The position numbers were made by a program, and so were the translations under genes. 64,000 nt of DNA from Sphingomonas sp. LHG3406-1. Lineage in GTDB: Bacteria > Pseudomonadota > Alphaproteobacteria > Sphingomonadales > Sphingomonadaceae. Location of the stretch: positions 1,426,001-1,490,000 of the forward strand of contig NZ_CP069128.1 in NCBI RefSeq assembly GCF_029637485.1, written 5' to 3'. Shown here piece by piece: positions 1 to 64,000 of this stretch; the stretch's first letter is position 1; the number at the start of each line of letters is the position of its first letter. Below the pieces are notes generated by a model, which was given only the letters and a program-made list of their open reading frames with translations, was not told where the DNA came from and ran no database searches.

Positions 1-848
1 ACTTCCTCGCCCAACGCCTCGATGTCCGCGCTGGTCGCGCTACCGAGGTTGAGGAGGAAGTTGCAATGTTTCTCGCTGACCTGCGCGTCGCCGATGGTCA
101 GGCCACGGCAGCCGGCGGCGTCGATCACTTCCCACGCCTTCTTCGGAAGCGGGTTCTTGAAGGTCGATCCGCCGGTCTTGGAACGCAGCGGCTGCGAGGC
201 TTCGCGGGCGGCGGCGATGCGGTCCATTTCGGCCTGCACGGCATCGGGTTCGGCCGGTGTACCGCGGAAGGTGGCGGAGACCACGGTGGCGCCGGCGGGC
301 AGTGCGCTGTGGCGGTAGGTGTAGCCGAGTTCGGCATTGGTGAGGGTGACCAGTTCGCCCGAGCGGAGGACGACGTCCGCCTCGACGAGGATGTCCTTGA
401 CCTCGCGGCCGTAGGCGCCGCCGTTCATGCGGACGAAGCCGCCGACGGTGCCGGGGATGGAGCGAAGGAACTCGATCCCGCCGATACCAGCGTCCCGGGC
501 CGAAGAGGAAACGAGGATGCCGGACGCGCCGCCACCGCATCTCAGCGTGACCTCGTCCAGCCGCTCGACGCTGGCGAACGGCTTGCCGAGGCGGATCACC
601 GCGCCGGGCACGCCGCCGTCGCGGACGATGAGGTTGGAGCCGAGACCGAGCGCCATCACCGGCGCCGCCGGGTCGAGTGCGCTCAGGAAAGCCTGGAGGT
701 CGGCGACGTCGGCGGGCTCGAACAGGGTCTCGGCCGGTCCGCCGGACTTGAACCAGACGAGCGGCGCGAGGGGAGCGCGCGAGGTGAGGCGGCCGCGGAT
801 GGGCTCCGCTCCCGTTTGCGGGAGGAGGGAATATGTGGACGTGCTCAT
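1..848 (-). CDS. murB: UDP-N-acetylenolpyruvoylglucosamine reductase MurB (partial)
   Basis: Reduces UDP-GlcNAc-enolpyruvate to UDP-MurNAc with FAD and NADPH in the cytosol, committing to peptidoglycan synthesis. About 282 residues are visible; the C-terminus lies beyond the left edge. The FAD-binding stretch SNLIVRDGG is at 71-79, SIPGTVGG at 130-137, the YRHS loop at 178-181 and the catalytic-serine motif GGSTFKNP near 226-233. The ATG at 848 overlaps the murC stop as ATGA, so translation is probably coupled. The first ~15 residues ([10 protein letters not shown]) are read from a CTCCCG/CGGGAG palindrome and look like an extension relative to the usual MurB start near PIRGRLT. Last gene of the dcw operon seen here. 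Confidence 0.95.
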
Positions 849-899
849 GCAGGCCCTCCCCCGACTTCTCCCGCACGCGGGAGGGGAGAGGATTTCCCG
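803..899. repeat. palindromic repeat pair across the murC/murB junction
   Basis: Two GC-rich hairpins lie in this stretch: CTCCCG-TTTG-CGGGAG at 809-824, and CTCCCGC-AC-GCGGGAG at 868-883 within a longer run of C/G-rich purine-pyrimidine tracts. The second encodes the last ~18 residues of MurC ([13 protein letters not shown]...) and the first encodes residues 8-15 of MurB; the ATGA junction lies between them. Such [13 protein letters not shown] tails are typical of sphingomonad interspersed palindromes read through in frame. The assignment to one repeat family is inference from pattern. Confidence 0.6.
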
Positions 900-2302
900 T
901 TCCGTTCCTGCCGGATCGCGTCGGCGAGGCCCGCCGCCCATTTGGTGATGTCGCCCGCGCCCATGCAGATGACGAGGTCGCCGTCGGCGGCAAGGTCGCG
1001 GAGCGTCCGGGCGAGGTCGCCGGCACCGCTGACGGTCTGGACCATGCGGTGGCCGTGCGCGCGGATGCCCTCGGCCAGCGCGGCGGCGTCGACGCCCTCG
1101 ATCGGCTCCTCGCCGGCGGCATAGACGGGCGCGACCAGCACCGCGTCGGCCTCGACGAAGGCGTTGGCGAAATCCTCCATCAGGTCGCGCAGGCGGGTGA
1201 AGCGGTGCGGCTGGACGACGGCGACGACGCGGCCCGCACTGGCGTCGCGGGCGGCGGAGAGGACGGCGCGGATCTCGACCGGATGGTGGGCATAATCGTC
1301 GATGATGATCGTGCCACCCACGTCGCCGACCCGGGTGAAGCGGCGCTTGACCCCGCCGAACCGCTCGAAGCCGCGGGCGATCACCTCGTCGGCAAGGCCG
1401 AGCTCCAGGCCGACCGCGACGGCCGCCAGCGCATTCTGGACATTGTGCCGACCGGGCATCGGAAGGCTGATCCCCTCGATCCGCCGCCGCTCGCCCGAGC
1501 GCTCCAGCACCAGCGCGTCGAACCGGACCATGCCGGCTTCCGTCACCACATTCTCGGCGCGGAGGTCGGCGGCGGCGGAGAAGCCGTAGGTGACGACCCG
1601 CCGGTCCTTGATCCGGCTCAAGAGGTTGGCGACCTCGGGATGGTCGATGCACATGACGGCGAGGCCGTAGAAGGGCACGTTCTCGACGAATTCGACGAAT
1701 GCGTCCTTGGCCCGGTCGAAGCTGCCGTAATGGTCGAGATGCTCGGGATCGATGTTGGTGACGACCGCGATGGTGCCGTCGAGGCGGAGGAAGCTGCCGT
1801 CGCTCTCGTCGGCCTCGACCACCATCCAGTCGCCCTTGCCGAGGCGGGCGTTGGAGCCATAGGCGTTGATGATCCCGCCGTTGATGACGGTCGGGTCGAG
1901 CCCGCCGGCATCGAGCAGCGCCGCGATCATCGAGGTCGTGGTCGTCTTGCCGTGGGTGCCGGCGACCGCGACCGTATTCTGCATCCGCATCAGCTCGGCG
2001 AGCATTTCGGCGCGGCGGACGCGTGGCAGGCGGCGTGTCGCGGCGGCCTGGACCTCGGGATTGTCGGCGCGGATGGCAGTCGAGCAGACGACCACGGCGG
2101 CGTCGCCGAGATTGTCGGCATCCTGGCCGATCATCACCGGGATGCCGGCCTTGCGCAGCCCTTCGGTGACGTAGCTTTCCGCCTGGTCCGAGCCCTGCAC
2201 CTTGTAGCCGAGGTGGTGCATGACCTCGGCGATGCCGGACATGCCGATGCCGCCGATGCCGACGAAATGGATGGTGCCGATGTCGCGGCCAAGCGCCTTC
2301 AT
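845..2302 (-). CDS. murC: UDP-N-acetylmuramate--L-alanine ligase MurC
   Basis: ATP-dependent cytosolic ligase that adds the first amino acid, L-alanine, to UDP-MurNAc. The 485 residues start with the nucleotide-sugar Rossmann motif GIGGIGMSG (15-23), followed by the Mur ligase P-loop GTHGKTTTT (~115) and the central-domain motif [11 protein letters not shown]. Start and stop overlap murG and murB by 4 bp each. The body ends where the family normally ends ([10 protein letters not shown]), but a further ~18-residue Pro/Gly-rich tail is encoded by a palindromic repeat, so the C-terminus is longer than usual and probably dispensable. Confidence 0.96.
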
Positions 2303-3462
2303 GCGGCGGCTCCGGCGGGGGCGAGGCCAAGCACGGGCTCGGGCCTGGTGACGGCCTTGCCGACCATGGTCGGGGCCTCGCCGTTGCCGACCCGCTCGAC
2401 AAGGTCGGCGAGGTCGCGCGCGGCATGCGGGCGGCCGACCGACAGCGAGCGGCCGGCGGCATTGGCGAGCGCCTCGGGATCGTCGGCCAGCGCCTCAATC
2501 TGGCGGGCGAGCGTCTCCGGCTTGAACTGGCTCTGCGGGATCATCCGCGCCCCGCCGGCCCGTGCCAGCTCGCGGGCGTTGGCGGTCTGGTGGTCGTCGG
2601 TGGCGATCGGCAGCGGGATGAGAATGGCGGGACGCCCGGCGGCGGTCAGTTCCGCGATGGTCGAGGCGCCGGCACGGCCGATCATCAGGTGGCACTCGCC
2701 AAGCTTGGCGTCCATGTCCTGGAGATAGGTCGACAGCTCGGCCGGGATGCCGAGCGTGCGATAGGTCTCGCGCACCCGGTCGATGTCGTCGGCGCGGCAT
2801 TGCTGGACGACCTGCAGCCGGTGGCGGAGGGAGTCGGCAAGCGCGCCGAGACCGTTCGGCACCACCTCGCCCAGCACCGTCGCGCCCTGGCTTCCGCCAG
2901 TCACGAGCAGCTTCAGCGGCGCGACATCGTCGAACGCCGGAAAGGGCAGCTCGCCGAGCCGCACGATGCTCTCCCGCACGGGATTGCCGACCAGCACCAC
3001 CTTGTCGCGGTGCGCGGGCTTGAGCCGGTCGACCTGCTCATAGGCGGTAGCGATCGCCCTGGCTTCGCCCGCGAGCAGGCGGTTGACCCGGCCGAGCACG
3101 GCATTCTGCTCGTGCAGGACGGTCGGGATGCCGAGCGAGGAGGCCGCCAGCAGCGAGGGGAAGGCGGGATAGCCGCCGAAGCCGATCACGGCGTCGGGCC
3201 GATGCCGGCGGTAGATGGCCTTGGCTTCGCGCCGCCCGGCCATCACCGAGCGCAGCGCCTTCAGCATGCCCCACGGTGTCCTGGTCAGGCGGCCGGCGGG
3301 CAGGACATGCACTGGCACGTCCTCGAACAGGCCGGGGATCTTCGCGCCGCGCGCGTCGGTGATGAGCAAGACGCCATGCCCGCGCGCCTTCAGCTCGGCG
3401 GCGAGCGCATGGGCCGGGATCATGTGTCCGCCGGTACCCCCGGCGGCAAGGACGAAGTTCAT
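2299..3462 (-). CDS. murG: undecaprenyl-PP-MurNAc-pentapeptide GlcNAc transferase MurG
   Basis: Peripheral membrane GT28 glycosyltransferase that converts lipid I to lipid II on the inner face of the cytoplasmic membrane. The 387 residues show the N-terminal glycine-rich [10 protein letters not shown] loop (8-17), [13 protein letters not shown] in the acceptor domain, a GGSQGA loop and the UDP-GlcNAc-binding segment with [11 protein letters not shown]. It overlaps ftsW upstream and murC downstream by 4 bp, as throughout this operon. The length is slightly above the ~355-residue norm because of an Ala/Pro-rich C-terminal end. Confidence 0.96.
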
Positions 3463-4670
3463 GTGGCGGCGCGCTCCCCGCTCCAGGTCACGACATAGGG
3501 CGAGCGCTTCAGATAGGGGTTTCGGCGGGTGAAGGCGAGCAGCAGCCCCATGCCGATCGACAGCGCCAGCATCGAGCTTCCGCCGTAGGAAATGAACGGC
3601 AGGGTCATGCCCTTGGACGGGGCGAGCTGGACGTTGACCGCCATGTTGATCAGCGCCTGCAACCCGAACTGGGCGGCGAGGCCGGCGGCGGCGAGGATGG
3701 CGAAGGGCTCGTCCTCGTCGAGCAGCTTGACCAGCACGCGCACGACGATCGCGCAGTAGATGGCGGCGATGGCCATGCAGGCGATCAGCCCGAACTCCTC
3801 GCCGATGACCGAGAAGATATAGTCGGTGTGCGGCTCGGGGAGGTGGAACTTGCGGGTGCCGCCGCCCGGACCCATGCCGAGCAGGCCGCCGGCGGTCAGC
3901 GTGCGCATGGCGTTCTCGACCTGGAAATTGTCGCCCTCGCCAAACAGGAAGCCGTCGATCCGGACCGTCGCCACGTCATAGAAGAAATAGGCGAGGATCA
4001 CGCCGACGATCCCGCCGATGGCCATGCCGGCGAGCAGGCGGAGGTTGGCACCGGCGATGGCGATCATCGCGACCCAGACCGCGCCGAAGATGATGGTCGA
4101 GCCGAAGTCGGGCTGAAGCATCAGCAGCACGGCAACGAGGCCGGTCAGCGCCGCCGACAGCATCATCACCGGCAGGCCGCGGTCCTTCTCCTTGAGGCTG
4201 AGGAGCCAGGCGACCGTGACGATGAAGAAGGGCTTGAGGAATTCGGACGGCTGCAGCTGGGTGAAGCCGAGGCCGATCCAGCGTTTCGCCCCGTTCACTT
4301 CCTGGCCGATAACCGGGATCAGGATCATCATGCCGATGCAGATGGCGGCGCCGAGCGCGCACAGGCGCTTCAGCTGCTCGCGGGGCAACATGGAGATGAA
4401 GATCATCACCGGCACGGAGAGCGCCAGCCAGACCAGCTGACGGTAGAAATGATAGAGCGGCGGGAAGGTGACGGCGCCTCCCGAATAGCGCTGCGCGGCG
4501 GCCGGCGAGGCGGCGGCGACGGCGACCAGCCCGACCGCGATCAGCACCGCGACGAGCACCAGCAGGACCCGGTCGATCTCCCAGAACCAGCGGCCGAGCG
4601 CCGAGCGGTCGGCGCGGCCATAGCGATTCGACGTGTCGATCGGGAAAGCCTTGGCGAGCTTCAGATTCAC
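3459..4670 (-). CDS. ftsW: septal peptidoglycan polymerase FtsW (SEDS family)
   Basis: Integral membrane SEDS glycosyltransferase that polymerises lipid II at the septum with its partner FtsI, encoded in the same operon. The 403 residues contain about ten hydrophobic segments. Family signatures include VNGAKRWIGLG, LQPSEFLKPF, LQPDFGS, DYIFSVIGEEFG and the C-terminal PFISYGGSSMLA. The N-terminal ~45 residues are polar and cytosolic. The gene lies between murD and murG with 4-bp overlaps on both sides. Assignment to FtsW rather than RodA follows from the dcw context. Confidence 0.95.
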   Translation of the reverse strand: MNLKLAKAFPIDTSNRYGRADRSALGRWFWEIDRVLLVLVAVLIAVGLVAVAAASPAAAQRYSGGAVTFPPLYHFYRQLVWLALSVPVMIFISMLPREQLKRLCALGAAICIGMMILIPVIGQEVNGAKRWIGLGFTQLQPSEFLKPFFIVTVAWLLSLKEKDRGLPVMMLSAALTGLVAVLLMLQPDFGSTIIFGAVWVAMIAIAGANLRLLAGMAIGGIVGVILAYFFYDVATVRIDGFLFGEGDNFQVENAMRTLTAGGLLGMGPGGGTRKFHLPEPHTDYIFSVIGEEFGLIACMAIAAIYCAIVVRVLVKLLDEDEPFAILAAAGLAAQFGLQALINMAVNVQLAPSKGMTLPFISYGGSSMLALSIGMGLLLAFTRRNPYLKRSPYVVTWSGERAAT

Positions 4671-6154
4671 AGGTCCCCCACAATCCGCCGGAAGGCGTCC
4701 CCGCGTGCCTCGAAATCACGAAACTGGTCGAAGGAAGCGCAGGCCGGGGAGAGTAGAACCGTCTCGCCGGGAAGTGAATCCTCCGCCGCGCATTTCACCG
4801 CATTTTCCAGCGTTTCCGCGCGGGTGACCGCGACTCCGCGCGCTTCGAGCAGATCGGCGAACATCGGCCCCGCCTCGCCGATGGTGTAGGCGTGGGCGAC
4901 GTTGGCGAGGTGATCGGCGGTCTGCCCGAGTGATTTGGTCTTCGCCTGCCCACCGACGATCCAGCGGATGCGCGGATAAGCGGCGAGCGCAGGAGCGGCG
5001 GCTTCGGCGTTGGTGGCCTTGCTGTCGTTGACGAACAGCGTGCCATTCAGCTCCCGCACACGCTCCATGCGGTGGGGCAAGCCAGGGTAGCTCATCAGGC
5101 CTTCAACGATCGCGCCGAGGTCCGCGCCAGCCAGCTGGCTGGCGACAAAGGCGACGCACGCGTTCCAGGCGTTGTGCGGGCCTTGCAGCGCCGGCCAGTC
5201 GGCTTGCGGCGTGACTCGGCGGCCGTCGAGATAAAGCGCGCCCGCCGAAAAGCTCACGCCGCGATCCCAGACCGTATCGACCAGCACCTGATGTTCGGAA
5301 AGGCCCCGCCCCTCGGCGACGAGATCGTCGAGGAAGTTGCCGATCTGATCTTCCTCGGGTCCATTGGGGTCGCCGATCACCGCCGGTCGCCCCGGCGACT
5401 GCATCGCGAACAGCCGCAGCTTGGAGCGACCATAAGCCTCGAAGCTGTCGTAGCGGTCGAGGTGATCGGGCGTGATGTTGAGCAGCACCGCGACGTCGCA
5501 ATCGAGGCTCTGCGTCAGGTCGATCTGGTAGCTCGACAGCTCCAGCACATAGACCCCGCCTTTCTGCAGCGGGTCCTGCGCAAGGATCGGCAGCCCGATG
5601 TTGCCGCCCATTGCCGTAGGAATTTCAGCGGTGTCGAGGATGTGGTGGACCAACGCGGTCGTGGTGCTCTTGCCGTTGGTCCCGGTGATTCCGACCACCT
5701 TGTGCGGCGGAAGCTCGGCCCGGGCGCGGGCGAACAGCTCGATGTCGCCGATGATCTCCACCCCCGCCTCGCGGGCGCGGGCGGCGAGCGGATGTGTGTT
5801 GAGCGGCACGCCCGGCGAGACGACGAGGCTGTCGAACCGGGTGAGGTCGTCTAGGGGCGCGATCTCCAGAACCTCTCCGTCGCGAAGCGATGGGGAGGGG
5901 GATCGCTCAGCCGAAGGCTGAGTGGTGGAGGGGCCGTCCGCAGCGCCGCTGGCCCCTCCGTCCGCGCTTCGCGCTGCCACCTCCCCATTGCTTCGCGACA
6001 GGGAGGTTCGAAGTCCCTCCCGCGCCTCCTCCTTCTCGTCCCACGCCGTCACCCGCGCCCCGCTAGCCAGCAGCGCGCGCACGGCCGCTTGTCCCGACCG
6101 CGCGAGGCCGTAGACGGCGTAATGCTTGCCCGCCCAGGCCCTGGCCGTGATCAC
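4667..6154 (-). CDS. murD: UDP-N-acetylmuramoylalanine--D-glutamate ligase MurD with repeat-derived insertion
   Basis: ATP-dependent ligase that adds D-Glu to UDP-MurNAc-L-Ala. The GTG at 6154 overlaps the mraY stop as GTGA, giving 495 residues. Motifs: N-terminal YGLARSG (14-20), Mur P-loop [32 protein letters not shown] and a C-terminal [10 protein letters not shown]. Residues ~49-96 (from [12 protein letters not shown] to SLRDGEVLE) do not belong to the fold. They are encoded exactly by an inverted pair of palindromic repeats (5869-6009, 141 bp, frame kept) set in the uridine-nucleotide domain, between [11 protein letters not shown] and [12 protein letters not shown]. The gene must be functional because the pathway is essential and no other copy is seen here. 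Confidence 0.95.
5869..5934 (+). repeat. double-hairpin palindromic repeat, copy E1 (in murD)
   Basis: This 66-nt copy runs from GAACCTCTCC to GGAGGGGCC. Hairpin 1 pairs CCTCTCCGTCGC with GCGATGGGGAGG around a GAA loop. Hairpin 2 pairs ATCGCTCAGCC with GGCTGAGTGGT, also around GAA. It shares its layout with E3 and E4 near the DUF559 gene. Read on the minus strand in the murD frame it gives the peptide GPSTTQP, which is also found at the C-terminus of the DUF559 protein. Confidence 0.9.
5951..6009 (-). repeat. double-hairpin palindromic repeat, copy E2 (in murD)
   Basis: This 59-nt copy is in inverted orientation to E1, 16 bp away. On the minus strand it starts GAACCTCCCTGTCGC-GAA-GCAATGGGGAGG and ends GGAGGGGCC. 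The second hairpin is weaker (GCGC-GAA-GCGC with an adjacent A/G mismatch), so this arm has decayed relative to E1, E3 and E4. E1 plus E2 together span 141 bp (47 codons) and keep murD in frame. Confidence 0.85.
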
Positions 6155-7221
6155 CTGAGCTTGAGGGTCGAGAGCCCGGCCAGCGCCAGCACGAAGGCGA
6201 TGATCCAGAATCGGATTACCACCGTCGGCTCGCTCCAGCCCTTGTGCTCGAAATGGTGGTGGATGGGGGCCATCAGGAATACCCGGCGGCCGGTGCGCTT
6301 GTAGACGGCGACCTGGACGATGACGGACATCGCCTCGACCACGAACAGTCCGCCGATCAGCGCCAGCACGAACTCGTGATGCGCCGCGACCGCCACGGCG
6401 CCAAGCGCTCCGCCCAGCGCAAGGCTGCCGGTGTCGCCCATGAAGACGGCGGCCGGGGGCGCGTTGAACCACAGGAAGGCGAGGCAGGCGCCGACAATGG
6501 CCAGCAGCAGCACGGTGACGTCGCCGACGCCCGGCACGTGCGGAATGCCGAGATAGGGCGCAAAGCGCGCGTCGCCGCACAGATAGACGATGAGGGTGAA
6601 GGCGAGCGCGGCGATCACCACCGGCATGGTGGCAAGGCCGTCGAGGCCATCAGTCAGGTTCACCGCATTGCCGAAGGCGACGATGACGAAGGCGCCAAAG
6701 ACGACGTAGAACCAGCCGATGTCCATCACCGGGCCCTGGACGAACGGAAGGTAGAGGTTCGTCCCCGACACGCGCACCATCAGCCAGGTGGCAAATCCGG
6801 CGATAAGGAATTCGAGCGCCAGCCGCACCTTGCCGGGGATGCCGGCGTGATGGGCCTTCTTCACCTTGTCGTAATCGTCGAGGAAGCCGATCGCGCCAAA
6901 GCCGCCGGTGACCAGCAGGCAGGCCCAGACATAGGGGCTCCGCAGGTCCATCCACAGCAGGCAGGCGATGGTCATCGACACGAGGATGAGCAGCCCGCCC
7001 ATGGTCGGCGTGCCGCGCTTGGCGAGATGGCTCTGCGGACCGTCGGCGCGGATCGGCTGGCCCTTGCCTTGTCGGACCCGCAGCCAGTTGATGAACCAGG
7101 GGCCGAGCAGCAGCCCGATGGCGAGCGCCGTCGCCGTCGCCGCGCCGGCCCGGAAGCTGATGTAGCGAACGAGGTTCAGAAGGCCCGGAAAGCCGAGATA
7201 TTCCGCAATCAGGTAGAGCAT
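6151..7221 (-). CDS. mraY: phospho-MurNAc-pentapeptide transferase MraY
   Basis: Integral membrane enzyme that moves phospho-MurNAc-pentapeptide from UDP to undecaprenyl phosphate, making lipid I. The 356 residues form ten predicted membrane helices. Catalytic and Mg-binding signatures are present: [18 protein letters not shown] and the histidine-rich [11 protein letters not shown] loop near the C-terminus. The N-terminus ([10 protein letters not shown]) matches the usual family start. It overlaps murF by 13 bp and murD by 4 bp. Confidence 0.97.
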
Positions 7222-8600
7222 GTCGCGGCGCCCCCTGCCACCCGCTCCACCAGGGAAGCAAGGCCTATGCCGTTGGACGCCTTCACAAGCACCGCATCGC
7301 CCGGGCCGAGCCGAGCCAGCAGCGCGTCGGTCGCCTCGGCGGCGTTCGCGACCATCGTCACGGGCAGCCCGTCGCCGATGGCGTCCGCCAGCGGCCGGGT
7401 CGCTTCGCCGACCAGGATCAGTTCGGCAACACCCGCCGCGATCACCGCGGGCGCAAGCCCGGCATGGGCGTCGTCGCTATGCTCGCCAAGCTCCAGCATG
7501 GTGCCGAGCACGGCGAGGCGGCGGCCCTCGATCTTCTCGTCGGCGAGGCTGCGCAGAGTCGCGGCCATGCTGGCGGGATTGGCATTGTAGCTTTCGTCGA
7601 TGAGCAGCGCGGTGCCGCCGGCGACCGCGATCCGGTGGCGCTCGCCCCGGCCCTTCAGCCCACCCATGTCGCCGAGCGCGAGACCGGCGGCGGCAAGATC
7701 GGCCCCGGCCGCCTCGACCGCGGCGAGCACGGCAAGGCTGTTCGACACCCAGTGATCGCCGGGCTGGGCGATATTGTAGGTGAGGTCGGCGCTTGCCAGC
7801 CGAGCGGTGACGAGGCTCCCGCCAGCGTCGCTGCGGACCGCATGCAGCGCGGTGATGTCCGCATCGCCCGAGCCGAAGGTGAGGATGGTCTCGGCATGGC
7901 GCCGCGCGGCGCGGAGGATGCGGTCGCGGTAGGGCGTGTCGTTTGGGATGATCGCCGTGCCGCCCGGCTCCAGGCTCTCGAAGATCTCGGACTTGGCGTC
8001 GGCGATCGCCTCCATCGACCCGAGGTTCTCGATGTGCGCGGGGGCGATGGCGGTGATCAGCGCGATGTGCGGGCGGACGAGGGCGGTCAGCGCGCGGATC
8101 TCGCCCTCGTTGTTCATGCCCATCTCGAACACGCCATAGATGCTGTCGCGCGGCATCCGGGCGAGGCTCAAGGGGACCCCGGTGTGATTGTTGTAGCTCT
8201 TCAGCGATCGGTGGACCCGCCCCGGATAGCGGCGGGCAAGCGCGGCGGCGAGCGCTTCCTTGGTGCTCGTCTTGCCGACCGAGCCGGTGACCCCGAGCAC
8301 CTTGCCCTGCATCCGCGCACGGCTGGCCCTGGCGAGCGCCTCGAGGGCCGCGGGCACGTCCGCGACCAGCAGGTGCGGACCGTCGACGGGACGGCTGACC
8401 AGAGAGGCGGCGGCGCCCCGCTCCTGCGCTCTGGCGATGAAATCGTGGCCGTCGGCGACGGTGCCCGGCATGGCGACGAACAGCCAGCCCGGCTCCACCT
8501 CGCGGCTGTCGAAGGTGATCCCGGTGACTTCGAAGGGCGCGGTGGCGGTGCCGCCGGTGGCGGCTTCGATCTCGGCGCTGGTCCAGAGGGGCGCGCTCAC
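7209..8600 (-). CDS. murF: UDP-MurNAc-tripeptide--D-Ala-D-Ala ligase MurF
   Basis: Cytosolic ligase that finishes the UDP-MurNAc-pentapeptide by adding D-Ala-D-Ala. The 463 residues show the three Mur ligase domains: an N-terminal UDP-binding part ([16 protein letters not shown]), the ATPase domain with P-loop [15 protein letters not shown], the motif GMNNEGEI, and a C-terminal domain with [11 protein letters not shown] and the late motif [11 protein letters not shown]. It overlaps murE by 4 bp and mraY by 13 bp. Confidence 0.96.
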
Positions 8601-10033
8601 GCCGTCACCTCCCGCGCGACCTGCGCGTCGTCGAACGGCATCGCCTTGTTCCCGATCACCTGCACCGTCTCATGTCCCTTGCCGGCGAGCAGCACGATGT
8701 CGCCGTCACGCGCTTCGGCGATGGCGGCAGCGATGGCTTCGCGGCGCCCGCCGATCTCCCGCGCGCCCGGCGCTCCTTCGAGCACGGCGCGGCGGATGGC
8801 GGCCGGGTCCTCGGTACGCGGATTGTCGTCGGTGACGATGACCAGATCGCTGCCCGCGGCCGCCACCCGGCCCATCTCCGGCCGCTTGCCCTGGTCGCGG
8901 TCGCCGCCGGCACCGAACAGGGTGATCAGCCGGCCTTCCACATGCGGCCGGAGCGCGGCGATCGCGGCTTCCAGCGCATCGGCCGTATGGGCGTAATCGA
9001 CATAGACTGGCGCGCCGGCGCGCGTGATCACCGCCCGCTCGAGCCGCCCGCGCACCGGGCTCAGCCGTGCGCAGCCCGCCAGCGTCTGCGCCCACGTGCC
9101 GCCCGTCGCCAGCACGAGTCCGGCCGAAACCAGCACGTTCGCCGCCTGGTAGGCGCCGATCAGCGGCAGCTTGAGCGTATAGTCCTTGCCGCCATGGCCG
9201 AGCACGAGGGTCTGCCCCAGCGGGCTCGGCGTCTGGCGCTTGAGATCGATCGTCTCGCCACCCGGCCCGACCGTCAGCAACCTGAGGCCGCGGCGGCGGG
9301 CGCGCGCGATCACGTCGGCGCTTTTCGGATCGGCAGTCCACACCACCACCGCGCCATCGTCCGCAACCACTTCGTCGAACAGGCGCATCTTGGCCTCGAA
9401 ATAGGCCCCCATCGTGCCATGATAGTCGAGGTGATCGCGGGAAAAGTTGGTGAAGGCGGCGGCGGCGACCTTCGGGCCCTCGCTGCGATACTGGTCGAGA
9501 CCGTGGCTCGACGCCTCATAGGCGACATGGCTGATGCCGAGCTTCTTCAGCCCCGACATGTTGCTGAGGAAGGTGACGATGTCAGGCGTGGTCAGCCCGG
9601 TCTTCACCTGGTCGTCGGCGGTGGTCACCCCAAGCGTCCCGACCGAGGCCGAGCGCTGGCCCGCCATGCGCCACAGCTGGCGGGTCATCTCGACCGTCGA
9701 GGTCTTGCCATTGGTCCCGGTGACCGCGGCCATCACCTCCGGATAGGGGGCGAAGAAGCGGGCGGCGACGGCGGCGAAACGCTGGCGCGGCTCGGCATCG
9801 GCGATGTGCAGCGCGCCGTCGACCGTCGCCTCCGGCCGGGCGATCACCGCCACCGCACCGCCGGCGATGGCGTCCGGAATGAAATCCTCGCCGTTTCGGG
9901 CCGAGCCGCGGAAGGCGCCGAACACCGTGCCCGGCGCGACCTTGCGATGGTCAATGGCGAAGCCGGTGACCTCCGCTGCCAAGGCCGCCGGGTCGGCGTC
10001 GGCGGGGACGTCGATGAGGTCGGACAATCGCAT
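8597..10033 (-). CDS. murE: UDP-MurNAc-tripeptide synthetase MurE (meso-DAP-adding)
   Basis: Adds the third stem-peptide residue. The 478 residues carry the P-loop GTNGKTSTVEM, the substrate motif YEASSHGLDQYR, FTNFSRDHLDYHGTM, and in the C-terminal domain the DNPRTEDP signature. DNPR is the family hallmark for meso-diaminopimelate rather than lysine, as expected for a Gram-negative cell. The start at 10033 is 7 bp after the ftsI stop, the only non-overlapping junction in this part of the operon. Confidence 0.96.
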   Translation of the reverse strand: MRLSDLIDVPADADPAALAAEVTGFAIDHRKVAPGTVFGAFRGSARNGEDFIPDAIAGGAVAVIARPEATVDGALHIADAEPRQRFAAVAARFFAPYPEVMAAVTGTNGKTSTVEMTRQLWRMAGQRSASVGTLGVTTADDQVKTGLTTPDIVTFLSNMSGLKKLGISHVAYEASSHGLDQYRSEGPKVAAAAFTNFSRDHLDYHGTMGAYFEAKMRLFDEVVADDGAVVVWTADPKSADVIARARRRGLRLLTVGPGGETIDLKRQTPSPLGQTLVLGHGGKDYTLKLPLIGAYQAANVLVSAGLVLATGGTWAQTLAGCARLSPVRGRLERAVITRAGAPVYVDYAHTADALEAAIAALRPHVEGRLITLFGAGGDRDQGKRPEMGRVAAAGSDLVIVTDDNPRTEDPAAIRRAVLEGAPGAREIGGRREAIAAAIAEARDGDIVLLAGKGHETVQVIGNKAMPFDDAQVAREVTA

Positions 10034-10040
10034 CGGGGAC

Positions 10041-11753
10041 TTACTTCTCTTCGCGGACGTAGGGCAGCACTTCGCTCATGTTGGCGTCGCGCTTCAGGTC
10101 GGGCCGCACGCCGAGCATGGGCGCGATCCGGGCGACCACCTTGCCGAAGGTCGGCGCGGCGTTCCAGCCGGCGGTGCGCCAGCCATAGGTGTCGGCGGTG
10201 GCCTTCGGCTCGTCGAGCATCACCACCATCGCATAGCGCGGCTCGTCCATCGGGAAAACGCCCGCGAAGGTCGTGATGTTGATGTTCTTGGCATAGCCGC
10301 GGCCGACGACCTTCTCGGCGGTGCCGGTCTTGCCGCCGACCCGGTAGCCGACCGCGTCGGCCTTCTTGCCGGTGCCCTTGGTCACGACAAGCCGGAGCAG
10401 CGCCCGCATCTTGTAGCTGGTCTCTTCGGTGAAAACCCGGCGACCTTTGGCGACCGGATGGCGGCGGTCGACCTTGAGCAGGGTGGCGGGCCGGTAGACG
10501 CCGCCATTGTAGAGGGTCGCATAGCCCATGGCGAGGTGGAGCGGAGTGACCGCGATGGCATGGCCGAAGCCGACCGTCATGGTCGTCGACGTGTCCCAGC
10601 CGGCCTTGGGAATGGTCAGCGCGCGGCCGCGCTCCGGAAGCTCGATCTCGACCTTGCCAAGGAAGCCCATCTTCTCGAGAAATCCGCGCATGCGCTCGGT
10701 CCCGACCTGGCCGGCGATCTGCGCCGTGCCGATGTTCGAGCTTTCCATCATGATCTCGGCGACCGAGCAGGGCCGGCCAAAGGGATGGGTATCGGTGACT
10801 GCCCGGCCGTTGGGGCGCAGGAACTTGTCGTAGCAGGGGTACATCTGCCCCATCGACTTCACGTCGCCGGTGTCGAGCGCCATGGCGACGGTGAACGGCT
10901 TGAAGGTCGATCCCAGCTCGAACACGCCGAGAGTGGCGCGGTTGAACCGCGCTTCCGGGTCCATGTTGCCGGCGATGTTGGGATTGAGCTGCGGCAGGCT
11001 GGTCATCGCCAGCACTTCGCCGGTGTGGATGTCGAGCAGCACGCCCGCCGCGCCGACCGCGTTGAAGGTCGTCTTGGCCTGCAGCAGCTCATGTTCCAGC
11101 GCCTGCTGGATGCGGCTGCTGATCGACAAAGCGAGCGGCTCGCCGCGCGTCGCCTCTTCGGTCAGATGCTTGTCGAACGCCCGCTCCATGCCGGCGGCGC
11201 CATGCCCGTCGATGTCGGTATGGCCGAGGACGTGGGCGGCAAGGTCGGTCTGCGGGTAGAGCCGGTCGGGCTCGCGGCTGAGCGCGATGCCCGGCTCGCC
11301 GATCGCATTCAGCGCCTGCACCAGCCGCGGGGCGGCGCGGCGGCGGAGATAGATGAAGCTCTTGGTCGAGTTGATCTCGGCCAGCCAGCCCGCGGCGTCC
11401 TTCTCGGGCATGAGCCCGGCGAGCTGGACGGCGAGCGCACGCTTGTCGCCGATGACCTTGGCGGGCTGCAGCGCCACGGTCCAGCTGTCGATGGTGCGGG
11501 CGAGCGGCTGGCCGTCGCGATCGACGATGTCGCCGCGCGGCGGGATCAGCGCGGAATAGCTGGCCTGCCGGCCGGCATGGTCGCCGAACAGACCGAGCCA
11601 AGTCAGCCGCAGCACCACCGCGCCGATGATCGCCGCGAACAGCAGCATTCCGACCATCAGGCGCTGGTGCATGACTCCGAGCAGCTGACGCCGCTGGCCG
11701 ACCAGTCGAAGCCGCTCGGGCCGGGCGACGAGAGCGGGGGTCGGAGCGTTCAT
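10041..11753 (-). CDS. ftsI: septal peptidoglycan transpeptidase FtsI (PBP3)
   Basis: Class B penicillin-binding protein that cross-links septal peptidoglycan in the periplasm, working with FtsW. The 570 residues have a short cytosolic tail, one membrane anchor (~33-52), the non-penicillin-binding domain with the RGDIVDRDG motif, and the transpeptidase domain with the active-site GSTFKPF (SxxK), SSN (SxN) and GGKTGTAEK (KTG). It overlaps ftsL by 4 bp. The order and length match alphaproteobacterial FtsI. Confidence 0.96.
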   Translation of the reverse strand: MNAPTPALVARPERLRLVGQRRQLLGVMHQRLMVGMLLFAAIIGAVVLRLTWLGLFGDHAGRQASYSALIPPRGDIVDRDGQPLARTIDSWTVALQPAKVIGDKRALAVQLAGLMPEKDAAGWLAEINSTKSFIYLRRRAAPRLVQALNAIGEPGIALSREPDRLYPQTDLAAHVLGHTDIDGHGAAGMERAFDKHLTEEATRGEPLALSISSRIQQALEHELLQAKTTFNAVGAAGVLLDIHTGEVLAMTSLPQLNPNIAGNMDPEARFNRATLGVFELGSTFKPFTVAMALDTGDVKSMGQMYPCYDKFLRPNGRAVTDTHPFGRPCSVAEIMMESSNIGTAQIAGQVGTERMRGFLEKMGFLGKVEIELPERGRALTIPKAGWDTSTTMTVGFGHAIAVTPLHLAMGYATLYNGGVYRPATLLKVDRRHPVAKGRRVFTEETSYKMRALLRLVVTKGTGKKADAVGYRVGGKTGTAEKVVGRGYAKNINITTFAGVFPMDEPRYAMVVMLDEPKATADTYGWRTAGWNAAPTFGKVVARIAPMLGVRPDLKRDANMSEVLPYVREEK

Positions 11754-12457
11754 TGCCGGGCTTTGGCGTCCTTGGGTTTGCTGGTCGTCGCAGGCGGCGT
11801 CTTGGGCCTGGCCTTGGGGTCGGTCGCGGCGGCCTTCGCAGGCTTGGCCTTGGGGTCGGTCGCGGCGGCCTTGACAGGCCTGGCCTTGGGAGCGGTCGTC
11901 GGTGCCGCCTTCGCCGGTTCGAGCTTCGCCGGCGACGTAGCAGGCTTGGTCGCGACCTTCACCGGCTTCGCAGGCACCGCCTTGGGCTTATCCACAGCTT
12001 TCTGGTCGGATTCGGGAATGGTGCGCGTGTAGCTCGCCACCTGCATCAGGTCGCGCGCGGTCGTGCCCTGCTCCGGACGCACCGTCGGCTGGTTCTCGTC
12101 ACCCGCACTGCCAGGGGCCGGCGCCGAGGCCAGCACCACCGGCGCCGCCGGATCGACCGTCTTCTTCGGCGCGGCGAGGGTCGCCAGCTGGAACTCGCCC
12201 TCGAGGAACTGGTGCGCCTGCGGGGCCGACAGCGCCAGCACCTTCACGTTCCAGCTTTCGAGCTGCTCGAGCCGGCCGCGGGTGCCGATCTCGGTCTGGA
12301 GCACGCGGATGTCGCGCTGGGCGAGCACGATCCGGTTCTCGACCTGCTCGAGCGACGCACGCTCGGAAGCGACCTTGAGGCTTACCATATAGCAGCCGAG
12401 CGCCGTGCCGGCGACGGCGGCGACCCAGCCCACTTCTTGGAATCCACGCACCATCAT
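11750..12457 (-). CDS. ftsL: FtsL-like division protein with long Lys/Pro/Ala tail
   Basis: By position between rsmH and ftsI and by topology this is FtsL, a bitopic divisome protein that bridges FtsB/FtsQ to FtsWI. A short N-terminus is followed by a hydrophobic segment (~11-28), then a heptad-like helix ([21 protein letters not shown]) and [11 protein letters not shown]. Unlike the ~100-120 residues usual for FtsL, this protein has 235. Residues from ~130 on are a low-complexity periplasmic tail rich in K, P, A and T, with a 12-residue repeat whose DNA is a 36-bp tandem duplication. The assignment rests on context; sequence conservation in this family is low. Confidence 0.85.
11809..11880 (-). 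repeat. two tandem 36-bp units in the ftsL tail
   Basis: Units 11809-11844 and 11845-11880 are nearly identical (TGGCCTTGGGGTCGGTCGCG followed by GCGGCCTT) and a diverged third begins at 11881. In the ftsL frame each gives KAAATDPKA(K/R)P plus one residue, so the tail can lengthen or shorten by 12 residues through slippage without losing frame. Confidence 0.85.
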
Positions 12458-13434
12458 GCTGCCTTTCGCGTGATCGGCGGGGCCTCGGTGCGGACCGCCG
12501 TGCGTAGCCGGGCCGAACGCGCCCGGGGGTTGATCGAAAGCTCCGCCTCGCCGGGGGAGACCGGCTTTGCGACGGCGCGGAAGGTGGGGGCCGGCCCGGC
12601 GGCCGCCATCGGGCGGTGCCGCGAGCCGGCCGGCGCGGCCCCACTCCGCACCTTGAGGAACTGCTTGACGACCCGGTCTTCCAGGCTGTGGAAGGTCACC
12701 ACCGCCAGCCGGCCGCCGGGACGAAGGCTGCGCTCGGCCGCCTCCAGGCCCGCGGTCAGCTCGTCGAGTTCGCCGTTCACGTGGATCCGGATCGCCTGGA
12801 AGGTGCGCGTCGACGGGTCGGTCTTCATGCCCTTGTGATGGCCGAGCACCTTGCGGCAGATCGCGGCCAGCTCGGACGTGCGGCCGAGCGGGCGGGCGGC
12901 GACGATGGCGCGGGCGAGGACACGGGCGCGCGGCTCGTCGCCATAATCGCGGATGACGCGCGCGATCTCCGCCTCGTCCGCTTCGTTGAGGAAGTCGGCG
13001 GCGCTCATGCCGTCCTGGCTCATCCGCATGTCGAGCGGACCGTCGTTCATGAAGGAGAAGCCGCGCTCCGGCTGGTCGAGCTGCATCGAGCTGACGCCGA
13101 TGTCGAGCGTGATGCCGTCGACCGGCGCGAGGCCGCGCTCGTCCAGCGCCTCGGCCATCCGCGAGAAGCGGTCGTGGATCAGGGTCAGGCGCGGGTCCGG
13201 GACGAGTGAGGGCCCGTTGGCGATCGCGTCAGGGTCACGATCAAAGGCAATCACTCGTCCCGCCCCCGCCCGGAGCATGGCGCGGGTGTAACCGCCAGCT
13301 CCGAAGGTGCCGTCGACGTGGCACTCGCCAGGGGCAATGGCGAGGCCGGCGACGACTTCGTCGACCAGTACCGGACGGTGGCTCGCGAGGGCACGCGAGT
13401 CATCGAAAGGAACGGAGAGGGGTTCATCGCTCAT
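12454..13434 (-). CDS. rsmH: 16S rRNA (cytosine-1402-N4)-methyltransferase RsmH
   Basis: SAM-dependent methyltransferase that makes N4-methyl-C1402 in the 30S P-site (formerly MraW). The 326 residues include [10 protein letters not shown] near the N-terminus, the SAM motif [14 protein letters not shown], the family segments [10 protein letters not shown] and [14 protein letters not shown], and the C-terminal [12 protein letters not shown]. It overlaps mraZ and ftsL by 4 bp. Confidence 0.97.
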
Positions 13435-13928
13435 GCGATTCCCCGTTCCTCGAGCCGGTAGCGGCAGACGTCCTTGAGATCCTCGGGGATGCGGTCATCG
13501 CCGAGGAGCGTTTGCGGATTCCAGATCTGGAAGGTCTCGCCGACGCCCAGGAACAGGGCGAGGTCGGCGATTCCGCCCTTGCGGCGCATCATGGTCGGAA
13601 GGAGGATCCGGCCGGTGCTGTCGTAGGGCACTTCCTCGCTGATCGCGAAGGCGAGCAAATTGTTCTGCTGGTAGGCGAGCTGGGCCTCGGGCCGCTCCTC
13701 GTTCTTCTCGAGGAGGCGCTCGATCTTCTGATGCTTCAGGGCCGCATAGGCGGGGTCGTAGGCCGACAGGCAGGGGAAGGTCTCGTGCTTCGCCAGGACG
13801 ATGGTGCGGGCATCGCCGCGGCGCTCGATCACGGTGCGCAGGAAGGCGGGCACGGAGACGCGGCCTTTCGCGTCTACTCCGTTCAAGGCACTGCCCTGAA
13901 ACAGATGTTCCAATGCCACCGCAACCAC
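13431..13928 (-). CDS. mraZ: transcriptional regulator MraZ
   Basis: First gene of the dcw operon. MraZ is an AbrB-like, ring-forming DNA-binding protein that represses its own operon. The 165 residues hold two SpoVT/AbrB-like repeats: [20 protein letters not shown] in the first half, and [15 protein letters not shown] in the second. The C-terminus is extended ([22 protein letters not shown]), as in other alphaproteobacteria. A cluster of TGGG boxes about 120-165 bp upstream is the probable operator. Confidence 0.95.
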
Positions 13929-14050
13929 TCCCGCGCGCGGTGGACAGATCTCTCCCGTTCGCCGGAACGCGGGGTCACCGCGACCGGCGGCCGGCCCAAC
14001 AGAAATGGGATCAGCCCCGCGCTACGAACTGTGTGTAACGCGGGCCGCCA

Positions 14051-14094
14051 TGGGACTCAATGGGATTTGATGGGAAACCGTGGGCAAAAATGGA
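14051..14094 (+). promoter_or_regulatory. MraZ operator: five TGGG/TGGA boxes at 10-bp spacing
   Basis: On the plus strand TGGG occurs at 14051, 14061, 14071 and 14081 and TGGA at 14091, each exactly one helical turn apart; an extra out-of-phase TGGGA sits at 14006. Published MraZ operators consist of TGGGN repeats separated by 5 nt (10-bp period), so this is a close match. The 311-bp gap 13929-14239 has no gene. Besides the boxes it holds a DnaA box at 14168 and GANTC sites at 14053, ~14182, ~14200 and ~14232. Confidence 0.8.
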
Positions 14095-14167
14095 TATTGG
14101 CCGATTTCTGCGACTTTGATGTACCACTTCTGACCGCGCGTTCTCTCCCCGTTCCGGCTTATGTTCC

Positions 14168-14176
14168 TGTGGATAA
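14168..14176 (-). promoter_or_regulatory. perfect DnaA box upstream of the dcw operon
   Basis: TGTGGATAA on the plus strand is TTATCCACA on the minus strand, the DnaA consensus. It lies 240 bp upstream of mraZ in non-coding DNA, next to GANTC sites that would be CcrM methylation targets. Whether DnaA binds here is inference. Confidence 0.45.
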
Positions 14177-14239
14177 GTCTGTGAATCGGATTTTGCCAGC
14201 GAATCCCATGTTCGCCCACGGGATGTCCGCCGAATCCCG

Positions 14240-14929
14240 TCAGTTCCGGGGCGGCGTTGCCAGTTCCCCGACCAGCGCCACCACCGCTTCCCGGTTCCCG
14301 GCCGGCTCGCCAAGCGCGAAATCCGCATCGGCGACGATTGTCGCATAGCCCTTGCCGACCCGGCAGCGGGCGACCGCGCGCGTCGGCGACAGGGTGCAGT
14401 CGCCGCCCGCCCGGGTCAGCGATCCCGGCCTTGCGCCCCTGATCCGGGTCCCGCGCCCGAGGTCGGTCTCGGCCTGCTCGGCACCGGCATCTTCCTGGGC
14501 GTCGAGGGACAGCCCCCAGCGCCGAAGCAGCCCCGTGTCTGGGAAAGCATAAGGCGGCCGGAAGCGGTCGCCCAGCGGCCGGCTGCTTTCGAAGGTCAGC
14601 ATCGGATCGGCCAGCAGCACCAGCCGCCCGCCCTGCCTCACCCAATCGTCGAGCGCGACCAGCCGCTCGGCGGTCAGCGCCTGCGGCTGGGCGGCAAGCA
14701 GCAGGCCGCCCGGCGCCAGCTGCTCCGGCCCGTCAACCGGGCGGACCGCATAGCTGGCCTCGAGCGCGTCCAGCAGCGGGCTTTTCGGCGCATCGAGGCC
14801 GAAGCGCTCGCCGAACAGGATCGGCAGGCTGGTCAGCAGCGCGAGGTCAGGCCTGGCAGCTGGCGCGGATGTCGGTTCGGCCGAGCAGGCGGCGAGCGCC
14901 AGCCCCATCATGGCACAGGCGCGAAGCAT
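14240..14929 (-). CDS. lipoprotein with ABC-auxiliary/GATase-like domain
   Basis: A 229-residue protein with a lipoprotein signal ending LALAACS, so it is probably anchored in the outer or inner membrane facing the periplasm. The central segment (LLLAAQPQALTAERLVALDD, then WVRQGGRLVLLADP) resembles the auxiliary domain of uncharacterised ABC systems and GldG-type proteins, in which a GATase-like fold is used without obvious catalysis. It starts at the stop of the upstream membrane protein (TGATG overlap), so the two form an operon that reads toward the dcw operon, separated from it by the mraZ leader. No specific function can be given. Confidence 0.75.
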   Translation of the reverse strand: MLRACAMMGLALAACSAEPTSAPAARPDLALLTSLPILFGERFGLDAPKSPLLDALEASYAVRPVDGPEQLAPGGLLLAAQPQALTAERLVALDDWVRQGGRLVLLADPMLTFESSRPLGDRFRPPYAFPDTGLLRRWGLSLDAQEDAGAEQAETDLGRGTRIRGARPGSLTRAGGDCTLSPTRAVARCRVGKGYATIVADADFALGEPAGNREAVVALVGELATPPRN

Positions 14930-15144
14930 CAGGGCTGGGGCTGGACCGGCTGTTCCGCCGTTTCATTCTCCGTTCCCTGCCCCGGCGCCACGCCAAGCTC
15001 GGCCAGCGGGTCGCTCGGCGGCTCGGCGATGTTCGAGGCGAGGTTGGTCGTGGGCTCCTCGCCGCCGCGGATGACGGCGGTGCCCAGCAGGACCATCAGG
15101 AAGACGAAGGCAAGTCCGGTCAGCCCGTAGCGGATGCGCTGCAT
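14929..15144 (-). CDS. small single-pass membrane protein
   Basis: 71 residues starting MQRIRYGLTG, with one transmembrane segment (LAFVFLMVLLGTAVI) followed by an acidic, proline-rich periplasmic tail ending EQPVQPQP. An ATG 57 bp further upstream is possible, but its added residues look non-coding. The stop overlaps the start of the lipoprotein gene as TGATG. I do not recognise the family; a role shared with the downstream lipoprotein is inferred from coupling. Confidence 0.65.
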   Translation of the reverse strand: MQRIRYGLTGLAFVFLMVLLGTAVIRGGEEPTTNLASNIAEPPSDPLAELGVAPGQGTENETAEQPVQPQP

Positions 15145-15271
15145 CGCGGTTGCTCCCACCCCCATCCTTCTAGAACCTATGCCGATCGACGCGTTATGCA
15201 AGCCCGTGGCGGAACCGCCCCGACCAAAGCCGCCATTGACCGTTCATGTTGCGCCCGCGAAAGGGCCATCC

Positions 15272-15676
15272 ATGACGACTCGCCTTACCCTTGTCGCGCT
15301 CGGCGCGTTCCTCTCCCTGTCGGCTTGTAACAGCGCCGACAACACCATTGTCCAGCAGGGCCCGGCCGATCCGCTCGCCAACCAGCTGGCCGAGGCTCCG
15401 CCGGTCGAGCTGCCGCCCTCGATCGCCGCGAGCAAGACCTATCGTTGCGACGGCAACAAGGTGGTCGAGATCGACTGGACCGAGCGCAACGGCCAGCCGG
15501 CCGGCGCCAACTACCGGGTCGGCGCCGACACCGTCGCCTCCACCGTCACCACCGCTCCGGCCGAGGGCACCGGCCCCTACACCGGCGCCGACGGCAGCAG
15601 CATCACCGGCACCAAGGATGCGAGCAGCGTCCAGGTCACCCTCCCCGGCCAGAGCGCCATCACCTGCCGCGGCTGA
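15272..15676 (+). CDS. small lipoprotein, possibly MliC-like
   Basis: 134 residues with a lipobox (FLSLSACNS, Cys near 17). The mature part has a Pro-rich linker and a small domain that begins with SKTYRCDGNKVVEIDW and ends with a second Cys (AITCRG). The two cysteines and the YxCDG start resemble the MliC fold of lysozyme inhibitors, but similarity is limited, so this is tentative. The ATG at 15272 is chosen because the signal peptide starts there. The gene is divergent from the small membrane protein and is followed by a strong terminator at 15704. Confidence 0.7.
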   Translation: MTTRLTLVALGAFLSLSACNSADNTIVQQGPADPLANQLAEAPPVELPPSIAASKTYRCDGNKVVEIDWTERNGQPAGANYRVGADTVASTVTTAPAEGTGPYTGADGSSITGTKDASSVQVTLPGQSAITCRG

Positions 15677-15703
15677 GCGGCCAGCGCTGAATCCACCTCC
15701 CGA

Positions 15704-15730
15704 CCCCGGCCCTCACCGGCCGGGGTTTTT
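15704..15730 (+). terminator. rho-independent terminator
   Basis: An 8-bp perfect stem CCCCGGCC/GGCCGGGG with a 6-nt loop is followed by TTTTTG. It ends the lipoprotein transcript 28 bp after its stop. Confidence 0.9.
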
Positions 15731-15752
15731 GTTTGTGTGGCAGGTGGGGCTT

Positions 15753-15781
15753 ATGTCCGCTTTCGACCCGTTGCGGACGTT
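15753..15781 (+). repeat. 29-nt repeat R1 (ATGTCCGCTTTC family)
   Basis: This copy starts ATGTCCGCTTTCGACCC and ends GCGGACGTT, an imperfect palindrome. It matches R2 (16306-16334) at 23 of 29 positions in the same orientation. Peptides of the SAFDPLRTL / NVCFGWKAD type, common in over-annotated sphingomonad genomes, are read from this motif. R1 lies 35 bp outside repeat E3. Confidence 0.75.
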
Positions 15782-15816
15782 GGCTCCAGACGCCAGGGTG
15801 CGGCGGTGCCGATCCG

Positions 15817-15884
15817 GAACCTCCCCGTTGCGAAGCAATGGGGAGGGGGACCGCTCCGCGCAGCGGAGTGGTGGAGGGGCCAGC
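15817..15884 (+). repeat. double-hairpin palindromic repeat, copy E3 (left of DUF559)
   Basis: Hairpin 1 pairs CCTCCCCGTTGC with GCAATGGGGAGG around GAA (15820-15846). Hairpin 2 pairs ACCGCTCCGC with GCGGAGTGGT around GCA. The copy ends GGAGGGGCCAGC, only 3 bases before the ATG of the DUF559 gene. It is the mirror of E4. Confidence 0.92.
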
Positions 15885-15887
15885 ACC

Positions 15888-16262
15888 ATGCGCGCAACTG
15901 CCAACGCCATGTACGCCGCCCGGCGCTATCGCGGCCATCTAAGCCTGCCCGAACAACTTTTCTGGCGCCTGCTCCGCCAAGCCCGCCGCGACCTTCGCTT
16001 CCGCCGCCAGCATCCGATCGGTCCCTATGTCGCCGACTTCTACTGCGCGGCGGCCAAGATGGTGATCGAGATCGACGGCGCCTCTCACAATCACTCGCAA
16101 GCGGCAGACGAACGCCGAACCGCCTACCTCCACTCCGTCGGGCTGCAGGTCCTCCGCATCCCGGCCGCCGACGTCCTCGCCAACCCGGAAGCGGTCGCCG
16201 ACGCCCTGATGCGACGGTGCGAGCGCCGCGCTGGCCCCTCCACCACTCAGCCTGAAGGCTGA
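15888..16262 (+). CDS. DUF559 (Vsr-like, PD-(D/E)XK-type) endonuclease-fold protein
   Basis: 124 residues. The core LSLPEQLFWRLLR, FRRQHPIGPYVADFYC, VIEIDGASH and GLQVLRIP is the DUF559 family, related to very-short-patch-repair endonucleases. Candidate catalytic residues are E22, D50, E61 and D63. Family members occur alone or fused to helicases, and biochemical activity is mostly untested. The C-terminal GPSTTQPEG is encoded by repeat E4 and matches a peptide in the MurD insertion. An alternative ATG lies at 15909. Located between two convergent palindromes, it is the candidate mobilising enzyme for them. Confidence 0.9.
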   Translation: MRATANAMYAARRYRGHLSLPEQLFWRLLRQARRDLRFRRQHPIGPYVADFYCAAAKMVIEIDGASHNHSQAADERRTAYLHSVGLQVLRIPAADVLANPEAVADALMRRCERRAGPSTTQPEG

Positions 16263-16300
16263 GCGGTCCCCCTCCCCATTGCTGCGCAACGGAGAGGTTC
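16230..16300 (-). repeat. double-hairpin palindromic repeat, copy E4 (right of DUF559)
   Basis: On the minus strand it runs from GAACCTCTCC to GGGGCCAGC. Hairpin 1 pairs CCTCTCCGTTGC with GCAATGGGGAGG; hairpin 2 pairs ACCGCTCAGCC with GGCTGAGTGGT. It is the inverted partner of E3: the inner arm of hairpin 2 differs from E3 on both sides (AGCC/GGCT against CGC/GCG), so pairing is kept. It contains the DUF559 stop codon. Confidence 0.92.
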
Positions 16301-16305
16301 TGCGA

Positions 16306-16334
16306 ATGTCCGCTTTCCACCCAAAGCAGACATT
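16306..16334 (+). repeat. 29-nt repeat R2 (ATGTCCGCTTTC family)
   Basis: Starts ATGTCCGCTTTCCACCC and ends GCAGACATT. Same length and orientation as R1 and 5 bp outside E4, so R1 and R2 frame the E3-DUF559-E4 unit. The rest of the gap up to 16506 shows no further gene. Confidence 0.75.
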
Positions 16335-16506
16335 CAGGCCGCACGCTCGGGATTGCGGCGAGGCGGGCACAATCATTCCCTGCACTCTGCCTCGTCTCAA
16401 CGCCATATCAGGCCAGACGATCTGCCTGGGGGGAACCGATGCAGCCCGCGGCGCATAAGGTTGTGCGGAGCCCGATTGCGCCCGCTTGAAGCGAAGGAAG
16501 TCCGTC

Positions 16507-16854
16507 GTGAACGAGCAGAACAACTCCAGGCCGAACCCTGACCAGCAAAGCCCCTCCTCCAGGGACGATCGATCCGCCATCCCGCTCGGGCAAGGTCCCA
16601 CGGGCGAGGCTTCACCCGGCAAGTCCCCAGCTGGCGAACAACATCAAGACCAAGAGCTGCAGGGTCAACAGCCGCAAGGCCAGGCGCACGAGAACGCCGA
16701 AGGCGCGATCCCGAAGGCCGTGGAAGCCATCGAGAAGGCAGCCGACAAGGGGTTGGAGAAAACCTCGGGCGTCGTTGGAAGCACGATCGACAAGGTCGCT
16801 GATGCGGCGATCAGCGCGCTTGGCGGCAGGCCCGATCAGAACCACAATAGCTGA
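16507..16854 (+). CDS. small hydrophilic Gln/Asn-rich protein
   Basis: 115 residues from a GTG at 16507 preceded by AGGAAG with a 6-nt gap, which favours this start over an ATG 21 bp upstream. The first ~65 residues are Gln, Pro and Gly rich and probably disordered. The last ~50 ([20 protein letters not shown], then [11 protein letters not shown]) suggest an amphipathic helix. No signal peptide or known domain is seen. Codon use is less GC-biased than in neighbouring genes. An opposite-strand frame covers the same region but has no ribosome-binding site. Function unknown. Confidence 0.5.
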
Positions 16855-16885
16855 CGCCACGGCCACGGCATTTTTTCAAACCCGA

Positions 16886-17001
16886 TGGGGAGCATTGGTC
16901 CTGCCCGGACCAACTGCTCCCCACCTGCCTCCACCCTTGCAGGTAAGCCAATCGTCCACAGCAAACGGTCGCGCACGCAGGGACAAGTTGCGTGCCGACC
17001 G
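16886..17001 (+). ncRNA. structured purL leader (two long bulged hairpins)
   Basis: Hairpin A (16886-16923) pairs TGGGGAGCATTGGTCC with GGACCAA-C-TGCTCCCCA: 16 bp with a single bulged C and a 5-nt loop. Hairpin B (16966-17001) pairs CGGTCG-c-GCACGCA with TGCGTGCCGACCG: 13 bp with one bulge. A shorter stem CCCGC/GCGGG precedes the purL ATG at 17039. Neither long hairpin is followed by a T-run, so they are not simple terminators. A regulatory leader is inferred; no known riboswitch class was recognised. Confidence 0.4.
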
Positions 17002-17038
17002 ATTGGCCAATTCGCCGCATCCCGCTACAGGCGCGGGC

Positions 17039-19321
17039 ATGACCGCGATCACGCCCGAAATCGTCGCCGAGCACGGCCTGTCCCCGGATGAATATGAGCG
17101 CATCCTGCATGCACTCGGGCGGGAGCCGAACCTCACCGAGCTCGGCATCTTCTCGGTCATGTGGTCGGAGCATTGCTCCTACAAATCCTCCCGCATCCAC
17201 CTGAAGAAGCTCCCGACCGAGGCACCCTGGGTGATCTGCGGCCCGGGCGAGAATGCCGGGGTGATCGACATCGGCGACGGCGACGCGGCCATCTTCAAGA
17301 TGGAGAGCCACAACCATCCCTCCTACATCGAGCCCTACCAGGGCGCGGCGACCGGGGTGGGCGGCATCCTCCGCGACGTCTTCACCATGGGCGCCCGGCC
17401 GATCGCCAACATGAACGCGCTCCGCTTCGGCGATCCCAAGCACCCGAAGATGCGCCACCTGATCGCCGGCGTGGTCGCGGGCATCGGCGGCTATGGCAAT
17501 TGCGTCGGCGTGCCCACGGTCGGCGGCGAGACCAATTTCGATCCTGCCTACAACGGCAATATCCTGGTCAACGCCATGACCGTCGGCGTCGCCCGGACCG
17601 ACAAGATCTTCTATTCGGCCGCCGCCGGCATCGGCAATCCGGTGGTCTATGTCGGGTCCAAGACCGGCCGTGACGGCATCCACGGCGCGACCATGGCCTC
17701 GGCCGATTTCGGTGAGGATTCGGAAGAGAAGCGCCCCACCGTCCAGGTCGGCGATCCCTTCACGGAGAAACTGCTGATCGAAGCCTGCCTTGAATTGATG
17801 GCCTCCGACGCGATCGTCGCCATCCAGGACATGGGCGCGGCGGGCCTCACCTCTTCCTCGGTCGAGATGGCGAGCAAGGGCGGCGTCGGCATCCGCCTCG
17901 ACATGGACGCCGTGCCCTGCCGCGAAACGGGCATGACGCCCTACGAGATGATGCTCTCCGAGAGCCAGGAGCGCATGCTGATGGTCCTGAAGCCGGGCCG
18001 CGAGGCCGAGGCCGAAGCCATCTTCGCAAAGTGGGAGCTGGACTTCGCCGTCATCGGCACTGTCACCGACACCGGCCGGATGGAGCTGGTGTGGAAGGGC
18101 GAGACCGTCGCCGACATCCCGCTCGGCCCCCTCGCCGACGAAGCGCCGCTCTACGACCGGCCGTCGCTGTCGCCGGAAGAATATCAGGCCTGGGCGCAGG
18201 TGAAGCCGCTTGGCGATGTGCCGGAATCGACCGACATCGCCGGCGATCTCCTGAAGCTGATGGGCTCCCCCGCCCTCGCCTCGCGCCGCTGGATCTGGGA
18301 GCAGTATGACCAGCAGGTGGGCGGCGACACGGTCCAGCGCCCCGGCGGCGATGCGGCGGTGGTCCGCGTCCACGGCTCGGACAAGGCGCTGGCGATCACC
18401 ACCGACTGCACCCCGCGCTATTGCTATGCCGACCCCTATGAAGGCGGCAAGCAGGCCATCGCCGAGGCCTATCGCAACCTCTCGGCGGTCGGAGCCACGC
18501 CGCTCGCGGTCACCAACTGCCTCAACTTCGCCAACCCGCAGCGGCCCGAGATCATGGCGCAGATCGTGGGCTGCCTGCGTGGCATGAGCGACGCCTGCCG
18601 CGCCCTCGACTTCCCGATCGTGAGCGGCAACGTGTCGCTCTACAACGAGAGCAAGGCCACCGGCGGCGGCAGCGCCATCCTGCCCACCCCCGCGATCGGC
18701 GCGGTCGGGCTGCTGAAGGACTGGTCCGCCTCCGCCACCATCGCCTTCAAGCAGGAGGGCGACATCCTCTGCCTGGTCGGCGGCACGCGGCGCGACGGCT
18801 CGGGCCACCTCGGCCAGTCGCTGTGGCTGCGCGAGATCGCCGGGCGCACCGAAGGCACCCCGCCGCCGGTCGACCTCGATCATGAACTCGCGGCCGCCAC
18901 GCTGGTGCGCGAGCTTATCGGCCGCGGCATGGTGACGGCCGTTCACGACGTCGCTGACGGGGGCGTTGCAGTCGCCGCCGCCGAGATGGCGCTGGCCGGC
19001 GGGATCGGCGCCGAAATCCTGCTGTGGAAGCCGTTCATCGCCGATGCGTTCGGCGAGGACCAGGGCCTGTTCCTCGTCACCGTCCGTGACGATCAGGACG
19101 AACTGAACGCCCTGAACGCGCTCGAGGATGCCTGCGAGGAAGCCGGCGTGGGCTGCGCCATTATCGGCGCGGTAGGCGGCGACACGATCAAGTTCGTGGA
19201 TGTCGAGGAATGGGAAGCGGACCGGTTCGACGGCCTGTCCGAAGTCTCACTTGCCGACCTCCGCCGCGCCCACGAGGCGTTCCTGCCGGAGCTGATGGGG
19301 ACGGACGGGGCGCTGGCCTGA
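17039..19321 (+). CDS. purL: phosphoribosylformylglycinamidine synthase subunit PurL
   Basis: Makes FGAM from FGAR with ATP and ammonia delivered by PurQ; fourth step of purine synthesis. The 760 residues are of the small PurL type, which works with separate PurS and PurQ (not in this window). Motifs: [19 protein letters not shown], the phosphate-binding repeat [34 protein letters not shown] and in the second half GNVSLYNE and VHDVADGG. The ATG at 17039 gives the usual N-terminus ([13 protein letters not shown]). The gene stands alone behind a structured leader and ends at a bidirectional hairpin. Confidence 0.97.
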
Positions 19322-19349
19322 GCTGTTTTCCTGCATTCGCAGGGGAAGC
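19322..19349. terminator. bidirectional hairpin between purL and the histidine kinase gene
   Basis: TTTTCCTGC-ATTC-GCAGGGGAA forms a 9-bp stem (two G-T pairs), extended by AGC/GCT. It occupies the whole gap between the two convergent stops and resembles the CCTGC-NTTC-GCAGG repeat seen before ubiA. Confidence 0.6.
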
Positions 19350-21319
19350 TAGGCCGCTTTCACCTCCGCCCGGCCAAGCGCCGCGGCGACCGCGTCGGAC
19401 AAGGCGGTGACGGTGAACGGCTTCCTCAGCAATTCGTAGCCAATCAGGTCCTCGCCCTCGCCCTCGCCGACATAGCCGGTGACGAATAGCACGGCGAGGT
19501 CGGGGAAGCGGCGCTTCAGGAGGCGGATCAGCTCCGGCCCGGTCATGCCCGGCATGATGACGTCGCTGATGACAAGATCGAACTGCTGGGCATCGAAGGC
19601 GCTCAGCGCCTCCTCCGCGCTGGCGCAGGCGACCGGCTGATATTCGAGGTCCTCGAGCGCCTCGACCGTTGCGCTGCGCACGCGGGGATCGTCCTCGACG
19701 AGCAGGATGCGCGCGCCTCGCCGGGCGGCTGCCTCGGCAGCGCTGACCTGATGATTCATGACCGGATGCATCCGCACCTCCGCTGGCTGTGCCATGCTAC
19801 GCGGCAGATACAGGCTGACGACCGTGCCCACGCCAATGGCACTGTCGATCGTCACTTCGCCGCCCGACTGGCGGGCGAAGCCGAAAATCTGGCTGAGGCC
19901 GAGGCCGGTGCCCTTGCCGACCTCCTTGGTGGTGAAGAAGGGCTCGAAGGCGCGGCGCTGCACTTCCTCGGTCATGCCGCAGCCCTGGTCGGCGACCGCG
20001 ATCCGCACGTACTCGCCCGCCGGCAGTCCGGCCACCTCTTCCATGCCCAGCGCCACGTCGGCGGTGGCGATGGTGATGACGCCCTCGCCTTCCATGGCGT
20101 CGCGGCCGTTGACCGAAAGGTTGAGCAGGGCATTTTCAAGCTGGTGGGGATCGACGAAGATCGACCACTCGCCCCTGATGTCGACCCGCACCGAGATGCG
20201 CTCGCCGAGCGTCCGGTCGAGAAGATCGGTGAGGCCGCGCACCAGGTCGCCGGGGCGGACCTGCTCGGGCAGCAGGGGCTCGGCCCGCGCGAAGCTCAGC
20301 AGGCGTCGGGTCAGCGCCGCCGCGCGGGTCGCGCCGTCCATGGCGTTGTTGAGGTGGTTCATCACCTCGCGCTTGGGGCCGCCGAGCCGGCGCCGAGCGA
20401 GATCGATGCCGCCAACCACGACCGCGAGCATGTTGTTGAAATCGTGCGCGATGCCGCCCGTCAGCTGGCCAACCGCCTCCATCTTCTGGATCTGGCGGAG
20501 CTGGGCCTCGGCCGCCTCGCGCTCCTCCGCCTCTGCCTTCAGCGCTTCATTGGCCTCGCGCAGCTCCTGGGTGCGCATCGCGACCGCTTCCTCCAGCGTC
20601 TCCGCTTCGCGCCGGGCAAGATAGTTCTGCCGAACCGCCTGCACTGCGACCACGCCGAGCCCGATCGCCGCCAGCCCGATCAGCATGCCGAGCCACGACA
20701 GATAGTCGGTCAGGCGGTCGGCCTGGGCGGAGAAGAACTGCGTCTGCTCCATGCTGTTGCGGAGAACGGCCCGCTCCGACGACGCGATTTCAGCGAGCTT
20801 TGCCCGCAACTGCGAACCAAGGGTCGTGGCCCGGTTCTGCTGGCCATATTCCTCACGCGTGAAGGTGTAGAAGAGGCCCAGTCCACCCTCGCCCTGCTGG
20901 GCCGATGCGGCCTGGGCGACCTTGGCGAGATTGCTGCCATGCTCCTCGTAGAGCCGGCTCGCTTCCTCCACCCGGCGAAGCTGCGCCGGATCGTTGCGCA
21001 CCAGCCGCTCGAGCTGGCGAAGCTGGGTCCCGGCAAGACGCCATTCGTTGGAGAAGATGCTGCCCGACACCCGCACCTGCTCGTCGAGCACGAAGCGCCC
21101 GAGCGCCGCCTCCGAGCGCGCGAGCGTGGCGTCGGCGGTACGCACCAGCAGCGTCACGTCATAAGCGTGGCGTTCGCGTTCCAGCGCCGCGTCGCGGGCA
21201 CGGTTGCTCATCGCCACCAGAAGCACCATCCCGAGCAGGATGAGTGCTGCCAGAGTCGCCCCCGCCGCAGCCCCGAAGCGGCGTCCGTCGAACCCGCTGT
21301 CGTCGGTTCTCGCCCTCAT
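19349..21319 (-). CDS. hybrid sensor histidine kinase with CHASE3 domain and receiver
   Basis: 656 residues: TM1 (~17-36), a periplasmic CHASE3-type helical sensor (~40-205), TM2 (~208-228), a coiled-coil linker (~237-278), HisKA with the H-box GGIAHDFNNML (His292), and an HATPase domain with the N-box NLSVNGRDAM, DQGCGM, FEPFFTTK and GKGTGLGLSQ. The C-terminal receiver has VEDD, phospho-acceptor VISDVIMPG, FVTGY and RKP. The H-box type is that of hybrid kinases signalling through a phosphorelay. No cognate regulator lies nearby, so output and signal are unknown. Convergent with purL. Confidence 0.93.
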   Translation of the reverse strand: MRARTDDSGFDGRRFGAAAGATLAALILLGMVLLVAMSNRARDAALERERHAYDVTLLVRTADATLARSEAALGRFVLDEQVRVSGSIFSNEWRLAGTQLRQLERLVRNDPAQLRRVEEASRLYEEHGSNLAKVAQAASAQQGEGGLGLFYTFTREEYGQQNRATTLGSQLRAKLAEIASSERAVLRNSMEQTQFFSAQADRLTDYLSWLGMLIGLAAIGLGVVAVQAVRQNYLARREAETLEEAVAMRTQELREANEALKAEAEEREAAEAQLRQIQKMEAVGQLTGGIAHDFNNMLAVVVGGIDLARRRLGGPKREVMNHLNNAMDGATRAAALTRRLLSFARAEPLLPEQVRPGDLVRGLTDLLDRTLGERISVRVDIRGEWSIFVDPHQLENALLNLSVNGRDAMEGEGVITIATADVALGMEEVAGLPAGEYVRIAVADQGCGMTEEVQRRAFEPFFTTKEVGKGTGLGLSQIFGFARQSGGEVTIDSAIGVGTVVSLYLPRSMAQPAEVRMHPVMNHQVSAAEAAARRGARILLVEDDPRVRSATVEALEDLEYQPVACASAEEALSAFDAQQFDLVISDVIMPGMTGPELIRLLKRRFPDLAVLFVTGYVGEGEGEDLIGYELLRKPFTVTALSDAVAAALGRAEVKAA

Positions 21320-21392
21320 TGCGCCTCAGTCTAGGACTCGACTCGGGGCGGCACAACCGCTCGTTCAGGCACGCTGTGGAACTGTTGCGCCC

Positions 21393-22586
21393 ATGCGCGT
21401 CTCATCCATCCTGTTGCCGCTTCTTCTGGCCGCATCGCCGGCCGGCGCCGCCGACCCTGTCCGACTGTCTCCGGCGGAGGCGCTGGACCGCGATGCGGGC
21501 CTTTATGCCACGGCGTTCGCGGTGCCGGCGGACGAGGCCAGGCGCCGGCTCGAGCAGCAGCGGGCGAGCGTCCAGGTCAGCGATATGCTGCGACTGCGTT
21601 ATCGCGACCGGCTGGCGTCGATCAGCGTGGTGCATCGCCCCGACTGGCACCTGCTGGTCCGGCTCACCGCTGGCGAACGGCCGGCCGACCAGCTGCTGGA
21701 AGCAAACGGCCTTGCGATCCCGGTCCGCTTCGAGGTGGGAGCGCCAGTGACGCGCGCTCAGGCACTGCGCCTGCTCGATTCGGAACGCTACCGCCTGCCG
21801 ACCCTGGTTCCCGGCTATCGCGGCGCGGGTGTCGATCCGCGCTCCGGTGGACTGATCGTCATGCAGCGGCCCGGTGCCGACGCGCGGCCGGTTGCGGATG
21901 TCGAGCAGGCACTGGCGGCGGCGGTCGGCCTTCCCGTGCGCATCCGCCGACTCGATGCCCTGCTCGTCGACAGCGCAGCGATCGGCGGCGGCCGCGTCGA
22001 CGGTCCCAATCCTGACGGCCGGCGGTTCCGCTGCACCACCGGCTTCGTGGTCAAGGCCCCAGATGGTGCGCTGGGCATCACCACCGCCGCCCACTGCCCC
22101 GACACGCTGACCTGGCGCGGAACCGACGGCGAGGAACGGCTGCTGCCGATGCTGGGCGCCTGGGGGGCGGCGCAGAATGACGTTCAGATCCACGGCGGCG
22201 TCGGACCGGCCGAGCCGCTCGTCTTCAGCAATACCGGCAAGACCGAGGTGCGACCCGTCACCAGCTGGGCGACCCGGCCGATGACCCGGCCTGGCGACTG
22301 GCTGTGCCTTCGCGGTGAAAGCTCGGGCTACGCCTGCTCGGAGGTCGAGCTGACCGACTTCGCCCCGGCCGGCGATCTGTGCGGCGGCCTTTGCACCTCG
22401 AGCTGGGTGACCATGCGCGGCCCGCAATGCCGGCGCGGCGACAGCGGAGCGCCGATCTTCCTCGGCTCGGTCGCTTATGGCGTGCTGAAGGGCGGCGCCT
22501 ACCTTCCGGACGGCAGCTGCGCCTTTTCTTATTATCAGAGCGTCGACTATCTGCCCGACGGCTGGCGCGTCGCGACGGTCAGATGA
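21393..22586 (+). CDS. secreted trypsin-like (S1) serine protease with N-terminal propeptide-like region
   Basis: 397 residues. A signal peptide (MRVSSILLPLLLAASPAGAA) is followed by ~190 residues with no catalytic motifs, resembling the pro-region of alpha-lytic/streptogrisin proteases. The chymotrypsin-fold domain then carries TTAAHC (His234), NDVQIHG (Asp263) and RRGDSGAPIF (Ser351). Six or more cysteines in the mature part suggest disulfides and extracytoplasmic action. It overlaps the convergent spt gene end by 8 bp. Substrate unknown. Confidence 0.85.
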   Translation: MRVSSILLPLLLAASPAGAADPVRLSPAEALDRDAGLYATAFAVPADEARRRLEQQRASVQVSDMLRLRYRDRLASISVVHRPDWHLLVRLTAGERPADQLLEANGLAIPVRFEVGAPVTRAQALRLLDSERYRLPTLVPGYRGAGVDPRSGGLIVMQRPGADARPVADVEQALAAAVGLPVRIRRLDALLVDSAAIGGGRVDGPNPDGRRFRCTTGFVVKAPDGALGITTAAHCPDTLTWRGTDGEERLLPMLGAWGAAQNDVQIHGGVGPAEPLVFSNTGKTEVRPVTSWATRPMTRPGDWLCLRGESSGYACSEVELTDFAPAGDLCGGLCTSSWVTMRGPQCRRGDSGAPIFLGSVAYGVLKGGAYLPDGSCAFSYYQSVDYLPDGWRVATVR

Positions 22587-23838
22587 CGCCGACGCGCTTG
22601 CCCGCCGCTTCGAACATGCCGAGGATCTCGCCCACCTGTTCCTCGCTGTGCAGCGCGCAGAGCGAGCAGCGCAGCAGGGTCATGCCGGCCGGAGTCGCCG
22701 GCGGACGTGCGAGGTTCACGTAGAGGCCTTCCTGCAGCAGGGCCTCCCACATGGCGGCGCCGCGCTCGAGGTCGGGCATGATTACCGCGATGATCGCCGA
22801 CTGCGGCGTTTCGGTACCGAGCGTGAAGCCAAGGCTCTTCAGCCCGCCATGCAGGCGCTTGCTGTTGGCCCAGAGGTGCGCACGCTTGTCGGCCGCGCCC
22901 CGGAGCTTGTCGATCGAGGTGGCGGCGGTCGCGACCACGCTCGGCGGCAAGGAAGCGGTGAAGACGTAGGGGCGGCAGACGAGGCGCAGGATCTCGAACT
23001 TGGGATGGTTCGAGACGCAGAAGCCACCGACCGTTCCGACCGACTTGGAGAAGGTGCCGATGACGAAGTCGACGTCGTCCAGCACGCCCTGTTCCTCGGC
23101 GACGCCGCGGCCGTTTTCGCCGATGAAGCCCATCGAATGGGCCTCGTCGACCAGCACCATCGCGCCGTGCGCCTTGGAGATGGCGACCATCTCCTTGAGC
23201 GGCGCGGTGTCGCCGAGCATCGAATAGACGCCTTCGAGCACGACCAGCTTGCCGGCTTCGGTCGGCAGCCGCTTCAGCCTTTTCTCGAGCGCGTCCACGT
23301 CATTGTGGCGGAAGGCGACGATCTGGGCGTTGCCGAGCGCGCAGCCGTCGTAGATGCTGGCGTGGCTGTCGATGTCGAGGATGACGTAATCATCCTTCCC
23401 CGCCATGGTCGAGATGATCCCGAGATTGGCCTGGTAGCCGGTCGAGAAGACCATCGCATGGTCCATGGCGTAGAAGCGCTTCAGCGCCTCCTCGCACTCG
23501 CGGTGACCCTGGTAGGTGCCGTTCAGCACCCGGCTCCCGGTCGTTCCCGAGCCATATTCGTCAAGTGCCTTATGCCCGGCCGCGAGCACGTCCGGGTCGA
23601 AGGTCTGGCCCATGTAATTGTAGGTGCCGAGCAGGATCGTCCGCTTGCCGTTGCAGATGGCGACGGTCGGGCTCTCGACCCGCTCCATCACCAGGTTGAA
23701 CGGGTCGGTGACGCCGGTCGCCAGCAGGTTCTCGCGGACGTCGATCAGCGGCTGAAACTTGTCGAACAGGTCCGGCGCGGTGCCGCGGGGCGCGGGCTTG
23801 CCGGCGTCGGCGGTCATGGCGAGGCCGGGATCGGTCAT
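22579..23838 (-). CDS. spt: serine palmitoyltransferase
   Basis: PLP enzyme of the alpha-oxoamine synthase family that condenses L-serine with a palmitoyl thioester to 3-ketodihydrosphingosine, the first step of sphingolipid synthesis. The 419 residues closely follow the soluble Sphingomonas enzyme as I recall it: LLGTYNYMG, FSTGYQANLGIISTMAGK, DADSHAS-type DIDSHASIYDG, VLEGVYSMLGD, VDEAHSMGF and the PLP-lysine motif GTFSKSVGTVGG. The ATG at 23838 lies 5 bp after an ACP gene, so the acyl donor is probably acyl-ACP. This gene is the best marker that the organism is a sphingomonad. Confidence 0.95.
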   Translation of the reverse strand: MTDPGLAMTADAGKPAPRGTAPDLFDKFQPLIDVRENLLATGVTDPFNLVMERVESPTVAICNGKRTILLGTYNYMGQTFDPDVLAAGHKALDEYGSGTTGSRVLNGTYQGHRECEEALKRFYAMDHAMVFSTGYQANLGIISTMAGKDDYVILDIDSHASIYDGCALGNAQIVAFRHNDVDALEKRLKRLPTEAGKLVVLEGVYSMLGDTAPLKEMVAISKAHGAMVLVDEAHSMGFIGENGRGVAEEQGVLDDVDFVIGTFSKSVGTVGGFCVSNHPKFEILRLVCRPYVFTASLPPSVVATAATSIDKLRGAADKRAHLWANSKRLHGGLKSLGFTLGTETPQSAIIAVIMPDLERGAAMWEALLQEGLYVNLARPPATPAGMTLLRCSLCALHSEEQVGEILGMFEAAGKRVGVI

Positions 23839-23843
23839 GGCGT

Positions 23844-24086
23844 TCAGCCCTGCAGCTCGCCGACGGCGTCGATCAGCTGACCGACGGTCTCGATCTCGGC
23901 GGCGCGGTTCATGGTGATGATGATGTCGAACTCGTCCTCGACGGCCGCGACGAAGTCCATCACGGTCAGGCTGTCCCATTCGAGATCCTGCGCGAAGCGG
24001 GTCTCTTCGGACACTTCGATGCCCTTCTTGTTGAAATCGGCGATCAGGCGATGGATCGCGTCCTTGCGTTCGTCACGGTCGGTCAT
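23844..24086 (-). CDS. dedicated acyl carrier protein for serine palmitoyltransferase
   Basis: 80 residues starting MTDRDERKDAIH. The 4'-phosphopantetheine site is WDSLTVMD (Ser39), and the fold has the usual acidic helices. The sequence differs clearly from housekeeping AcpP (DSL is kept but the flanks EW-DSLTVMDF-VAA are different). Located 5 bp upstream of spt on the same strand, it is probably the specialised ACP that supplies palmitoyl chains to SPT. The operon promoter should lie in the ~80-bp divergent gap before the thioesterase gene. Confidence 0.88.
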   Translation of the reverse strand: MTDRDERKDAIHRLIADFNKKGIEVSEETRFAQDLEWDSLTVMDFVAAVEDEFDIIITMNRAAEIETVGQLIDAVGELQG

Positions 24087-24166
24087 GTCATTCTCGCTAG
24101 GGTTTCGAGCGCTCAAGCGCAACAAAGGGGCGAAATGCGGGCAGGATGGCGTTAGACACGTGCCCG

Positions 24167-24556
24167 ATGACCTCGCCCCTGCCGCCTTACGCCGAACTGC
24201 TGCAGCTTCGTACCGAGACCACGGACGACGGCCGGCGCCTGTTCGTCATGCCTTTCCATGACGATGTGGTCGGGCGGCCGGGCTATCTCCATGGCGGCGC
24301 CATCGCCGGCCTGCTCGAGTTCGCCGCCTATGGCGAGCTTACGAGGGCGCTGGAAGGCCAGGGAGTGGTGCCCAAGCCCATTTCGGTGACGGTGGATTTC
24401 CTGCTCGGCGGCAAGGACCGCGACACCTTCGCCGGCGCCACCATCGAGCGGCTCGGCGCGCGCATCGCCAACGTGGAGGCCTTCGCCTGGCAGAAGGACC
24501 GCGGCACACCCATTGCCAGCGCCCGGATCAACTTCCTGCTGGCGGCTGCCGGCTAG
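24167..24556 (+). CDS. PaaI-type hotdog thioesterase
   Basis: 129 residues of the 4HBT/PaaI family: GRPGYLHGGAIAGLLEFAAY carries the helix-capping HGG motif of hotdog acyl-CoA thioesterases, followed by VTVDFLLGG and a terminal strand pair with ASARINFLLA. The start MTSPLPPYAELL is chosen because relatives begin near there; an in-frame ATG at 24146 is possible and neither has a good ribosome-binding site. Divergent from the spt-ACP operon, so hydrolysis of an acyl thioester related to lipid synthesis is plausible but unproven. Confidence 0.85.
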   Translation: MTSPLPPYAELLQLRTETTDDGRRLFVMPFHDDVVGRPGYLHGGAIAGLLEFAAYGELTRALEGQGVVPKPISVTVDFLLGGKDRDTFAGATIERLGARIANVEAFAWQKDRGTPIASARINFLLAAAG

Positions 24557-24562
24557 CGGCGG

Positions 24563-25459
24563 CTATTTGATCGCGCCGGTGCGGATCAGCTTTGGCACGA
24601 GGGTCACCGCGGTCAGCAGCGGATGCTTCTTCTGCCACTCGCTCAGCGCGATGCTGGTCCCGGCGTGGCGGTTGATCTTCCAGACGATATATTCCGCGCC
24701 GCCGGCGAAGGTGGCGCTGGCCTTGGCGAGGCGCGCGACCGACAGCAGCTTGCCCTCGATCCGCCGCCGCCGCCACGATCCGCCGCAACGCTTCCCGGAG
24801 GCGCGCGCCGCCGCCATGGCGGGTCCGAAGAAACGCAGGTAGCGCGCCGGATCGGCATCGACGACCGAAGCACTCCGGCTCCCCTTCTCCGCCCGAAGCT
24901 CGGCCGAATAGGTCAGTGCGAAGGCGGCGCTCCACAGGTCGAGGGGCTGCTGCTCGTTGGGGACGACGCTGAGTGCCGCGCTGAGCAGGGTCGGAGCGGC
25001 GCGCGCGACCGCCGCCACCACCTTCTCGCTCGCCTCCGGACCCGCCGACCAGACCAGTCGCGAAGGCTGGGCGAAGCGGGCCCATACCGACACGCTTCGG
25101 GTCTCCGGACCGTTCAGCCGGTGGAAGTCGGCCTCGCTCAGCACCGCATATTTCGCCGCCAGCCCCTCGTGCGCGAAGGGAAATACATTGGGCGGGATCA
25201 GCCGGTTGGCGGTCGCCAGCCAGCCATGCTCGTAGGCGGCGCGGTAATCGGAGACGATCAGATAGAAGTCGAGCATCGCTCCTTCGAGCGCGACGTCGCG
25301 CAGGCAGGAGCCGTAGAAGAGCACCGCGCGCGAGGCCGAGCCATGGGCGGCGGCGATGGCCGCAGCCATGGCGGCGACCCGCGGGTCGACCGGCTGGGCG
25401 AGTTCCTCGCCGACCAACGCCCGCAACTCGGCCGTCGGATCAGGCGGCGAGGCGGACAA
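24563..25459 (-). CDS. nucleotidyltransferase-like protein in the sphingolipid operon (Tam41-like)
   Basis: 298 residues with no membrane helix. FYGSCLRD (48-55) followed by GAMLDFYLIVS (60-70) has the GS...D layout of nucleotidyltransferases and looks like Tam41-type CDP-diacylglycerol synthases. The C-terminal ~80 residues are basic (GSWRRRRIEGKLLSVARL, WKINRHAG), suggesting membrane-surface binding. It overlaps the lipid kinase by 20 bp. The arrangement recalls the Caulobacter genes for ceramide phosphoglycerate next to spt, where a kinase and a nucleotidyltransferase-like protein act on the ceramide head group; that parallel is from memory. Confidence 0.6.
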   Translation of the reverse strand: MSASPPDPTAELRALVGEELAQPVDPRVAAMAAAIAAAHGSASRAVLFYGSCLRDVALEGAMLDFYLIVSDYRAAYEHGWLATANRLIPPNVFPFAHEGLAAKYAVLSEADFHRLNGPETRSVSVWARFAQPSRLVWSAGPEASEKVVAAVARAAPTLLSAALSVVPNEQQPLDLWSAAFALTYSAELRAEKGSRSASVVDADPARYLRFFGPAMAAARASGKRCGGSWRRRRIEGKLLSVARLAKASATFAGGAEYIVWKINRHAGTSIALSEWQKKHPLLTAVTLVPKLIRTGAIK

Positions 25460-26411
25460 AGGAAAGCGGCGACGCCGGGGTCAGGGTGATGGGCTTGCCG
25501 ATCCCGGCTTCGAACCGCTCGCCGTCGAGGAAGACGGACGAGCGATCGCCTTCGATCGAGATTTCGTCGGCTTCCTCGACATGGACGCCGTCGACCTTGT
25601 TGCGGCCGAGCCGCCCGGCAATTCCCGCAACCAGGCCGCGCACCATCGAGCTGGAGCGATGCTCCACCGCGACCAGCTTGAGCGGACCCTTGCCAGCGGT
25701 GCGCAGGTCGCTGCCGAGGAGGAGCTTCTCGAGCGTCGTCACCGCGAGCAGGGCAAAGCGCCCGCTGAGCGTGCCGTGGCGGCGGACGGTAATCTCGATC
25801 GGGGCCGGGCTCGGCGGCAGGAACTTGCCCCGGAGGCCGATGAACTGGCGCACCATCACCGCCACCGCCGTGATGACGTGGCTGAGGCCGTTCGGAAGTC
25901 CGAGCGGATAGATCTTGTCGCGGCAGTAGAGCATGGTGTCGGCAAGGCCCGCCCCGCCGAGGAACATGCCGATCACCGGCTTGGCCGCGCCGTCGCTGCT
26001 GAGCGCGATCAGCTGCCGCGCGACGATATGGTCGGTGAGATCGCCTTCCGCGAGCTCGAGCAGCCGCTTCAGCGCTTCGACCGGATCGCCCTGCGCACCG
26101 AGATCGAGAGCGATGAGATTCGTCTTGCCGTTGGGCAGCACCGCCAGCGGCGGCCGCTCGCCCTCGAAATGATTGCCGTTGACCAGTTCGGTCAGCGCCG
26201 CCTGGACCGTCCCGTCGCCACCGTTGATGGCCAGCACCTTGGGCCGGACCCGGGCGATGGTCCGGAGCGCAGCGCCGATCTGGTCGGCCTTTTCCACCTC
26301 ATAGTGGAAGATGTCCGGATGCTCGGCGCAGAAGGCGCGGATGCGCGGCAGCTGCGACAGGTTGCCGGTCGACCGCGGGTTGCTGAGGAGGGCGATTCGC
26401 GCCTTGCTCAT
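25440..26411 (-). CDS. diacylglycerol/sphingosine-kinase-family lipid kinase
   Basis: 323 residues of the DAGK catalytic family. The nucleotide-binding GGDGTVQ is at 64-70, followed by LPNGKTNLIALDL in place of the usual GT-N segment and a C-terminal beta domain with VFLDGERFEAG. In the setting of spt and a nucleotidyltransferase-like gene, a ceramide or sphingoid-base kinase is more likely than a diacylglycerol kinase. The ATG at 26411 overlaps the DUF2141 stop (TGATG). Confidence 0.82.
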   Translation of the reverse strand: MSKARIALLSNPRSTGNLSQLPRIRAFCAEHPDIFHYEVEKADQIGAALRTIARVRPKVLAINGGDGTVQAALTELVNGNHFEGERPPLAVLPNGKTNLIALDLGAQGDPVEALKRLLELAEGDLTDHIVARQLIALSSDGAAKPVIGMFLGGAGLADTMLYCRDKIYPLGLPNGLSHVITAVAVMVRQFIGLRGKFLPPSPAPIEITVRRHGTLSGRFALLAVTTLEKLLLGSDLRTAGKGPLKLVAVEHRSSSMVRGLVAGIAGRLGRNKVDGVHVEEADEISIEGDRSSVFLDGERFEAGIGKPITLTPASPLSFVRLAA

Positions 26412-26899
26412 CAGCTTGACCGCGCCGGGCCGATGGCCAGGCCGTTGAGGTAGAGCATCCGGACGGAGATCGGCTGCACGCCGGCGCCGACCTCGATCCT
26501 GGTGCCCGCGAACTTCGGCCGTCCGAGCAGGCTGAGCCGCGGATTGCGCGAGAAGCCGGCGCCGTCGGAACGGTCCTGCTCCTTGTCGGCATCGATGTCG
26601 TGGTGGACGGCGAGCCCGTAGGCACCTGGCTTCGGAACGGCGATGCAGACGTCCATCGCCGAACCCGTGACCGGCACCCGCACCTTCTTGAGCGAGCCGC
26701 CCTTCCTGAGCCAGCCGCTCTGGTCGTAGAGCGCAAAGCGCAGGTTGCCGCGCTGCTGCTTGAAGCCGGACACGCGGACCTTGATCGCCGGCCCGCCGGC
26801 CGCGCACGCCTGCACGTCACCGGCCATCGCCGAGGCGGCGGTGGCGGGCAGCGCGGCCGAGCCGAGCATCAGGACCGGGAACAGGACGAGGAACCGCAT
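26411..26899 (-). CDS. DUF2141 secreted protein
   Basis: 162 residues with a signal peptide (MRFLVLFPVLMLGSAALPATA). The mature beta-rich domain carries the DUF2141 pattern: IKVRVSGFKQQRGNLRFALYD, PKPGAYGLAVHHDIDADKEQD and GFSRNPRL. It is the first gene of a three-gene operon with the lipid kinase and the nucleotidyltransferase-like protein, so an envelope role linked to the modified sphingolipid is likely. The exact activity of DUF2141 is unknown. Starts further upstream lack a ribosome-binding site and would remove the signal peptide. Confidence 0.85.
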   Translation of the reverse strand: MRFLVLFPVLMLGSAALPATAASAMAGDVQACAAGGPAIKVRVSGFKQQRGNLRFALYDQSGWLRKGGSLKKVRVPVTGSAMDVCIAVPKPGAYGLAVHHDIDADKEQDRSDGAGFSRNPRLSLLGRPKFAGTRIEVGAGVQPISVRMLYLNGLAIGPARSS

Positions 26900-27048
26900 G
26901 GCTTGGAAACACTGTCTTTCGCAGGACCGACGGGTCGCTTTCGTCAGCTCCGCTTCAGGTGAATCGGCGCTAGGCGAACTGCCCATGAAGGCTGGTTGCA
27001 CTTGCTTTGCGGCCAAATGATGGTGTTGAGGGGCGGAAGAACAAGTTC

Positions 27049-28257
27049 ATGACCCTGATCGACCGCTACATCGCCAAGGCGATCGCCATTCCGCTGGCCG
27101 GCACCCTGGTGCTGGCGGCGATGCTGCTCGTCCTCGACAAGATGCTGCGACTGTTCGATTTCGTCATCAATGCGGGCGGCCCGGTCAGCGTCGTCTGGCG
27201 AATGCTGGCCAACCTCCTGCCGGAATATTTCGCGCTCGGCATCCCGGTCGGGCTGCTGCTCGGGATCCTCCTCGCCTTCCGCCGGCTGGCCCTGTCGAGC
27301 GAGTTGGACGCGCTACGCGGGGTCGGCACGGGCTTCGGTCGGCTGCTGCGCATCCCCTACACCTATGCTTTCGTGCTGATGCTGCTGAATCTGTTCCTGG
27401 TCGGGTGGCTCCAGCCCTGGACCCATTATGGCTATGAGCGGCTCCGCTTCGACCTGCGCTCGGGCGCGCTCGGCGCGAGCCTCAAGGTGGGCGAGTTCAA
27501 TACCCTGTCCAAGCGCTTCACCATCCGCATCGACCGCAGCGAGCAGGGCGGGACTCAGCTCCACGGCCTGTTCGTCCAGGCGGACAACAGCAGCGGGGCG
27601 GCGATCGTCGCCACCGCCAACCATGGCCGCTTCCTTGCCACCGACGATCCCGACACCATCCTCCTCCGGCTCGAGGAAGGGCGGCTGATCCAGCAGGATC
27701 CGCGCTTCGCCACGCCTCGCACCCTCGCGTTCCGATCATACGACCTCCCGATCAACCTGCCCCGGGTCGACAGCTTCCGCGCCCGTGCGCAGGACCAGAC
27801 GGACGAAATGACCCTGCCCGAGATCATCCGGGCCAGCTACGGCGGAGCGGCCACCGGCGAGGCGAACCTGGCGGCCCGGGCCAACCTCCACTTCCGGATG
27901 GTGGAGGTGATCATGATGATGCTGCTGCCTTTGCTGGCGGTAGCGCTGGCGGTACCGCCCAAGCGCTCCAGCTCGAGCCTTGGCATCTTCATCGGGATCG
28001 TGATGGTGGTCGCCTATCACAAGGTGAACCAGTGGGCGGAGGACGCCGGCGCGCGCGGCGACTTCATGCCGGAAGTCGCGATGTACGTGCCCTTCCTCGT
28101 CTTCGCCGCCTGCATCGTCTGGATGTTCATGACGCTCGCCACCAAGCCCGGCGGACAGCCGATCGGCGCGCTCGAACGGGGCGGTGCCAAGGCGTGGAGC
28201 CTGATCAAGCGCCTCCTGCCCCAGCCGCGCCGGCGCCTGAAGGCGGCCGGGGCGTGA
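27049..28257 (+). CDS. lptF: LPS export ABC transporter permease LptF
   Basis: 402 residues of the LptF/LptG family: an N-terminal pair of membrane helices (MTLIDRYIAKAIAIPLAG...), the coupling segment FRRLALSSELDALRGVG that contacts LptB, a large periplasmic jelly-roll domain (~130-270) and the C-terminal helices. LptF and LptG together extract the outer-membrane glycolipid from the inner membrane. The gene is divergent from the sphingolipid operon across 149 bp and overlaps lptG by GTGA. Confidence 0.93.
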   Translation: MTLIDRYIAKAIAIPLAGTLVLAAMLLVLDKMLRLFDFVINAGGPVSVVWRMLANLLPEYFALGIPVGLLLGILLAFRRLALSSELDALRGVGTGFGRLLRIPYTYAFVLMLLNLFLVGWLQPWTHYGYERLRFDLRSGALGASLKVGEFNTLSKRFTIRIDRSEQGGTQLHGLFVQADNSSGAAIVATANHGRFLATDDPDTILLRLEEGRLIQQDPRFATPRTLAFRSYDLPINLPRVDSFRARAQDQTDEMTLPEIIRASYGGAATGEANLAARANLHFRMVEVIMMMLLPLLAVALAVPPKRSSSSLGIFIGIVMVVAYHKVNQWAEDAGARGDFMPEVAMYVPFLVFAACIVWMFMTLATKPGGQPIGALERGGAKAWSLIKRLLPQPRRRLKAAGA

Positions 28258-29351
28258 TCAACCTCAACTTCTTCCCGTCGCCGCGGCTCGCCCGCTACAC
28301 CGTGTGGCTCTACGTCTCGCGAAGCCTCGCCGTGCTCCTCAGCCTGAGCATGGTGCTGATGATGCTCAACCTCCTGTCGGAATCGGGCAAGATCCTGGCC
28401 GTTTCCGGCAATGGCGAGGCGGAGCTGTGGCGCTATGTCGGCTACCGCTTCCCGCAGCTGATCGCCTTCGCCTTCCCCTTCTCCTTCTTGCTCGGCGCGT
28501 TGATCACCTTCACCACGCTCAACCAGAACAGCGAAGTGGTGGCGATGAAGGCGGCCGGCCTGTCCGCCCACCAGTTGCTTGCCCCGCTGATCGCCGCCAG
28601 CATCGGCCTTGCCGGCTTTTCCTTTGCTTTCAACGAGCTGGTGGTGGTCGACGGTTCGCGCCAGCTCGCCGCCTGGGACGGCAACGACTACAAGCCGGTG
28701 CCTCCCGACAGCGGCATCCTCAGCAACGTCTGGGTGACCGCCGGCGACGACCTCGTCCAGACGAGGATCGTCACCGGCCGCGGTGCCGGGGTGCGCCTGC
28801 GCAACGTCCGCCTGTTCGAACGGCAGGACAACAGCATCACCCGAATCATCGATGCCGACCGTGGACGCCCCTATGAGGGCGGATGGATGCTCGAAGGTGT
28901 CACCATCTACGATGCCGGGATGAACGTCGTCCTCCGCCGACCGGCGCTGCGAGCGCTCGAGGGCGTCGAGCCGCAGCGCTTCACCCTCGCCAAGGTCGAC
29001 CCGGACGCGCAGAACTTCGTCACCCTTCAGCGCAACATCGGCGAGATGGAGCGCGCCGGCGTGACCACCGCGACCGCCGAGACCGGCTTCTGGCACAAAT
29101 TGTCGCAGCCCCTGTCGACGATGCTCATGCCGCTGCTCGCCGCCATGGCCGCCTTCGGCCTTGCGCGCTCGGGCAAGGTGCTGCTGCGTGCGGCGGTCGG
29201 CATGGCACTCGGCTTCGCTTATTTCGTGATCGACAATTTCGCGGTGGCGCTCGGCAATGTCGGCGCCTACCCGCCCCTGCTCGCCGCCTGGGCACCGTTC
29301 CTCCTGTTCCTGCTCATCGGCGAGACCGTCCTGATCCGTTCGGAGGAATGA
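28254..29351 (+). CDS. lptG: LPS export ABC transporter permease LptG
   Basis: 365 residues from a GTG at 28254 that overlaps the lptF stop. Same architecture as LptF: helices at both ends, NQNSEVVAMKAAGLSAHQLL as the coupling helix, and a periplasmic beta domain (~125-260). The C-terminal helices contain FVIDNFAVALGNVGAYPP, typical of LptG. It ends in TGATG at the next gene, which also uses its CGGAGGA ribosome-binding site. Confidence 0.93.
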   Translation: MINLNFFPSPRLARYTVWLYVSRSLAVLLSLSMVLMMLNLLSESGKILAVSGNGEAELWRYVGYRFPQLIAFAFPFSFLLGALITFTTLNQNSEVVAMKAAGLSAHQLLAPLIAASIGLAGFSFAFNELVVVDGSRQLAAWDGNDYKPVPPDSGILSNVWVTAGDDLVQTRIVTGRGAGVRLRNVRLFERQDNSITRIIDADRGRPYEGGWMLEGVTIYDAGMNVVLRRPALRALEGVEPQRFTLAKVDPDAQNFVTLQRNIGEMERAGVTTATAETGFWHKLSQPLSTMLMPLLAAMAAFGLARSGKVLLRAAVGMALGFAYFVIDNFAVALGNVGAYPPLLAAWAPFLLFLLIGETVLIRSEE

Positions 29352-30025
29352 TGCGTTTCCTGCTGCTCCTGCTCGCGAGCCTGTTCCTCGTCGGCGCGGC
29401 TCCGGCACCCGCCGCGCGCGACTGGCGCACCAACGTCGTCGAAAGTGCCGAGGGCTGGACCTTCGGCAAGCCCGGCGCACCGCTGCTCGCCGAATATGCA
29501 AGCTTCGGCTGCCCGCATTGCCGCCAGTTCGCCGAAGGCGCCGGTCCGCGCATCGAGCAGCTGGTGAAGGCCGGCAGGCTGCGGCTGGCCTTCCGCCCCT
29601 TCCTCATCTTCTCGCACGACCGCTCGGCCACCGTCCTTGCCCGCTGCGTGCCTTCCAGGCGGCGCCTCGCCTTCATCAAGGCCGCCTTCGTCGCCCAGGC
29701 CGACACGCGTGCGCGCATGGCTGCCGCCGACGCCGACGAGCGGGTGCGTGGTGACCTGTTCACGGCCGAACTCGCTGGCCCGATTGCCCATTCGCGCCTG
29801 GTGGCGGATGTGAGTGGCCTCGATGCGCTGGCGGAGGCACATGGCCTGTCGCCGGCCGCCCGCGAGCGCTGCCTTGCCGACGAGGCGCACCAGTCCTGGG
29901 CTACCGCCGCCGATCTTGCGGCCCGGGTTGCAGGTGTCACCGGAACCCCCACCTATTTCCTCGACGGTCACCAGATCGCCAAGCCGCTCACTCCGGAAGA
30001 ACTGGTGTCCAAGCTGCCCCGCTAG
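29351..30025 (+). CDS. DsbA-like periplasmic thiol oxidoreductase
   Basis: 224 residues. Signal peptide (MRFLLLLLASLFLVGAAPAPA), then a thioredoxin fold with the redox motif FGCPHCRQ (CxxC) near residue 53 and the cis-proline loop GVTGTPTYFLDG near the C-terminus. The CPHC dipeptide is that of DsbA and of the Thioredoxin_4 group. It is translationally coupled to lptG with a perfect ribosome-binding site, suggesting a link to envelope assembly; disulfides in LptD-type partners would be an obvious target, but that is inference. Confidence 0.88.
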   Translation: MRFLLLLLASLFLVGAAPAPAARDWRTNVVESAEGWTFGKPGAPLLAEYASFGCPHCRQFAEGAGPRIEQLVKAGRLRLAFRPFLIFSHDRSATVLARCVPSRRRLAFIKAAFVAQADTRARMAAADADERVRGDLFTAELAGPIAHSRLVADVSGLDALAEAHGLSPAARERCLADEAHQSWATAADLAARVAGVTGTPTYFLDGHQIAKPLTPEELVSKLPR

Positions 30026-30123
30026 CCTTTTGTCCCATTGTCGCCGCATTGGCGTGGCAGGGATGAAGGTCATGCAGGCGGCCATTGGTGTCGCAAAAGC
30101 GAAACATTCGAAGGCGTGATGAC

Positions 30124-30915
30124 GTGAGCAGTTCGGCAAGGCCCGGAATCTGGAGGCGGTCGCATTACCTCGACCGCATGACCCTGAAGCAACTCTGGAT
30201 CGCCTATTTCCAGTATCCGGCGATCATCGCCTATCTGGCGCTGTCGGCGGTGAGCATCGGCGTCTGGGCACGCTATCCGGCCAGCCTGATCGAGACGGCG
30301 GCGACGGTCGGCGTGGTGGTCGTCCTCTATCCGCTCGTCTGGTACTGCCTCCACCGCTGGGTGCTGCACAGCAACTGGATGTTCAAGGTGCCCTTCCTCG
30401 CTTCGACCTGGAAGCGCATCCACTACGATCACCATCAGGACCCGAACCATCTCGAGGTTCTGTTCGGCGCGCTCCACACCACCCTCCCGACCATCGCCGC
30501 GGTCAGCCTGCCGGTGGGCTATGCGATCGGCGGCATCGGCGGCGCGGCAGTGGCGCTCGCGACCGGGCTGCTGACGACTTGCGTCTACGAATTCGTACAC
30601 TGCATTCAGCACCTTGCCTACAAGCCCAAGTCGAAGCTGATCGCCGAGATGAAGAAGCGCCACATGGCGCACCATTTCCACGACGAGAACGGCAATTACG
30701 GGATCACCAGCTACTTCTGGGATCGCGCGCTCGGCACCTTCTACGACCGGCCCGAGCGGCCGGCGAAGAGCCCGACCGTCTTCAACCTCGGCTACACCGA
30801 GGAAGTGGCCTCTCGATATCCGTGGGTGAAGAAGCTGTCGGGCGGCATCGTCGCCTCCGGCCATCCGCGCAAGCGCGGCGACAATCACGCCGGCAGCGAG
30901 CGCGAGGCGGCGTAA
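30124..30915 (+). CDS. fatty acid hydroxylase / sterol desaturase family membrane enzyme
   Basis: 263 residues from a GTG at 30124 (an ATG at 30178 is the alternative). Di-iron histidine boxes are clear: HRWVLH (77-82), HYDHH (100-104), HCIQH (159-163) and HMAHH (180-184), with hydrophobic segments between. The box spacing and overall size resemble fatty-acid 2-hydroxylases acting on sphingolipid N-acyl chains. Sphingomonad glycosphingolipids carry 2-hydroxymyristate, and spt lies 6 kb away, so N-acyl hydroxylation is a reasonable guess. A carotenoid or sterol-like substrate cannot be excluded. Confidence 0.8.
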   Translation: MSSSARPGIWRRSHYLDRMTLKQLWIAYFQYPAIIAYLALSAVSIGVWARYPASLIETAATVGVVVVLYPLVWYCLHRWVLHSNWMFKVPFLASTWKRIHYDHHQDPNHLEVLFGALHTTLPTIAAVSLPVGYAIGGIGGAAVALATGLLTTCVYEFVHCIQHLAYKPKSKLIAEMKKRHMAHHFHDENGNYGITSYFWDRALGTFYDRPERPAKSPTVFNLGYTEEVASRYPWVKKLSGGIVASGHPRKRGDNHAGSEREAA

Positions 30916-30919
30916 GCCT

Positions 30920-30997
30920 TCTCCCGGCGGAAGCCGGAGCCCGGCTACTCTCATTACTGCCGGTACCATCAACTGGGCTCCTGCTTTCGCAGGAAGG
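30920..30997 (+). repeat. palindromic repeat overlapping the ubiA ribosome-binding site
   Basis: Hairpins CCGGC-GGAA-GCCGG (about 30926-30939) and TCCTGC-TTTC-GCAGGA (30979-30994) lie in the 87-bp gap before ubiA. The second overlaps the ubiA ribosome-binding site AGGAAGG (30991-30997), so its folding would hide part of it. The CCTGC-NTTC-GCAGG motif also occurs at 19328. Confidence 0.6.
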
Positions 30998-31002
30998 CAG
31001 CA

Positions 31003-31935
31003 ATGGGTAAGCGACTGCCCGTGACCGCCAGCGACCTCGTCCCCGACTCCGAACGCCGGGGCTTCATCGGCGCCCTGCCCGCGGCCGTGCGGCCCTACGC
31101 CAGCCTGATGCGGATCGATCGGCCGATCGGGACGTGGCTGCTTTTCTGGCCCTGCGCCTGGAGCGTGGCGCTGGCCGGAGTGCAGGGCCAGTGGACCCTG
31201 TTCGCCTGGTTCCTGCTCGGCTCCTTCGCGATGCGCTCGGCGGGTTGCGTCTACAACGACCTCGTTGACCGCGATCTCGACGCGCAGGTGGCGCGCACCC
31301 GGCTTCGCCCGCTCGCCAGCGGCCGCGTGTCGCCGAAGGCCGCCTGGGCGCTGATCCTGATCCTCTGCGCGATCGGGCTGCTCGTGCTGGTGCAGCTGCC
31401 CCTCGCCGCCCAGCTTACCGCGATTGCAAGCGTGCTGCTCGTCGCCGCTTATCCCTTCATGAAGCGGATCACCTGGTGGCCGCAAGCCTGGCTCGGCCTC
31501 GTCTTCAGCTGGGGCGCGCTGGTCGGCTGGCCGTCGGTCACCGGCAGCCTCGCCGAACCCGCGATCTGGCTGTGGGCGGGCACCATCTTCTGGGTGATCG
31601 GCTACGACACGCTCTACGCCATCCAGGACAAGGAGGATGACGCCCTGGTCGGGGTCCGCTCGTCCGCTCGCCGGCTCGGCCGCCACGCGCCGGCGGGCGT
31701 GCTCGTCTGCTACCTCGCCGCGCTTCTCCTGTGGGGCATCGCTCTGTGGCAGGTCCGGCCCGAGCCGCTCGCCCTGGCCGCCTTGCTTCCGGCCGGGCTG
31801 CACCTCGTCGGGCAGGCCGTCCGCGCCGACCCCGACAATGGCGACAGAGCGCTCGCGCTGTTCCGCTCCAACCGCTTTACCGGCCTCCTCCTCGCGCTCG
31901 GCTTCGCCGCCGTGGGGTTGAGCCAGTCGGCCTAG
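31003..31935 (+). CDS. ubiA: 4-hydroxybenzoate polyprenyltransferase UbiA
   Basis: Membrane prenyltransferase that attaches the polyprenyl tail to 4-hydroxybenzoate in ubiquinone synthesis. 310 residues with eight to nine membrane helices. The two Asp-rich motifs that bind prenyl diphosphate are NDLVDRDLDAQVARTRLRPL and YDTLYAIQDKEDD; the N-terminal RIDRPIGTWLLFWP is also typical. The ribosome-binding site is inside a repeat hairpin. Confidence 0.96.
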   Translation: MGKRLPVTASDLVPDSERRGFIGALPAAVRPYASLMRIDRPIGTWLLFWPCAWSVALAGVQGQWTLFAWFLLGSFAMRSAGCVYNDLVDRDLDAQVARTRLRPLASGRVSPKAAWALILILCAIGLLVLVQLPLAAQLTAIASVLLVAAYPFMKRITWWPQAWLGLVFSWGALVGWPSVTGSLAEPAIWLWAGTIFWVIGYDTLYAIQDKEDDALVGVRSSARRLGRHAPAGVLVCYLAALLLWGIALWQVRPEPLALAALLPAGLHLVGQAVRADPDNGDRALALFRSNRFTGLLLALGFAAVGLSQSA

Positions 31936-31951
31936 TCGCTACATCGCGGCG

Positions 31952-33298
31952 ATGTTGAGCGAAACGCAAGCGGCCGAGCGCGCGGCCGATCTGGTCAGGG
32001 CCGCGACCAAGGCGGGCGCGACCGCCGCCGACGCGATGATCGGGATCAGCCGGTCGAGCGGCATCTCCGTCCGCCTCGGCGCCATCGAGGACATCGATCA
32101 TAGCGAAGGCTTCGAAGTCGGGCTCCGCCTGTTCGTCGGCCAGCGCTCGGCAACCGTTTCCTCCGCCAGCATCGATCCCGCCGGCTTTGCCGAGCTTGCC
32201 GAGCGCGCCCATGCCATGGCCGTCGAAGCGCCCGAGGACCCCTATGCCGGGCTGGCCGATCCCGATCTCCTCGGCCGCGACTCGGCGCCCGATCTCGACC
32301 TCGTCGACGACAGCGCGCCCGCACTCTCCCTCCTCGAACAGCGCGCCCGAAGCGCCGAGGAAGCGGCCCGCGCGGTCGCCGGAGTCACCAACAGCAACGG
32401 CGCGTCGGCCGGTCTCGGCCAGAGCCTGGTGGCGCTCGCCACCTCTGCCGGCTTCGCCCATGCCACCCGCGGCAGCCAGCACAGCATCTCCGCCAGCGTC
32501 GTCGCCGGTGAAGCCGGCAGCCTCCAGCGCGACTATGCCGCCCATTCGACCCGCCATTTCGCCGATCTCGACGACCCTGAGCAAATCGGGCGGCTGGCGG
32601 GCGAACGGGCCGTGGCGCGGCTCGATCCCGTCCGGCCGCCATCCGGCACCTGCCCGATCATCTTCGATCCGCGGGTCGCTTCGACCCTGCTCGGCCATCT
32701 CGTGGCGGCGATCACCGGCAGCGCCATCGCCCGCAAGACGAGCTTCCTGCTCGACGCGCTCGGCACGCAGCTGTTCGCACCGGGGATCATCGTCCGCGAC
32801 GACCCGCTGCGCCGCCGCGGCCTGCGCAGCCGTGCCTTCGACGGCGAGGGCCTGCCCTGCCGTCCGCTCGACATCGTTGCCGACGGCATCCTCACCAGCT
32901 GGCTCGCGGCCAGTGCAGACGCGCGCCAGCTCGGAATCAGGCCGACCGGACATGCCGGCCGCTCGGTTGGCGGCAGCCCGGGGGCTGGTCCGTCCAACCT
33001 CATGCTGATGCCGGGCGCCAAGAGCCGCGAGGATCTGCTCGCCTCCGTTCCGCGCGCGATCCTCGTCACCGAACTGATCGGCCAGGGCGTCAATCCCGTC
33101 ACCGGCGACTACAGCCGCGGCGCCGCCGGCTTCCTGGTCGAGAATGGCAAGGTTGGTGCCGCCGTCGCCGAGATCACCATTGCCGGCAACCTCAAGGACA
33201 TGTTCCGCTCGCTCGAGCCGGCCAGCGACCTCGAACTGCGCCGGGGCATGGATGCGCCCACCCTGCTTATCCCCGAGATGACGGTAGCGAGCGCCTAG
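31952..33298 (+). CDS. tldE: metalloprotease-related protein TldE/PmbA
   Basis: 448 residues of the TldD/TldE family, which form a heterodimer that degrades or matures peptides; in TldE the zinc site is absent. The N-terminal AADLVRAATKAGATAADAMI, RLGAIEDIDHSEG and the C-terminal segments GLPCRPLDIV, NLMLMPG, GQGVNPVTGDYSRGAAGFLVENG match the PmbA branch. No HExxxH is present, supporting TldE over TldD. It ends in a TAG within a CTAG shared with the convergent apbC gene. Confidence 0.93.
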   Translation: MLSETQAAERAADLVRAATKAGATAADAMIGISRSSGISVRLGAIEDIDHSEGFEVGLRLFVGQRSATVSSASIDPAGFAELAERAHAMAVEAPEDPYAGLADPDLLGRDSAPDLDLVDDSAPALSLLEQRARSAEEAARAVAGVTNSNGASAGLGQSLVALATSAGFAHATRGSQHSISASVVAGEAGSLQRDYAAHSTRHFADLDDPEQIGRLAGERAVARLDPVRPPSGTCPIIFDPRVASTLLGHLVAAITGSAIARKTSFLLDALGTQLFAPGIIVRDDPLRRRGLRSRAFDGEGLPCRPLDIVADGILTSWLAASADARQLGIRPTGHAGRSVGGSPGAGPSNLMLMPGAKSREDLLASVPRAILVTELIGQGVNPVTGDYSRGAAGFLVENGKVGAAVAEITIAGNLKDMFRSLEPASDLELRRGMDAPTLLIPEMTVASA

Positions 33299-34239
33299 GC
33301 GTCGAGCCGGGCAAGCACGGCCTCGGCCAGGTCGCGGAAGGCCGCAGCCGCCGGTCCGTCCCCCGCTGCTGGCGGCCGGCCTGCATCCGAATCCGCCCGC
33401 AGGCTCGCCGAGAGCGGGAGCCGGCCAAGGAAGGGCACGCCCATCTCCGCCGCCGCCGCTTCCGCCCCGCCGCTTCCGAACGGGTCCGACGTCTCGCCGC
33501 AATGCGGGCATTGATAGCCCGCCATATTTTCGATGATGCCGAGCACCGGCACGCTGGTCTTGCCGAACAGGTCGATCGCCCGGCGCGCATCGATCAGCGA
33601 CAGGTCCTGCGGCGTCGAGACCACCACCGCACCGGCCGGCCGCGCCTTCTGGATCAGCGACAATTGGACGTCGCCGGTGCCGGGCGGAAGGTCGACGACG
33701 ATCAGCTCCGTACCGCTCCAGTCGCCTTCCACCAGCTGGGTCAGCGCGCCCGATGCCATCGGCCCCCGCCAGGCGAGCGCATGGCCGGGGCTGACCAGCT
33801 GACCGACTGAGAGCAGCTTGATCCCCTGCACCTCGACCGGGATCAGCTGCTTGTCCTGCGCCTCCGGCCGCTCCGACGTGCCGAGCAGGGTCGGCTGGGA
33901 GGGACCGTAGATGTCCGCGTCGATGATGCCGACCTTGTGGCCAAGCCGGGACAGCGCGATGGCGAGATTGGCGGAGACGGTGGACTTGCCGACGCCGCCC
34001 TTGCCCGAACCGACCGCGATCAGCCTCGGTCCCGTGGGCTTGCTGGCGGTCATCGCGACCCGCACCTCCGTCACGCCCGGCTGCGCGGAAGCAAGCGCGC
34101 GAAGCCGCGCCTCGAGCGCCTCGCGCTCCGCTTCGCCGAGGCCGCTCGCGTCGACGATCAGCACCGCCACTCCGTCCGTCAGCCGGGAAGAGCGCAGCCG
34201 CGCCGCATCGGCGCCGAACAGGGTGGGATCGATGCTCAT
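33295..34239 (-). CDS. apbC: iron-sulfur cluster carrier ApbC/Mrp (Nbp35-type P-loop NTPase)
   Basis: Cytosolic ATPase that holds and transfers Fe-S clusters. From the ATG at 34239 it has 314 residues: a short DUF59-like N-terminal part, the deviant Walker A GSGKGGVGKSTVSANLA, IIDADIYGPSQPTLLG, LPPGTGDVQLSL and the cluster-ligating motif CPHCGET near residue 245. A short upstream extension to 34269 is unlikely. Its stop overlaps that of tldE head-on in the palindrome CTAG. Confidence 0.94.
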   Translation of the reverse strand: MSIDPTLFGADAARLRSSRLTDGVAVLIVDASGLGEAEREALEARLRALASAQPGVTEVRVAMTASKPTGPRLIAVGSGKGGVGKSTVSANLAIALSRLGHKVGIIDADIYGPSQPTLLGTSERPEAQDKQLIPVEVQGIKLLSVGQLVSPGHALAWRGPMASGALTQLVEGDWSGTELIVVDLPPGTGDVQLSLIQKARPAGAVVVSTPQDLSLIDARRAIDLFGKTSVPVLGIIENMAGYQCPHCGETSDPFGSGGAEAAAAEMGVPFLGRLPLSASLRADSDAGRPPAAGDGPAAAAFRDLAEAVLARLDA

Positions 34240-34332
34240 GGGACGGGCGCTTGGAACAGCCCGCCACATGGCACAAGGCCCATTGTTCCACCCCCACTGT
34301 TAAACTGGGGCGGCGCATCTATATCTGTCCCC

Positions 34333-35469
34333 ATGAGCATTATTCCGGGGTGGGCGCGCGGTCGCGGCCTTTTTGCGGACAGCAAGGGACCTTGGGGTCC
34401 GAGCAGCGGCGGCACGCCGCCTGGAGGCGGCGGCAGCGATGGCGCGGACACGCCTCGACCGGGCCCGTCCAGCCCGTGGGGTTCCCCCGGCGTGAAGCGC
34501 CCGACCGGTGCCGCCAGTAACGTCACCAGCCTTGACGACTTCATCGCCCGCAGCCGCGCCCGCTTCGGTGGTGGCGGAAGCGGCGTCGGCCAGCGACCGC
34601 CGAGCAAGGCGCTGATCGTCTGGGGCCTGGTCGCGGCCATCGCCCTCTGGCTGCTCCTCACCAGCTTCCACCGCATCGCGCCGGAAGAGCGCGGCGTGGT
34701 CACCCAGTTCGGCCGCTACAGCCGGACCCTGGGCCCCGGCATCAGCTTCACCCTTCCGAGCCCGCTGGAGCGCGTCCAGAAGGTCGACGTCGAGAATATC
34801 CGCAACATCGACCTCGGTTCGGCCACCAGCGAGACGCTGATGCTGACGGGCGACCAGAACATCATCGATATCGCCTATTCCGTCCGCTGGAACGTGCGCG
34901 ACCCGGAGCTCTACCTGTTCGAACTCCAGAATCCGGAAGAAACGATCCAGCAGGTGGCCGAAAGCTCGATGCGCGCGGCGCTGTCGGGCGTCACTCTCGA
35001 CCAGGCGATCGGCGAAGGCCGCGGCGACATCGAGACCCGGGTGCAGGATTCAATGCAGCGCATCCTCGACTTCTACAAGGCCGGGGTCGTCATCCAGGGC
35101 GTCGCGATCAAGCAGGCCGACCCGCCCGCCGCCGTCAACGACGCCTTCAAGGCGGTCAGTGCCGCGCAGCAGGCAGCCCAGAGCGACATCAACCAGGCAC
35201 GCGCCTACGCCCTCCAGCTGCGCCAGCTCAGCCAGGGTGAAGCGACCGCCTTCGAGAAGGTCTACGAGCAGTATCGCCTCGCCCCCGAGGTGACCCGCCG
35301 CCGCATGTACTACGAGACGATGGAGCGTGTTCTGCAGAACGTCGACAAGACGATCGTCGAGGTCCCCGGCGTGACCCCCTACCTTCCGCTGCAGCAGACC
35401 CGTCCGCCCGCAGCGGCCTTGCAGGAGCCGGGCGCCGGCGCTGCCCAGCAGCAGGGAGCCGGCCGATGA
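34333..35469 (+). CDS. hflK: FtsH protease modulator HflK
   Basis: Inner-membrane SPFH protein that forms cages with HflC around FtsH. 378 residues: a Gly/Pro-rich cytosolic N-terminus (~1-90), one membrane helix (~93-112), the SPFH domain starting RIAPEERGVVTQFGRY, and a coiled-coil (AVSAAQQAAQSDINQARAYAL). The ATG at 34333 gives the full N-terminal domain. It overlaps hflC by ATGA. Confidence 0.95.
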   Translation: MSIIPGWARGRGLFADSKGPWGPSSGGTPPGGGGSDGADTPRPGPSSPWGSPGVKRPTGAASNVTSLDDFIARSRARFGGGGSGVGQRPPSKALIVWGLVAAIALWLLLTSFHRIAPEERGVVTQFGRYSRTLGPGISFTLPSPLERVQKVDVENIRNIDLGSATSETLMLTGDQNIIDIAYSVRWNVRDPELYLFELQNPEETIQQVAESSMRAALSGVTLDQAIGEGRGDIETRVQDSMQRILDFYKAGVVIQGVAIKQADPPAAVNDAFKAVSAAQQAAQSDINQARAYALQLRQLSQGEATAFEKVYEQYRLAPEVTRRRMYYETMERVLQNVDKTIVEVPGVTPYLPLQQTRPPAAALQEPGAGAAQQQGAGR

Positions 35470-36329
35470 CCAATGTCATTCTCCGCCGACCGCTGCTGTC
35501 GGCCATCATCGCCCTTGTGGTCCTGCTTACCTTGCTGTCGAGCGTGAGGATCGTGCCGGAGACCAGCCAGGCGCTGATCGTCCGCTTCGGCAAGCCCGAC
35601 CGCATCCTCAACCGCTACCAGCCGGGCGCGCCGATCGGCAGCGAAGGTGCGGGACTGGCATTCCGTGTCCCGTTCGCCGACGAGATCGTGTGGATCGACA
35701 AGCGCGTGCGCGACGTCGACATGGAGCGGCAGATGGTGCTCTCGACCGACCAGCTCCGGCTCGAAGTCGATGCCTTCGCCCGCTACCGGGTCGTCGATCC
35801 GCTGCGCATGTATATCCGCGCCCGCTCGGAGGAGAATGTCTCGACGGCGCTCCGTCCGATCCTCGGTTCGGAACTCCGCAACGAGCTTGGCCGCCGTCCC
35901 TTCGCCGACCTCTTGAGCCCCGAGCGGCAGGGCGCGATGGAGAATATCCGGCGCGGCCTCGACCGGGTCGCCCGGCAATATGGCGTGCAGATCATCGACG
36001 TCCGCATCAAGCGCGCGGACCTGCCGGACGGAAGCCCCCTGCAGAGCGCCTATGAGCGGATGAAGACCGCGCGCGAGCAGGAAGCCCGTTCGATCCGCGC
36101 CGAAGGTGCCCGCACGGCGCAGGTCATCCGGGCCGAGGCGGATGCGCTCGCCGCGCAGACCTATGCCGCCAGCTTCGGCAAGGATCCGGCCTTCTACGAT
36201 TTCTATCGTGCCATGCAGGCCTATCAGCGGACCTTCGTCGGCGACGACGGCAAGGCCCGGCCGACGAACGTGATCCTCTCTCCGCAGAATCAGTTCTTGC
36301 GTGAGTTCACGCAAGGGGGTGGGCGCTGA
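35466..36329 (+). CDS. hflC: FtsH protease modulator HflC
   Basis: Partner of HflK. 287 residues: membrane anchor (~8-30), SPFH domain (ETSQALIVRFGKPDRILN..., DEIVWIDKRVRDVDMERQ), then the helix with MKTAREQEARSIRAEGARTAQVIRAEAD and the C-terminal NVILSPQNQFLREF. Coupled to hflK by ATGA, and followed by degP in the same direction, as in many alphaproteobacteria. Confidence 0.95.
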   Translation: MTNVILRRPLLSAIIALVVLLTLLSSVRIVPETSQALIVRFGKPDRILNRYQPGAPIGSEGAGLAFRVPFADEIVWIDKRVRDVDMERQMVLSTDQLRLEVDAFARYRVVDPLRMYIRARSEENVSTALRPILGSELRNELGRRPFADLLSPERQGAMENIRRGLDRVARQYGVQIIDVRIKRADLPDGSPLQSAYERMKTAREQEARSIRAEGARTAQVIRAEADALAAQTYAASFGKDPAFYDFYRAMQAYQRTFVGDDGKARPTNVILSPQNQFLREFTQGGGR

Positions 36330-36353
36330 TGCGGTTCAATGCGCGTTCAGGCG

Positions 36354-36383
36354 CTTGACCTAGCAACATCGCCAAGGCCTCAT
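36354..36383 (+). promoter_or_regulatory. possible RpoH (heat-shock) promoter before degP
   Basis: CTTGAC at 36354-36359, an 18-nt spacer, then CCTCAT at 36378-36383, 20 bp before the degP ATG. This resembles the alphaproteobacterial RpoH pattern (CTTG, then a C-rich -10), which would suit a periplasmic stress protease. The match is partial. Confidence 0.35.
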
Positions 36384-36403
36384 CGTAAGGGAAGTTGAAC
36401 CAA

Positions 36404-37966
36404 ATGAAGTTCGCCAAGGAGTCCCCCAAAGTGCGCTATGCCTATGGTGTCGCGGCCGCCCTGCTGATCGGCGGGAGCGCCTTCTCGATCGCCACCGGCC
36501 CGGTCGGCGCACAGGTCGCACAGAATGCCCCGGCAGCGATGCCGCCGCGCGGTGCCCCCGTCTCCTTCGCCGACCTTGCGGCGCGGCTGCAGCCGGCGGT
36601 GGTCAATATCCAGACCCGCCAGCGGGTTCCCGTCCGCAACCAGCAGAGCGATCCCCTGGCCGAGTTCCTGCGCCGCTTCGGCCAGCCTGCGCCCGAGGGC
36701 GGCACCGGCGGTGGCGAGAACCCGCGCACCCGCGAATCGGGCTCGCTCGGATCCGGCTTCTTCATCTCGGCGGACGGCTATGTCGTCACCAACAACCACC
36801 TGATCCAGGGCGCCGGCGGCACTGGAACGGTCGATAGCGTCACCGTCATCATGAGCGACCGGCGCGAGCTGCCGGCGCGGATCATCGGCCGCGACCAGGC
36901 CAGCGACCTTGCCCTGCTCAAGGTCGAGGGCACCGGCTTCCCGTTCGTCAGCTGGGGTGACAGCGCCCGCGCCCGGGTCGGCGACTGGGTGATGGCGATC
37001 GGCAATCCCTACGGCCTTGGCGGCACCGTCACGGCCGGCATCATCTCGGCCCTGCACCGCGGGATCACCGGCGCCGGCGCCTACGACCGCTACATCCAGA
37101 CCGACGCCAGCATCAACATGGGCAATAGCGGCGGCCCGATGTTCGACCTGAACGGCAACGTCATCGGGGTGAACAGCGCGCTGATCAGCCCGACCGGCGC
37201 CAGCGTCGGAATCGGCCTCGCCATCCCCGCCGAGCTCGCCCGCCCGGTGATCGACAGCCTCCGCCGCGGCCAGCGCCCGCAGCGCGGCTATCTCGGCATC
37301 GGCCTGCTCCCGCTCGACGAGAGCAGCGCCGCCGCCCTCGGGATTGCCAAGGATCGCGGCGAGCTGGTCCGCTCGGTCGTTCCCGGCCAGCCGGCGGCGC
37401 GTGCCGGCCTGCAGCAGGGCGACGTCATCGTCCGCGTGAGCGGCCGCGACGTGACTCCGGACGAGACGGCCTCCTACCTGATTGCCAACGTCACCCCCGG
37501 CCAGCGCGTGCCGATCGAGGTGATCCGCGACGGGCGCCGCCTGACCCTCAACGCCGTGGTCGCCCAGCGGCCGACCGAAGAGGAGCTGGCGCGCATCAGC
37601 GGCGCTCCGTCGGAAGGCGGCAGCTTCGATCCGAACGACCAGAACCAGCCGGCCGTCCCCGCCGGCCAGGCGCTCGGCCTGTCGCTCCAGCCGCTGACCC
37701 CGGACATTGCGCGGGCCGTGAACGTGCCCGCCGACACGCGCGGCATGGTCGTGACCAACGTCAGCCCCGACAGCGATGCGGCCGAGAAGGGCATCCGTCG
37801 CGGCGATGTCATCGTGTCGATCAACCGCCAGGCGGTGGCCTCCTCGGCGCAGGTGACCGCTGCGGTCGACGCCGCCCGGCGTGCGGGCCGGACGGCGGTG
37901 CTGCTCCTCGTCCGCCGTGGCCAGACTCCGGAAATCTTCATCGGCGTCGACATCGCAGCCCGCTGA
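36404..37966 (+). CDS. degP: periplasmic serine endoprotease DegP/DO-like
   Basis: 520 residues. An N-terminal signal or anchor (YGVAAALLIGGSAFSIATG), the HtrA protease domain with catalytic TNNH (His132), SDLALL (Asp168) and NMGNSGGPMF (Ser242), then two PDZ domains (~290-380 with RGYLGIGL, and ~430-515). DegP degrades or refolds misfolded envelope proteins. The ATG at 36404 is preceded by AAGGGAAG. Co-directional with hflK-hflC, another protein-quality pair. Confidence 0.95.
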   Translation: MKFAKESPKVRYAYGVAAALLIGGSAFSIATGPVGAQVAQNAPAAMPPRGAPVSFADLAARLQPAVVNIQTRQRVPVRNQQSDPLAEFLRRFGQPAPEGGTGGGENPRTRESGSLGSGFFISADGYVVTNNHLIQGAGGTGTVDSVTVIMSDRRELPARIIGRDQASDLALLKVEGTGFPFVSWGDSARARVGDWVMAIGNPYGLGGTVTAGIISALHRGITGAGAYDRYIQTDASINMGNSGGPMFDLNGNVIGVNSALISPTGASVGIGLAIPAELARPVIDSLRRGQRPQRGYLGIGLLPLDESSAAALGIAKDRGELVRSVVPGQPAARAGLQQGDVIVRVSGRDVTPDETASYLIANVTPGQRVPIEVIRDGRRLTLNAVVAQRPTEEELARISGAPSEGGSFDPNDQNQPAVPAGQALGLSLQPLTPDIARAVNVPADTRGMVVTNVSPDSDAAEKGIRRGDVIVSINRQAVASSAQVTAAVDAARRAGRTAVLLLVRRGQTPEIFIGVDIAAR

Positions 37967-37984
37967 CCGGACCAACTGCCTCGA

Positions 37985-38018
37985 CTTCGCCCGGCACGAA
38001 CCTTCGTGCCGGGCGAAG
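37985..38018. terminator. 16-bp perfect-stem hairpin after degP
   Basis: CTTCGCCCGGCACGAA and TTCGTGCCGGGCGAAG are exact complements separated by 2 nt, 18 bp after the degP stop. There is no T-run, so it may act as an RNA 3'-end stabiliser or a factor-dependent terminator; it could also be another interspersed palindrome. Confidence 0.55.
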
Positions 38019-38086
38019 CGCGAGGCGCATCGTGGAAGGGCAGCCGCGCTAGGCAAGGCCCGTGCGCTTCGTTACGCTCCTGCTCC

Positions 38087-39685
38087 ATGAGCAGCCTCTT
38101 CATCGGCGCCCGTAGCGGGGGCACTTCGCCGCAAAGCCTCGAACTGAAGCGCGCCAACCGGCACGGCCTGATCGCCGGCGCGACCGGGACGGGCAAGACG
38201 GTCACCCTGCAGGGCCTGGTCGAAGGCTTTTCCTCCGCCGGCGTGCCGACCTTCGTCGCCGACGTGAAGGGCGATCTCGCCGGCCTCGCCATGGCCGGCT
38301 CGCCGACCGCCAGGTCCCACGAGATCTTCGCAGGCCGCGCCGCCGAACTCGGCATCGCCGATTGGCAGTATCGCGACTGCCCCGTGCAATTCTGGGACCT
38401 GTTCGGCACCCAGGGTCATCCGATCCGCACCACCGTCAGCGAGATGGGGCCGCTGCTCCTCGCTCGGCTGATGAACCTCAACGACGTGCAGGAAGGCGTG
38501 CTGACCATCGCCTTCCATGTCGCCGACAAGGAGGGGCTCCTGCTCCTCGACCTCGACGACCTGCAGGCGATGCTGGTCGCCTGCGGAGAGCGCGCGGAGG
38601 AGCTGACGCTCGAATTTGGCAATGTCGCCAAGCCCACCATCGGCGCCATCCAGCGCAACCTGCTCCAGCTCCGCAGCCAGGGCGGCGACCATTTCTTCGG
38701 TGAGCCGGCGCTTGCGCTCGAGGATTTCCTCAAGCTGGACGAGAGCGGCCGGGGAATCGTGAACATTCTCGCCGCCGACCGGCTGATGGCCTCCCCTCGC
38801 CTCTACGCCACCTTCCTCCTCTGGCTGCTGTCCGAACTGTTCGAACTGCTTCCGGAGGTCGGCGACCAGGACAAGCCGAAGCTCTGCTTCTTCTTCGACG
38901 AGGCCCACTTGCTGTTCGACGATGCTCCGCCGGCGCTGCTGGAGAAGGTCGAGCAGGTGGTGCGGCTCATCCGCTCCAAGGGTGTCGGCGTCTACTTCAT
39001 CACCCAGAATCCGATCGACATCCCCGACAGCGTCGCCGGCCAGCTCGGCAACCGCGTCCAGCACGCGCTTCGTGCCTTCACCCCGCGTGACCAGGCGGCG
39101 GTGAAGAGCGCTGCGGACACCTTCCGTCCGAACCCCGACGTCGACGTCGCCAGTGCCATCACCGAGCTGAAGGTCGGCGAGGCCTTGGTCTCGCTGCTGC
39201 TCCCCGACGGAAGCCCCTCGCCGGTCGAGCGGGTGCTGATCCGGCCGCCATCGACCCGGGTCGGCCCGGTCACGCCGCAGGAGCGCCAGATCTTCGTCAC
39301 CACCGACGCGATCGCGGCCAAGTACGATACGCTGATCGACCGCGACAGCGCCGAGGAGATCCTGAAGGCCAAGGCCGGCGAGGCCGCGGCGGCCGCCGAC
39401 GCCGCCAGGGCTGCGAAGGAGGCGGAAAAGGCGGCCGCGCTTCAGGCCAAGGAGGATGCCCGCCTCGCCAAGGAACAGGCCCGCGCCGACGCGCTCGCCC
39501 AGCGCGAAGCCGAGCGCCAGCGCAAGGAAGCCGAACGCGAGGCCGCCCGGGCCGCGCGGGAAGCTGCCCGCCCCACCATGTTCGACAAGGCGGTCCAGTC
39601 CGCCGCCCGCTCCGCCGCTTCCTCCGTCGGCCGGCAGATCGGCACCCGCCTGCTGCGCGGAATCCTCGGCAGCCTCCTCAAATAG
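38087..39685 (+). CDS. HerA-like ATPase (DUF853, YjgR family)
   Basis: 532 residues. The FtsK/HerA-superfamily P-loop GATGTGKT is at 31-38, followed by ADVKGDLAGLAMAG, a Walker B-like FFFDEAHLLFDD and the sensor segment GVYFITQNPIDIPD. The C-terminal ~100 residues are a charged Ala/Lys/Glu-rich coiled coil, then a Ser/Arg-rich tail (SSVGRQIGTRLLRGILG). DUF853 proteins are widespread but poorly characterised and may act on DNA. The gene is 120 bp downstream of degP with a strong hairpin between. Confidence 0.88.
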   Translation: MSSLFIGARSGGTSPQSLELKRANRHGLIAGATGTGKTVTLQGLVEGFSSAGVPTFVADVKGDLAGLAMAGSPTARSHEIFAGRAAELGIADWQYRDCPVQFWDLFGTQGHPIRTTVSEMGPLLLARLMNLNDVQEGVLTIAFHVADKEGLLLLDLDDLQAMLVACGERAEELTLEFGNVAKPTIGAIQRNLLQLRSQGGDHFFGEPALALEDFLKLDESGRGIVNILAADRLMASPRLYATFLLWLLSELFELLPEVGDQDKPKLCFFFDEAHLLFDDAPPALLEKVEQVVRLIRSKGVGVYFITQNPIDIPDSVAGQLGNRVQHALRAFTPRDQAAVKSAADTFRPNPDVDVASAITELKVGEALVSLLLPDGSPSPVERVLIRPPSTRVGPVTPQERQIFVTTDAIAAKYDTLIDRDSAEEILKAKAGEAAAAADAARAAKEAEKAAALQAKEDARLAKEQARADALAQREAERQRKEAEREAARAAREAARPTMFDKAVQSAARSAASSVGRQIGTRLLRGILGSLLK

Positions 39686-39693
39686 GGCGCCCC

Positions 39694-40851
39694 ATGTCCA
39701 ATCTCGTCATCCGGCCGGTTACCACGACCGCCGACCGCAAGCGGTTCGTCGACCTCGTATGGGACGTCTACCGCGACGATCCCGCCTGGGTGCCGCCGCT
39801 CAAGGACGAGATGCTGGGGCTGATCACGCCGGGCAAGAACCCGTGGTTCGAGCATGCCGAGGCCGCGCTGTGGCTGGCCGAGCGCGCCGGCCGTCCGGTC
39901 GGGCGCATCTCGGCGCAGGTCGACGAGCTCGTCCTCCAGCACATGGGCGCGGGCACCGGCCAATGGGGTTCACTGGAGCTGGTCGATGGCGAGACGGAGG
40001 CGGGCCCGCGCCTCATCGCCACCGCCGAAGACTGGCTGCGCACCCGCAAGATGACCCGCGCCGTCGGGCCCTTCACCCTCTCCATCTGGGACGAGCCCGG
40101 CCTTCTCATCAAGGGCTTCGACGAGCCGCCGACCGCGATGATGGGCCATCACCGCCCGGGTTATGAGGCGGTGGTCGAGGGGGCGGGTTATACCAAGGCC
40201 AAGGACCTCTACACCTATGAGCTCGACATCCGGATCGACATGATCCCGATGGTCCAGAAGCTCATCGATGCCGGTCGCCGCTCCAAGCGCATCCGCATGC
40301 GTCCCGTCGACAAGAGCCGCTTCGACAGCGAGGCGCACATCATCCTCACGCTGCTGAACGACGCCTGGTCCGGCAACTGGGGCTTCATCCCGCTGACCGA
40401 GGCGGAGATCGCCTACGCCGGCAAGAAGCTGAAGCCGATCATCTACGAGGATCTCGTCACCATCTGCGAGGTGGCGAACGAGGAAGGCGTGTTCGAGCCC
40501 GCCGCCTTCATGATCACGCTGCCCGACCTCAACGAGCTGACCGGCGACCTCAATGGCAAGCTCTTCCCGTTCGGCTTCCTCAAGCTGCTCTGGCGCCTGC
40601 GCAAGCCGCGCGTGAAGCGCATGCGCGTCCCGTTGATGGGCGTCGCCAGCAAGTATCAGGGCAGCCGCCTCGCCAGCCAGCTCGCCTTCATGATGATCGA
40701 GGAATGCCGGAGGGCGTCGGTCGAGGTTTATGGCGCCAGCCATGGCGAATTCGGATGGGTACTTGAGGACAATCAAGGCATGATGTCGATCGCCCAGCTT
40801 CCGGGCTCCGGCATCAACAAGATCTACCGCATCTACGAAAAGGCGCTCTAG
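39694..40851 (+). CDS. GNAT-like acyltransferase, candidate bacterial ceramide synthase
   Basis: 385 residues with an acyl-CoA N-acyltransferase-like fold. The N-terminal half has WDVYRDDPAWVPPLKDEM, WLAERAGRPVGRISAQVD and GPFTLSIWDEPGLLIKGFDE. The C-terminal half has KYQGSRLASQLAFMMIEECR and FGWVLEDNQGM. The size and pattern recall the protein identified as bacterial ceramide synthase (bCerS) in Caulobacter, annotated there as an N-acyltransferase; this is from memory. With spt in the same window, N-acylation of sphinganine is a good hypothesis. It starts 8 bp after the HerA-like gene and ends head-on with the PilZ gene in a shared CTAG. Confidence 0.65.
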   Translation: MSNLVIRPVTTTADRKRFVDLVWDVYRDDPAWVPPLKDEMLGLITPGKNPWFEHAEAALWLAERAGRPVGRISAQVDELVLQHMGAGTGQWGSLELVDGETEAGPRLIATAEDWLRTRKMTRAVGPFTLSIWDEPGLLIKGFDEPPTAMMGHHRPGYEAVVEGAGYTKAKDLYTYELDIRIDMIPMVQKLIDAGRRSKRIRMRPVDKSRFDSEAHIILTLLNDAWSGNWGFIPLTEAEIAYAGKKLKPIIYEDLVTICEVANEEGVFEPAAFMITLPDLNELTGDLNGKLFPFGFLKLLWRLRKPRVKRMRVPLMGVASKYQGSRLASQLAFMMIEECRRASVEVYGASHGEFGWVLEDNQGMMSIAQLPGSGINKIYRIYEKAL

Positions 40852-41171
40852 CCGCCGTCCGCCTCGAGCGGCGCGAGGAAGCGGATCCCGGCCTGGTTGC
40901 CGATCGCCCAGCGCACCTGGCCGCGCCTGCGGCCGAGCTCGGGAATGGTGATGTCGAGGAAGTCGCCGATTCCGAAGGTGCCGTCGACGCAGCAGCCGTC
41001 CGCGGACAGGTTGGTCACGAGAATTGGCGATTCCCGGCCATCGGACGAATGCACCCGCGCCTCGATCTCGACGGGCTGGCGCGTCCGGCGCACGGTCCAG
41101 TCCTGATCGTCCACCCCGCTCCTCCAAGAACAAGTGGCGAGCGGGGCGATGTCGTCTCCCAAACTCGGCAT
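40848..41171 (-). CDS. PilZ-domain protein
   Basis: 107 residues forming a single PilZ domain: RRTRQPVEIEARV, then NLSADGCCVDG (the [D/N]xSxxG motif) and GQVRWAIGNQAGIRF. PilZ domains bind cyclic di-GMP through an RxxxR arm and the NxSxxG turn. Here the arm reads RRTRQ, without Arg at i and i+4, so binding may be weak or lost. No ribosome-binding site is clear, so the start is uncertain. Nine bp downstream of xthA on the same strand. Confidence 0.8.
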   Translation of the reverse strand: MPSLGDDIAPLATCSWRSGVDDQDWTVRRTRQPVEIEARVHSSDGRESPILVTNLSADGCCVDGTFGIGDFLDITIPELGRRRGQVRWAIGNQAGIRFLAPLEADGG

Positions 41172-41180
41172 TGATCCGGT

Positions 41181-41966
41181 TTAGCGATAATTTTCGTTCA
41201 ATACCACCCAGGTAGGCGCGTGGTCGCTGGCCTTCTCCTGCCCGCGTGCCCAGCGATCCACGCCGGCGGCCTGCAGGCAGTCGGCAAGCTGCGGCGAAAG
41301 CAGCAGATGGTCGATGCGGAAGCCTGCGTCCCGCTGCCAGCAGCCGGCGGTATAATCCCAGAAAGTGTAGAGCCGGTCTTCCTTCGGATGGAGCGCCCGG
41401 AGCGCGTCGGTCCAGCCCTGGTTGAGGATCCGCCGCCATGCCGCGCGCGCCTCCGGCTGCATCAGGGCATCGCCCGCCATCGCCGGGACCGAAAAAACGT
41501 CGCGGTCCTCCGGCACCACGTTCCAGTCCCCGGCGAGGATCACCGGCCGCTCTTCCGCCAGGAGCCCCGCCGCATGCTCCCGCAGCCGCTCCATCCACCT
41601 CAGCTTGTACGGGAATTTCTCGGTGCCCACCGGATTGCCGTTGGGCAGGTAAAGCGAGGCGACGATCACGCCACCGACGTCCGCCTCGATGTAGCGGCTG
41701 TGGGTGTCGTCCGGGTCGCCCGGCAGGCCGATGCGGCGCAGGTTCGGGCTCTCGCCACGGACCAGGATGGCGACTCCGTTGAAGCCCTTCTGCCCGTGCC
41801 AGACGGCGCGATAGCCGGCACCCTCGATGTCGAGCACCGGAAGCGCGTCGTCGGCGCACTTCAGTTCCTGCAGGCAGGCCACGTCCGGCTTCTCCCGCTC
41901 CAGCCATTCGATCAGGCGCGGGAGGCGGGCGCGGATGCCGTTGATGTTGAAGGTCGCGATCTTCAT
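41181..41966 (-). CDS. xthA: exodeoxyribonuclease III
   Basis: 261 residues of the AP endonuclease/exonuclease III family: MKIATFNINGIRARL, LQELKCADD (metal-binding Glu), SRYIEADVGG, LAGDWNVVPEDRD (Asp/Asn catalytic site), GFRIDHLLLSPQ and SDHAPTWVVL. It repairs abasic sites and 3'-blocked ends. Upstream of the PilZ gene in the same orientation. Confidence 0.95.
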   Translation of the reverse strand: MKIATFNINGIRARLPRLIEWLEREKPDVACLQELKCADDALPVLDIEGAGYRAVWHGQKGFNGVAILVRGESPNLRRIGLPGDPDDTHSRYIEADVGGVIVASLYLPNGNPVGTEKFPYKLRWMERLREHAAGLLAEERPVILAGDWNVVPEDRDVFSVPAMAGDALMQPEARAAWRRILNQGWTDALRALHPKEDRLYTFWDYTAGCWQRDAGFRIDHLLLSPQLADCLQAAGVDRWARGQEKASDHAPTWVVLNENYR

Positions 41967-42072
41967 GGCACCGCGATAGCGGCTGACATGAAGATCGTCA
42001 TCCCGATGCCGGCCGGGATCTCAGGCGATGGAGCGCCCGCCTCCTGAGGTCCCAGCCGTCGCCGGGCGGAGG

Positions 42073-42396
42073 CTAGATCCCGAAACTGGAACCGCAGCCG
42101 CAGCCACTGGCGGCGTTCGGGTTCTTCACCTTGAATGCCGAACCGCCGAGGTCCTCGACATAATCGACCTCGCTGCCGTCGAGCAGGTCGAGGCTGACGG
42201 GATCGACCACCAGCCGAACGCCGGCAGTTTCGGCGACCAGGTCGTCGGCTTCCGGTTCGCCCAGCGCAAAGCGATAGGTGAAGCCGGCGCAGCCCCCGCC
42301 ATCGACGGCGAGCCGCAACACGGCCGGCTTGGCCTGCTTGTCGGCGATCTGGGCAACGCGGCGCGCCGCGGCCTCGGTCAGGGTCAGGTTGGTCAC
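42073..42396 (-). CDS. erpA: A-type iron-sulfur carrier, ErpA-like
   Basis: 107 residues. The three cluster-binding cysteines are in GGGCAGFTY and SGCGCGSSF near the C-terminus, as in ErpA/IscA/SufA. Context does not include isc or suf genes, which favours the stand-alone ErpA role of passing clusters to apoproteins. Minus strand, between xthA and the M23 gene. Confidence 0.92.
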   Translation of the reverse strand: MTNLTLTEAAARRVAQIADKQAKPAVLRLAVDGGGCAGFTYRFALGEPEADDLVAETAGVRLVVDPVSLDLLDGSEVDYVEDLGGSAFKVKNPNAASGCGCGSSFGI

Positions 42397-42441
42397 GACA
42401 GGGATGTAGGAGGCCGGTGCACCAGCCTCAAGCGGTTCGGC

Positions 42442-43512
42442 CTAGCGGCGCGAACGGGACGGGCCGCCCTGGGCGATCTGGTCCATGCTGTGGCCGTTGC
42501 GATTGCGGATCGCGACCAGATAGTCGGTCGAGCGCATGAACGGGACCGGGTTCACCGCGCGACCGTCGATGCGGACTTCATAATGCAGGTGGCTGCCGGT
42601 CGAGCGGCCGGTCGAGCCCATTCGGCCGATCAGTTGGCCGCGCTTCACGCGGTCGCCGGCGCGGACGCCATACGTCGACAGGTGGCCGTAACGGGTCTCG
42701 ATACCGCGGCCATGGTCGAGCTTGACGAGATTGCCGTAGCCGCCGCTGTTGAACGTCGCCTCGGTGACGATTCCGTCAGCGGTGGCGTAGATGGGCGTAC
42801 CGACCGGACCGGCAAGGTCGATGCCGGCGTGCATGGCGGCGCCGCGGCCGAAGGGATCGCTGCGGACACCGAAGCTGGAGGTGAATTCGGCGGTCCTGAC
42901 CGGCTTGTCGGAGGGGACCGCAATCACGCCGTCCTGAAGCGAGTCGAGCTTCTTCCAGCTGTTGAACAGCGCCTTGAAGGTGGGATCGCTCTTGGTCACC
43001 GGCTCATAGGGACCGCCGACGGCGAGGCGCTGCGGCGAGAGGCCGAGCTTGCGCAGTTCGGCAGTGGCAACCTTGTAGCGCTGCTCGAGGCGCTCGGCAG
43101 CGGCGGCTTCCTCGGCGGCGAGCTGCTGGGCGGCGCGGTCGAGCGGCGCGGCGATGGCGGCGGGGAGCGCCGCGGTATCGCTGGTCTCGGGAATCTTGGC
43201 AGGATCGACTTCGCCGCCAGCCAGCATGGTGGCGAGCAGCTTCTGGCGCTGCTCGATGACCCGGGCACGCTGCTCGGCGGCGGCGGCCAGCTGCTGCATC
43301 TGCGCGGCATTGCCGACGGCGACCGGAGCGGCCTTCTCGCCGCCAAGGAAATGCGCGGCGGCGAAGGCCGACCAGGCAAGCATCACGGCGGCGATGGCAA
43401 GGAGAGCGATCTGGACGGGAGCGGAAAGACGGATGCGGCGAAGCTTGGTCCCGTCATGCACGAACAGGTCGCGGCTGCGGAGCAGTCCCGATGTTGCAAG
43501 TGCATGTGCCAT
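42442..43512 (-). CDS. M23-family peptidoglycan endopeptidase (membrane-anchored)
   Basis: 356 residues. One N-terminal membrane helix (VQIALLAIAAVMLAWSAFAAAHF), a coiled-coil region (~75-165, Ala/Glu/Gln rich), then the LytM domain with AAMHAGIDLAGPVG (HxxxD zinc ligands) and STGSHLHYEVRIDG (HxH). Both zinc motifs are intact, so a D,D- or D,L-endopeptidase active on peptidoglycan is expected; EnvC-like amidase activators usually lose them. The gene is divergent from serC across a 377-bp region. Confidence 0.9.
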   Translation of the reverse strand: MAHALATSGLLRSRDLFVHDGTKLRRIRLSAPVQIALLAIAAVMLAWSAFAAAHFLGGEKAAPVAVGNAAQMQQLAAAAEQRARVIEQRQKLLATMLAGGEVDPAKIPETSDTAALPAAIAAPLDRAAQQLAAEEAAAAERLEQRYKVATAELRKLGLSPQRLAVGGPYEPVTKSDPTFKALFNSWKKLDSLQDGVIAVPSDKPVRTAEFTSSFGVRSDPFGRGAAMHAGIDLAGPVGTPIYATADGIVTEATFNSGGYGNLVKLDHGRGIETRYGHLSTYGVRAGDRVKRGQLIGRMGSTGRSTGSHLHYEVRIDGRAVNPVPFMRSTDYLVAIRNRNGHSMDQIAQGGPSRSRR

Positions 43513-43554
43513 AAGGTCTCGGCTCCAACTCGTTCACAATGAGGATCGCAGTCG

Positions 43555-43571
43555 CGCCATGATGCATGGCG
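43555..43571. promoter_or_regulatory. palindrome upstream of the M23 peptidase gene
   Basis: CGCCATG-ATG-CATGGCG is a perfect 7-bp inverted repeat with a 3-nt centre, 43 bp before the M23 start. The spacing suits an operator for a dimeric regulator; its identity is unknown. Confidence 0.35.
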
Positions 43572-43780
43572 TAACGACGATCTCTTCTGTCAGGAGCTCC
43601 CCAGCCCCAGCCCGGAAGAGCGATTTTGCCCTCCGCCATCCCGGACGACCAGCAAAAGACCCTCTAGGGTTAATGAATACAACCTTTTCGTTCCTGCTCC
43701 GGGACGAGTCGCGACGATCAAGCGGTGAGTTGAGCCAAATATGGACAATCGTGGTCTGCCGAGACGTCGTTCGCGGAGAC

Positions 43781-43789
43781 TTATCCACA
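43781..43789 (+). promoter_or_regulatory. perfect DnaA box in the serC/M23 divergent region
   Basis: TTATCCACA matches the DnaA consensus and is followed directly by GAATC (a GANTC methylation site). It lies 101 bp before the serC ATG in non-coding DNA. Binding is inferred. Confidence 0.4.
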
Positions 43790-43813
43790 GAATCACGGCG
43801 GGTCTTGCATGCA

Positions 43814-43882
43814 CCGCAGGCTGCTGTAGAGCGGCTGCGGGCCACGCCGTCCCAACGCGGCGCGTGCTCTCTGCGAGGAGAG
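43814..43882 (+). ncRNA. serC leader RNA, candidate serC motif
   Basis: Hairpin 1 (43814-43840) pairs CCGCA-g-GCTGCT with AGCGGC-TGCGG: 11 bp with one bulged G and a GTAG loop. Hairpin 2 (about 43843-43867) pairs CACGCCG with CGGCG-CGTG with an inner bulge. The ribosome-binding site GAGGAGAG follows at 43875-43882. A conserved serC RNA motif is known in the leaders of alphaproteobacterial serC-serA operons; this position and two-hairpin form fit it, but the consensus was not aligned. Confidence 0.5.
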
Positions 43883-43889
43883 TTTGAAC

Positions 43890-45011
43890 ATGACGAATAT
43901 CAAGCCGGACCTGCGTCCGGAACGCCCCCATTTCTCTTCGGGGCCCTGCGCCAAGCCACCCGGCTGGACCGCCGCCGCGCTCGCCACCGAGAGCCTCGGC
44001 CGCTCGCATCGAAGCAAGCTCGGAAAGGCGCGACTGAAGCGCTGCATCGACCTGATGCGGGCCAATCTGAAGCTTCCCGATACCCACCGCATCGGAATCG
44101 TCCCCGGTTCCGACACCGGCGCCTTCGAAATGGCGATGTGGACCATGCTGGGCGCCCGTCCCGTGACCGCGCTGGCGTGGGAGAGCTTCGGCGAAGGCTG
44201 GGTCACCGACGCGGTCAAGCAGTTGAAGATCGATCCGACGGTGATCCGCGCCGACTATGGCCAGCTGCCGGACCTTGGCCAGGTCGACTGGTCGAATGAC
44301 GTGCTGTTCACCTGGAACGGCACCACCTCGGGCGTCCGGGTGCCGGACGGCGAGTGGATCGCGAGGGATCGCGAGGGCCTGAGCTTCGCCGACGCGACCA
44401 GCGCAGTGTTCGCCTACGACCTGCCGTGGGACAGGATCGATGTCGCCACCTTCTCCTGGCAGAAGGTGCTCGGCGGCGAAGGCGCGCATGGCGTGCTCAT
44501 CCTCGGGCCCCGGGCGGTCGAGCGGCTGGAAAGCTACACGCCGGCCTGGCCCCTGCCCAAGGTCTTCCGCCTGACCAGCAAGGGCAAGCTCATCGAAGGC
44601 ATCTTCTCGGGCGAGACGATCAACACGCCGTCGATGCTGGCGGTCGAGGATGCGATCGCCGCACTGGAGTGGGTGGAAAGCATCGGCGGCCTCGACGGTG
44701 CGATCCAGCGCTGCACCGCCAATGCCGCCGCGCTCGAGGCGATCGTCGATCAGCGCGGCTGGCTCGGTCACCTCGCTGCCGATCCCGCCTCTCGATCGAA
44801 GACCAGCGTCTGCCTGACGGTCGAGGGCGCGGACGAGGCGCGGATCAAGAAGATGGCCGCCTTGCTCGAGGAGCAGGGTGCCGCCTTCGACATCGCTGGC
44901 TATCGCGACGCCCCACCCGGCCTCCGCATCTGGTGCGGCGCGACGGTCGACGCGAGCGACATCGAGAAGCTCGGGCCCTGGCTCGACTGGGCCTACGCTC
45001 AGAGCGAGTGA
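43890..45011 (+). CDS. serC: phosphoserine aminotransferase SerC
   Basis: PLP enzyme that converts 3-phosphohydroxypyruvate to phosphoserine, second step of serine synthesis. 373 residues of the alphaproteobacterial type: PHFSSGPCAKPPGW near the start, RSHRSKLGKARL, VPGSDTGAFEMAMW, FTWNGTTSGVRVPDG and the PLP-lysine motif SWQKVLGGEGAHG. The ATG at 43890 is 7 nt after GGAGAG; an upstream in-frame TTG overlaps that site. Serine made here also feeds serine palmitoyltransferase. It precedes serA. Confidence 0.95.
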   Translation: MTNIKPDLRPERPHFSSGPCAKPPGWTAAALATESLGRSHRSKLGKARLKRCIDLMRANLKLPDTHRIGIVPGSDTGAFEMAMWTMLGARPVTALAWESFGEGWVTDAVKQLKIDPTVIRADYGQLPDLGQVDWSNDVLFTWNGTTSGVRVPDGEWIARDREGLSFADATSAVFAYDLPWDRIDVATFSWQKVLGGEGAHGVLILGPRAVERLESYTPAWPLPKVFRLTSKGKLIEGIFSGETINTPSMLAVEDAIAALEWVESIGGLDGAIQRCTANAAALEAIVDQRGWLGHLAADPASRSKTSVCLTVEGADEARIKKMAALLEEQGAAFDIAGYRDAPPGLRIWCGATVDASDIEKLGPWLDWAYAQSE

Positions 45012-45018
45012 TCACGTC

Positions 45019-45095
45019 ATCCCGGACTTGATCCGGGATTCCGCTTCTTCCCTTCTAAAGCCTCCGACAAGAAGCGGGACCCCGCTTCCGCGGGG
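45019..45095. repeat. two palindromes between serC and serA
   Basis: ATCCCGGA-CTTGA-TCCGGGAT (45019-45039) and CCCCGC-TTCC-GCGGGG (45080-45095) fill the 100-bp gap between serC and serA. The first is a very common alphaproteobacterial interspersed motif (read as VIPDLIRD). They could reduce or end serC readthrough; the serA ribosome-binding site GGAGAA (45101) lies just after. Confidence 0.7.
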
Positions 45096-45111
45096 GTGAC
45101 GGAGAAATCAC

Positions 45112-46695
45112 ATGAATGCTCCCAAAGTCCTCATCTCCGACAAGATGGACCCCCGCGCCGCCGCCATTTTCCGCGAGCGCGGAATCGAGGTCGACGAGAT
45201 CACCGGCAAGACCCCCGACGAGCTCGCCGCCATCATCGGCGACTATCATGGCCTTGCCATCCGCTCCTCGACCAAGGCGACCGCCAAGCTGCTCGAGCAT
45301 GCGACCAACCTAAAGGTGATCGGACGCGCCGGGATCGGGGTCGACAATGTCGATATTCTGGCCGCCACCGCGCGCGGCGTGGTGGTCATGAACACGCCGT
45401 TCGGCAATTCGATCACCACCGCCGAACATGCCATCGCGCTGATGTTCGCCCTCGCCCGCCAGCTACCCGAGGCCGACGCCTCCACCCAGGCCGGCAAGTG
45501 GGAAAAGAACCGCTTCATGGGGGTCGAACTGACCGCCAAGACGCTCGGCCTGATCGGCGCGGGCAATATCGGCTCGATCGTGGCCAGCCGCGCGCTCGGC
45601 CTCAAGATGAAGGTCGTCGCCTTCGACCCCTTCCTCTCGCCCGAACGCGCGATGGAGCTCGGCATCGAAAAGGTCGAGCTCGACGAATTGCTGAAGCGGG
45701 CCGACTTCATCACCCTCCACACGCCGCTGACCGACCAGACCCGCGGCATTCTGTCGCGTGAGGCGCTGGCCAGGACCAAGAAAGGCGTGCGGATCATCAA
45801 CTGCGCGCGCGGCGGCCTCATCGACGAGGCGGCACTCAAGGATGCGCTCGACAGCGGCCAGGTCGCCGGCGCCGCGCTCGACGTGTTCGAGACCGAGCCC
45901 GCTACGCAATCGCCGCTGTTCGGCACGCCCGGCTTCATCTCCACCCCGCATCTCGGCGCCTCCACCACCGAGGCGCAGGTCAATGTCGCCATTCAGGTCG
46001 CCGAGCAGATGAGCGACTTCCTGCTGCTTGGCGGGGTCACCAACGCCATCAACATGCCCAGCCTCAGCGCCGAGGAAGCGCCGCGGCTCAAGCCCTACAT
46101 GGCGCTGGCGGAGAAGCTCGGCCGCCTGCTCGGCCAGGTACTCGGCGACCAGGTGCGCGGCGTCTCGATCGAGGTCGAGGGCGCAGCGGCCCAGCTCAAC
46201 CAGAAGCCGATCACCGGCGCGGTACTGGCCGGCCTGATGGGTACCTACAGCCAGACCGTGAACATGGTGAACGCGCCGGTGCTGGCGAAGGAGCGCGGTC
46301 TCGACGTCAAGGAGATCCGCCACGAGCGCGAGGGCGACTATCAGACCCTCGTCCGCGTGACCGCCTCGACCCCGGGGGGCGAGCGCTGCGTCGCCGGCAC
46401 CCTGTTCGGCAACGCCGCGCCCCGCCTCGTCGACATCTTCGGAGTCGCGGTCGAGGCGGAGCTCACCGGCAACATGCTCTACATCGTCAACAACGACACC
46501 CCCGGCTTCATCGGCAAGCTCGGCACGACGCTCGGGAGCGCCGGGCTCAACATCGCCACCTTCAACCTCGGCCGCCGGGCGGCCGGCGGCGAGGCGGTGG
46601 CGCTGGTCGCGATCGACGATCCGGTGCCGGCCGAGGTGATCCAGCAGCTGTGCGGGCTGGAAGGCGTGCGCGACGTGGTGCCGCTGAGCTTCTGA
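45112..46695 (+). CDS. serA: D-3-phosphoglycerate dehydrogenase SerA
   Basis: First enzyme of serine synthesis. 527 residues: the split substrate domain (VLISDKMDPRAAAIFRERGIEV), GRAGIGVDNVDI, the NAD-binding LIGAGNIGSIVASRA, NCARGGLIDEAAL, FISTPHLGAST (catalytic His), then the intervening domain (~320-450) and a C-terminal ACT domain (LTGNMLYIVNNDTPGFIGKLG) for serine feedback. Long form with the extra domain, as in Mycobacterium and alphaproteobacteria. Confidence 0.96.
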   Translation: MNAPKVLISDKMDPRAAAIFRERGIEVDEITGKTPDELAAIIGDYHGLAIRSSTKATAKLLEHATNLKVIGRAGIGVDNVDILAATARGVVVMNTPFGNSITTAEHAIALMFALARQLPEADASTQAGKWEKNRFMGVELTAKTLGLIGAGNIGSIVASRALGLKMKVVAFDPFLSPERAMELGIEKVELDELLKRADFITLHTPLTDQTRGILSREALARTKKGVRIINCARGGLIDEAALKDALDSGQVAGAALDVFETEPATQSPLFGTPGFISTPHLGASTTEAQVNVAIQVAEQMSDFLLLGGVTNAINMPSLSAEEAPRLKPYMALAEKLGRLLGQVLGDQVRGVSIEVEGAAAQLNQKPITGAVLAGLMGTYSQTVNMVNAPVLAKERGLDVKEIRHEREGDYQTLVRVTASTPGGERCVAGTLFGNAAPRLVDIFGVAVEAELTGNMLYIVNNDTPGFIGKLGTTLGSAGLNIATFNLGRRAAGGEAVALVAIDDPVPAEVIQQLCGLEGVRDVVPLSF

Positions 46696-46698
46696 AGG

Positions 46699-47703
46699 TC
46701 AGAGCTGCTTCAGGAAGGCATCCACCACCGCCGTGCTGGGATCGCCCGGCTCGCCCATCTCGCGGTTGAGGGAGCCGTGGTTCTTGTCCGGCTGCGGCGC
46801 CACTTCGGCGCGATTGCCGGCGGCGCGCAGCGCGGCGGCGAGCTGCTGGCTCTGCCGCACCGAATCCGCCCGGCGCGCGACCGGCAGGATCAGCCAGTTC
46901 GCCGCGTTGGGCGCAGCGGCATGGCTGGTCGGCGACAGCGCCGCCTGCCGCGCCGGATCGGACGAGAAGGCCTGCTGGTACATGGTCGCCACCGGGTTGC
47001 GCGGCTGGCTCATCTGCGCGGCGATGTCATAGCCTGCGCCGTCGAGCAGCACGACGCCGCGGATGGCCGAAAGCGGCACGCCCGCCGCCTTGAGGTATGT
47101 CGGGTCGGTCGCCACCAGCGCGGCGAGATGGGCTCCGGCGCTGTGCCCCATCAGCACGACCCGGTCGGCATCGATCCCGGGCTGCCGGCGCAGGAGCGCA
47201 ATCGCCGCAGCGACGTCCGCCGCCTGCTGCTCGACCGTGGCCTGCGGCACCAGCCGGTAATTGGTGCTGCCGAACGCCCAGCCCTTGCCCGTATAATAAC
47301 CGGGCTTGTTGCTCGTCCCGGTGCGCTTGTCGCCAATCGACCAGCCGCCGCCATGGACGAACAGGAGCAGCGGCGCCTTGCCGGTCGAAGCGGCGGGCCG
47401 GAACAGATCGACCTTCTGCTTCGGATCCGTCCCGAAGGAGAGCTCCTGCGCTCCCTCCGGCAGCGGGGCCCGCGCCGCCGCGCGCTCGCTTACCGACTTG
47501 CGGCAGCCGTCCGGCAAAGTCTGGAACGCTGCCGCGATGCACTGCCGCCGGTTGTCGCCCGCGGTCAGGCATTTGCGCAGTTCCGGCGTCCGGCACTCGG
47601 GCGGGAGCCTTCCCCCCGCGCGCTGCGCCCAGGCGCCATGGCTGGCGATCAGTGCCGTCGTCGCAAGCATGGCCGCGCCGATCGTCGTGCGTGAAACCTT
47701 CAT
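46699..47703 (-). CDS. secreted alpha/beta-hydrolase (esterase/lipase-like)
   Basis: 334 residues from the ATG at 47703, giving a signal peptide (ATTALIASHGAWA). A ~55-residue Cys-containing segment (PPECRTPELRKCL, CIAAAF, PDGCRKS) precedes the hydrolase domain with the oxyanion motif FVHGGGWSIGDKR, the nucleophile elbow GHSAGAHLA and a candidate His in PDKNHGSLNREMG. The HGGGW type is that of BD-FAE/arylformamidase-like esterases. Substrate unknown. Convergent with serA. Confidence 0.85.
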   Translation of the reverse strand: MKVSRTTIGAAMLATTALIASHGAWAQRAGGRLPPECRTPELRKCLTAGDNRRQCIAAAFQTLPDGCRKSVSERAAARAPLPEGAQELSFGTDPKQKVDLFRPAASTGKAPLLLFVHGGGWSIGDKRTGTSNKPGYYTGKGWAFGSTNYRLVPQATVEQQAADVAAAIALLRRQPGIDADRVVLMGHSAGAHLAALVATDPTYLKAAGVPLSAIRGVVLLDGAGYDIAAQMSQPRNPVATMYQQAFSSDPARQAALSPTSHAAAPNAANWLILPVARRADSVRQSQQLAAALRAAGNRAEVAPQPDKNHGSLNREMGEPGDPSTAVVDAFLKQL

Positions 47704-47803
47704 TCCCCTGCCCCTTTTCTGGACCTTGTGGCGCACAATGAATAGGAGCGCCGCTGAACAGCCCCTGATGCGGCCGTTCATGCAGCAGCAGGAATGATTA
47801 CGC

Positions 47804-49093
47804 ATGGGTAACGTTACCGTGATCGGCGCCCAGTGGGGTGACGAAGGCAAGGGCAAGATCGTCGACTGGCTCGCCAGCCGTGCGGACTGCGTGGTCCGCT
47901 TTCAGGGCGGCCACAATGCCGGTCACACGCTCGTCGTCGGCGACAACGTCTACAAGCTGTCGCTGCTTCCGAGCGGCATCGTCACCGGCACCCTGTCGAT
48001 CATCGGCAATGGCGTGGTGCTCGATCCCTGGGCGCTGCAGGCCGAGGTCGAGCGGCTTCGCGGCCAGGGCGTGCGGGTCGAGCCCGACGTCCTCCGCATT
48101 GCCGAGACCTGCCCGCTCATCCTCCCCATCCACCGCGACCTCGATGCCCTGCGCGAGGATGCGAGCGGCGCCGGCAAGATCGGGACCACGCGGCGCGGCA
48201 TCGGTCCGGCTTATGAGGACAAGGTCGGCCGGCGCGCCATCCGTGTCTGCGACCTTGCCCATCTGGACGAGCTCGATCCCCTGCTCGACCGCCTGTGCGC
48301 GCACCATGACGCGCTCCGCGCCGGTTTCGGCCACCCGCCGGTCGACCGCCAGCGGCTGAAGCGCGACCTCCAGGAGATCGCCGACTTCGTGCTGCAGTTC
48401 GCCCGCCCGGTGTGGATCGACCTCGACGAAGCGCGCGCTCGCGGCCGCCGCATCCTGTTCGAAGGCGCGCAGGGCGTCCTTCTCGACGTCGACCACGGCA
48501 CCTATCCGTTCGTCACCTCGTCCAACACCGTCGCCGGCACCACCGGCAGCGGCAGCGGCATGGGGCCGGGCGCGGCGGGCTTCGTGCTCGGCATCGTCAA
48601 GGCCTACACCACCCGGGTCGGCTCCGGCCCCTTCCCGACCGAACTGTCGGACGAGATCGGCCAGCGCCTCGGCGAGCGAGGCCGCGAATTCGGCACCGTC
48701 ACCGGCCGCCAGCGCCGCTGCGGCTGGTTCGACAGCGTGCTCGTGCGCCAGGCGGCGGCGGTCAGCGGCGTCACCGGCATCGCGCTGACCAAGATCGACG
48801 TCCTCGACGGCCTCGAGACGGTAAGGATCTGCGTCGGCTACGAGATCGACGGCAAGCGCTTCGACTATCTCCCGCCGCACGCAGCCGACCAGGCGCGGGT
48901 GAAGCCCATATACGAGGAAATGCCCGGCTGGGCCGAAAGCACCGCCGGCGCCCGCAGCTGGGCCGACCTCCCCGCCCAGGCGATCAAGTATATCCGCCGC
49001 ATCGAGGAGCTGATCCGCTGCCCGGTGGCGCTGGTCTCGACCAGCCCGGAGCGCGACGACACCATCCTGGTCCGCGACCCCTTCGCGGGCTAG
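47804..49093 (+). CDS. purA: adenylosuccinate synthetase PurA
   Basis: GTP-dependent ligase of IMP and aspartate, first AMP-specific step. 429 residues: [79 protein letters not shown] and [10 protein letters not shown]. Starts MGNVTVIG. Monocistronic as far as visible; a weak CCCCTG/CAGGG hairpin follows the stop in the 30-bp gap to the convergent receptor gene. Confidence 0.97.
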
Positions 49094-49123
49094 GTCCCCT
49101 GCCCCGACAGGGAGCCTATCGCC

Positions 49124-51340
49124 CTACTGCCCCACGCTCGTCGCGCTGGGGTCAAAGTCGAAGCGCTCGTCCTGACGACGACGGCCGTTGCCGCCGAAAT
49201 TGTAGGCGAGGCCGACGAAGAAGGCCCGAGCGCCGACCTTGAAGTCGAGCTCGTCGCGCACCGTGGGCGTGCGGATCACCACCTTCTGCCGCGCGGTGCC
49301 GAGGATGTCCTGCCCGGTCAGCAGCAGCGACAGCTGATCGTCGATCTTGCGCCGGTAGCCGAGGTTCACGACCGGCCCCAGCTTGCGATAGCCCTGGGCG
49401 AGCAGCTGCTTGCCCGGCCAGTTGCCGCTGAGCTGCAGATAGTCCTTGGCCGTCGGCTGCCAGGTCAGGCTGCCGCGGGCCGAGCCGACCACGTCGCTGA
49501 CCTCCTCGAACAGGTCGCGGCTGCCGTCGGCATCGAGCGTCCAGCGCTGCAGCGTTCCCGACAGATTATAGGTCAGCTTCTTGGTGATGCGCCCGTTGAG
49601 GATCGCATCGATCCCAAGCCGCTCGCCCTTGCCGAGGTTGGCCCGAGTGGTCAGCAGGGTGCCGTCGCCGAGCACCTCGCTGATGTCGGTGAAGCCGTCC
49701 TTGGACCGCCGATAAAAGGACGTCAGCGAAATGAAGGTCGCGTCCTTGCGATACTGCGCCGACAGCTCGAATGCGTCGGTGATCTCCGGCTTGAGGTTCG
49801 GATTGCCGCTCCGGATGTTGCGCGGATCGATGGTGAAGACGAACGGGTTGAGATCGAGCGGGCCGGGACGCGAAATGCGCCGGCTGTAGCTCGCCCTCAG
49901 CTTGGTCCGGTCGTCGAGCGCCCGGCCGATGTGGAGCGTCGGATAGACGCGGAAATATTCCTGCTCGAACGCGCCGGCACCGTTCTTCGGGTCGATGCTG
50001 AGATCGACCTGCTCGAGGCGGAGCCCGGGCTGGAACTCCCACTTGCCGCTGTTCACCTGCGCCGTCGCGAACCAGGCGTGCACGTCCTGGCGATAGTCGA
50101 AGGCGCTGGTAAGGCCCGGCAGGATCGCCAGCGACGACAGCGACGCGCCGGACCGGCCGACCGACTCCGCATCGGCATTCTGCTGCTCATATTCGTAGCC
50201 GAGGTTGAGCGAACGCCCTTCGCCGAGCGGCTTCTTGTAGTCGAGCTTCACCCGGCTGTCGTTCCGGTCGATGTCATTCACGATCCGCTCGTAGGTGGTC
50301 GGCACGCTCGCGCCCGAGAAGCGCCCCTCGATGCTCCGCTTCATGCCGCCGACATCATGCTCGAGGTCGAGCGAAAGGCTGTGGTCCTTGCCCGGCAGGG
50401 TCTTGCGCCAGCCCGTCCGCAGACTGAGGATCTTCTGGTTCATGTCCTGCTCGCTGACGCGCAGGAAGCCCGGCTCGACCGCATTGCCGACATAGGCCTC
50501 CTCGCGCTCGGAGGTGATGTCGCCGCGGCGGAAGCTGACGTCGGCGGTCAGGCGGTTGGTCTTGTCCAGGTCATGCTCGAGCCCGACCCGTGCATTGAAG
50601 GATTGGGCGACATTCTCGAACCGGGAGTCCTGGCGGCTTTCCAGCGCTCCGCCGAGCGGCAGGAAACGGGTGCGCTCCTGCTCCACGTCGATCTCGTTGG
50701 TGAAGCGCCGATAGCCGACCTCGCCGGTGATGTTCGTGCCGGGACGATTCCGGGCAAGGCTGAGCGAAACGTTGCCGCGCTCTTCGAGGCCGATGTTGGC
50801 GCGAACGGAGCCGGAGGTTCCCGCCGCACGCTGCTTGCGGGTGACGAGGTTGATCACGCCGCCAGAGCCTTCGGGGCTCATCGCCGCCGAGGGATTGGTG
50901 ATCACCTCGACCCGCTCGATATTGTTGGCGGGCATGGACAGAAGGGCATCGCCGCGGCCCTCGCCGCGCAGCTGGCCCGACGGACGGCCATCGACGAGGA
51001 TGGTGACCCCGCTGTCCCCGCGCAGGCTGACATTGCCCTGCAGGTCGACTTCCACCCCCGGCACGTTGCGCAGCGCATCGGCAAGGCTGCCGGTCTGCGC
51101 GCCGAGATCGCTGGCGACGTTGAAGCTCAAGCGGTCGGGCGCATCGATCACCTGTGGCCGGCTGCCCGTGACCGTGATGCTGCCGTTGGCATTGTCGCGC
51201 TCCTGCGGCGGCGTTCCGGCCTGCGGGCGGGCCGGCGGCGCCGAGGCGGCCGGCGCCTGCTGGGCCGAGGCGGGTGCGGCGGCGAGCAGGCCTGCCGCCA
51301 GGCTGGCGGAAGCGGCGGCGGCGAGGAAAGTCGACTTCAT
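49124..51340 (-). CDS. TonB-dependent outer membrane receptor (OMP beta-barrel family 2)
   Basis: 738 residues. Signal peptide (LAAGLLAAAPASA), a Pro/Gln-rich linker with a TonB-box-like GSITVTGSR, a plug domain (DALRNVPGVEVDLQGNVSLR, VTILVDGRPSGQL, IERVEVITNPSAAMSPEGSGGVINLVTRK) and a barrel ending PSATSVGQ. The C-terminus lacks a terminal aromatic residue, which is unusual for outer-membrane barrels. Plug and barrel resemble the CarboxypepD-less OMP_b-brl_2 type found in peptide- or glycan-related receptors. Substrate unknown. A palindrome at 51547 is a candidate operator. Confidence 0.9.
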   Translation of the reverse strand: MKSTFLAAAASASLAAGLLAAAPASAQQAPAASAPPARPQAGTPPQERDNANGSITVTGSRPQVIDAPDRLSFNVASDLGAQTGSLADALRNVPGVEVDLQGNVSLRGDSGVTILVDGRPSGQLRGEGRGDALLSMPANNIERVEVITNPSAAMSPEGSGGVINLVTRKQRAAGTSGSVRANIGLEERGNVSLSLARNRPGTNITGEVGYRRFTNEIDVEQERTRFLPLGGALESRQDSRFENVAQSFNARVGLEHDLDKTNRLTADVSFRRGDITSEREEAYVGNAVEPGFLRVSEQDMNQKILSLRTGWRKTLPGKDHSLSLDLEHDVGGMKRSIEGRFSGASVPTTYERIVNDIDRNDSRVKLDYKKPLGEGRSLNLGYEYEQQNADAESVGRSGASLSSLAILPGLTSAFDYRQDVHAWFATAQVNSGKWEFQPGLRLEQVDLSIDPKNGAGAFEQEYFRVYPTLHIGRALDDRTKLRASYSRRISRPGPLDLNPFVFTIDPRNIRSGNPNLKPEITDAFELSAQYRKDATFISLTSFYRRSKDGFTDISEVLGDGTLLTTRANLGKGERLGIDAILNGRITKKLTYNLSGTLQRWTLDADGSRDLFEEVSDVVGSARGSLTWQPTAKDYLQLSGNWPGKQLLAQGYRKLGPVVNLGYRRKIDDQLSLLLTGQDILGTARQKVVIRTPTVRDELDFKVGARAFFVGLAYNFGGNGRRRQDERFDFDPSATSVGQ

Positions 51341-51546
51341 CTCTGGGCACCTTCTGACGGACGAACGAGGAGCCGCCGGCAAGACCGCGGCTCCGTCCTC
51401 CAAGCGCATCCGGAGATGAGCGGCATGAGGGCCGGATGAGCTTTCACTGAGCTTTTCCGGGCCGGCCGAGCGCCCCCTGGCGTCGCTGGCGACTTCGGCT
51501 TGGTGGTGGCGAAGCCGTGCACAGTCGCCGCCGCTTCGACGAACAG

Positions 51547-51568
51547 GCGTGTTACTTCTATAATACGC
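51547..51568. promoter_or_regulatory. GCGTGTTA-N6-TAATACGC palindrome upstream of the TonB receptor
   Basis: Arms match at 7 of 8 positions with a 6-nt AT-rich centre, about 207 bp before the receptor start and just beyond the terminator of the upstream gene. It could be an operator for a dimeric repressor and include a -10 (TAATAC). No further gene is seen in 51341-51546. Confidence 0.4.
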
Positions 51569-51571
51569 TAA

Positions 51572-51590
51572 AGCGCGCGACGAGCGCGCT
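51572..51590 (-). terminator. hairpin after the DUF2059 gene
   Basis: On the minus strand AGCGCGC-TCGTC-GCGCGCT is followed by TT, 11 bp after the stop of the DUF2059 gene. Perfect 7-bp stem; short T-run. Confidence 0.55.
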
Positions 51591-51601
51591 GGTGCCGCCG
51601 A

Positions 51602-52405
51602 TCAATCGGCCTTGGCTGGCCTCTTCCTGGCGTCGAGGCCCTTCATTTCGGCATCGAAGGCACCCGCGTCCTTCATGATGTCGGGCATCAGCTTCAGCAG
51701 CTCAGGCATGGCCTCGAACGTGCCGCGCATGACGTCCGGCTCGAACCACATGCCGAGCATCTGCCGGCCGTAGGCAGCGCCGGTCGGGGTCGCGAGGAAG
51801 CCCCGGATCTCGGCCATCTGCGCTGCGTCGAACTTGCGGGCCATGGAGCGGGCCATGCCCTCGCGGAACTTGGGCTCCATCACGTCGCCGAACTTGACGA
51901 TCATGGTCCTGGCGAACGCCTTGCCGGCGGCGACCTTGGCGTCGAATTGCGGGTCTTTGCGGGCAAGCGACGCACGCAGCGGTTCGGTGCTGGGCGGCGC
52001 CTTGACCTTGGTCGCTTCCGCCTTGGTCTTGCTGCTGCCCCTGGCGTCCTTCGGCGCGGGCGTCGGAGGCATGAGCGCGGCGAGGTCCGCCTCGCTCATG
52101 CTCAGCACCTGGTCGGCCATGCGCTCGGCAAAGCCGCTCATCGCCGCGCCATAGGCTCCCTTCGGGAACATGGCGTAGGTCATCTCCCGTGCCGCGACGA
52201 GCCGGGCCGGGTCGGGCTCGGGCCCGGCCGGGAAGAAGCGGTCGAAGACCTTGGTCATGAAGGCGAAGGCTTCGGCCGGGTCCGGCATCGGGGTCGCCGC
52301 TTCCGCCTTGGCGCCGGCACTGACCTCCTTGGCGGGCACGGCCCGCGCGGCGGCGGGAACCATGACGGCGGCGAGCGCCAGCGCGGCAGCAAATCGAATG
52401 GACAC
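51602..52405 (-). CDS. DUF2059-like secreted protein
   Basis: 267 residues from a GTG at 52405 (GGGGGT lies upstream). Signal peptide ending VPAAARA. The mature protein is helical and Met/Ala rich; the repeated pattern MARKFDAAQMAEIRGFLATP and TGAAYGRQMLGMW is typical of DUF2059 proteins in sphingomonads. Function unknown. Minus strand, between the receptor and fabI. Confidence 0.75.
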   Translation of the reverse strand: MSIRFAAALALAAVMVPAAARAVPAKEVSAGAKAEAATPMPDPAEAFAFMTKVFDRFFPAGPEPDPARLVAAREMTYAMFPKGAYGAAMSGFAERMADQVLSMSEADLAALMPPTPAPKDARGSSKTKAEATKVKAPPSTEPLRASLARKDPQFDAKVAAGKAFARTMIVKFGDVMEPKFREGMARSMARKFDAAQMAEIRGFLATPTGAAYGRQMLGMWFEPDVMRGTFEAMPELLKLMPDIMKDAGAFDAEMKGLDARKRPAKAD

Positions 52406-52531
52406 GTGGATACCCCCGATCAACGCCAACCCCCGGCGTCCGCGGCAGTCTACCGAACTAGCCAGCCCCGGCGCAACTGGCCGTTCCTGATCCGGGCGGC
52501 TCCTTGCATTGTAGGAGACCATGCTTCACCA

Positions 52532-52548
52532 TGAACCCATATGGTTCA
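52532..52548. promoter_or_regulatory. TGAACC-CATAT-GGTTCA palindrome
   Basis: A perfect 6-bp inverted repeat about 130 bp upstream of the DUF2059 GTG, in the 339-bp non-coding gap 52406-52744. Operator-like, of unknown use. The gap also holds the 32-bp direct repeats after fabI; nothing else was recognised. Confidence 0.35.
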
Positions 52549-52662
52549 GATGTTCTTTCAAGTCGCCTCGCGTCCAGGCGGGGGGATTTGCAACTCCATG
52601 CCCAGGCATGATCAGCCGCGTCGCGGAGAGCTGCTCGGGGCTCCGAGGCAGCGGCACCCCGT

Positions 52663-52746
52663 CACCGGTGACCTTTGTGACCTTGTTCAGGTTCGGCGCG
52701 ATCCGACAGGCCGCCACCGGTGACCTTTGTGACCTTGTTCAGGTTC
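52663..52746 (-). repeat. two 32-bp direct repeats at the fabI 3' end
   Basis: Copies at 52663-52694 and 52715-52746 are identical (CACCGGTGACCTTTGTGACC then TTGTTCAGGTTC), 52 bp apart. The second copy reaches into the last bases of the fabI stop codon. Each contains the internal repeat GGTCAC-AAA-GGTCACC on the minus strand. Origin by local duplication is likely; a role in 3'-end control is possible. Confidence 0.85.
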
Positions 52747-53548
52747 AGACGGTCGCGATGTCCGGCGCATCCTCGGCTTTCATGCCGACGACGTTGTAGC
52801 CCGCATCGACATGGTGGATCTCGCCCGTCACCCCGGACGCCAGGTCGCTGAGAAGATACAGGCCCGCTCCGCCGACATCCTCGATGGTGACGTTTCGCCG
52901 AAGCGGACTGTTCAGCTCGTTCCACTTCAGGATGTAGCGGAAATCGCCGATCCCGCTCGCCGCCAGCGTCTTGATCGGACCGGCGCTGATCGCATTGACC
53001 CGGATGCCGTCCTTGCCGAGATCGGCCGCGAGATATTTGGTCGCCGTTTCCAGCGCGGCCTTGGCTACGCCCATGACGTTGTAGTGCGGAATGACCTTCT
53101 CGGCGCCATAGTAAGTGAGGGTCAGCAGGCTTCCGCCCGGCTTCATCAGCCGCGCGGCCCGCTGCGAGACAGCGACGAAGCTGTAGACCGAGATGTTCAT
53201 GGTCAGCAGGAAGTTGTCGAGGCTGGTATCGACGAACCGCCCGCGCAGCTCGTTCTTGTCCGAGAAGCCGATGGCGTGGACGAGGAAGTCGATGCCGCCC
53301 CAGCGCTCCTCGAGCGCGGCGAAGGTGCGGTCCAGCGCGTCCATGTCGCCGACGTCGCAATCGACCAGGAAGTCGGACCCGAGGCTCTCGGCAAGCGGGC
53401 GCACCCGCTTCTCCAGCGCCTCGCCCTGGTAGGAGAAAGCCAGCTCCGCGCCCTGCTCGCTGAGCTGCTTGGCGATGCCCCAGGCGAGCGACCGATCGTT
53501 GGCGAGCCCCATGATCAGCCCGCGCCTACCCTTCATCAAACCCGTCAT
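52745..53548 (-). CDS. fabI: enoyl-[acyl-carrier-protein] reductase FabI
   Basis: NADH-dependent last step of each fatty-acid elongation cycle. 267 residues: GRRGLIMGLANDRSLAWGIA, FLVHAIGFSDKNELRG, the active-site pattern YxxxxxxK in HYNVMGVAKAAL, and RVNAISAGPIKTLAASGI. FabI-type SDR start and length. The ATG at 53548 overlaps the yihY-like gene by ATGA. A second Met (MKGRRG) is a possible internal start. Confidence 0.96.
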   Translation of the reverse strand: MTGLMKGRRGLIMGLANDRSLAWGIAKQLSEQGAELAFSYQGEALEKRVRPLAESLGSDFLVDCDVGDMDALDRTFAALEERWGGIDFLVHAIGFSDKNELRGRFVDTSLDNFLLTMNISVYSFVAVSQRAARLMKPGGSLLTLTYYGAEKVIPHYNVMGVAKAALETATKYLAADLGKDGIRVNAISAGPIKTLAASGIGDFRYILKWNELNSPLRRNVTIEDVGGAGLYLLSDLASGVTGEIHHVDAGYNVVGMKAEDAPDIATV

Positions 53549-54576
53549 GCCGCCCGACTCTCCCCGCTGGCTTGGCCGATATCTTCCCCTGGACCGGGCG
53601 CCTCGACTTCCAGTTCGTCGGCGTGCGGTCCCTTGAACTGCTCGCCCTCTAGCGCGACCGGTCCGGTTTCCGCCAGCGCCGCGTTCAATTCCGCGCCCAT
53701 GACGACGCCAAGCCCAACGATGAAGAAGAACAGGAGGGTGATCATCACGCCCGCCAGGCTGCCGTAGGTCAGGCTGTAGCCGCCGGCGAGGCCGATTGCC
53801 TTGGGCAGCAGCACGGCCGTTCCGATCCACCAGGCGGTGACCAGCAGCGCGCCCGGCCACTTGCGGCAGCGCATCTTGCGATAGCGCGACGGCGTCAGGA
53901 CGAGGAAGACGAGATACACGGTGAGATAGAGCATCACCGTCGGAACCGCCTTCAGCAGGGTCAGCGAGTTGGCGACCTGCTCGAACTGCGGGACCAGATG
54001 GAGGACCAGAGCCTCGATCGAACTCAGCGCCACCGTCATCGCCAGCGCGATCATCAGCATCAGCACCAGCCCGAGCATGAAGACGATCGAAATCAGCCGA
54101 TATTCCCAGAAGGGCGCGGTGTAGGTGACCCCGTAGGCGCGGCGGAGGATGTCGCGAATGGTCTCGATGAAGCTCGACGCCGTCCACAGGCCGACCAGCG
54201 CGCCGAACCACAGGAGCGGCCCCTGCCGCGCCGTGAGCACTTCGGTCACCGGCTCGCGAAGCACCGCCGCAATGTCTGGCGGCACCGACGCAAGGACGTT
54301 GTAGACCGTCGCCTGCGCACCGTCGGTCGATCCCAGCAGCTGCGCGACCGCCGCCGCCAAGATGAAGAACGGGAACATGGAAAGCAGGCTGAGGTAGGCG
54401 AGGTTGCCCGCGTGGATGAAGCCGTCGTTGTAGACGCCTACCGCAACCCGCTTCATGATCTCGAACGGACGGGTTCCGGGCTTGACGCGGTCGACCACCT
54501 GCTCGCCGAAGCGGGCCTTGAGTTTTGCAAGCCGCTTACGGCGGGCTTCCGGACTGTGGGGCGAAATTTCCTTCAT
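53545..54576 (-). CDS. YihY/BrkB-family inner membrane protein
   Basis: 343 residues with about six membrane helices: GNLAYLSLLSMFPFFILAAA, LWFGALVGLWTASSFIETI, FMLGLVLMLMIALAMTVAL and three more. The AYLSLLSMFPF and TASSFIETIRDI segments are family signatures (formerly called ribonuclease BN, which is wrong for this fold). The charged C-terminus carries an acidic tail. Function is not established. It lies between dnaJ-like and fabI, coupled to fabI. Confidence 0.88.
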   Translation of the reverse strand: MKEISPHSPEARRKRLAKLKARFGEQVVDRVKPGTRPFEIMKRVAVGVYNDGFIHAGNLAYLSLLSMFPFFILAAAVAQLLGSTDGAQATVYNVLASVPPDIAAVLREPVTEVLTARQGPLLWFGALVGLWTASSFIETIRDILRRAYGVTYTAPFWEYRLISIVFMLGLVLMLMIALAMTVALSSIEALVLHLVPQFEQVANSLTLLKAVPTVMLYLTVYLVFLVLTPSRYRKMRCRKWPGALLVTAWWIGTAVLLPKAIGLAGGYSLTYGSLAGVMITLLFFFIVGLGVVMGAELNAALAETGPVALEGEQFKGPHADELEVEAPGPGEDIGQASGESRAA

Positions 54577-54584
54577 CTGACCGC

Positions 54585-55544
54585 CTAGACGCCGAGCCCC
54601 GCCCGCGGGTTGCCTCCGCCTCCGCTCCATTGCTCCACGAAGCGCTCGAGCTCGCTGTCCGCGGCGGGCAGGTCGACCATCAGCGTGACGAGGAGATCGC
54701 CCCGATTGCCCGCCTTGTCACTGAAGCCTCGGCCCTTGATGCGCAGCACCTTGCCCGAACTGGCGCCCCTGGGGACGCTGAGCATCACCGCACCATCCGG
54801 CGTTGGCACCTTCACCTTGCCGCCGAGCACCGCCTCCTTGAGGCTGACCGGGAGATCGAGGCGCACATGATTGCCGTCGCGGGAGAAGAAGCGGTGCGGC
54901 TCGATGGCGATGGTGACGATCGCATCGCCCTTGCCGCCCGGCCCGACCTCTCCCTTGCCGGCGAGCCGGACCCTGGCGCCATCCTCGACTCCCTTTGGGA
55001 GCTTGATCTCGATGGTCGTGCCGTCGGCCAGCGTGACCCGTTGCGGGCTCAGCGTCGCCGCTTCGGTGAAGGGCACGGTAAGGCGGTAGGCGACATCGGC
55101 ACCCTTGGCTGCCGCGCGGGTCCGCGTCGCCCCCCCGCCGCCGAAAGCCGCCCCGCCGGCACGGCGCGCGCCGCCGCCGCCGAACAGGCCTTCGAACAGA
55201 TCGGAAAGATCGGGACCGCCGCCACTGCCACCGCCGCCGTTGCCGAAGCCCTCGAAGCCGCCGCTCGCGCCGGGACGCGATCCGCCGTAGCTCCCGCCAT
55301 AGCCGCCGCCGAACGGCATTTTCGGGTTGCCCTCCTCGTCGATTTCGCCGCGGTCGTAGCGGGCGCGCTTGCTGGCGTCGGACAACAGGTCATAGGCCTG
55401 CGTCACCTTGGCGAAGCGCTCGGCCGCCTTGGGATTGTCCTTGTTGCGATCAGGGTGAAGCTGCTTGGCGAGGCTGCGATAGGCCTTCTTGATGTCGGCT
55501 TCGGTCGCCCCCCGCTTCACCCCGAGCTGTGCGTAAAGATCCAT
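54585..55544 (-). CDS. DnaJ-like co-chaperone (CbpA type, no zinc finger)
   Basis: 319 residues: an N-terminal J domain with HPDRNKD, a Gly/Phe-rich linker (~75-130) and the DnaJ C-terminal substrate domain (PFTEAATLSPQRVTLADG..., VPRGASSGKVLRIKGRGF). The cysteine-rich zinc-finger domain of DnaJ is absent, as in CbpA. It stimulates DnaK on client proteins. First of three co-directional genes with yihY-like and fabI, 8 bp apart. Confidence 0.92.
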   Translation of the reverse strand: MDLYAQLGVKRGATEADIKKAYRSLAKQLHPDRNKDNPKAAERFAKVTQAYDLLSDASKRARYDRGEIDEEGNPKMPFGGGYGGSYGGSRPGASGGFEGFGNGGGGSGGGPDLSDLFEGLFGGGGARRAGGAAFGGGGATRTRAAAKGADVAYRLTVPFTEAATLSPQRVTLADGTTIEIKLPKGVEDGARVRLAGKGEVGPGGKGDAIVTIAIEPHRFFSRDGNHVRLDLPVSLKEAVLGGKVKVPTPDGAVMLSVPRGASSGKVLRIKGRGFSDKAGNRGDLLVTLMVDLPAADSELERFVEQWSGGGGNPRAGLGV

Positions 55545-55629
55545 GGCTCCTCATAGAGCAAAGTCGCTTGCGCACCAGCTAGGTCCGCATTGCTTGCCTG
55601 CCAAGGCACCAAGCGGGTAGTGGGCGCGA

Positions 55630-56214
55630 ATGTCCGCGATCGATCCCTTCGTCCTGTTCGCCGAGTGGATGGCCGAGGCCGAGGCGAAGGAAATCAACGA
55701 TCCTGACGCCATGGCCATCGCCACCAGCACGCCCGACGGTCGCCCGTCGGTGCGGATGGTGCTGATGCGGCGCCATGGTCCGGACGGCTTCGGCTTCTTC
55801 ACCAATCTCGAAAGCCGCAAGGGCCAGGAGATCGCCACCAATCCGTGGGGCGCGCTGTGCATCCACTGGAAGAGCCTGCGCAAACAGGTCCGAGCCGAAG
55901 GACGGCTGATCCAGGTCAGCGATGCGGACGCAGACGATTATTTTGCCAGCCGCTCGCGCACCAGCCGCATCGGCTCGCACGCCAGTGACCAGTCGCGGCC
56001 GCTCGAAAGCCGCGAGACCTTTGTCAGGCGCGTGGAGGAAGCGCAGGCGCGCTTCGGCGATGGCGATGTGCCGAGGCCGGCGCACTGGTCGGGCTTTCGC
56101 CTCGTACCCGACCGGATCGAGTTCTGGGAAGATGTGGAGTTCCGCCTCCACCATCGCCGCCTCTTCTCGCGCCAGCCGGACGGCGGCTGGTCGGAAAGCC
56201 TCCTCTACCCGTGA
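55630..56214 (+). CDS. pdxH: pyridoxamine 5'-phosphate oxidase PdxH
   Basis: FMN enzyme making pyridoxal phosphate, the cofactor of SerC and serine palmitoyltransferase found in this window. 194 residues: AIATSTPDGRPSVRMVLMRR, FFTNLESRKGQEIATNP, EARFGDG-like VEEAQARFGDGDVPRP, HWSGFRLVPDRIEFW and the C-terminal RLHHRRLFSR. Overlaps the CDF gene by GTGA. Confidence 0.96.
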   Translation: MSAIDPFVLFAEWMAEAEAKEINDPDAMAIATSTPDGRPSVRMVLMRRHGPDGFGFFTNLESRKGQEIATNPWGALCIHWKSLRKQVRAEGRLIQVSDADADDYFASRSRTSRIGSHASDQSRPLESRETFVRRVEEAQARFGDGDVPRPAHWSGFRLVPDRIEFWEDVEFRLHHRRLFSRQPDGGWSESLLYP

Positions 56215-57137
56215 GGGTGGTCGGGCCAGAACGCGCGCGCCTGTCGCAGCGGGCGGCGCTGGCCAGCGTGGCGATGGCGCTGACCCTGCTCGTCGCCAAG
56301 AGCTGGGCAGCGATCGCGACCGACTCCACCGCCATGCTCGGCAGCCTCGCCGACACTGCGCTTGACCTCGTCGCCAGCCTCGTCACGCTTGCCGGGGTGC
56401 GCATCGCCGCCCTGCCGGCCGATCACGACCATCGCTTCGGGCATGGCAAGGCGGAAGCGCTGGTGGCACTCGGGCAGGTAGTGCTGATCGCCGCGAGCGC
56501 GCTCGGCATCGGCTGGCGGGCGATCGACCGGCTGATCAATGGGGCTCCGACCGCCAATGCAGAGCTTGGCATCGGCGTGTCGATCGCGGCCATGTTCGGG
56601 ACTCTCCTGCTCCTGAGCTATCAGAAGAGGGTCATCGCCAAGACTGGCTCGCTGGCGATCAAGACCGACAATATCCATTACAAGTCCGACCTGTTCCTCA
56701 ACAGCGCGGTGATCGCCGCGCTGATCCTCGACCAGTGGTTTCGGCTGCGCGGGGCCGACGCGGCGTTTGGCGTGGCCATTGCCGTCTGGCTCCTGTGGGG
56801 AGCGTGGCGGGCGGCGGGCGAAAGCGTCAACCAGCTGATGGATGCCGAGTGGCCGGAGGACAAGCGCGAGGCCTTCCTCGCCGCCTGCGCCGACTATCCG
56901 GAGCTCAAGGGCATCCACGACGTCCGCACCCGGACCAGCGGCGTGCATGACTTCATCCAGTTCCATGTCTGGGTGCCGGAGGAATGGTCGGTGCGGGAGG
57001 CGCACGACCGGCTCGACCGGGTGGAAGAGGAACTGCAGCGCCGATTCCCTGGCACCGAGATTTTTCTTCACCTTGACCCGGAAGGGCATACCGACCGGGA
57101 GGGCATGCTGCCCCATGAGATCACGGAGCGGCGATGA
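56211..57137 (+). CDS. cation diffusion facilitator (FieF/CDF family)
   Basis: 308 residues from a GTG at 56211. Six membrane helices and a cytosolic C-terminal domain. Metal-site signatures: TDSTAMLGSLADTALD (helix 2), DHDHRFGHGKAEAL and HYKSDLFLNS (helix 5), and the C-terminal GIHDVRTRTSG and HLDPEGHTD. Exports Fe, Zn or similar divalent ions by proton antiport; the substrate cannot be read from the sequence. Coupled to pdxH and phzF. Confidence 0.92.
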   Translation: MRVVGPERARLSQRAALASVAMALTLLVAKSWAAIATDSTAMLGSLADTALDLVASLVTLAGVRIAALPADHDHRFGHGKAEALVALGQVVLIAASALGIGWRAIDRLINGAPTANAELGIGVSIAAMFGTLLLLSYQKRVIAKTGSLAIKTDNIHYKSDLFLNSAVIAALILDQWFRLRGADAAFGVAIAVWLLWGAWRAAGESVNQLMDAEWPEDKREAFLAACADYPELKGIHDVRTRTSGVHDFIQFHVWVPEEWSVREAHDRLDRVEEELQRRFPGTEIFLHLDPEGHTDREGMLPHEITERR

Positions 57138-57916
57138 ACCTGCCCTTCTTCCAGGTCGACGCCTTCGCGCCAGAACCGCTGACCGGCAATCCGGCGGCGG
57201 TGATGCCGCTGGAGGAATGGCTGGCGGACGAGACGCTCCAGGCGATCGCTGCCGAGAACAACCTCAGCGAAACCGCCTTCACCGTTCCGCTGGCGGGCAG
57301 CCAGGCCGACTATCACCTGCGCTGGTTCACGCCGACGGTCGAGGTGGACCTGTGCGGCCATGCCACGCTCGCGAGCGGGCACGTGCTGCTCGGCGAAGAG
57401 GACGAAGTGCGCTTCGAGACGCGCTCGGGCATGCTCAGCGTGAGCCGGTCGGACGGGCTGCTGTGGCTCGATCTTCCCGCAAGCAGGATCGCGCCGGCGA
57501 GTGACGGCGAGGAGGTGCTCCGGGCGCTCGGGGTCACGGGCGAGGTGTGGCGCGGGGAAGGGGGCAATGGGGCGATCCTCGTGCGGCTGACCGATCAGGA
57601 TGCCGTACAGGCCGTTCGCCCGGACTTTGCCACGCTCCGGACGATGGATGCGCTGGTGATGGTGACGGCGCCGGGTACGCGCACCGACATCGCCAGCCGG
57701 GTGTTCGCCGCCTATCACGGGATCGACGAGGATCCGGTCACCGGCTCTGCCCATTGCGCGCTCGTGCCCTACTGGGCTGAGGTTCTCGGCCGCACCGACT
57801 TCACCGCCGCGCAGGTCGGACGCCGCGGGGGCGAGTTGACGTGCCGGCTGGTGGGCGACAGGGTGCGACTTGGGGGATTGGCACGGACCGTGATCGAAGG
57901 GTCTTTTCGCATTTGA
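57134..57916 (+). CDS. PhzF-family isomerase/epimerase
   Basis: 260 residues of the DAP-epimerase-like PhzF fold: FFQVDAFAPEPLTGNPAAV, NNLSETAFTVPL (catalytic Glu), LRWFTPTVEVDLCGHATLAS, and EDPVTGSAHCALVPYWAEVLG. Family members isomerise unsaturated acids; the actual substrate is unknown in most genomes and phenazine genes are absent here. Overlaps the CDF gene (ATGA) and the permease gene (TTGA). Confidence 0.9.
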   Translation: MNLPFFQVDAFAPEPLTGNPAAVMPLEEWLADETLQAIAAENNLSETAFTVPLAGSQADYHLRWFTPTVEVDLCGHATLASGHVLLGEEDEVRFETRSGMLSVSRSDGLLWLDLPASRIAPASDGEEVLRALGVTGEVWRGEGGNGAILVRLTDQDAVQAVRPDFATLRTMDALVMVTAPGTRTDIASRVFAAYHGIDEDPVTGSAHCALVPYWAEVLGRTDFTAAQVGRRGGELTCRLVGDRVRLGGLARTVIEGSFRI

Positions 57917-59163
57917 CCGCGCCGGCGCTGCCCCGCCGAGTCGGCCTCGGAGGCGCCACGCTCCTTTCCTTCAACGGCGCGGTCGGTGCCGCCGTCTTCG
58001 CCCTCCCGGCGACCCTCGACGACAGCGTCGGCGCGTGGGCGCCGTGGCTTTTCCCAGCCGCGGCGCTCGTCATGCTGCTGATCGCCATCCCCTTCGCCAG
58101 GGCCATCGCCAGCATGCCGGGCGAAGGCGGACCGGTCGTCTACGGGTCCGCCTTCGGGCGCGCCGCCGGCTTCGAGCTGGGCTGGACCTATTATGTCGCA
58201 CGCGTCTCGGCGTTCGCGGCCAATGTCCATGTGTTGATCGACTACATGCTGCGCTGGGTGGAGGTGAGCCCGTCGCCTTGGGTGCGATCGGCGCTGATCC
58301 TGGCGGCCATTCTGCTGCTGGCGGGTGCCAACGTCGTCGGAATGACGCGGGCGCTTCGGCTGCTCGGTGGCCTGACCTTGCTCAAGAGCCTGCCGCTGAT
58401 CCTGCTCGCCCTGCTCGCGCTTGCCACCTTCCCCCTGCCCACGCAGGGCTCGCCACCGCCCCTGACTGCCGTCGAGGCGAGCGTGCTGCTGGTCTTCTAC
58501 GCCTTCATCGGGTTCGAGAGTTCGATCGCCGTATCGGGCGAAGCAAAGGACGGCGGAGCATCGATCGCCAAGGGCCTGCTGCTTACCATCGCCGTCATCG
58601 CGCTGCTCTACTTGCTGGTGCAGCTCGCCTATTCGGCCGTGTCGCCGAGCGTTGAGGAAGGCGAGAAGGCACCGCTGCTTGCGCTTGGAAGGGACCTTTT
58701 CGGCGCCCCCGGTGCGCTGCTGGTGCTGCTGGCGGCGGTTGCGAGCCTGGCCGGCAACCTCCACGCCAACCTCGCCGCGACGCCGCGCGTCAGCCATGCG
58801 CTGGCGATGAGGGGCGACCTTCCCGATTGGCTCGCGGCCGTCCACCCGAGGTTCCTCAGCCCGCACCGTTCCATCTGGCTGATGGCTGGCCTCGCCGCGC
58901 TGCTGGCGCTGAGCGGCACCTTCGTCTGGCTGGCGGTGGTTAGCACCCTGGCGCGCATGGGCGTCTATGCGGTGACCATCGCCGCCTGGCTGAAGGTAGC
59001 TAGGCGGACGGCCGGCGAGATGGCGCTGGGCGGTCTCGGCATCCTGCTCTGCGCGCTCGTCTCGACGCAGGCGAGCGCTGCGGCCTGGGTGACCCTAGCC
59101 GGCCTGGGCCTCGCCGGGCTGATCCTGTTCTGGCTGTCCAGCGGCCGCCGCCGGAAGACCTAA
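57913..59163 (+). CDS. APC-superfamily amino acid permease
   Basis: 416 residues from a TTG at 57913 overlapping the phzF stop (TTGA); GAAGGG lies ~11 nt before it. An in-frame start ~24 codons earlier would give a polar N-terminus inside phzF. Twelve or so helices with the APC unwound-helix motif GAVGAAVFALP, the second GEGGPVVYGSAFG and EGEKAPLLALGR. Substrate unknown. Its end overlaps the convergent NUDIX gene by 69 bp. Confidence 0.88.
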   Translation: MTAPALPRRVGLGGATLLSFNGAVGAAVFALPATLDDSVGAWAPWLFPAAALVMLLIAIPFARAIASMPGEGGPVVYGSAFGRAAGFELGWTYYVARVSAFAANVHVLIDYMLRWVEVSPSPWVRSALILAAILLLAGANVVGMTRALRLLGGLTLLKSLPLILLALLALATFPLPTQGSPPPLTAVEASVLLVFYAFIGFESSIAVSGEAKDGGASIAKGLLLTIAVIALLYLLVQLAYSAVSPSVEEGEKAPLLALGRDLFGAPGALLVLLAAVASLAGNLHANLAATPRVSHALAMRGDLPDWLAAVHPRFLSPHRSIWLMAGLAALLALSGTFVWLAVVSTLARMGVYAVTIAAWLKVARRTAGEMALGGLGILLCALVSTQASAAAWVTLAGLGLAGLILFWLSSGRRRKT

Positions 59164-59616
59164 TCGTTCGGCCAGGACGTCGAGAACCGGGCGCTGGCTC
59201 TTGAGGATGCGTCCATGCGCGCGCGCCAGTTCCATCCACTCGACTCGATCGAGTTCCGGGAAGCGACGGGTGCGCCCAGAGCGCGGCGGCCATTCGAGCT
59301 CGAACATCTCGCTGGAGAGTTGCGCCGGATCGAAGTCGCCCTCCAGCGCGAACACCTCGACCAGCTTGCCGCCATTCTGACGCACGGTATGCAGCTGCTC
59401 CGGCATCCCTGGGGGCAGCGGGCCGACCTCCTCGGCGAATTCGCGCTGCGCCGCCTCAAGCGCATCCTCGCCCGGCTCGATCGCTCCCTTCGGAACCATC
59501 CAGGCGCCTTCATCCTTGCGCGCCCAGTAAGGACCGCCGGGGTGCCCGAGCAGCACTTCGACCAGGTCCGCCCGCCGGCGATAAAGCAATATTCCCGCGC
59601 TTCTGGCCTGCGGCAC
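59095..59616 (-). CDS. NUDIX hydrolase
   Basis: 173 residues from a GTG at 59616, one base after the mnmA stop. The Nudix box is complete: GAIEPGEDALEAAQREFAEE then VG, that is Gx5Ex7REUxEExGU. The N-terminal SAGILLYRRRADLVEVLLGHPGGPYWARKDEGAWMVPKG-type layout is that of the predicted NTP-pyrophosphohydrolases of the DR/Ap4A group. The last ~20 residues (PAAAAGQPEQDQPGEAQAG) are low complexity and lie opposite the permease gene, so the C-terminus is probably an extension. Confidence 0.88.
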   Translation of the reverse strand: MPQARSAGILLYRRRADLVEVLLGHPGGPYWARKDEGAWMVPKGAIEPGEDALEAAQREFAEEVGPLPPGMPEQLHTVRQNGGKLVEVFALEGDFDPAQLSSEMFELEWPPRSGRTRRFPELDRVEWMELARAHGRILKSQRPVLDVLAERLGLPAAAAGQPEQDQPGEAQAG

Positions 59617-59617
59617 G

Positions 59618-60754
59618 TCAGGCGGCCGGACGAAGCTGGTCGGTGACGGGCACGGTTTCCTCGATCCAGCCCCCTCCGAGCAGCCGGTCTCCTTCGTACA
59701 CAACCGCCGCCTGGCCCGGCGCGACGCCATATTCCGGTCGATCGAAGATCATTCGAGAACCGGCGATGCAGGCCGGCACGGGGCGGCTGAGGGAGCGGAC
59801 CTTGACCTCGATCTCGCGCTGGTCCTCACCCAGCCAGTTCCAGTCAGCGATCAAGGCTTCGCGGACGGCCAATGCGTCCTTGGGGCCGACGACCAGCCGG
59901 CGCGCGGCGGGATCGATGCGGATGACGTAGAGCGGCTCCGGCGATCCGCCAATCTCGAGACCACGGCGCTGGCCGACGGTGAAGTGAACGACGCCGGGGT
60001 GGCGGCCGAGGACCTTTCCAGCAAGATCGACGATTTCGCCGGGCGCGTCCGTCTCGGGTCGAAGGCGCTTCACAAGGCCGGCATAGTCGCCGTCGGGCAC
60101 GAAGCAGATATCCTGGCTGTCTGGCTTTGCGGCGACTGGCAGGCCCGCTTCGGCGGCGAGCGCCCGCACGTCGGCCTTGGGCAGTTCGCCGATCGGGAAG
60201 CGGAGCAGGTCGAGCTGCTCGGCGGTGGTGCCGTAGAGGAAGTAGCTCTGGTCGCGTGCCGGATCGCGCCCCTTGTGCAGCTCTGCCCTGCCCGCACGAA
60301 CGACGCGCCGGACATAATGGCCGGTGACCAGCGCATCAGCGCCCAGTTCGCGGGCGAACGCGTGGAGGTCGGTGAACTTCACCCCCTGGTTGCAGAGCGA
60401 GCAGGGCACTGGCGTGCGGCCGCGGGCATAATCGTCGGCGAAGCGCTCGATCACGCCCTCGCGGAAGCGGCTCTCGTAATCGAGCACATAATGCGGAATG
60501 CCGAGCTTCTCGCAGACCTGCGACGCGTCATAGATGTCCTGGCCCGCGCAGCAGGCACCGGAGCGCTTCACCGCTTCGCCATGATCGTAGAGCTGGAGGG
60601 TGACTCCGATCACCTCCGCACCGGTCTTCGCCGCAAGCAGGGCCGCGACCGACGAGTCGACGCCGCCCGACATGGCGACCACGACACGCGCGCCCGCCGG
60701 GGGGCGATCTAGTTGGAGGTCGATCGGAAACATGGCGAGGTCTTTACCCGGCAT
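59618..60754 (-). CDS. mnmA: tRNA-specific 2-thiouridylase MnmA
   Basis: Puts sulfur on U34 of tRNA for Lys, Glu and Gln. 378 residues: PP-loop [40 protein letters not shown] (first catalytic Cys), [22 protein letters not shown] (second Cys) and [18 protein letters not shown]. The ATG at 60754 is preceded by GAGGGTG. A second Met at codon 8 (MFPIDLQL) is possible. The first gene of a unit with the NUDIX gene. Confidence 0.96.
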
Positions 60755-60812
60755 TCACCCTCTTTCGCTAGTGGTGGGACGTGGAGCCGACCTGGAGGAG
60801 GGCAAGTAGAAG

Positions 60813-61088
60813 GTGAACCTCGACAAGCAATTGCTGCCCGCCGCGGTGCTTGCCCCAGGTGAACTGGGCGCAGTGCTGGCGAGCCTCGGGCCGAGCGGCA
60901 ACGCTCGCGACCGGCTTGCCGCGGTGGTCGCGCTGCTGACCGGCAGCGGGACCGTGCGGGAGCGCACCGGGGGCGCTTTCGCGGGCGGCCCGGATTTGGT
61001 GACAGTTCCGTTTACCAGCGGACTTCACAATTGCTTGAGAGGGCAACCGGTAAACGCCGTTCAGCAATCAACCACCAGGCCCGCTTGA
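60813..61088 (+). CDS. doubtful small ORF upstream of sciP
   Basis: 91 codons from a GTG with GGAGGG upstream. The first ~60 codons are GC-rich at the third position and could encode a helical Ala/Leu-rich segment (GARDRLAAVVALLTG-like). From about 61000 the frame crosses an AT-richer region that looks like the sciP promoter. No family recognised. It may be a remnant or not a gene; without it, the 341-bp gap before sciP would hold only regulatory DNA. Confidence 0.2.
   Translation: MNLDKQLLPAAVLAPGELGAVLASLGPSGNARDRLAAVVALLTGSGTVRERTGGAFAGGPDLVTVPFTSGLHNCLRGQPVNAVQQSTTRPA
61009..61056. promoter_or_regulatory. inverted CGTTTACC/GGTAAACG sites, 40 bp apart, before sciP
   Basis: CGTTTACC at 61009-61016 and its exact complement GGTAAACG at 61049-61056 have centres exactly 40 bp (about four turns) apart, ending 40 bp before the sciP ATG. 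This suits two dimers of a regulator on one face, or looping. The regulator is unknown; the sequence is not the CtrA TTAA-N7-TTAA box. Confidence 0.45.
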
Positions 61089-61095
61089 GGAAGCA

Positions 61096-61395
61096 ATGTT
61101 AGAGAATCAGAAGTTTCGTCCTCACCAGGTGATCGGCCCGCTCGGCGAGCCACTGACCCTGGACTCGCTTCCTCCGGCCGAGACCACCCGGTGGGTCGTT
61201 CGCCGGAAGGCCGAAGTCGTCGCTGCCGTAGCCGGGGGGCTACTGACGGTCGACGAGGCCTGCCAGCGCTACAACCTCAGCCTCGAGGAGTTCGCCAGCT
61301 GGCAGCGCGCGGTCGACCGCAGCGGCATGCCCGGTCTGCGTGTCACCCGCATCCAGCATTACCGCCAGGTCTACGAGCGCCAGCAGCGCTACTGA
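61096..61395 (+). CDS. sciP: CtrA inhibitor SciP (DUF1153)
   Basis: 99 residues. The alphaproteobacterial DUF1153 family is characterised as SciP in Caulobacter, where it binds CtrA at promoters and blocks transcription in G1. Here the core VIGPLGEPLTLDSLPP, TTRWVVRRKAEVVAAVAGGLLTVDEACQRYNL, then GMPGLRVTRIQHYR is present over its whole length. GAGGAAG precedes the ATG at 61096. It shows that this organism has the CtrA-SciP cell-cycle circuit. Confidence 0.93.
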   Translation: MLENQKFRPHQVIGPLGEPLTLDSLPPAETTRWVVRRKAEVVAAVAGGLLTVDEACQRYNLSLEEFASWQRAVDRSGMPGLRVTRIQHYRQVYERQQRY

Positions 61396-61440
61396 CCATG
61401 TAGAGGGCTCCGGCGCAAAACGGCGTCGGGTCCTCGTTTC

Positions 61441-61465
61441 GGAACCGACCCGTCTCCCCACCGTT
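61441..61465 (+). promoter_or_regulatory. EcfG (general stress response) promoter
   Basis: GGAAC at 61441-61445, a 16-nt spacer and CGTT at 61462-61465, the alphaproteobacterial EcfG consensus (GGAAC-N16/17-CGTT). It lies 92 bp before the first GlsB-type gene, a family often induced by stress. A second, weaker copy follows (GGAAC at 61473, N17, CGTC). Confidence 0.75.
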
Positions 61466-61556
61466 CCCCTTCGGAACAAGACAAAGCCAATGGGCGTCTT
61501 GTGACCGCAACAGCCGCCCGGCGAACTCGCCAGGGCGGCGTTACAGGAGGGAACGC

Positions 61557-61826
61557 ATGGACTGGATTCTCATCATCATCGTCGGCGGTGTGCTTGGCTG
61601 GCTTGCCAGCATCGTCATGCGCACCGACGCGCAGCAGGGTATCTTGCTCAACGTCATCGTTGGCATCCTTGGCGCGCTGCTGGGCCGCTTCCTGCTTGCC
61701 CCGCTGATCGGCGGTGGCTCGATCACCGATGGTCCGCTCAGCCTCGGCAACATCCTGGTGTCGCTGCTGGGTGCAATCATCCTGCTGGCGATCGTCAATC
61801 TCGTCCGTCGCGGTCGCGTGCGCTAA
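61557..61826 (+). CDS. GlsB/YeaQ/YmgE family small membrane protein 1
   Basis: 89 residues, three hydrophobic helices with the transglycosylase-associated-protein pattern: IIVGGVLGWLASIVM, VGILGALLGRFLLAP and a C-terminal helix with RRGR. These proteins are inner-membrane, of unknown mechanism, and are usually part of the general stress response. GGAGG (61543 region) precedes the ATG at 61557. The promoter upstream is of EcfG type; the transcript ends at a 15-bp hairpin. Confidence 0.88.
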   Translation: MDWILIIIVGGVLGWLASIVMRTDAQQGILLNVIVGILGALLGRFLLAPLIGGGSITDGPLSLGNILVSLLGAIILLAIVNLVRRGRVR

Positions 61827-61850
61827 TCACGCACTGTGATTGACGGACCG

Positions 61851-61888
61851 GAAGGGGTCGTCCGCTCTTGAGGGCGGGCGGCCCCTTC
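61851..61888 (+). terminator. strong hairpin terminator between GlsB-type genes
   Basis: GAAGGGGTCGTCCGC pairs along its whole 15-bp length with GCGGGCGGCCCCTTC (two G-T pairs), loop TCTTGAGG, followed by TTCT. It separates the first GlsB-type gene from the second. Confidence 0.8.
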
Positions 61889-61903
61889 TTCTATGGACCG
61901 AAC

Positions 61904-62176
61904 ATGCCCTTGTCCTGGATTGCGCTGCTCTTTGCCGGCGCCCTGCTCGGCTGGCTCGCCAGCGTCACCTTCCGAAGCCAGAGCGGGCGAGAGATTCTCG
62001 CCTTCGTCGGGCTTGGCGCGGCCGGCGCGGTGCTGGGAGCCCTGCTGATCACGCCCGCCATGGCCGGTCGCCTCGAGCCGACCGGCTTTTCGCTGCCGGG
62101 AGTCCTGCTTTCGCTGTTGGGGACGTTCCTGGCGCTCGGCATCGCCATCGGCGTCCAGCGGCTGCAGCGCCGCTGA
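61904..62176 (+). CDS. GlsB/YeaQ/YmgE family small membrane protein 2
   Basis: 90 residues, again three helices: WIALLFAGALLGWLASVTF, VGLGAAGAVLGALLITP and a final helix with LGIAIGVQRLQRR. Related to the first copy but without its Asp/Gly-rich loop. The ATG at 61904 is chosen over ones at 61892 (different frame) and an upstream TTG. Convergent with the third copy across 10 bp. Confidence 0.8.
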   Translation: MPLSWIALLFAGALLGWLASVTFRSQSGREILAFVGLGAAGAVLGALLITPAMAGRLEPTGFSLPGVLLSLLGTFLALGIAIGVQRLQRR

Positions 62177-62186
62177 ACGCCGATCC

Positions 62187-62450
62187 TCAGCGGCGCTTCA
62201 AAACGAGGCGGTAGACGAACAGGATCAGCACCGCACCGACGATAGCCGCCAGAAATCCGGCGCCGTCGGTCGGTTCGCGATACCAGCCGAGCGCACGACC
62301 GAGGAAACCGGCGACCATCGCGCCCCCAATCCCGAGCAGGATGGTGATGACGCAGCCGCCAGGATCCCGCCCCGGCATCAGCAACTTGGCGATACCGCCC
62401 GCCAGCAGACCGATGATGATCCACGACAACCAGCCATAATCTTGGAGCAT
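62187..62450 (-). CDS. GlsB/YeaQ/YmgE family small membrane protein 3
   Basis: 87 residues on the minus strand: WLSWIIIGLLAGGIAKLLMPG, GGCVITILLGIGGAMVAGFLGRALGWY and a C-terminal helix with VYRLVLKRR. This copy is the classical YeaQ type (GLLAGxxAK, G-G-x-V-Ixxx-L-GIGGA). Upstream, 62451-62654 (204 bp) has no gene and must hold promoters for this gene and for the divergent efflux operon. Confidence 0.9.
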   Translation of the reverse strand: MLQDYGWLSWIIIGLLAGGIAKLLMPGRDPGGCVITILLGIGGAMVAGFLGRALGWYREPTDGAGFLAAIVGAVLILFVYRLVLKRR

Positions 62451-62654
62451 CTCAGCCCTCCTGTTGTTTCACGTCCGGTTACCAACCATCTGCCGGGTTG
62501 GGCAAACGCCTTTTGGCGGCTCGACGGTGACCGTTGGTCGAATGAGGCTTGTTGTTTGTCGCAGCCGCGCGCTGGGTTGTAAGCGGTGAGTTATGGGTAT
62601 AACACAGCGACCTGACGAGTCACCGTTCGAAACAGATAGATAAAGGTGGAAGAG

Positions 62655-63848
62655 ATGAATCGCGAGACCCGGCTCCAGCGGGACGACACGATCGTGGTGG
62701 TGGACGGCTCCCGCCGGCGTCGCAACATGATCATCGCGATCCTGGTCGGCGCGCTCGTGCTCGCGCTTGCCTACGTCTTCTTCAACCGGTCGAGCGAGCC
62801 TGCCGGCGGGAAGGCGGCCAGCGCCGCAGCCGACGGCCAGGGTCGGGGCGGACAGGTGCCGACGGTGACCGTGCTGGTTCCGGGTCGCAGCCAGGTAGCA
62901 AGCATCATTACCGCCAACGGCGCCCTCGCCGCCCGCCGCGACCAGCCGATCGGCGCTGCCGGCCAGGGTGGCCGGGTTACTGCCGTGCTGGTGGATGCAG
63001 GCACGTGGGTGCAGGCCGGCCAGGTGCTGGCCACGGTCGACCGCTCGGTCCAGGTGCAGACCAGCGCGCAGCTCGCCGCCTCGGTCGAGGCCGCCCGGGC
63101 AAGCGCGGCGCTCGCGCAGAACGAATATGAGCGTTCGGCCGCGCTGGTCGGTCGGGGCTTCGTCTCCAAGGCCGATCTCGATCGCAAGCGGGCCGCCCGC
63201 GACCAGGCCAATGCACAGGTGCGGGTGGCGCAGGCCCAGCTCAGCGCGACTCGGGCCGGCATCGGACTTCTCGACATCAAGGCGCCCACGTCGGGCCTGA
63301 TCCTCCAGCGCAACCTCGAGGTCGGCCAGGTGATCGGCGCCGGCAGCCAGAGCCTGTTCCGCCTCGCCCGCGGCGGCGAAATGGAAATGCGCGCACAATT
63401 GTCCCAGCAGGACCTTGCCGCCATCCGCGTCGGAATGCCTGCCAGCATCACTCCGATCGGCAGCACGTCGAGCATCACCGGCTCGGTGTGGCAGGTCTCG
63501 CCGGTCATCGATCCGCAAAGCCGTCAGGGCGAAGTGCGCATCGCCATTCCCTATTCGCCGGCAATCCGCCCGGGCGGCTTCGCGTCGGCCCGCATCTCGG
63601 CCGGGGCAACCACTGCGCCCCTGCTCCCGCAGAGTGCGGTGCTGTCGGACAATGACGGCAATTACGTCTACATCATCAATGCGAAGAACGAGGCCGAGCG
63701 GCGCAACGTCACGATCGGCGTGGTCGACGAGAGCGGCGCCACCATCACCGGAGGCCTGACCGGCCAGGAGATGGTCGTCCTGTCGGCCGGGCCGTTCCTC
63801 AACCCCGGCCAGAAGGTCAATCCGAAGCGGCAGGCGGCGGCCAACTAA
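62655..63848 (+). CDS. RND efflux periplasmic adaptor (MFP/HlyD family)
   Basis: 397 residues from the ATG at 62655 (GGTGGA 6 nt before). One N-terminal membrane anchor (MIIAILVGALVLALAYVFF), then a lipoyl/hairpin region: QPIGAAGQGGRVTAVLVDAGTWVQAGQVLATVD, a coiled-coil (SAALAQNEYERSAALVGRGF), ISATRAGIGLLDIKAPTSGLI-type second half and a membrane-proximal domain. It links an RND pump to an outer-membrane channel. The pump gene follows 28 bp later. Confidence 0.92.
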   Translation: MNRETRLQRDDTIVVVDGSRRRRNMIIAILVGALVLALAYVFFNRSSEPAGGKAASAAADGQGRGGQVPTVTVLVPGRSQVASIITANGALAARRDQPIGAAGQGGRVTAVLVDAGTWVQAGQVLATVDRSVQVQTSAQLAASVEAARASAALAQNEYERSAALVGRGFVSKADLDRKRAARDQANAQVRVAQAQLSATRAGIGLLDIKAPTSGLILQRNLEVGQVIGAGSQSLFRLARGGEMEMRAQLSQQDLAAIRVGMPASITPIGSTSSITGSVWQVSPVIDPQSRQGEVRIAIPYSPAIRPGGFASARISAGATTAPLLPQSAVLSDNDGNYVYIINAKNEAERRNVTIGVVDESGATITGGLTGQEMVVLSAGPFLNPGQKVNPKRQAAAN

Positions 63849-63876
63849 CGGCCGCCAGCGAAGGACAGACAAGCTC

Positions 63877-64000
63877 ATGGGTTTCCGCAACATTTCGGCG
63901 TGGTGCATCCGCAACCCCGTCCCGCCGATCGTCCTCTTCATCGCCCTGCTGCTGACGGGAATCTACTCGTTCGCGACGATGGAGATCACGAACAACCCGG
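63877..64000 (+). CDS. RND efflux inner-membrane transporter (partial)
   Basis: The first 41 codons only; it runs off the right edge. The N-terminus MGFRNISAWCIRNPVPPIVL and the following helix LFIALLLTGIYSFATM with EITNNP match the start of AcrB/MexF-type proton-driven pumps. Coupled to the adaptor gene. Substrate cannot be inferred. Confidence 0.88.
   Translation, partial: MGFRNISAWCIRNPVPPIVLFIALLLTGIYSFATMEITNNP

What the first reader, a model, noticed from the sequence alone, without database searches (positions are those of the whole stretch)
15817..16300. A DUF559 nuclease gene packed between inverted double-hairpin palindromes: possible nuclease-driven REP-type element
Seen: E3 (15817-15884) and E4 (16230-16300) are near-identical inverted copies. 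The DUF559 ATG is 3 bp after E3, and its last ~10 codons and stop are inside E4. Gene and repeats therefore form one compact 484-bp unit. Known: REP sequences in gammaproteobacteria are moved by RAYT (Y1) transposases flanked by the same palindromes. Inference: here a Vsr-like PD-(D/E)XK protein plays the RAYT role in sphingomonads. A repeat-mobilising nuclease of this fold would be a new type of element. I know of no description of it.
Basis: partly seen in the sequence, partly recalled or inferred. Interest (0 to 1): 0.88.

Follow-up and report, generated by a model that had tools for sequence, protein, structure and literature searches.

The report
Nuclease genes that carry palindromic repeats
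A tiny bacterial gene for a predicted DNA-cutting enzyme sits between two mirror-image hairpin repeats, the same arrangement recurs in many bacteria with gene type and repeat type matched, and this suggests a new kind of self-spreading DNA element.

Summary
All 4 DUF559 genes found in this genome are built this way. Inverted hairpin arms flank 27 of 30 family loci and 56 of 65 usable genus loci, against 0 of 224 shifted control windows, and 52 of 78 usable named loci from several phyla (controls 3 of 294). Hairpin type follows DUF559 clade, even within genomes (58 of 70; none of 1000 within-genome shuffles reached it). In one genus, type-A repeats average 13.4 with a type-A gene, 3.2 with other DUF559, 0.9 with none. 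Elements span about 458 bp; some sites are empty in relatives. The fold matches NGO0050 (DUF559), homing endonuclease I-Bth0305I and Vsr. Best reading: an autonomous REP element whose enzyme is a PD-(D/E)XK nuclease instead of a RAYT. Association is firm; mobilisation by the nuclease is inferred. Against: some genomes without DUF559 keep repeats; 7 of 11 plasmid-collection loci lack arms. Unexpected: GIY-YIG genes show the arrangement with other REPs, some CGTC-like (21 of 30).

The parts
15817..15884 (+). upstream double-hairpin repeat arm (E3, type A)
15888..16262 (+). DUF559 nuclease gene, 124 aa, intact
16230..16300 (-). downstream inverted double-hairpin repeat arm (E4, type A); overlaps the last 10 codons and stop of the gene
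15754..15816 (+). leader shared by the element copies, opening with a TGTCCGC...GCGGAC hairpin that also occurs alone elsewhere in the genome; possibly promoter or part of the copied unit
16307..16334 (+). second copy of the outer TGTCCGC-type hairpin, downstream of E4
5869..5938 (+). left half of a gene-less inverted pair (REPIN-like) of the same repeat
   Evidence: 81.7 bits
5948..6009 (-). right half of that gene-less inverted pair
   Evidence: 57.2 bits

Best explanation
The 484-bp unit is a compact selfish element: two inverted REP-type double hairpins with a DUF559 gene packed between and into them. SHOWN: the architecture, its recurrence, the match of REP type to gene clade, internally deleted and frameshifted copies, gene-less inverted pairs and solo repeats, and presence/absence at the same intergenic site between related species. 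INFERRED from the fold: the protein is a Vsr/EDxHD-type PD-(D/E)XK nuclease that recognises its own REP (probably the hairpin foot plus the G-rich tail, perhaps as an extruded cruciform) and nicks or cuts there. INFERRED, mechanism: the break is repaired by copying or capturing the element into intergenic DNA, so gene-bearing units spread themselves and also spread gene-less REP pairs in trans. This works like REP/RAYT, but with homing-endonuclease-style break-and-repair chemistry in place of HUH strand transfer.
Against: No biochemistry and no observed transposition. Type-C repeats: 35 copies in the window's own genome, which has no type-C gene, and 17 in G205, which has no DUF559. 4/32 DUF559-less genomes keep 3 or more type-A copies. 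Over all 61 genomes the cross-type predictions are weaker but also below 0.05 (A gene to type-C repeat p 0.036; C gene to type-A repeat p 0.009). No inverted arms at the E. coli, Methylobacterium, Sinorhizobium, Azospirillum brasilense, Photobacterium, Synechocystis or Cupriavidus loci (7 of 11 plasmid-collection loci; two control windows at the Photobacterium locus scored 18 and 26), nor at L. shakespearei and L. waltersii. Only 3/13 top loci in other families of the class had inverted arms, although all 13 had a hairpin on at least one side. The simple pyrimidine-hairpin test finds only 27/62 genus loci (null 4/169), probably because type-A stems are shorter. In Neisseria gonorrhoeae the flanking repeats are direct. 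No target-site duplication could be read. Own-genome copies share flanks beyond the arms, so the copied unit may be larger. Repeat counts ignore species relatedness. dN/dS pairs are few and fairly high (9 pairs, 0.27-0.61, median 0.52).
Confidence: 0.7

Rival explanations
1. Passenger: the REPs are spread by another enzyme (for example a RAYT/TIRYT Y1 transposase encoded elsewhere) and DUF559 is cargo caught between two copies.
For: Repeats occur in genomes without DUF559. RAYT-like genes flanked by long inverted repeats are described (PMC3733652, section read). The own genome holds 35 type-C repeats without a type-C gene.
Against: Independent capture would not give matched clades and repeat types within genomes, a uniform 458-bp unit with the stop codon mostly in the right arm, or recurrence across phyla. 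A 458-bp unit filled by DUF559 has no room for a second enzyme gene. Whether these genomes encode a Y1 transposase elsewhere was not searched.
Confidence: 0.12
2. House-keeping: DUF559 is a Vsr-like repair nuclease and the hairpins are its terminators or regulators, transferred with it.
For: Caulobacter VsrA (CCNA_02930), a DUF559 protein, causes the SOS response in a methyltransferase mutant and is proposed to do very-short-patch repair (PMC12907096, passages read).
Against: Patchy genes (29 of 61 genomes of one genus), often several per genome (up to 10), two of four decayed in the own genome; gene-less inverted pairs and solo repeats away from any DUF559; hairpin type tracks protein clade.
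Confidence: 0.08
3. Copies arise by ordinary recombination: own-genome copies sit between TGTCCGC-type outer repeats and were duplicated through them, so nothing transposes.
For: Three own gene-bearing copies share the outer hairpins and leader; the left outer hairpin exists alone at 6 other places.
Against: Copy 2591 shares only part of the leader and nothing beyond E4. In other genera similarity of the two sides stops near the arms and sites are empty in relatives. It cannot explain clade-matched arms.
Confidence: 0.07

Closest known systems
REP/REPIN with RAYT (TnpA-REP), 'REPtrons'; TIRYT/TIRtrons (PMC3733652, abstract, section 16 and passages read)
   Same: Short enzyme gene flanked by inverted palindromic repeats; gene-less inverted dimers and solo repeats; repeat types paired with their own enzymes; patchy distribution; intergenic.
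   Different: The enzyme is a DUF559 PD-(D/E)XK nuclease, not an HUH/Y1 transposase; the repeats have CCTCCCC/CCCTCTCCC-type feet and a G-rich tail, not GTAG.
EDxHD homing endonuclease I-Bth0305I (PDB 3r3p; the name EDxHD is recalled)
   Different: That protein is named a mobile intron protein in the PDB; here no intron or intein was seen in the loci read, and the gene lies between hairpin repeats.
Vsr mismatch endonuclease; Caulobacter VsrA (PMC12907096, passages read)
   Different: The partner suggested here is a palindromic repeat, not a methyltransferase. That paper's text has 0 hits for 'palindrom' or 'inverted'.
CGTC-tagged REPs (PMC3733652)
   Same: Alphaproteobacterial REP superfamily, mostly inverted dimers, described in 2013 as lacking a dedicated transposase.
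   Different: Its described form (CGTC foot, AT-led stem, CCA tail) differs from the DUF559 repeats, although 23 of 166 DUF559 arms hold the letters CGTC on one strand; repeats of the described form lie around GIY-YIG genes.

Membership tests
RAYT / REPtron | enzyme of the HUH/Y1 IS200/IS605 group | tested here: not met
   Pfam: DUF559 is the only family above its cut-off; fold is PD-(D/E)XK
RAYT / REPtron | gene flanked by inverted REPs of its own type | tested here: met
RAYT / REPtron | GTAG tag at the foot of the palindrome | tested here: not met
   GTAG on either strand in only 8 of 166 arms, at scattered places
RAYT / REPtron | enzyme binds and cleaves its REP | not testable with these tools
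   needs protein
PD-(D/E)XK nuclease, DUF559 (PF04480) | profile match above curated cut-off and conserved acidic active-site pattern | tested here: met
   100.4 bits against 20.6; D50, E61, D63 invariant in 47 proteins
homing endonuclease (EDxHD) | homologous catalytic fold | tested here: met
homing endonuclease (EDxHD) | lies in an intron or intein and cuts the unoccupied allele of the host gene | tested here: inconclusive
   units lie between genes in the loci read closely; cutting not testable
insertion sequence / MITE | terminal inverted repeats with target-site duplication | tested here: inconclusive
   inverted arms yes; no duplication readable at the serC-serA site
CGTC REP | CGTC foot, AT-led 8-9 bp stem, CCA tail | tested here: not met
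   type-A arms do not fit (by eye); description from PMC3733652

The most novel reading that the evidence does not exclude
REP repeats in bacteria are generally the non-autonomous half of 'nuclease-REP' elements. At least three unrelated small nuclease folds (HUH RAYT, PD-(D/E)XK DUF559, GIY-YIG) have each become dedicated to their own hairpin families. GIY-YIG is the missing partner of the CGTC REPs, and DUF559 that of the CCCTCTCCC/CCTCCCC-type REPs found across many phyla.
Probability: 0.5. Interest if true: 0.95.

Novelty: categorically new. Interest (0 to 1): 0.88.

Why it matters
REPINs are called one of the most common bacterial repeat families (abstract of PMC8049555), but in the 2013 survey of PMC3733652 only GTAG REPs and related inverted repeats had an enzyme, and CGTC REPs had none. 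If DUF559 (and GIY-YIG) nucleases are the dedicated enzymes of other REP superfamilies, many genes now annotated as unknown or as Vsr-like repair enzymes get a role, REP spread outside the GTAG group becomes directly testable, and homing-type nucleases gain a second lifestyle: spreading hairpin repeats instead of introns or inteins.

Tried and rejected
Rfam: no family in 15300-16800 up to E 0.1. PADLOC: only weak, partial matches, one of them a homing-endonuclease model at E 0.0016; a defence role was not pursued. E. coli DUF559 (L230): no arms. Base-exact ends and target-site duplication: the closest congeners of the own genome are only about 77-89% identical at the window site, so the G049 and G086 elements were used; sites are clearly empty, ends are not resolved to the base. 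The script ended with an error after printing; its printed values are used. In one search only three of the five relatives asked for were printed. Model R2 had a structure shifted by one column and was not used; R3 replaced it. Of 74 PF04480 matches in the genus, 4 were dropped before (G150, G197 and one of G152 inside about 2000-aa frames; one weak match of G188) and 2 pairs of broken pieces were merged, giving 68 loci, 65 usable. The family and phylum loci tested are the top-scoring ones (30 of 129 positive genomes; 28 outside the family of 116 positive genomes). The A/C gene labels were assigned by eye from the arm types and tree order; A includes A2 and loci with unclear arms. The RNAalifold structure used for R1 is only approximate. 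No phylogenetic correction of the repeat counts was made; Y1 transposase genes were not searched. Papers: the listings showed no paper linking DUF559 or GIY-YIG to REPs, but some listings were capped (25 of 107, 20 of 501, 15 of 439, 12 of 14 shown), most papers were seen as titles and abstract starts only, and the library is open-access without preprints.

Full report
OBSERVATION. E3 (15817-15884) and E4 (16230-16300) are inverted copies; the DUF559 ORF starts 3 nt after E3 and ends inside E4. E3 folds as two hairpins with z -4.7; E4 is weaker, z -1.6. The protein is DUF559, 100 bits against a cut-off of 20.6.

OWN GENOME. The window lies at 1426001-1490000 of a single 2.85-Mb contig. BLAST finds 27 repeat copies. 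PF04480 finds 4 genes, and each lies between inverted repeat copies: 1441817/1442300 (the window), 916605/916123, 676206/675722 and 2591438/2590954. The other three units match the window's at 96%, 97% and 92% while the outer surroundings differ. Two genes are intact (window and 2591, dN/dS 0.27) and two carry frameshifts. Another copy, across the contig ends, has kept both arms and lost most of the gene. Gene-less inverted pairs with short spacers occur at 1163452-1163591, 1431869-1432009 (window 5869-6009), 34486-34622 and 1790960-1791083. So the genome holds full units, a deleted unit, REPIN-like pairs and solo repeats.

IS IT GENERAL? A local alignment of upstream DNA against reversed downstream DNA was scored around each gene, and around windows of the same shape shifted 850-1000 bp along the same loci. 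Score 18 or more: family 27 of 30 (the best locus from each of 30 genomes), genus 56 of 65 usable of 68, shifted windows 0 of 224. A further 20 loci gave 18 of 20; two of these genes were already in the family set. In other families and classes the arrangement is looser: 3 of 13 loci in other families of the class and 8 of 15 outside the class (null 1 of 112), but a pyrimidine-armed hairpin lies on at least one side in 13 of 13 and 14 of 15 (null 3 of 52 and 8 of 60); the same simple test gives 29 of 30 for the family (null 2 of 116) and 27 of 62 for the genus (null 4 of 169), where type-A stems are shorter. Of 80 named loci from a genome-collection scan, 78 were usable: 52 with inverted arms (null 3 of 294), 36 with direct repeats (null 5 of 294), 63 with a pyrimidine hairpin on at least one side (null 11 of 294). 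Most are Pseudomonadota; loci with inverted arms also come from records titled Nitrospirae or Nitrospiria (L303, L311), Desulfobacterales (L283), Planctomycetota (L325), Rokuibacteriota (L321) and Gastranaerophilales (L310), metagenome bins or similar records whose titles I did not check. In the plasmid collection, 11 of 32 hits were tested: 4 have inverted arms (Sphingomonas parapaucimobilis, where the unit lies between transhydrogenase genes; Novosphingobium; Azospirillum lipoferum; Deinococcus psychrotolerans, between paaD and paaZ) and 7 do not; two control windows at the Photobacterium locus scored 18 and 26.

COGNATE PAIRING. Arms fall into types: A (CCTCCCC foot, two hairpins, GGTGGAGGGG tail), A2 (GACGGAGGGG tail), B (CCCTCTCCC, GGGTGAGGG tail), C (CCCCTCCC, GGGGGTGGG tail) and D (CTTCTCCC, GGATGAGGGG tail). 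On a tree of 87 DUF559 proteins, 70 of them with a typed arm, the nearest typed protein from another genome has the same arm type in 58 of 70 cases; shuffled labels give 20.4 on average (max 36 of 500), labels shuffled only within genomes 39.1 (max 54 of 1000). Genomes such as G203, G186 and G173 hold several DUF559 genes with different arm types. Type-A inner stems are conserved by structure: 48 of 58 arms have a stem of 6 or more, with 25 distinct stem sequences; chimeric arms 142 of 455. The two arms of one unit never carry the same inner hairpin (0 of 27).

REPEAT NUMBER. In 61 genomes of the genus, type-A repeats average 9.9 with any DUF559 and 0.94 without (p 1e-5; PF04480 in 29 of 61; repeats). 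Split by gene type: 13.4 with a type-A gene (19 genomes), 3.2 with only other DUF559 (10), 0.94 with none (32). Type-C repeats: 6.2 with a type-C gene (14), 4.9 with only other DUF559 (15), 1.9 with none (32). Among the 29 DUF559 genomes each gene type predicts its own repeat (p 0.010 and 0.012) and not the other (0.64 and 0.60); over all 61 genomes the cross predictions are also below 0.05 (0.036 and 0.009), as expected if genomes without DUF559 are poor in both. Against strict dependence: the window's own genome has 35 type-C repeats and no type-C gene, G205 has 17 and no DUF559, and 13 of the 64 (genome, repeat-type) pairs in the 32 DUF559-less genomes reach 3 copies. Relics of lost genes would explain this, but that is not shown, and the counts ignore relatedness.

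PRESENCE AND ABSENCE. At the window site, five syntenic congeners (G168, G159, G165, G205, G176) lack the unit (four have no DUF559 at all, G168 only elsewhere), but identity is too low to place the ends. For a unit between serC and serA in G049 (gene names by eye), 13 relatives were read with both flanks: none has a DUF559-sized insert (7-147 nt between the aligned flanks). Three (L201, L202, L208) have short intergenic DNA with no such repeat; the site reads GCTAAGGAACC in G229, and the 423-bp unit of G049 lies between the stop codon and the ribosome-binding site. The closest relative, G123, has another palindrome there. At a third G049 site, G229 carries a gene-less type-A pair and G123 a DUF559 unit. 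Between yqeY and dnaG, units of several subtypes alternate with empty or differently filled sites across species. The parsimonious reading at serC-serA is gain, at a site that need not have held such a REP.

MECHANISM. The genomic signature is that of REP/RAYT, but the enzyme belongs with nucleases that, as recalled, hydrolyse DNA instead of joining covalently to it. I therefore favour break-and-repair: a REP-specific nick or cut, possibly on an extruded cruciform, followed by repair that copies or captures the unit, with gene-less pairs and solo repeats as by-products moved in trans. The association is near certain; that units spread as units is likely (about 0.9); that the nuclease drives it is probable (about 0.7); the break-and-repair step is about even.

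LITERATURE. REP families were sorted into GTAG (with RAYT) and CGTC (no transposase found) by Di Nocera and colleagues (PMC3733652: abstract, outline, section 16 and passages read). A Caulobacter DUF559 protein, VsrA, provokes the SOS response in a methyltransferase mutant (PMC12907096: passages read); its text shows no hits for 'palindrom' or 'inverted'. The listings showed no paper joining DUF559 or GIY-YIG to REPs; some listings were capped, and subscription papers and preprints are not held.

BEYOND THE FINDING. Reading the sites showed, in G218, an insert at the yqeY-dnaG junction that opens like a GIY-YIG gene (L219, by eye), and other species with inserts bounded by another REP family (gene content not read). 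Tested in 30 GIY-YIG loci (one for each of 30 genomes, out of 59 searched): 21 of 30 have inverted REP arms, null 0 of 119. By eye about eight are CGTC-like (for example CGTCATCCCGG...CCGGGATCCAG in L405) and about ten of a CCGTTCG...GTCGAG type. If this holds, the CGTC REPs have a candidate enzyme.

VERDICT. Real, general, and on present evidence a new class of REP element defined by a non-HUH nuclease. It fails the RAYT membership test (no HUH enzyme, no GTAG tag) and cannot be filed as a homing endonuclease, yet its genomic behaviour is like the first and its enzyme like the second.

Noticed in passing
L387-L416 (GIY-YIG loci), e.g. L405, L395, L413, L414: Small GIY-YIG nuclease genes lie between inverted REPs of other types, including CGTC-like ones (21 of 30, null 0 of 119). 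CGTC REPs were described in 2013 as lacking an enzyme.
   Followed up: partly
window 853-886 (minus strand): A type-C repeat copy; the genome has 35 of them without a type-C DUF559 gene.
   Followed up: partly
window 15754-15780 and 16307-16334: TGTCCGC...GCGGACA-type hairpin at both outer sides of the unit in the same orientation; 6 more copies of the left one alone elsewhere in the genome. An independent repeat family or part of the copied unit.
   Followed up: partly
L191, L217, L219, L224, L228 and L350-L386 (yqeY-dnaG junction): This junction repeatedly holds different DUF559 units, other palindromic inserts or nothing across species: an insertion hotspot.
   Followed up: partly
L269 and L296 (Neisseria gonorrhoeae): The DUF559 gene (protein as in 3hrl, NGO0050, by eye) is flanked by direct, not inverted, copies of a CCTCTCCC-type repeat with longer shared flanks.
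   Followed up: no
L318 (Legionella anisa): DUF559 gene inside long inverted repeats of an unrelated sequence (score 125), unlike the REP arms.
   Followed up: no
G000 contig positions 2845425-2845504 and 1-113: Internally deleted DUF559 unit spans the ends of the own contig, which suggests a circular chromosome opened inside a repeat.
   Followed up: partly
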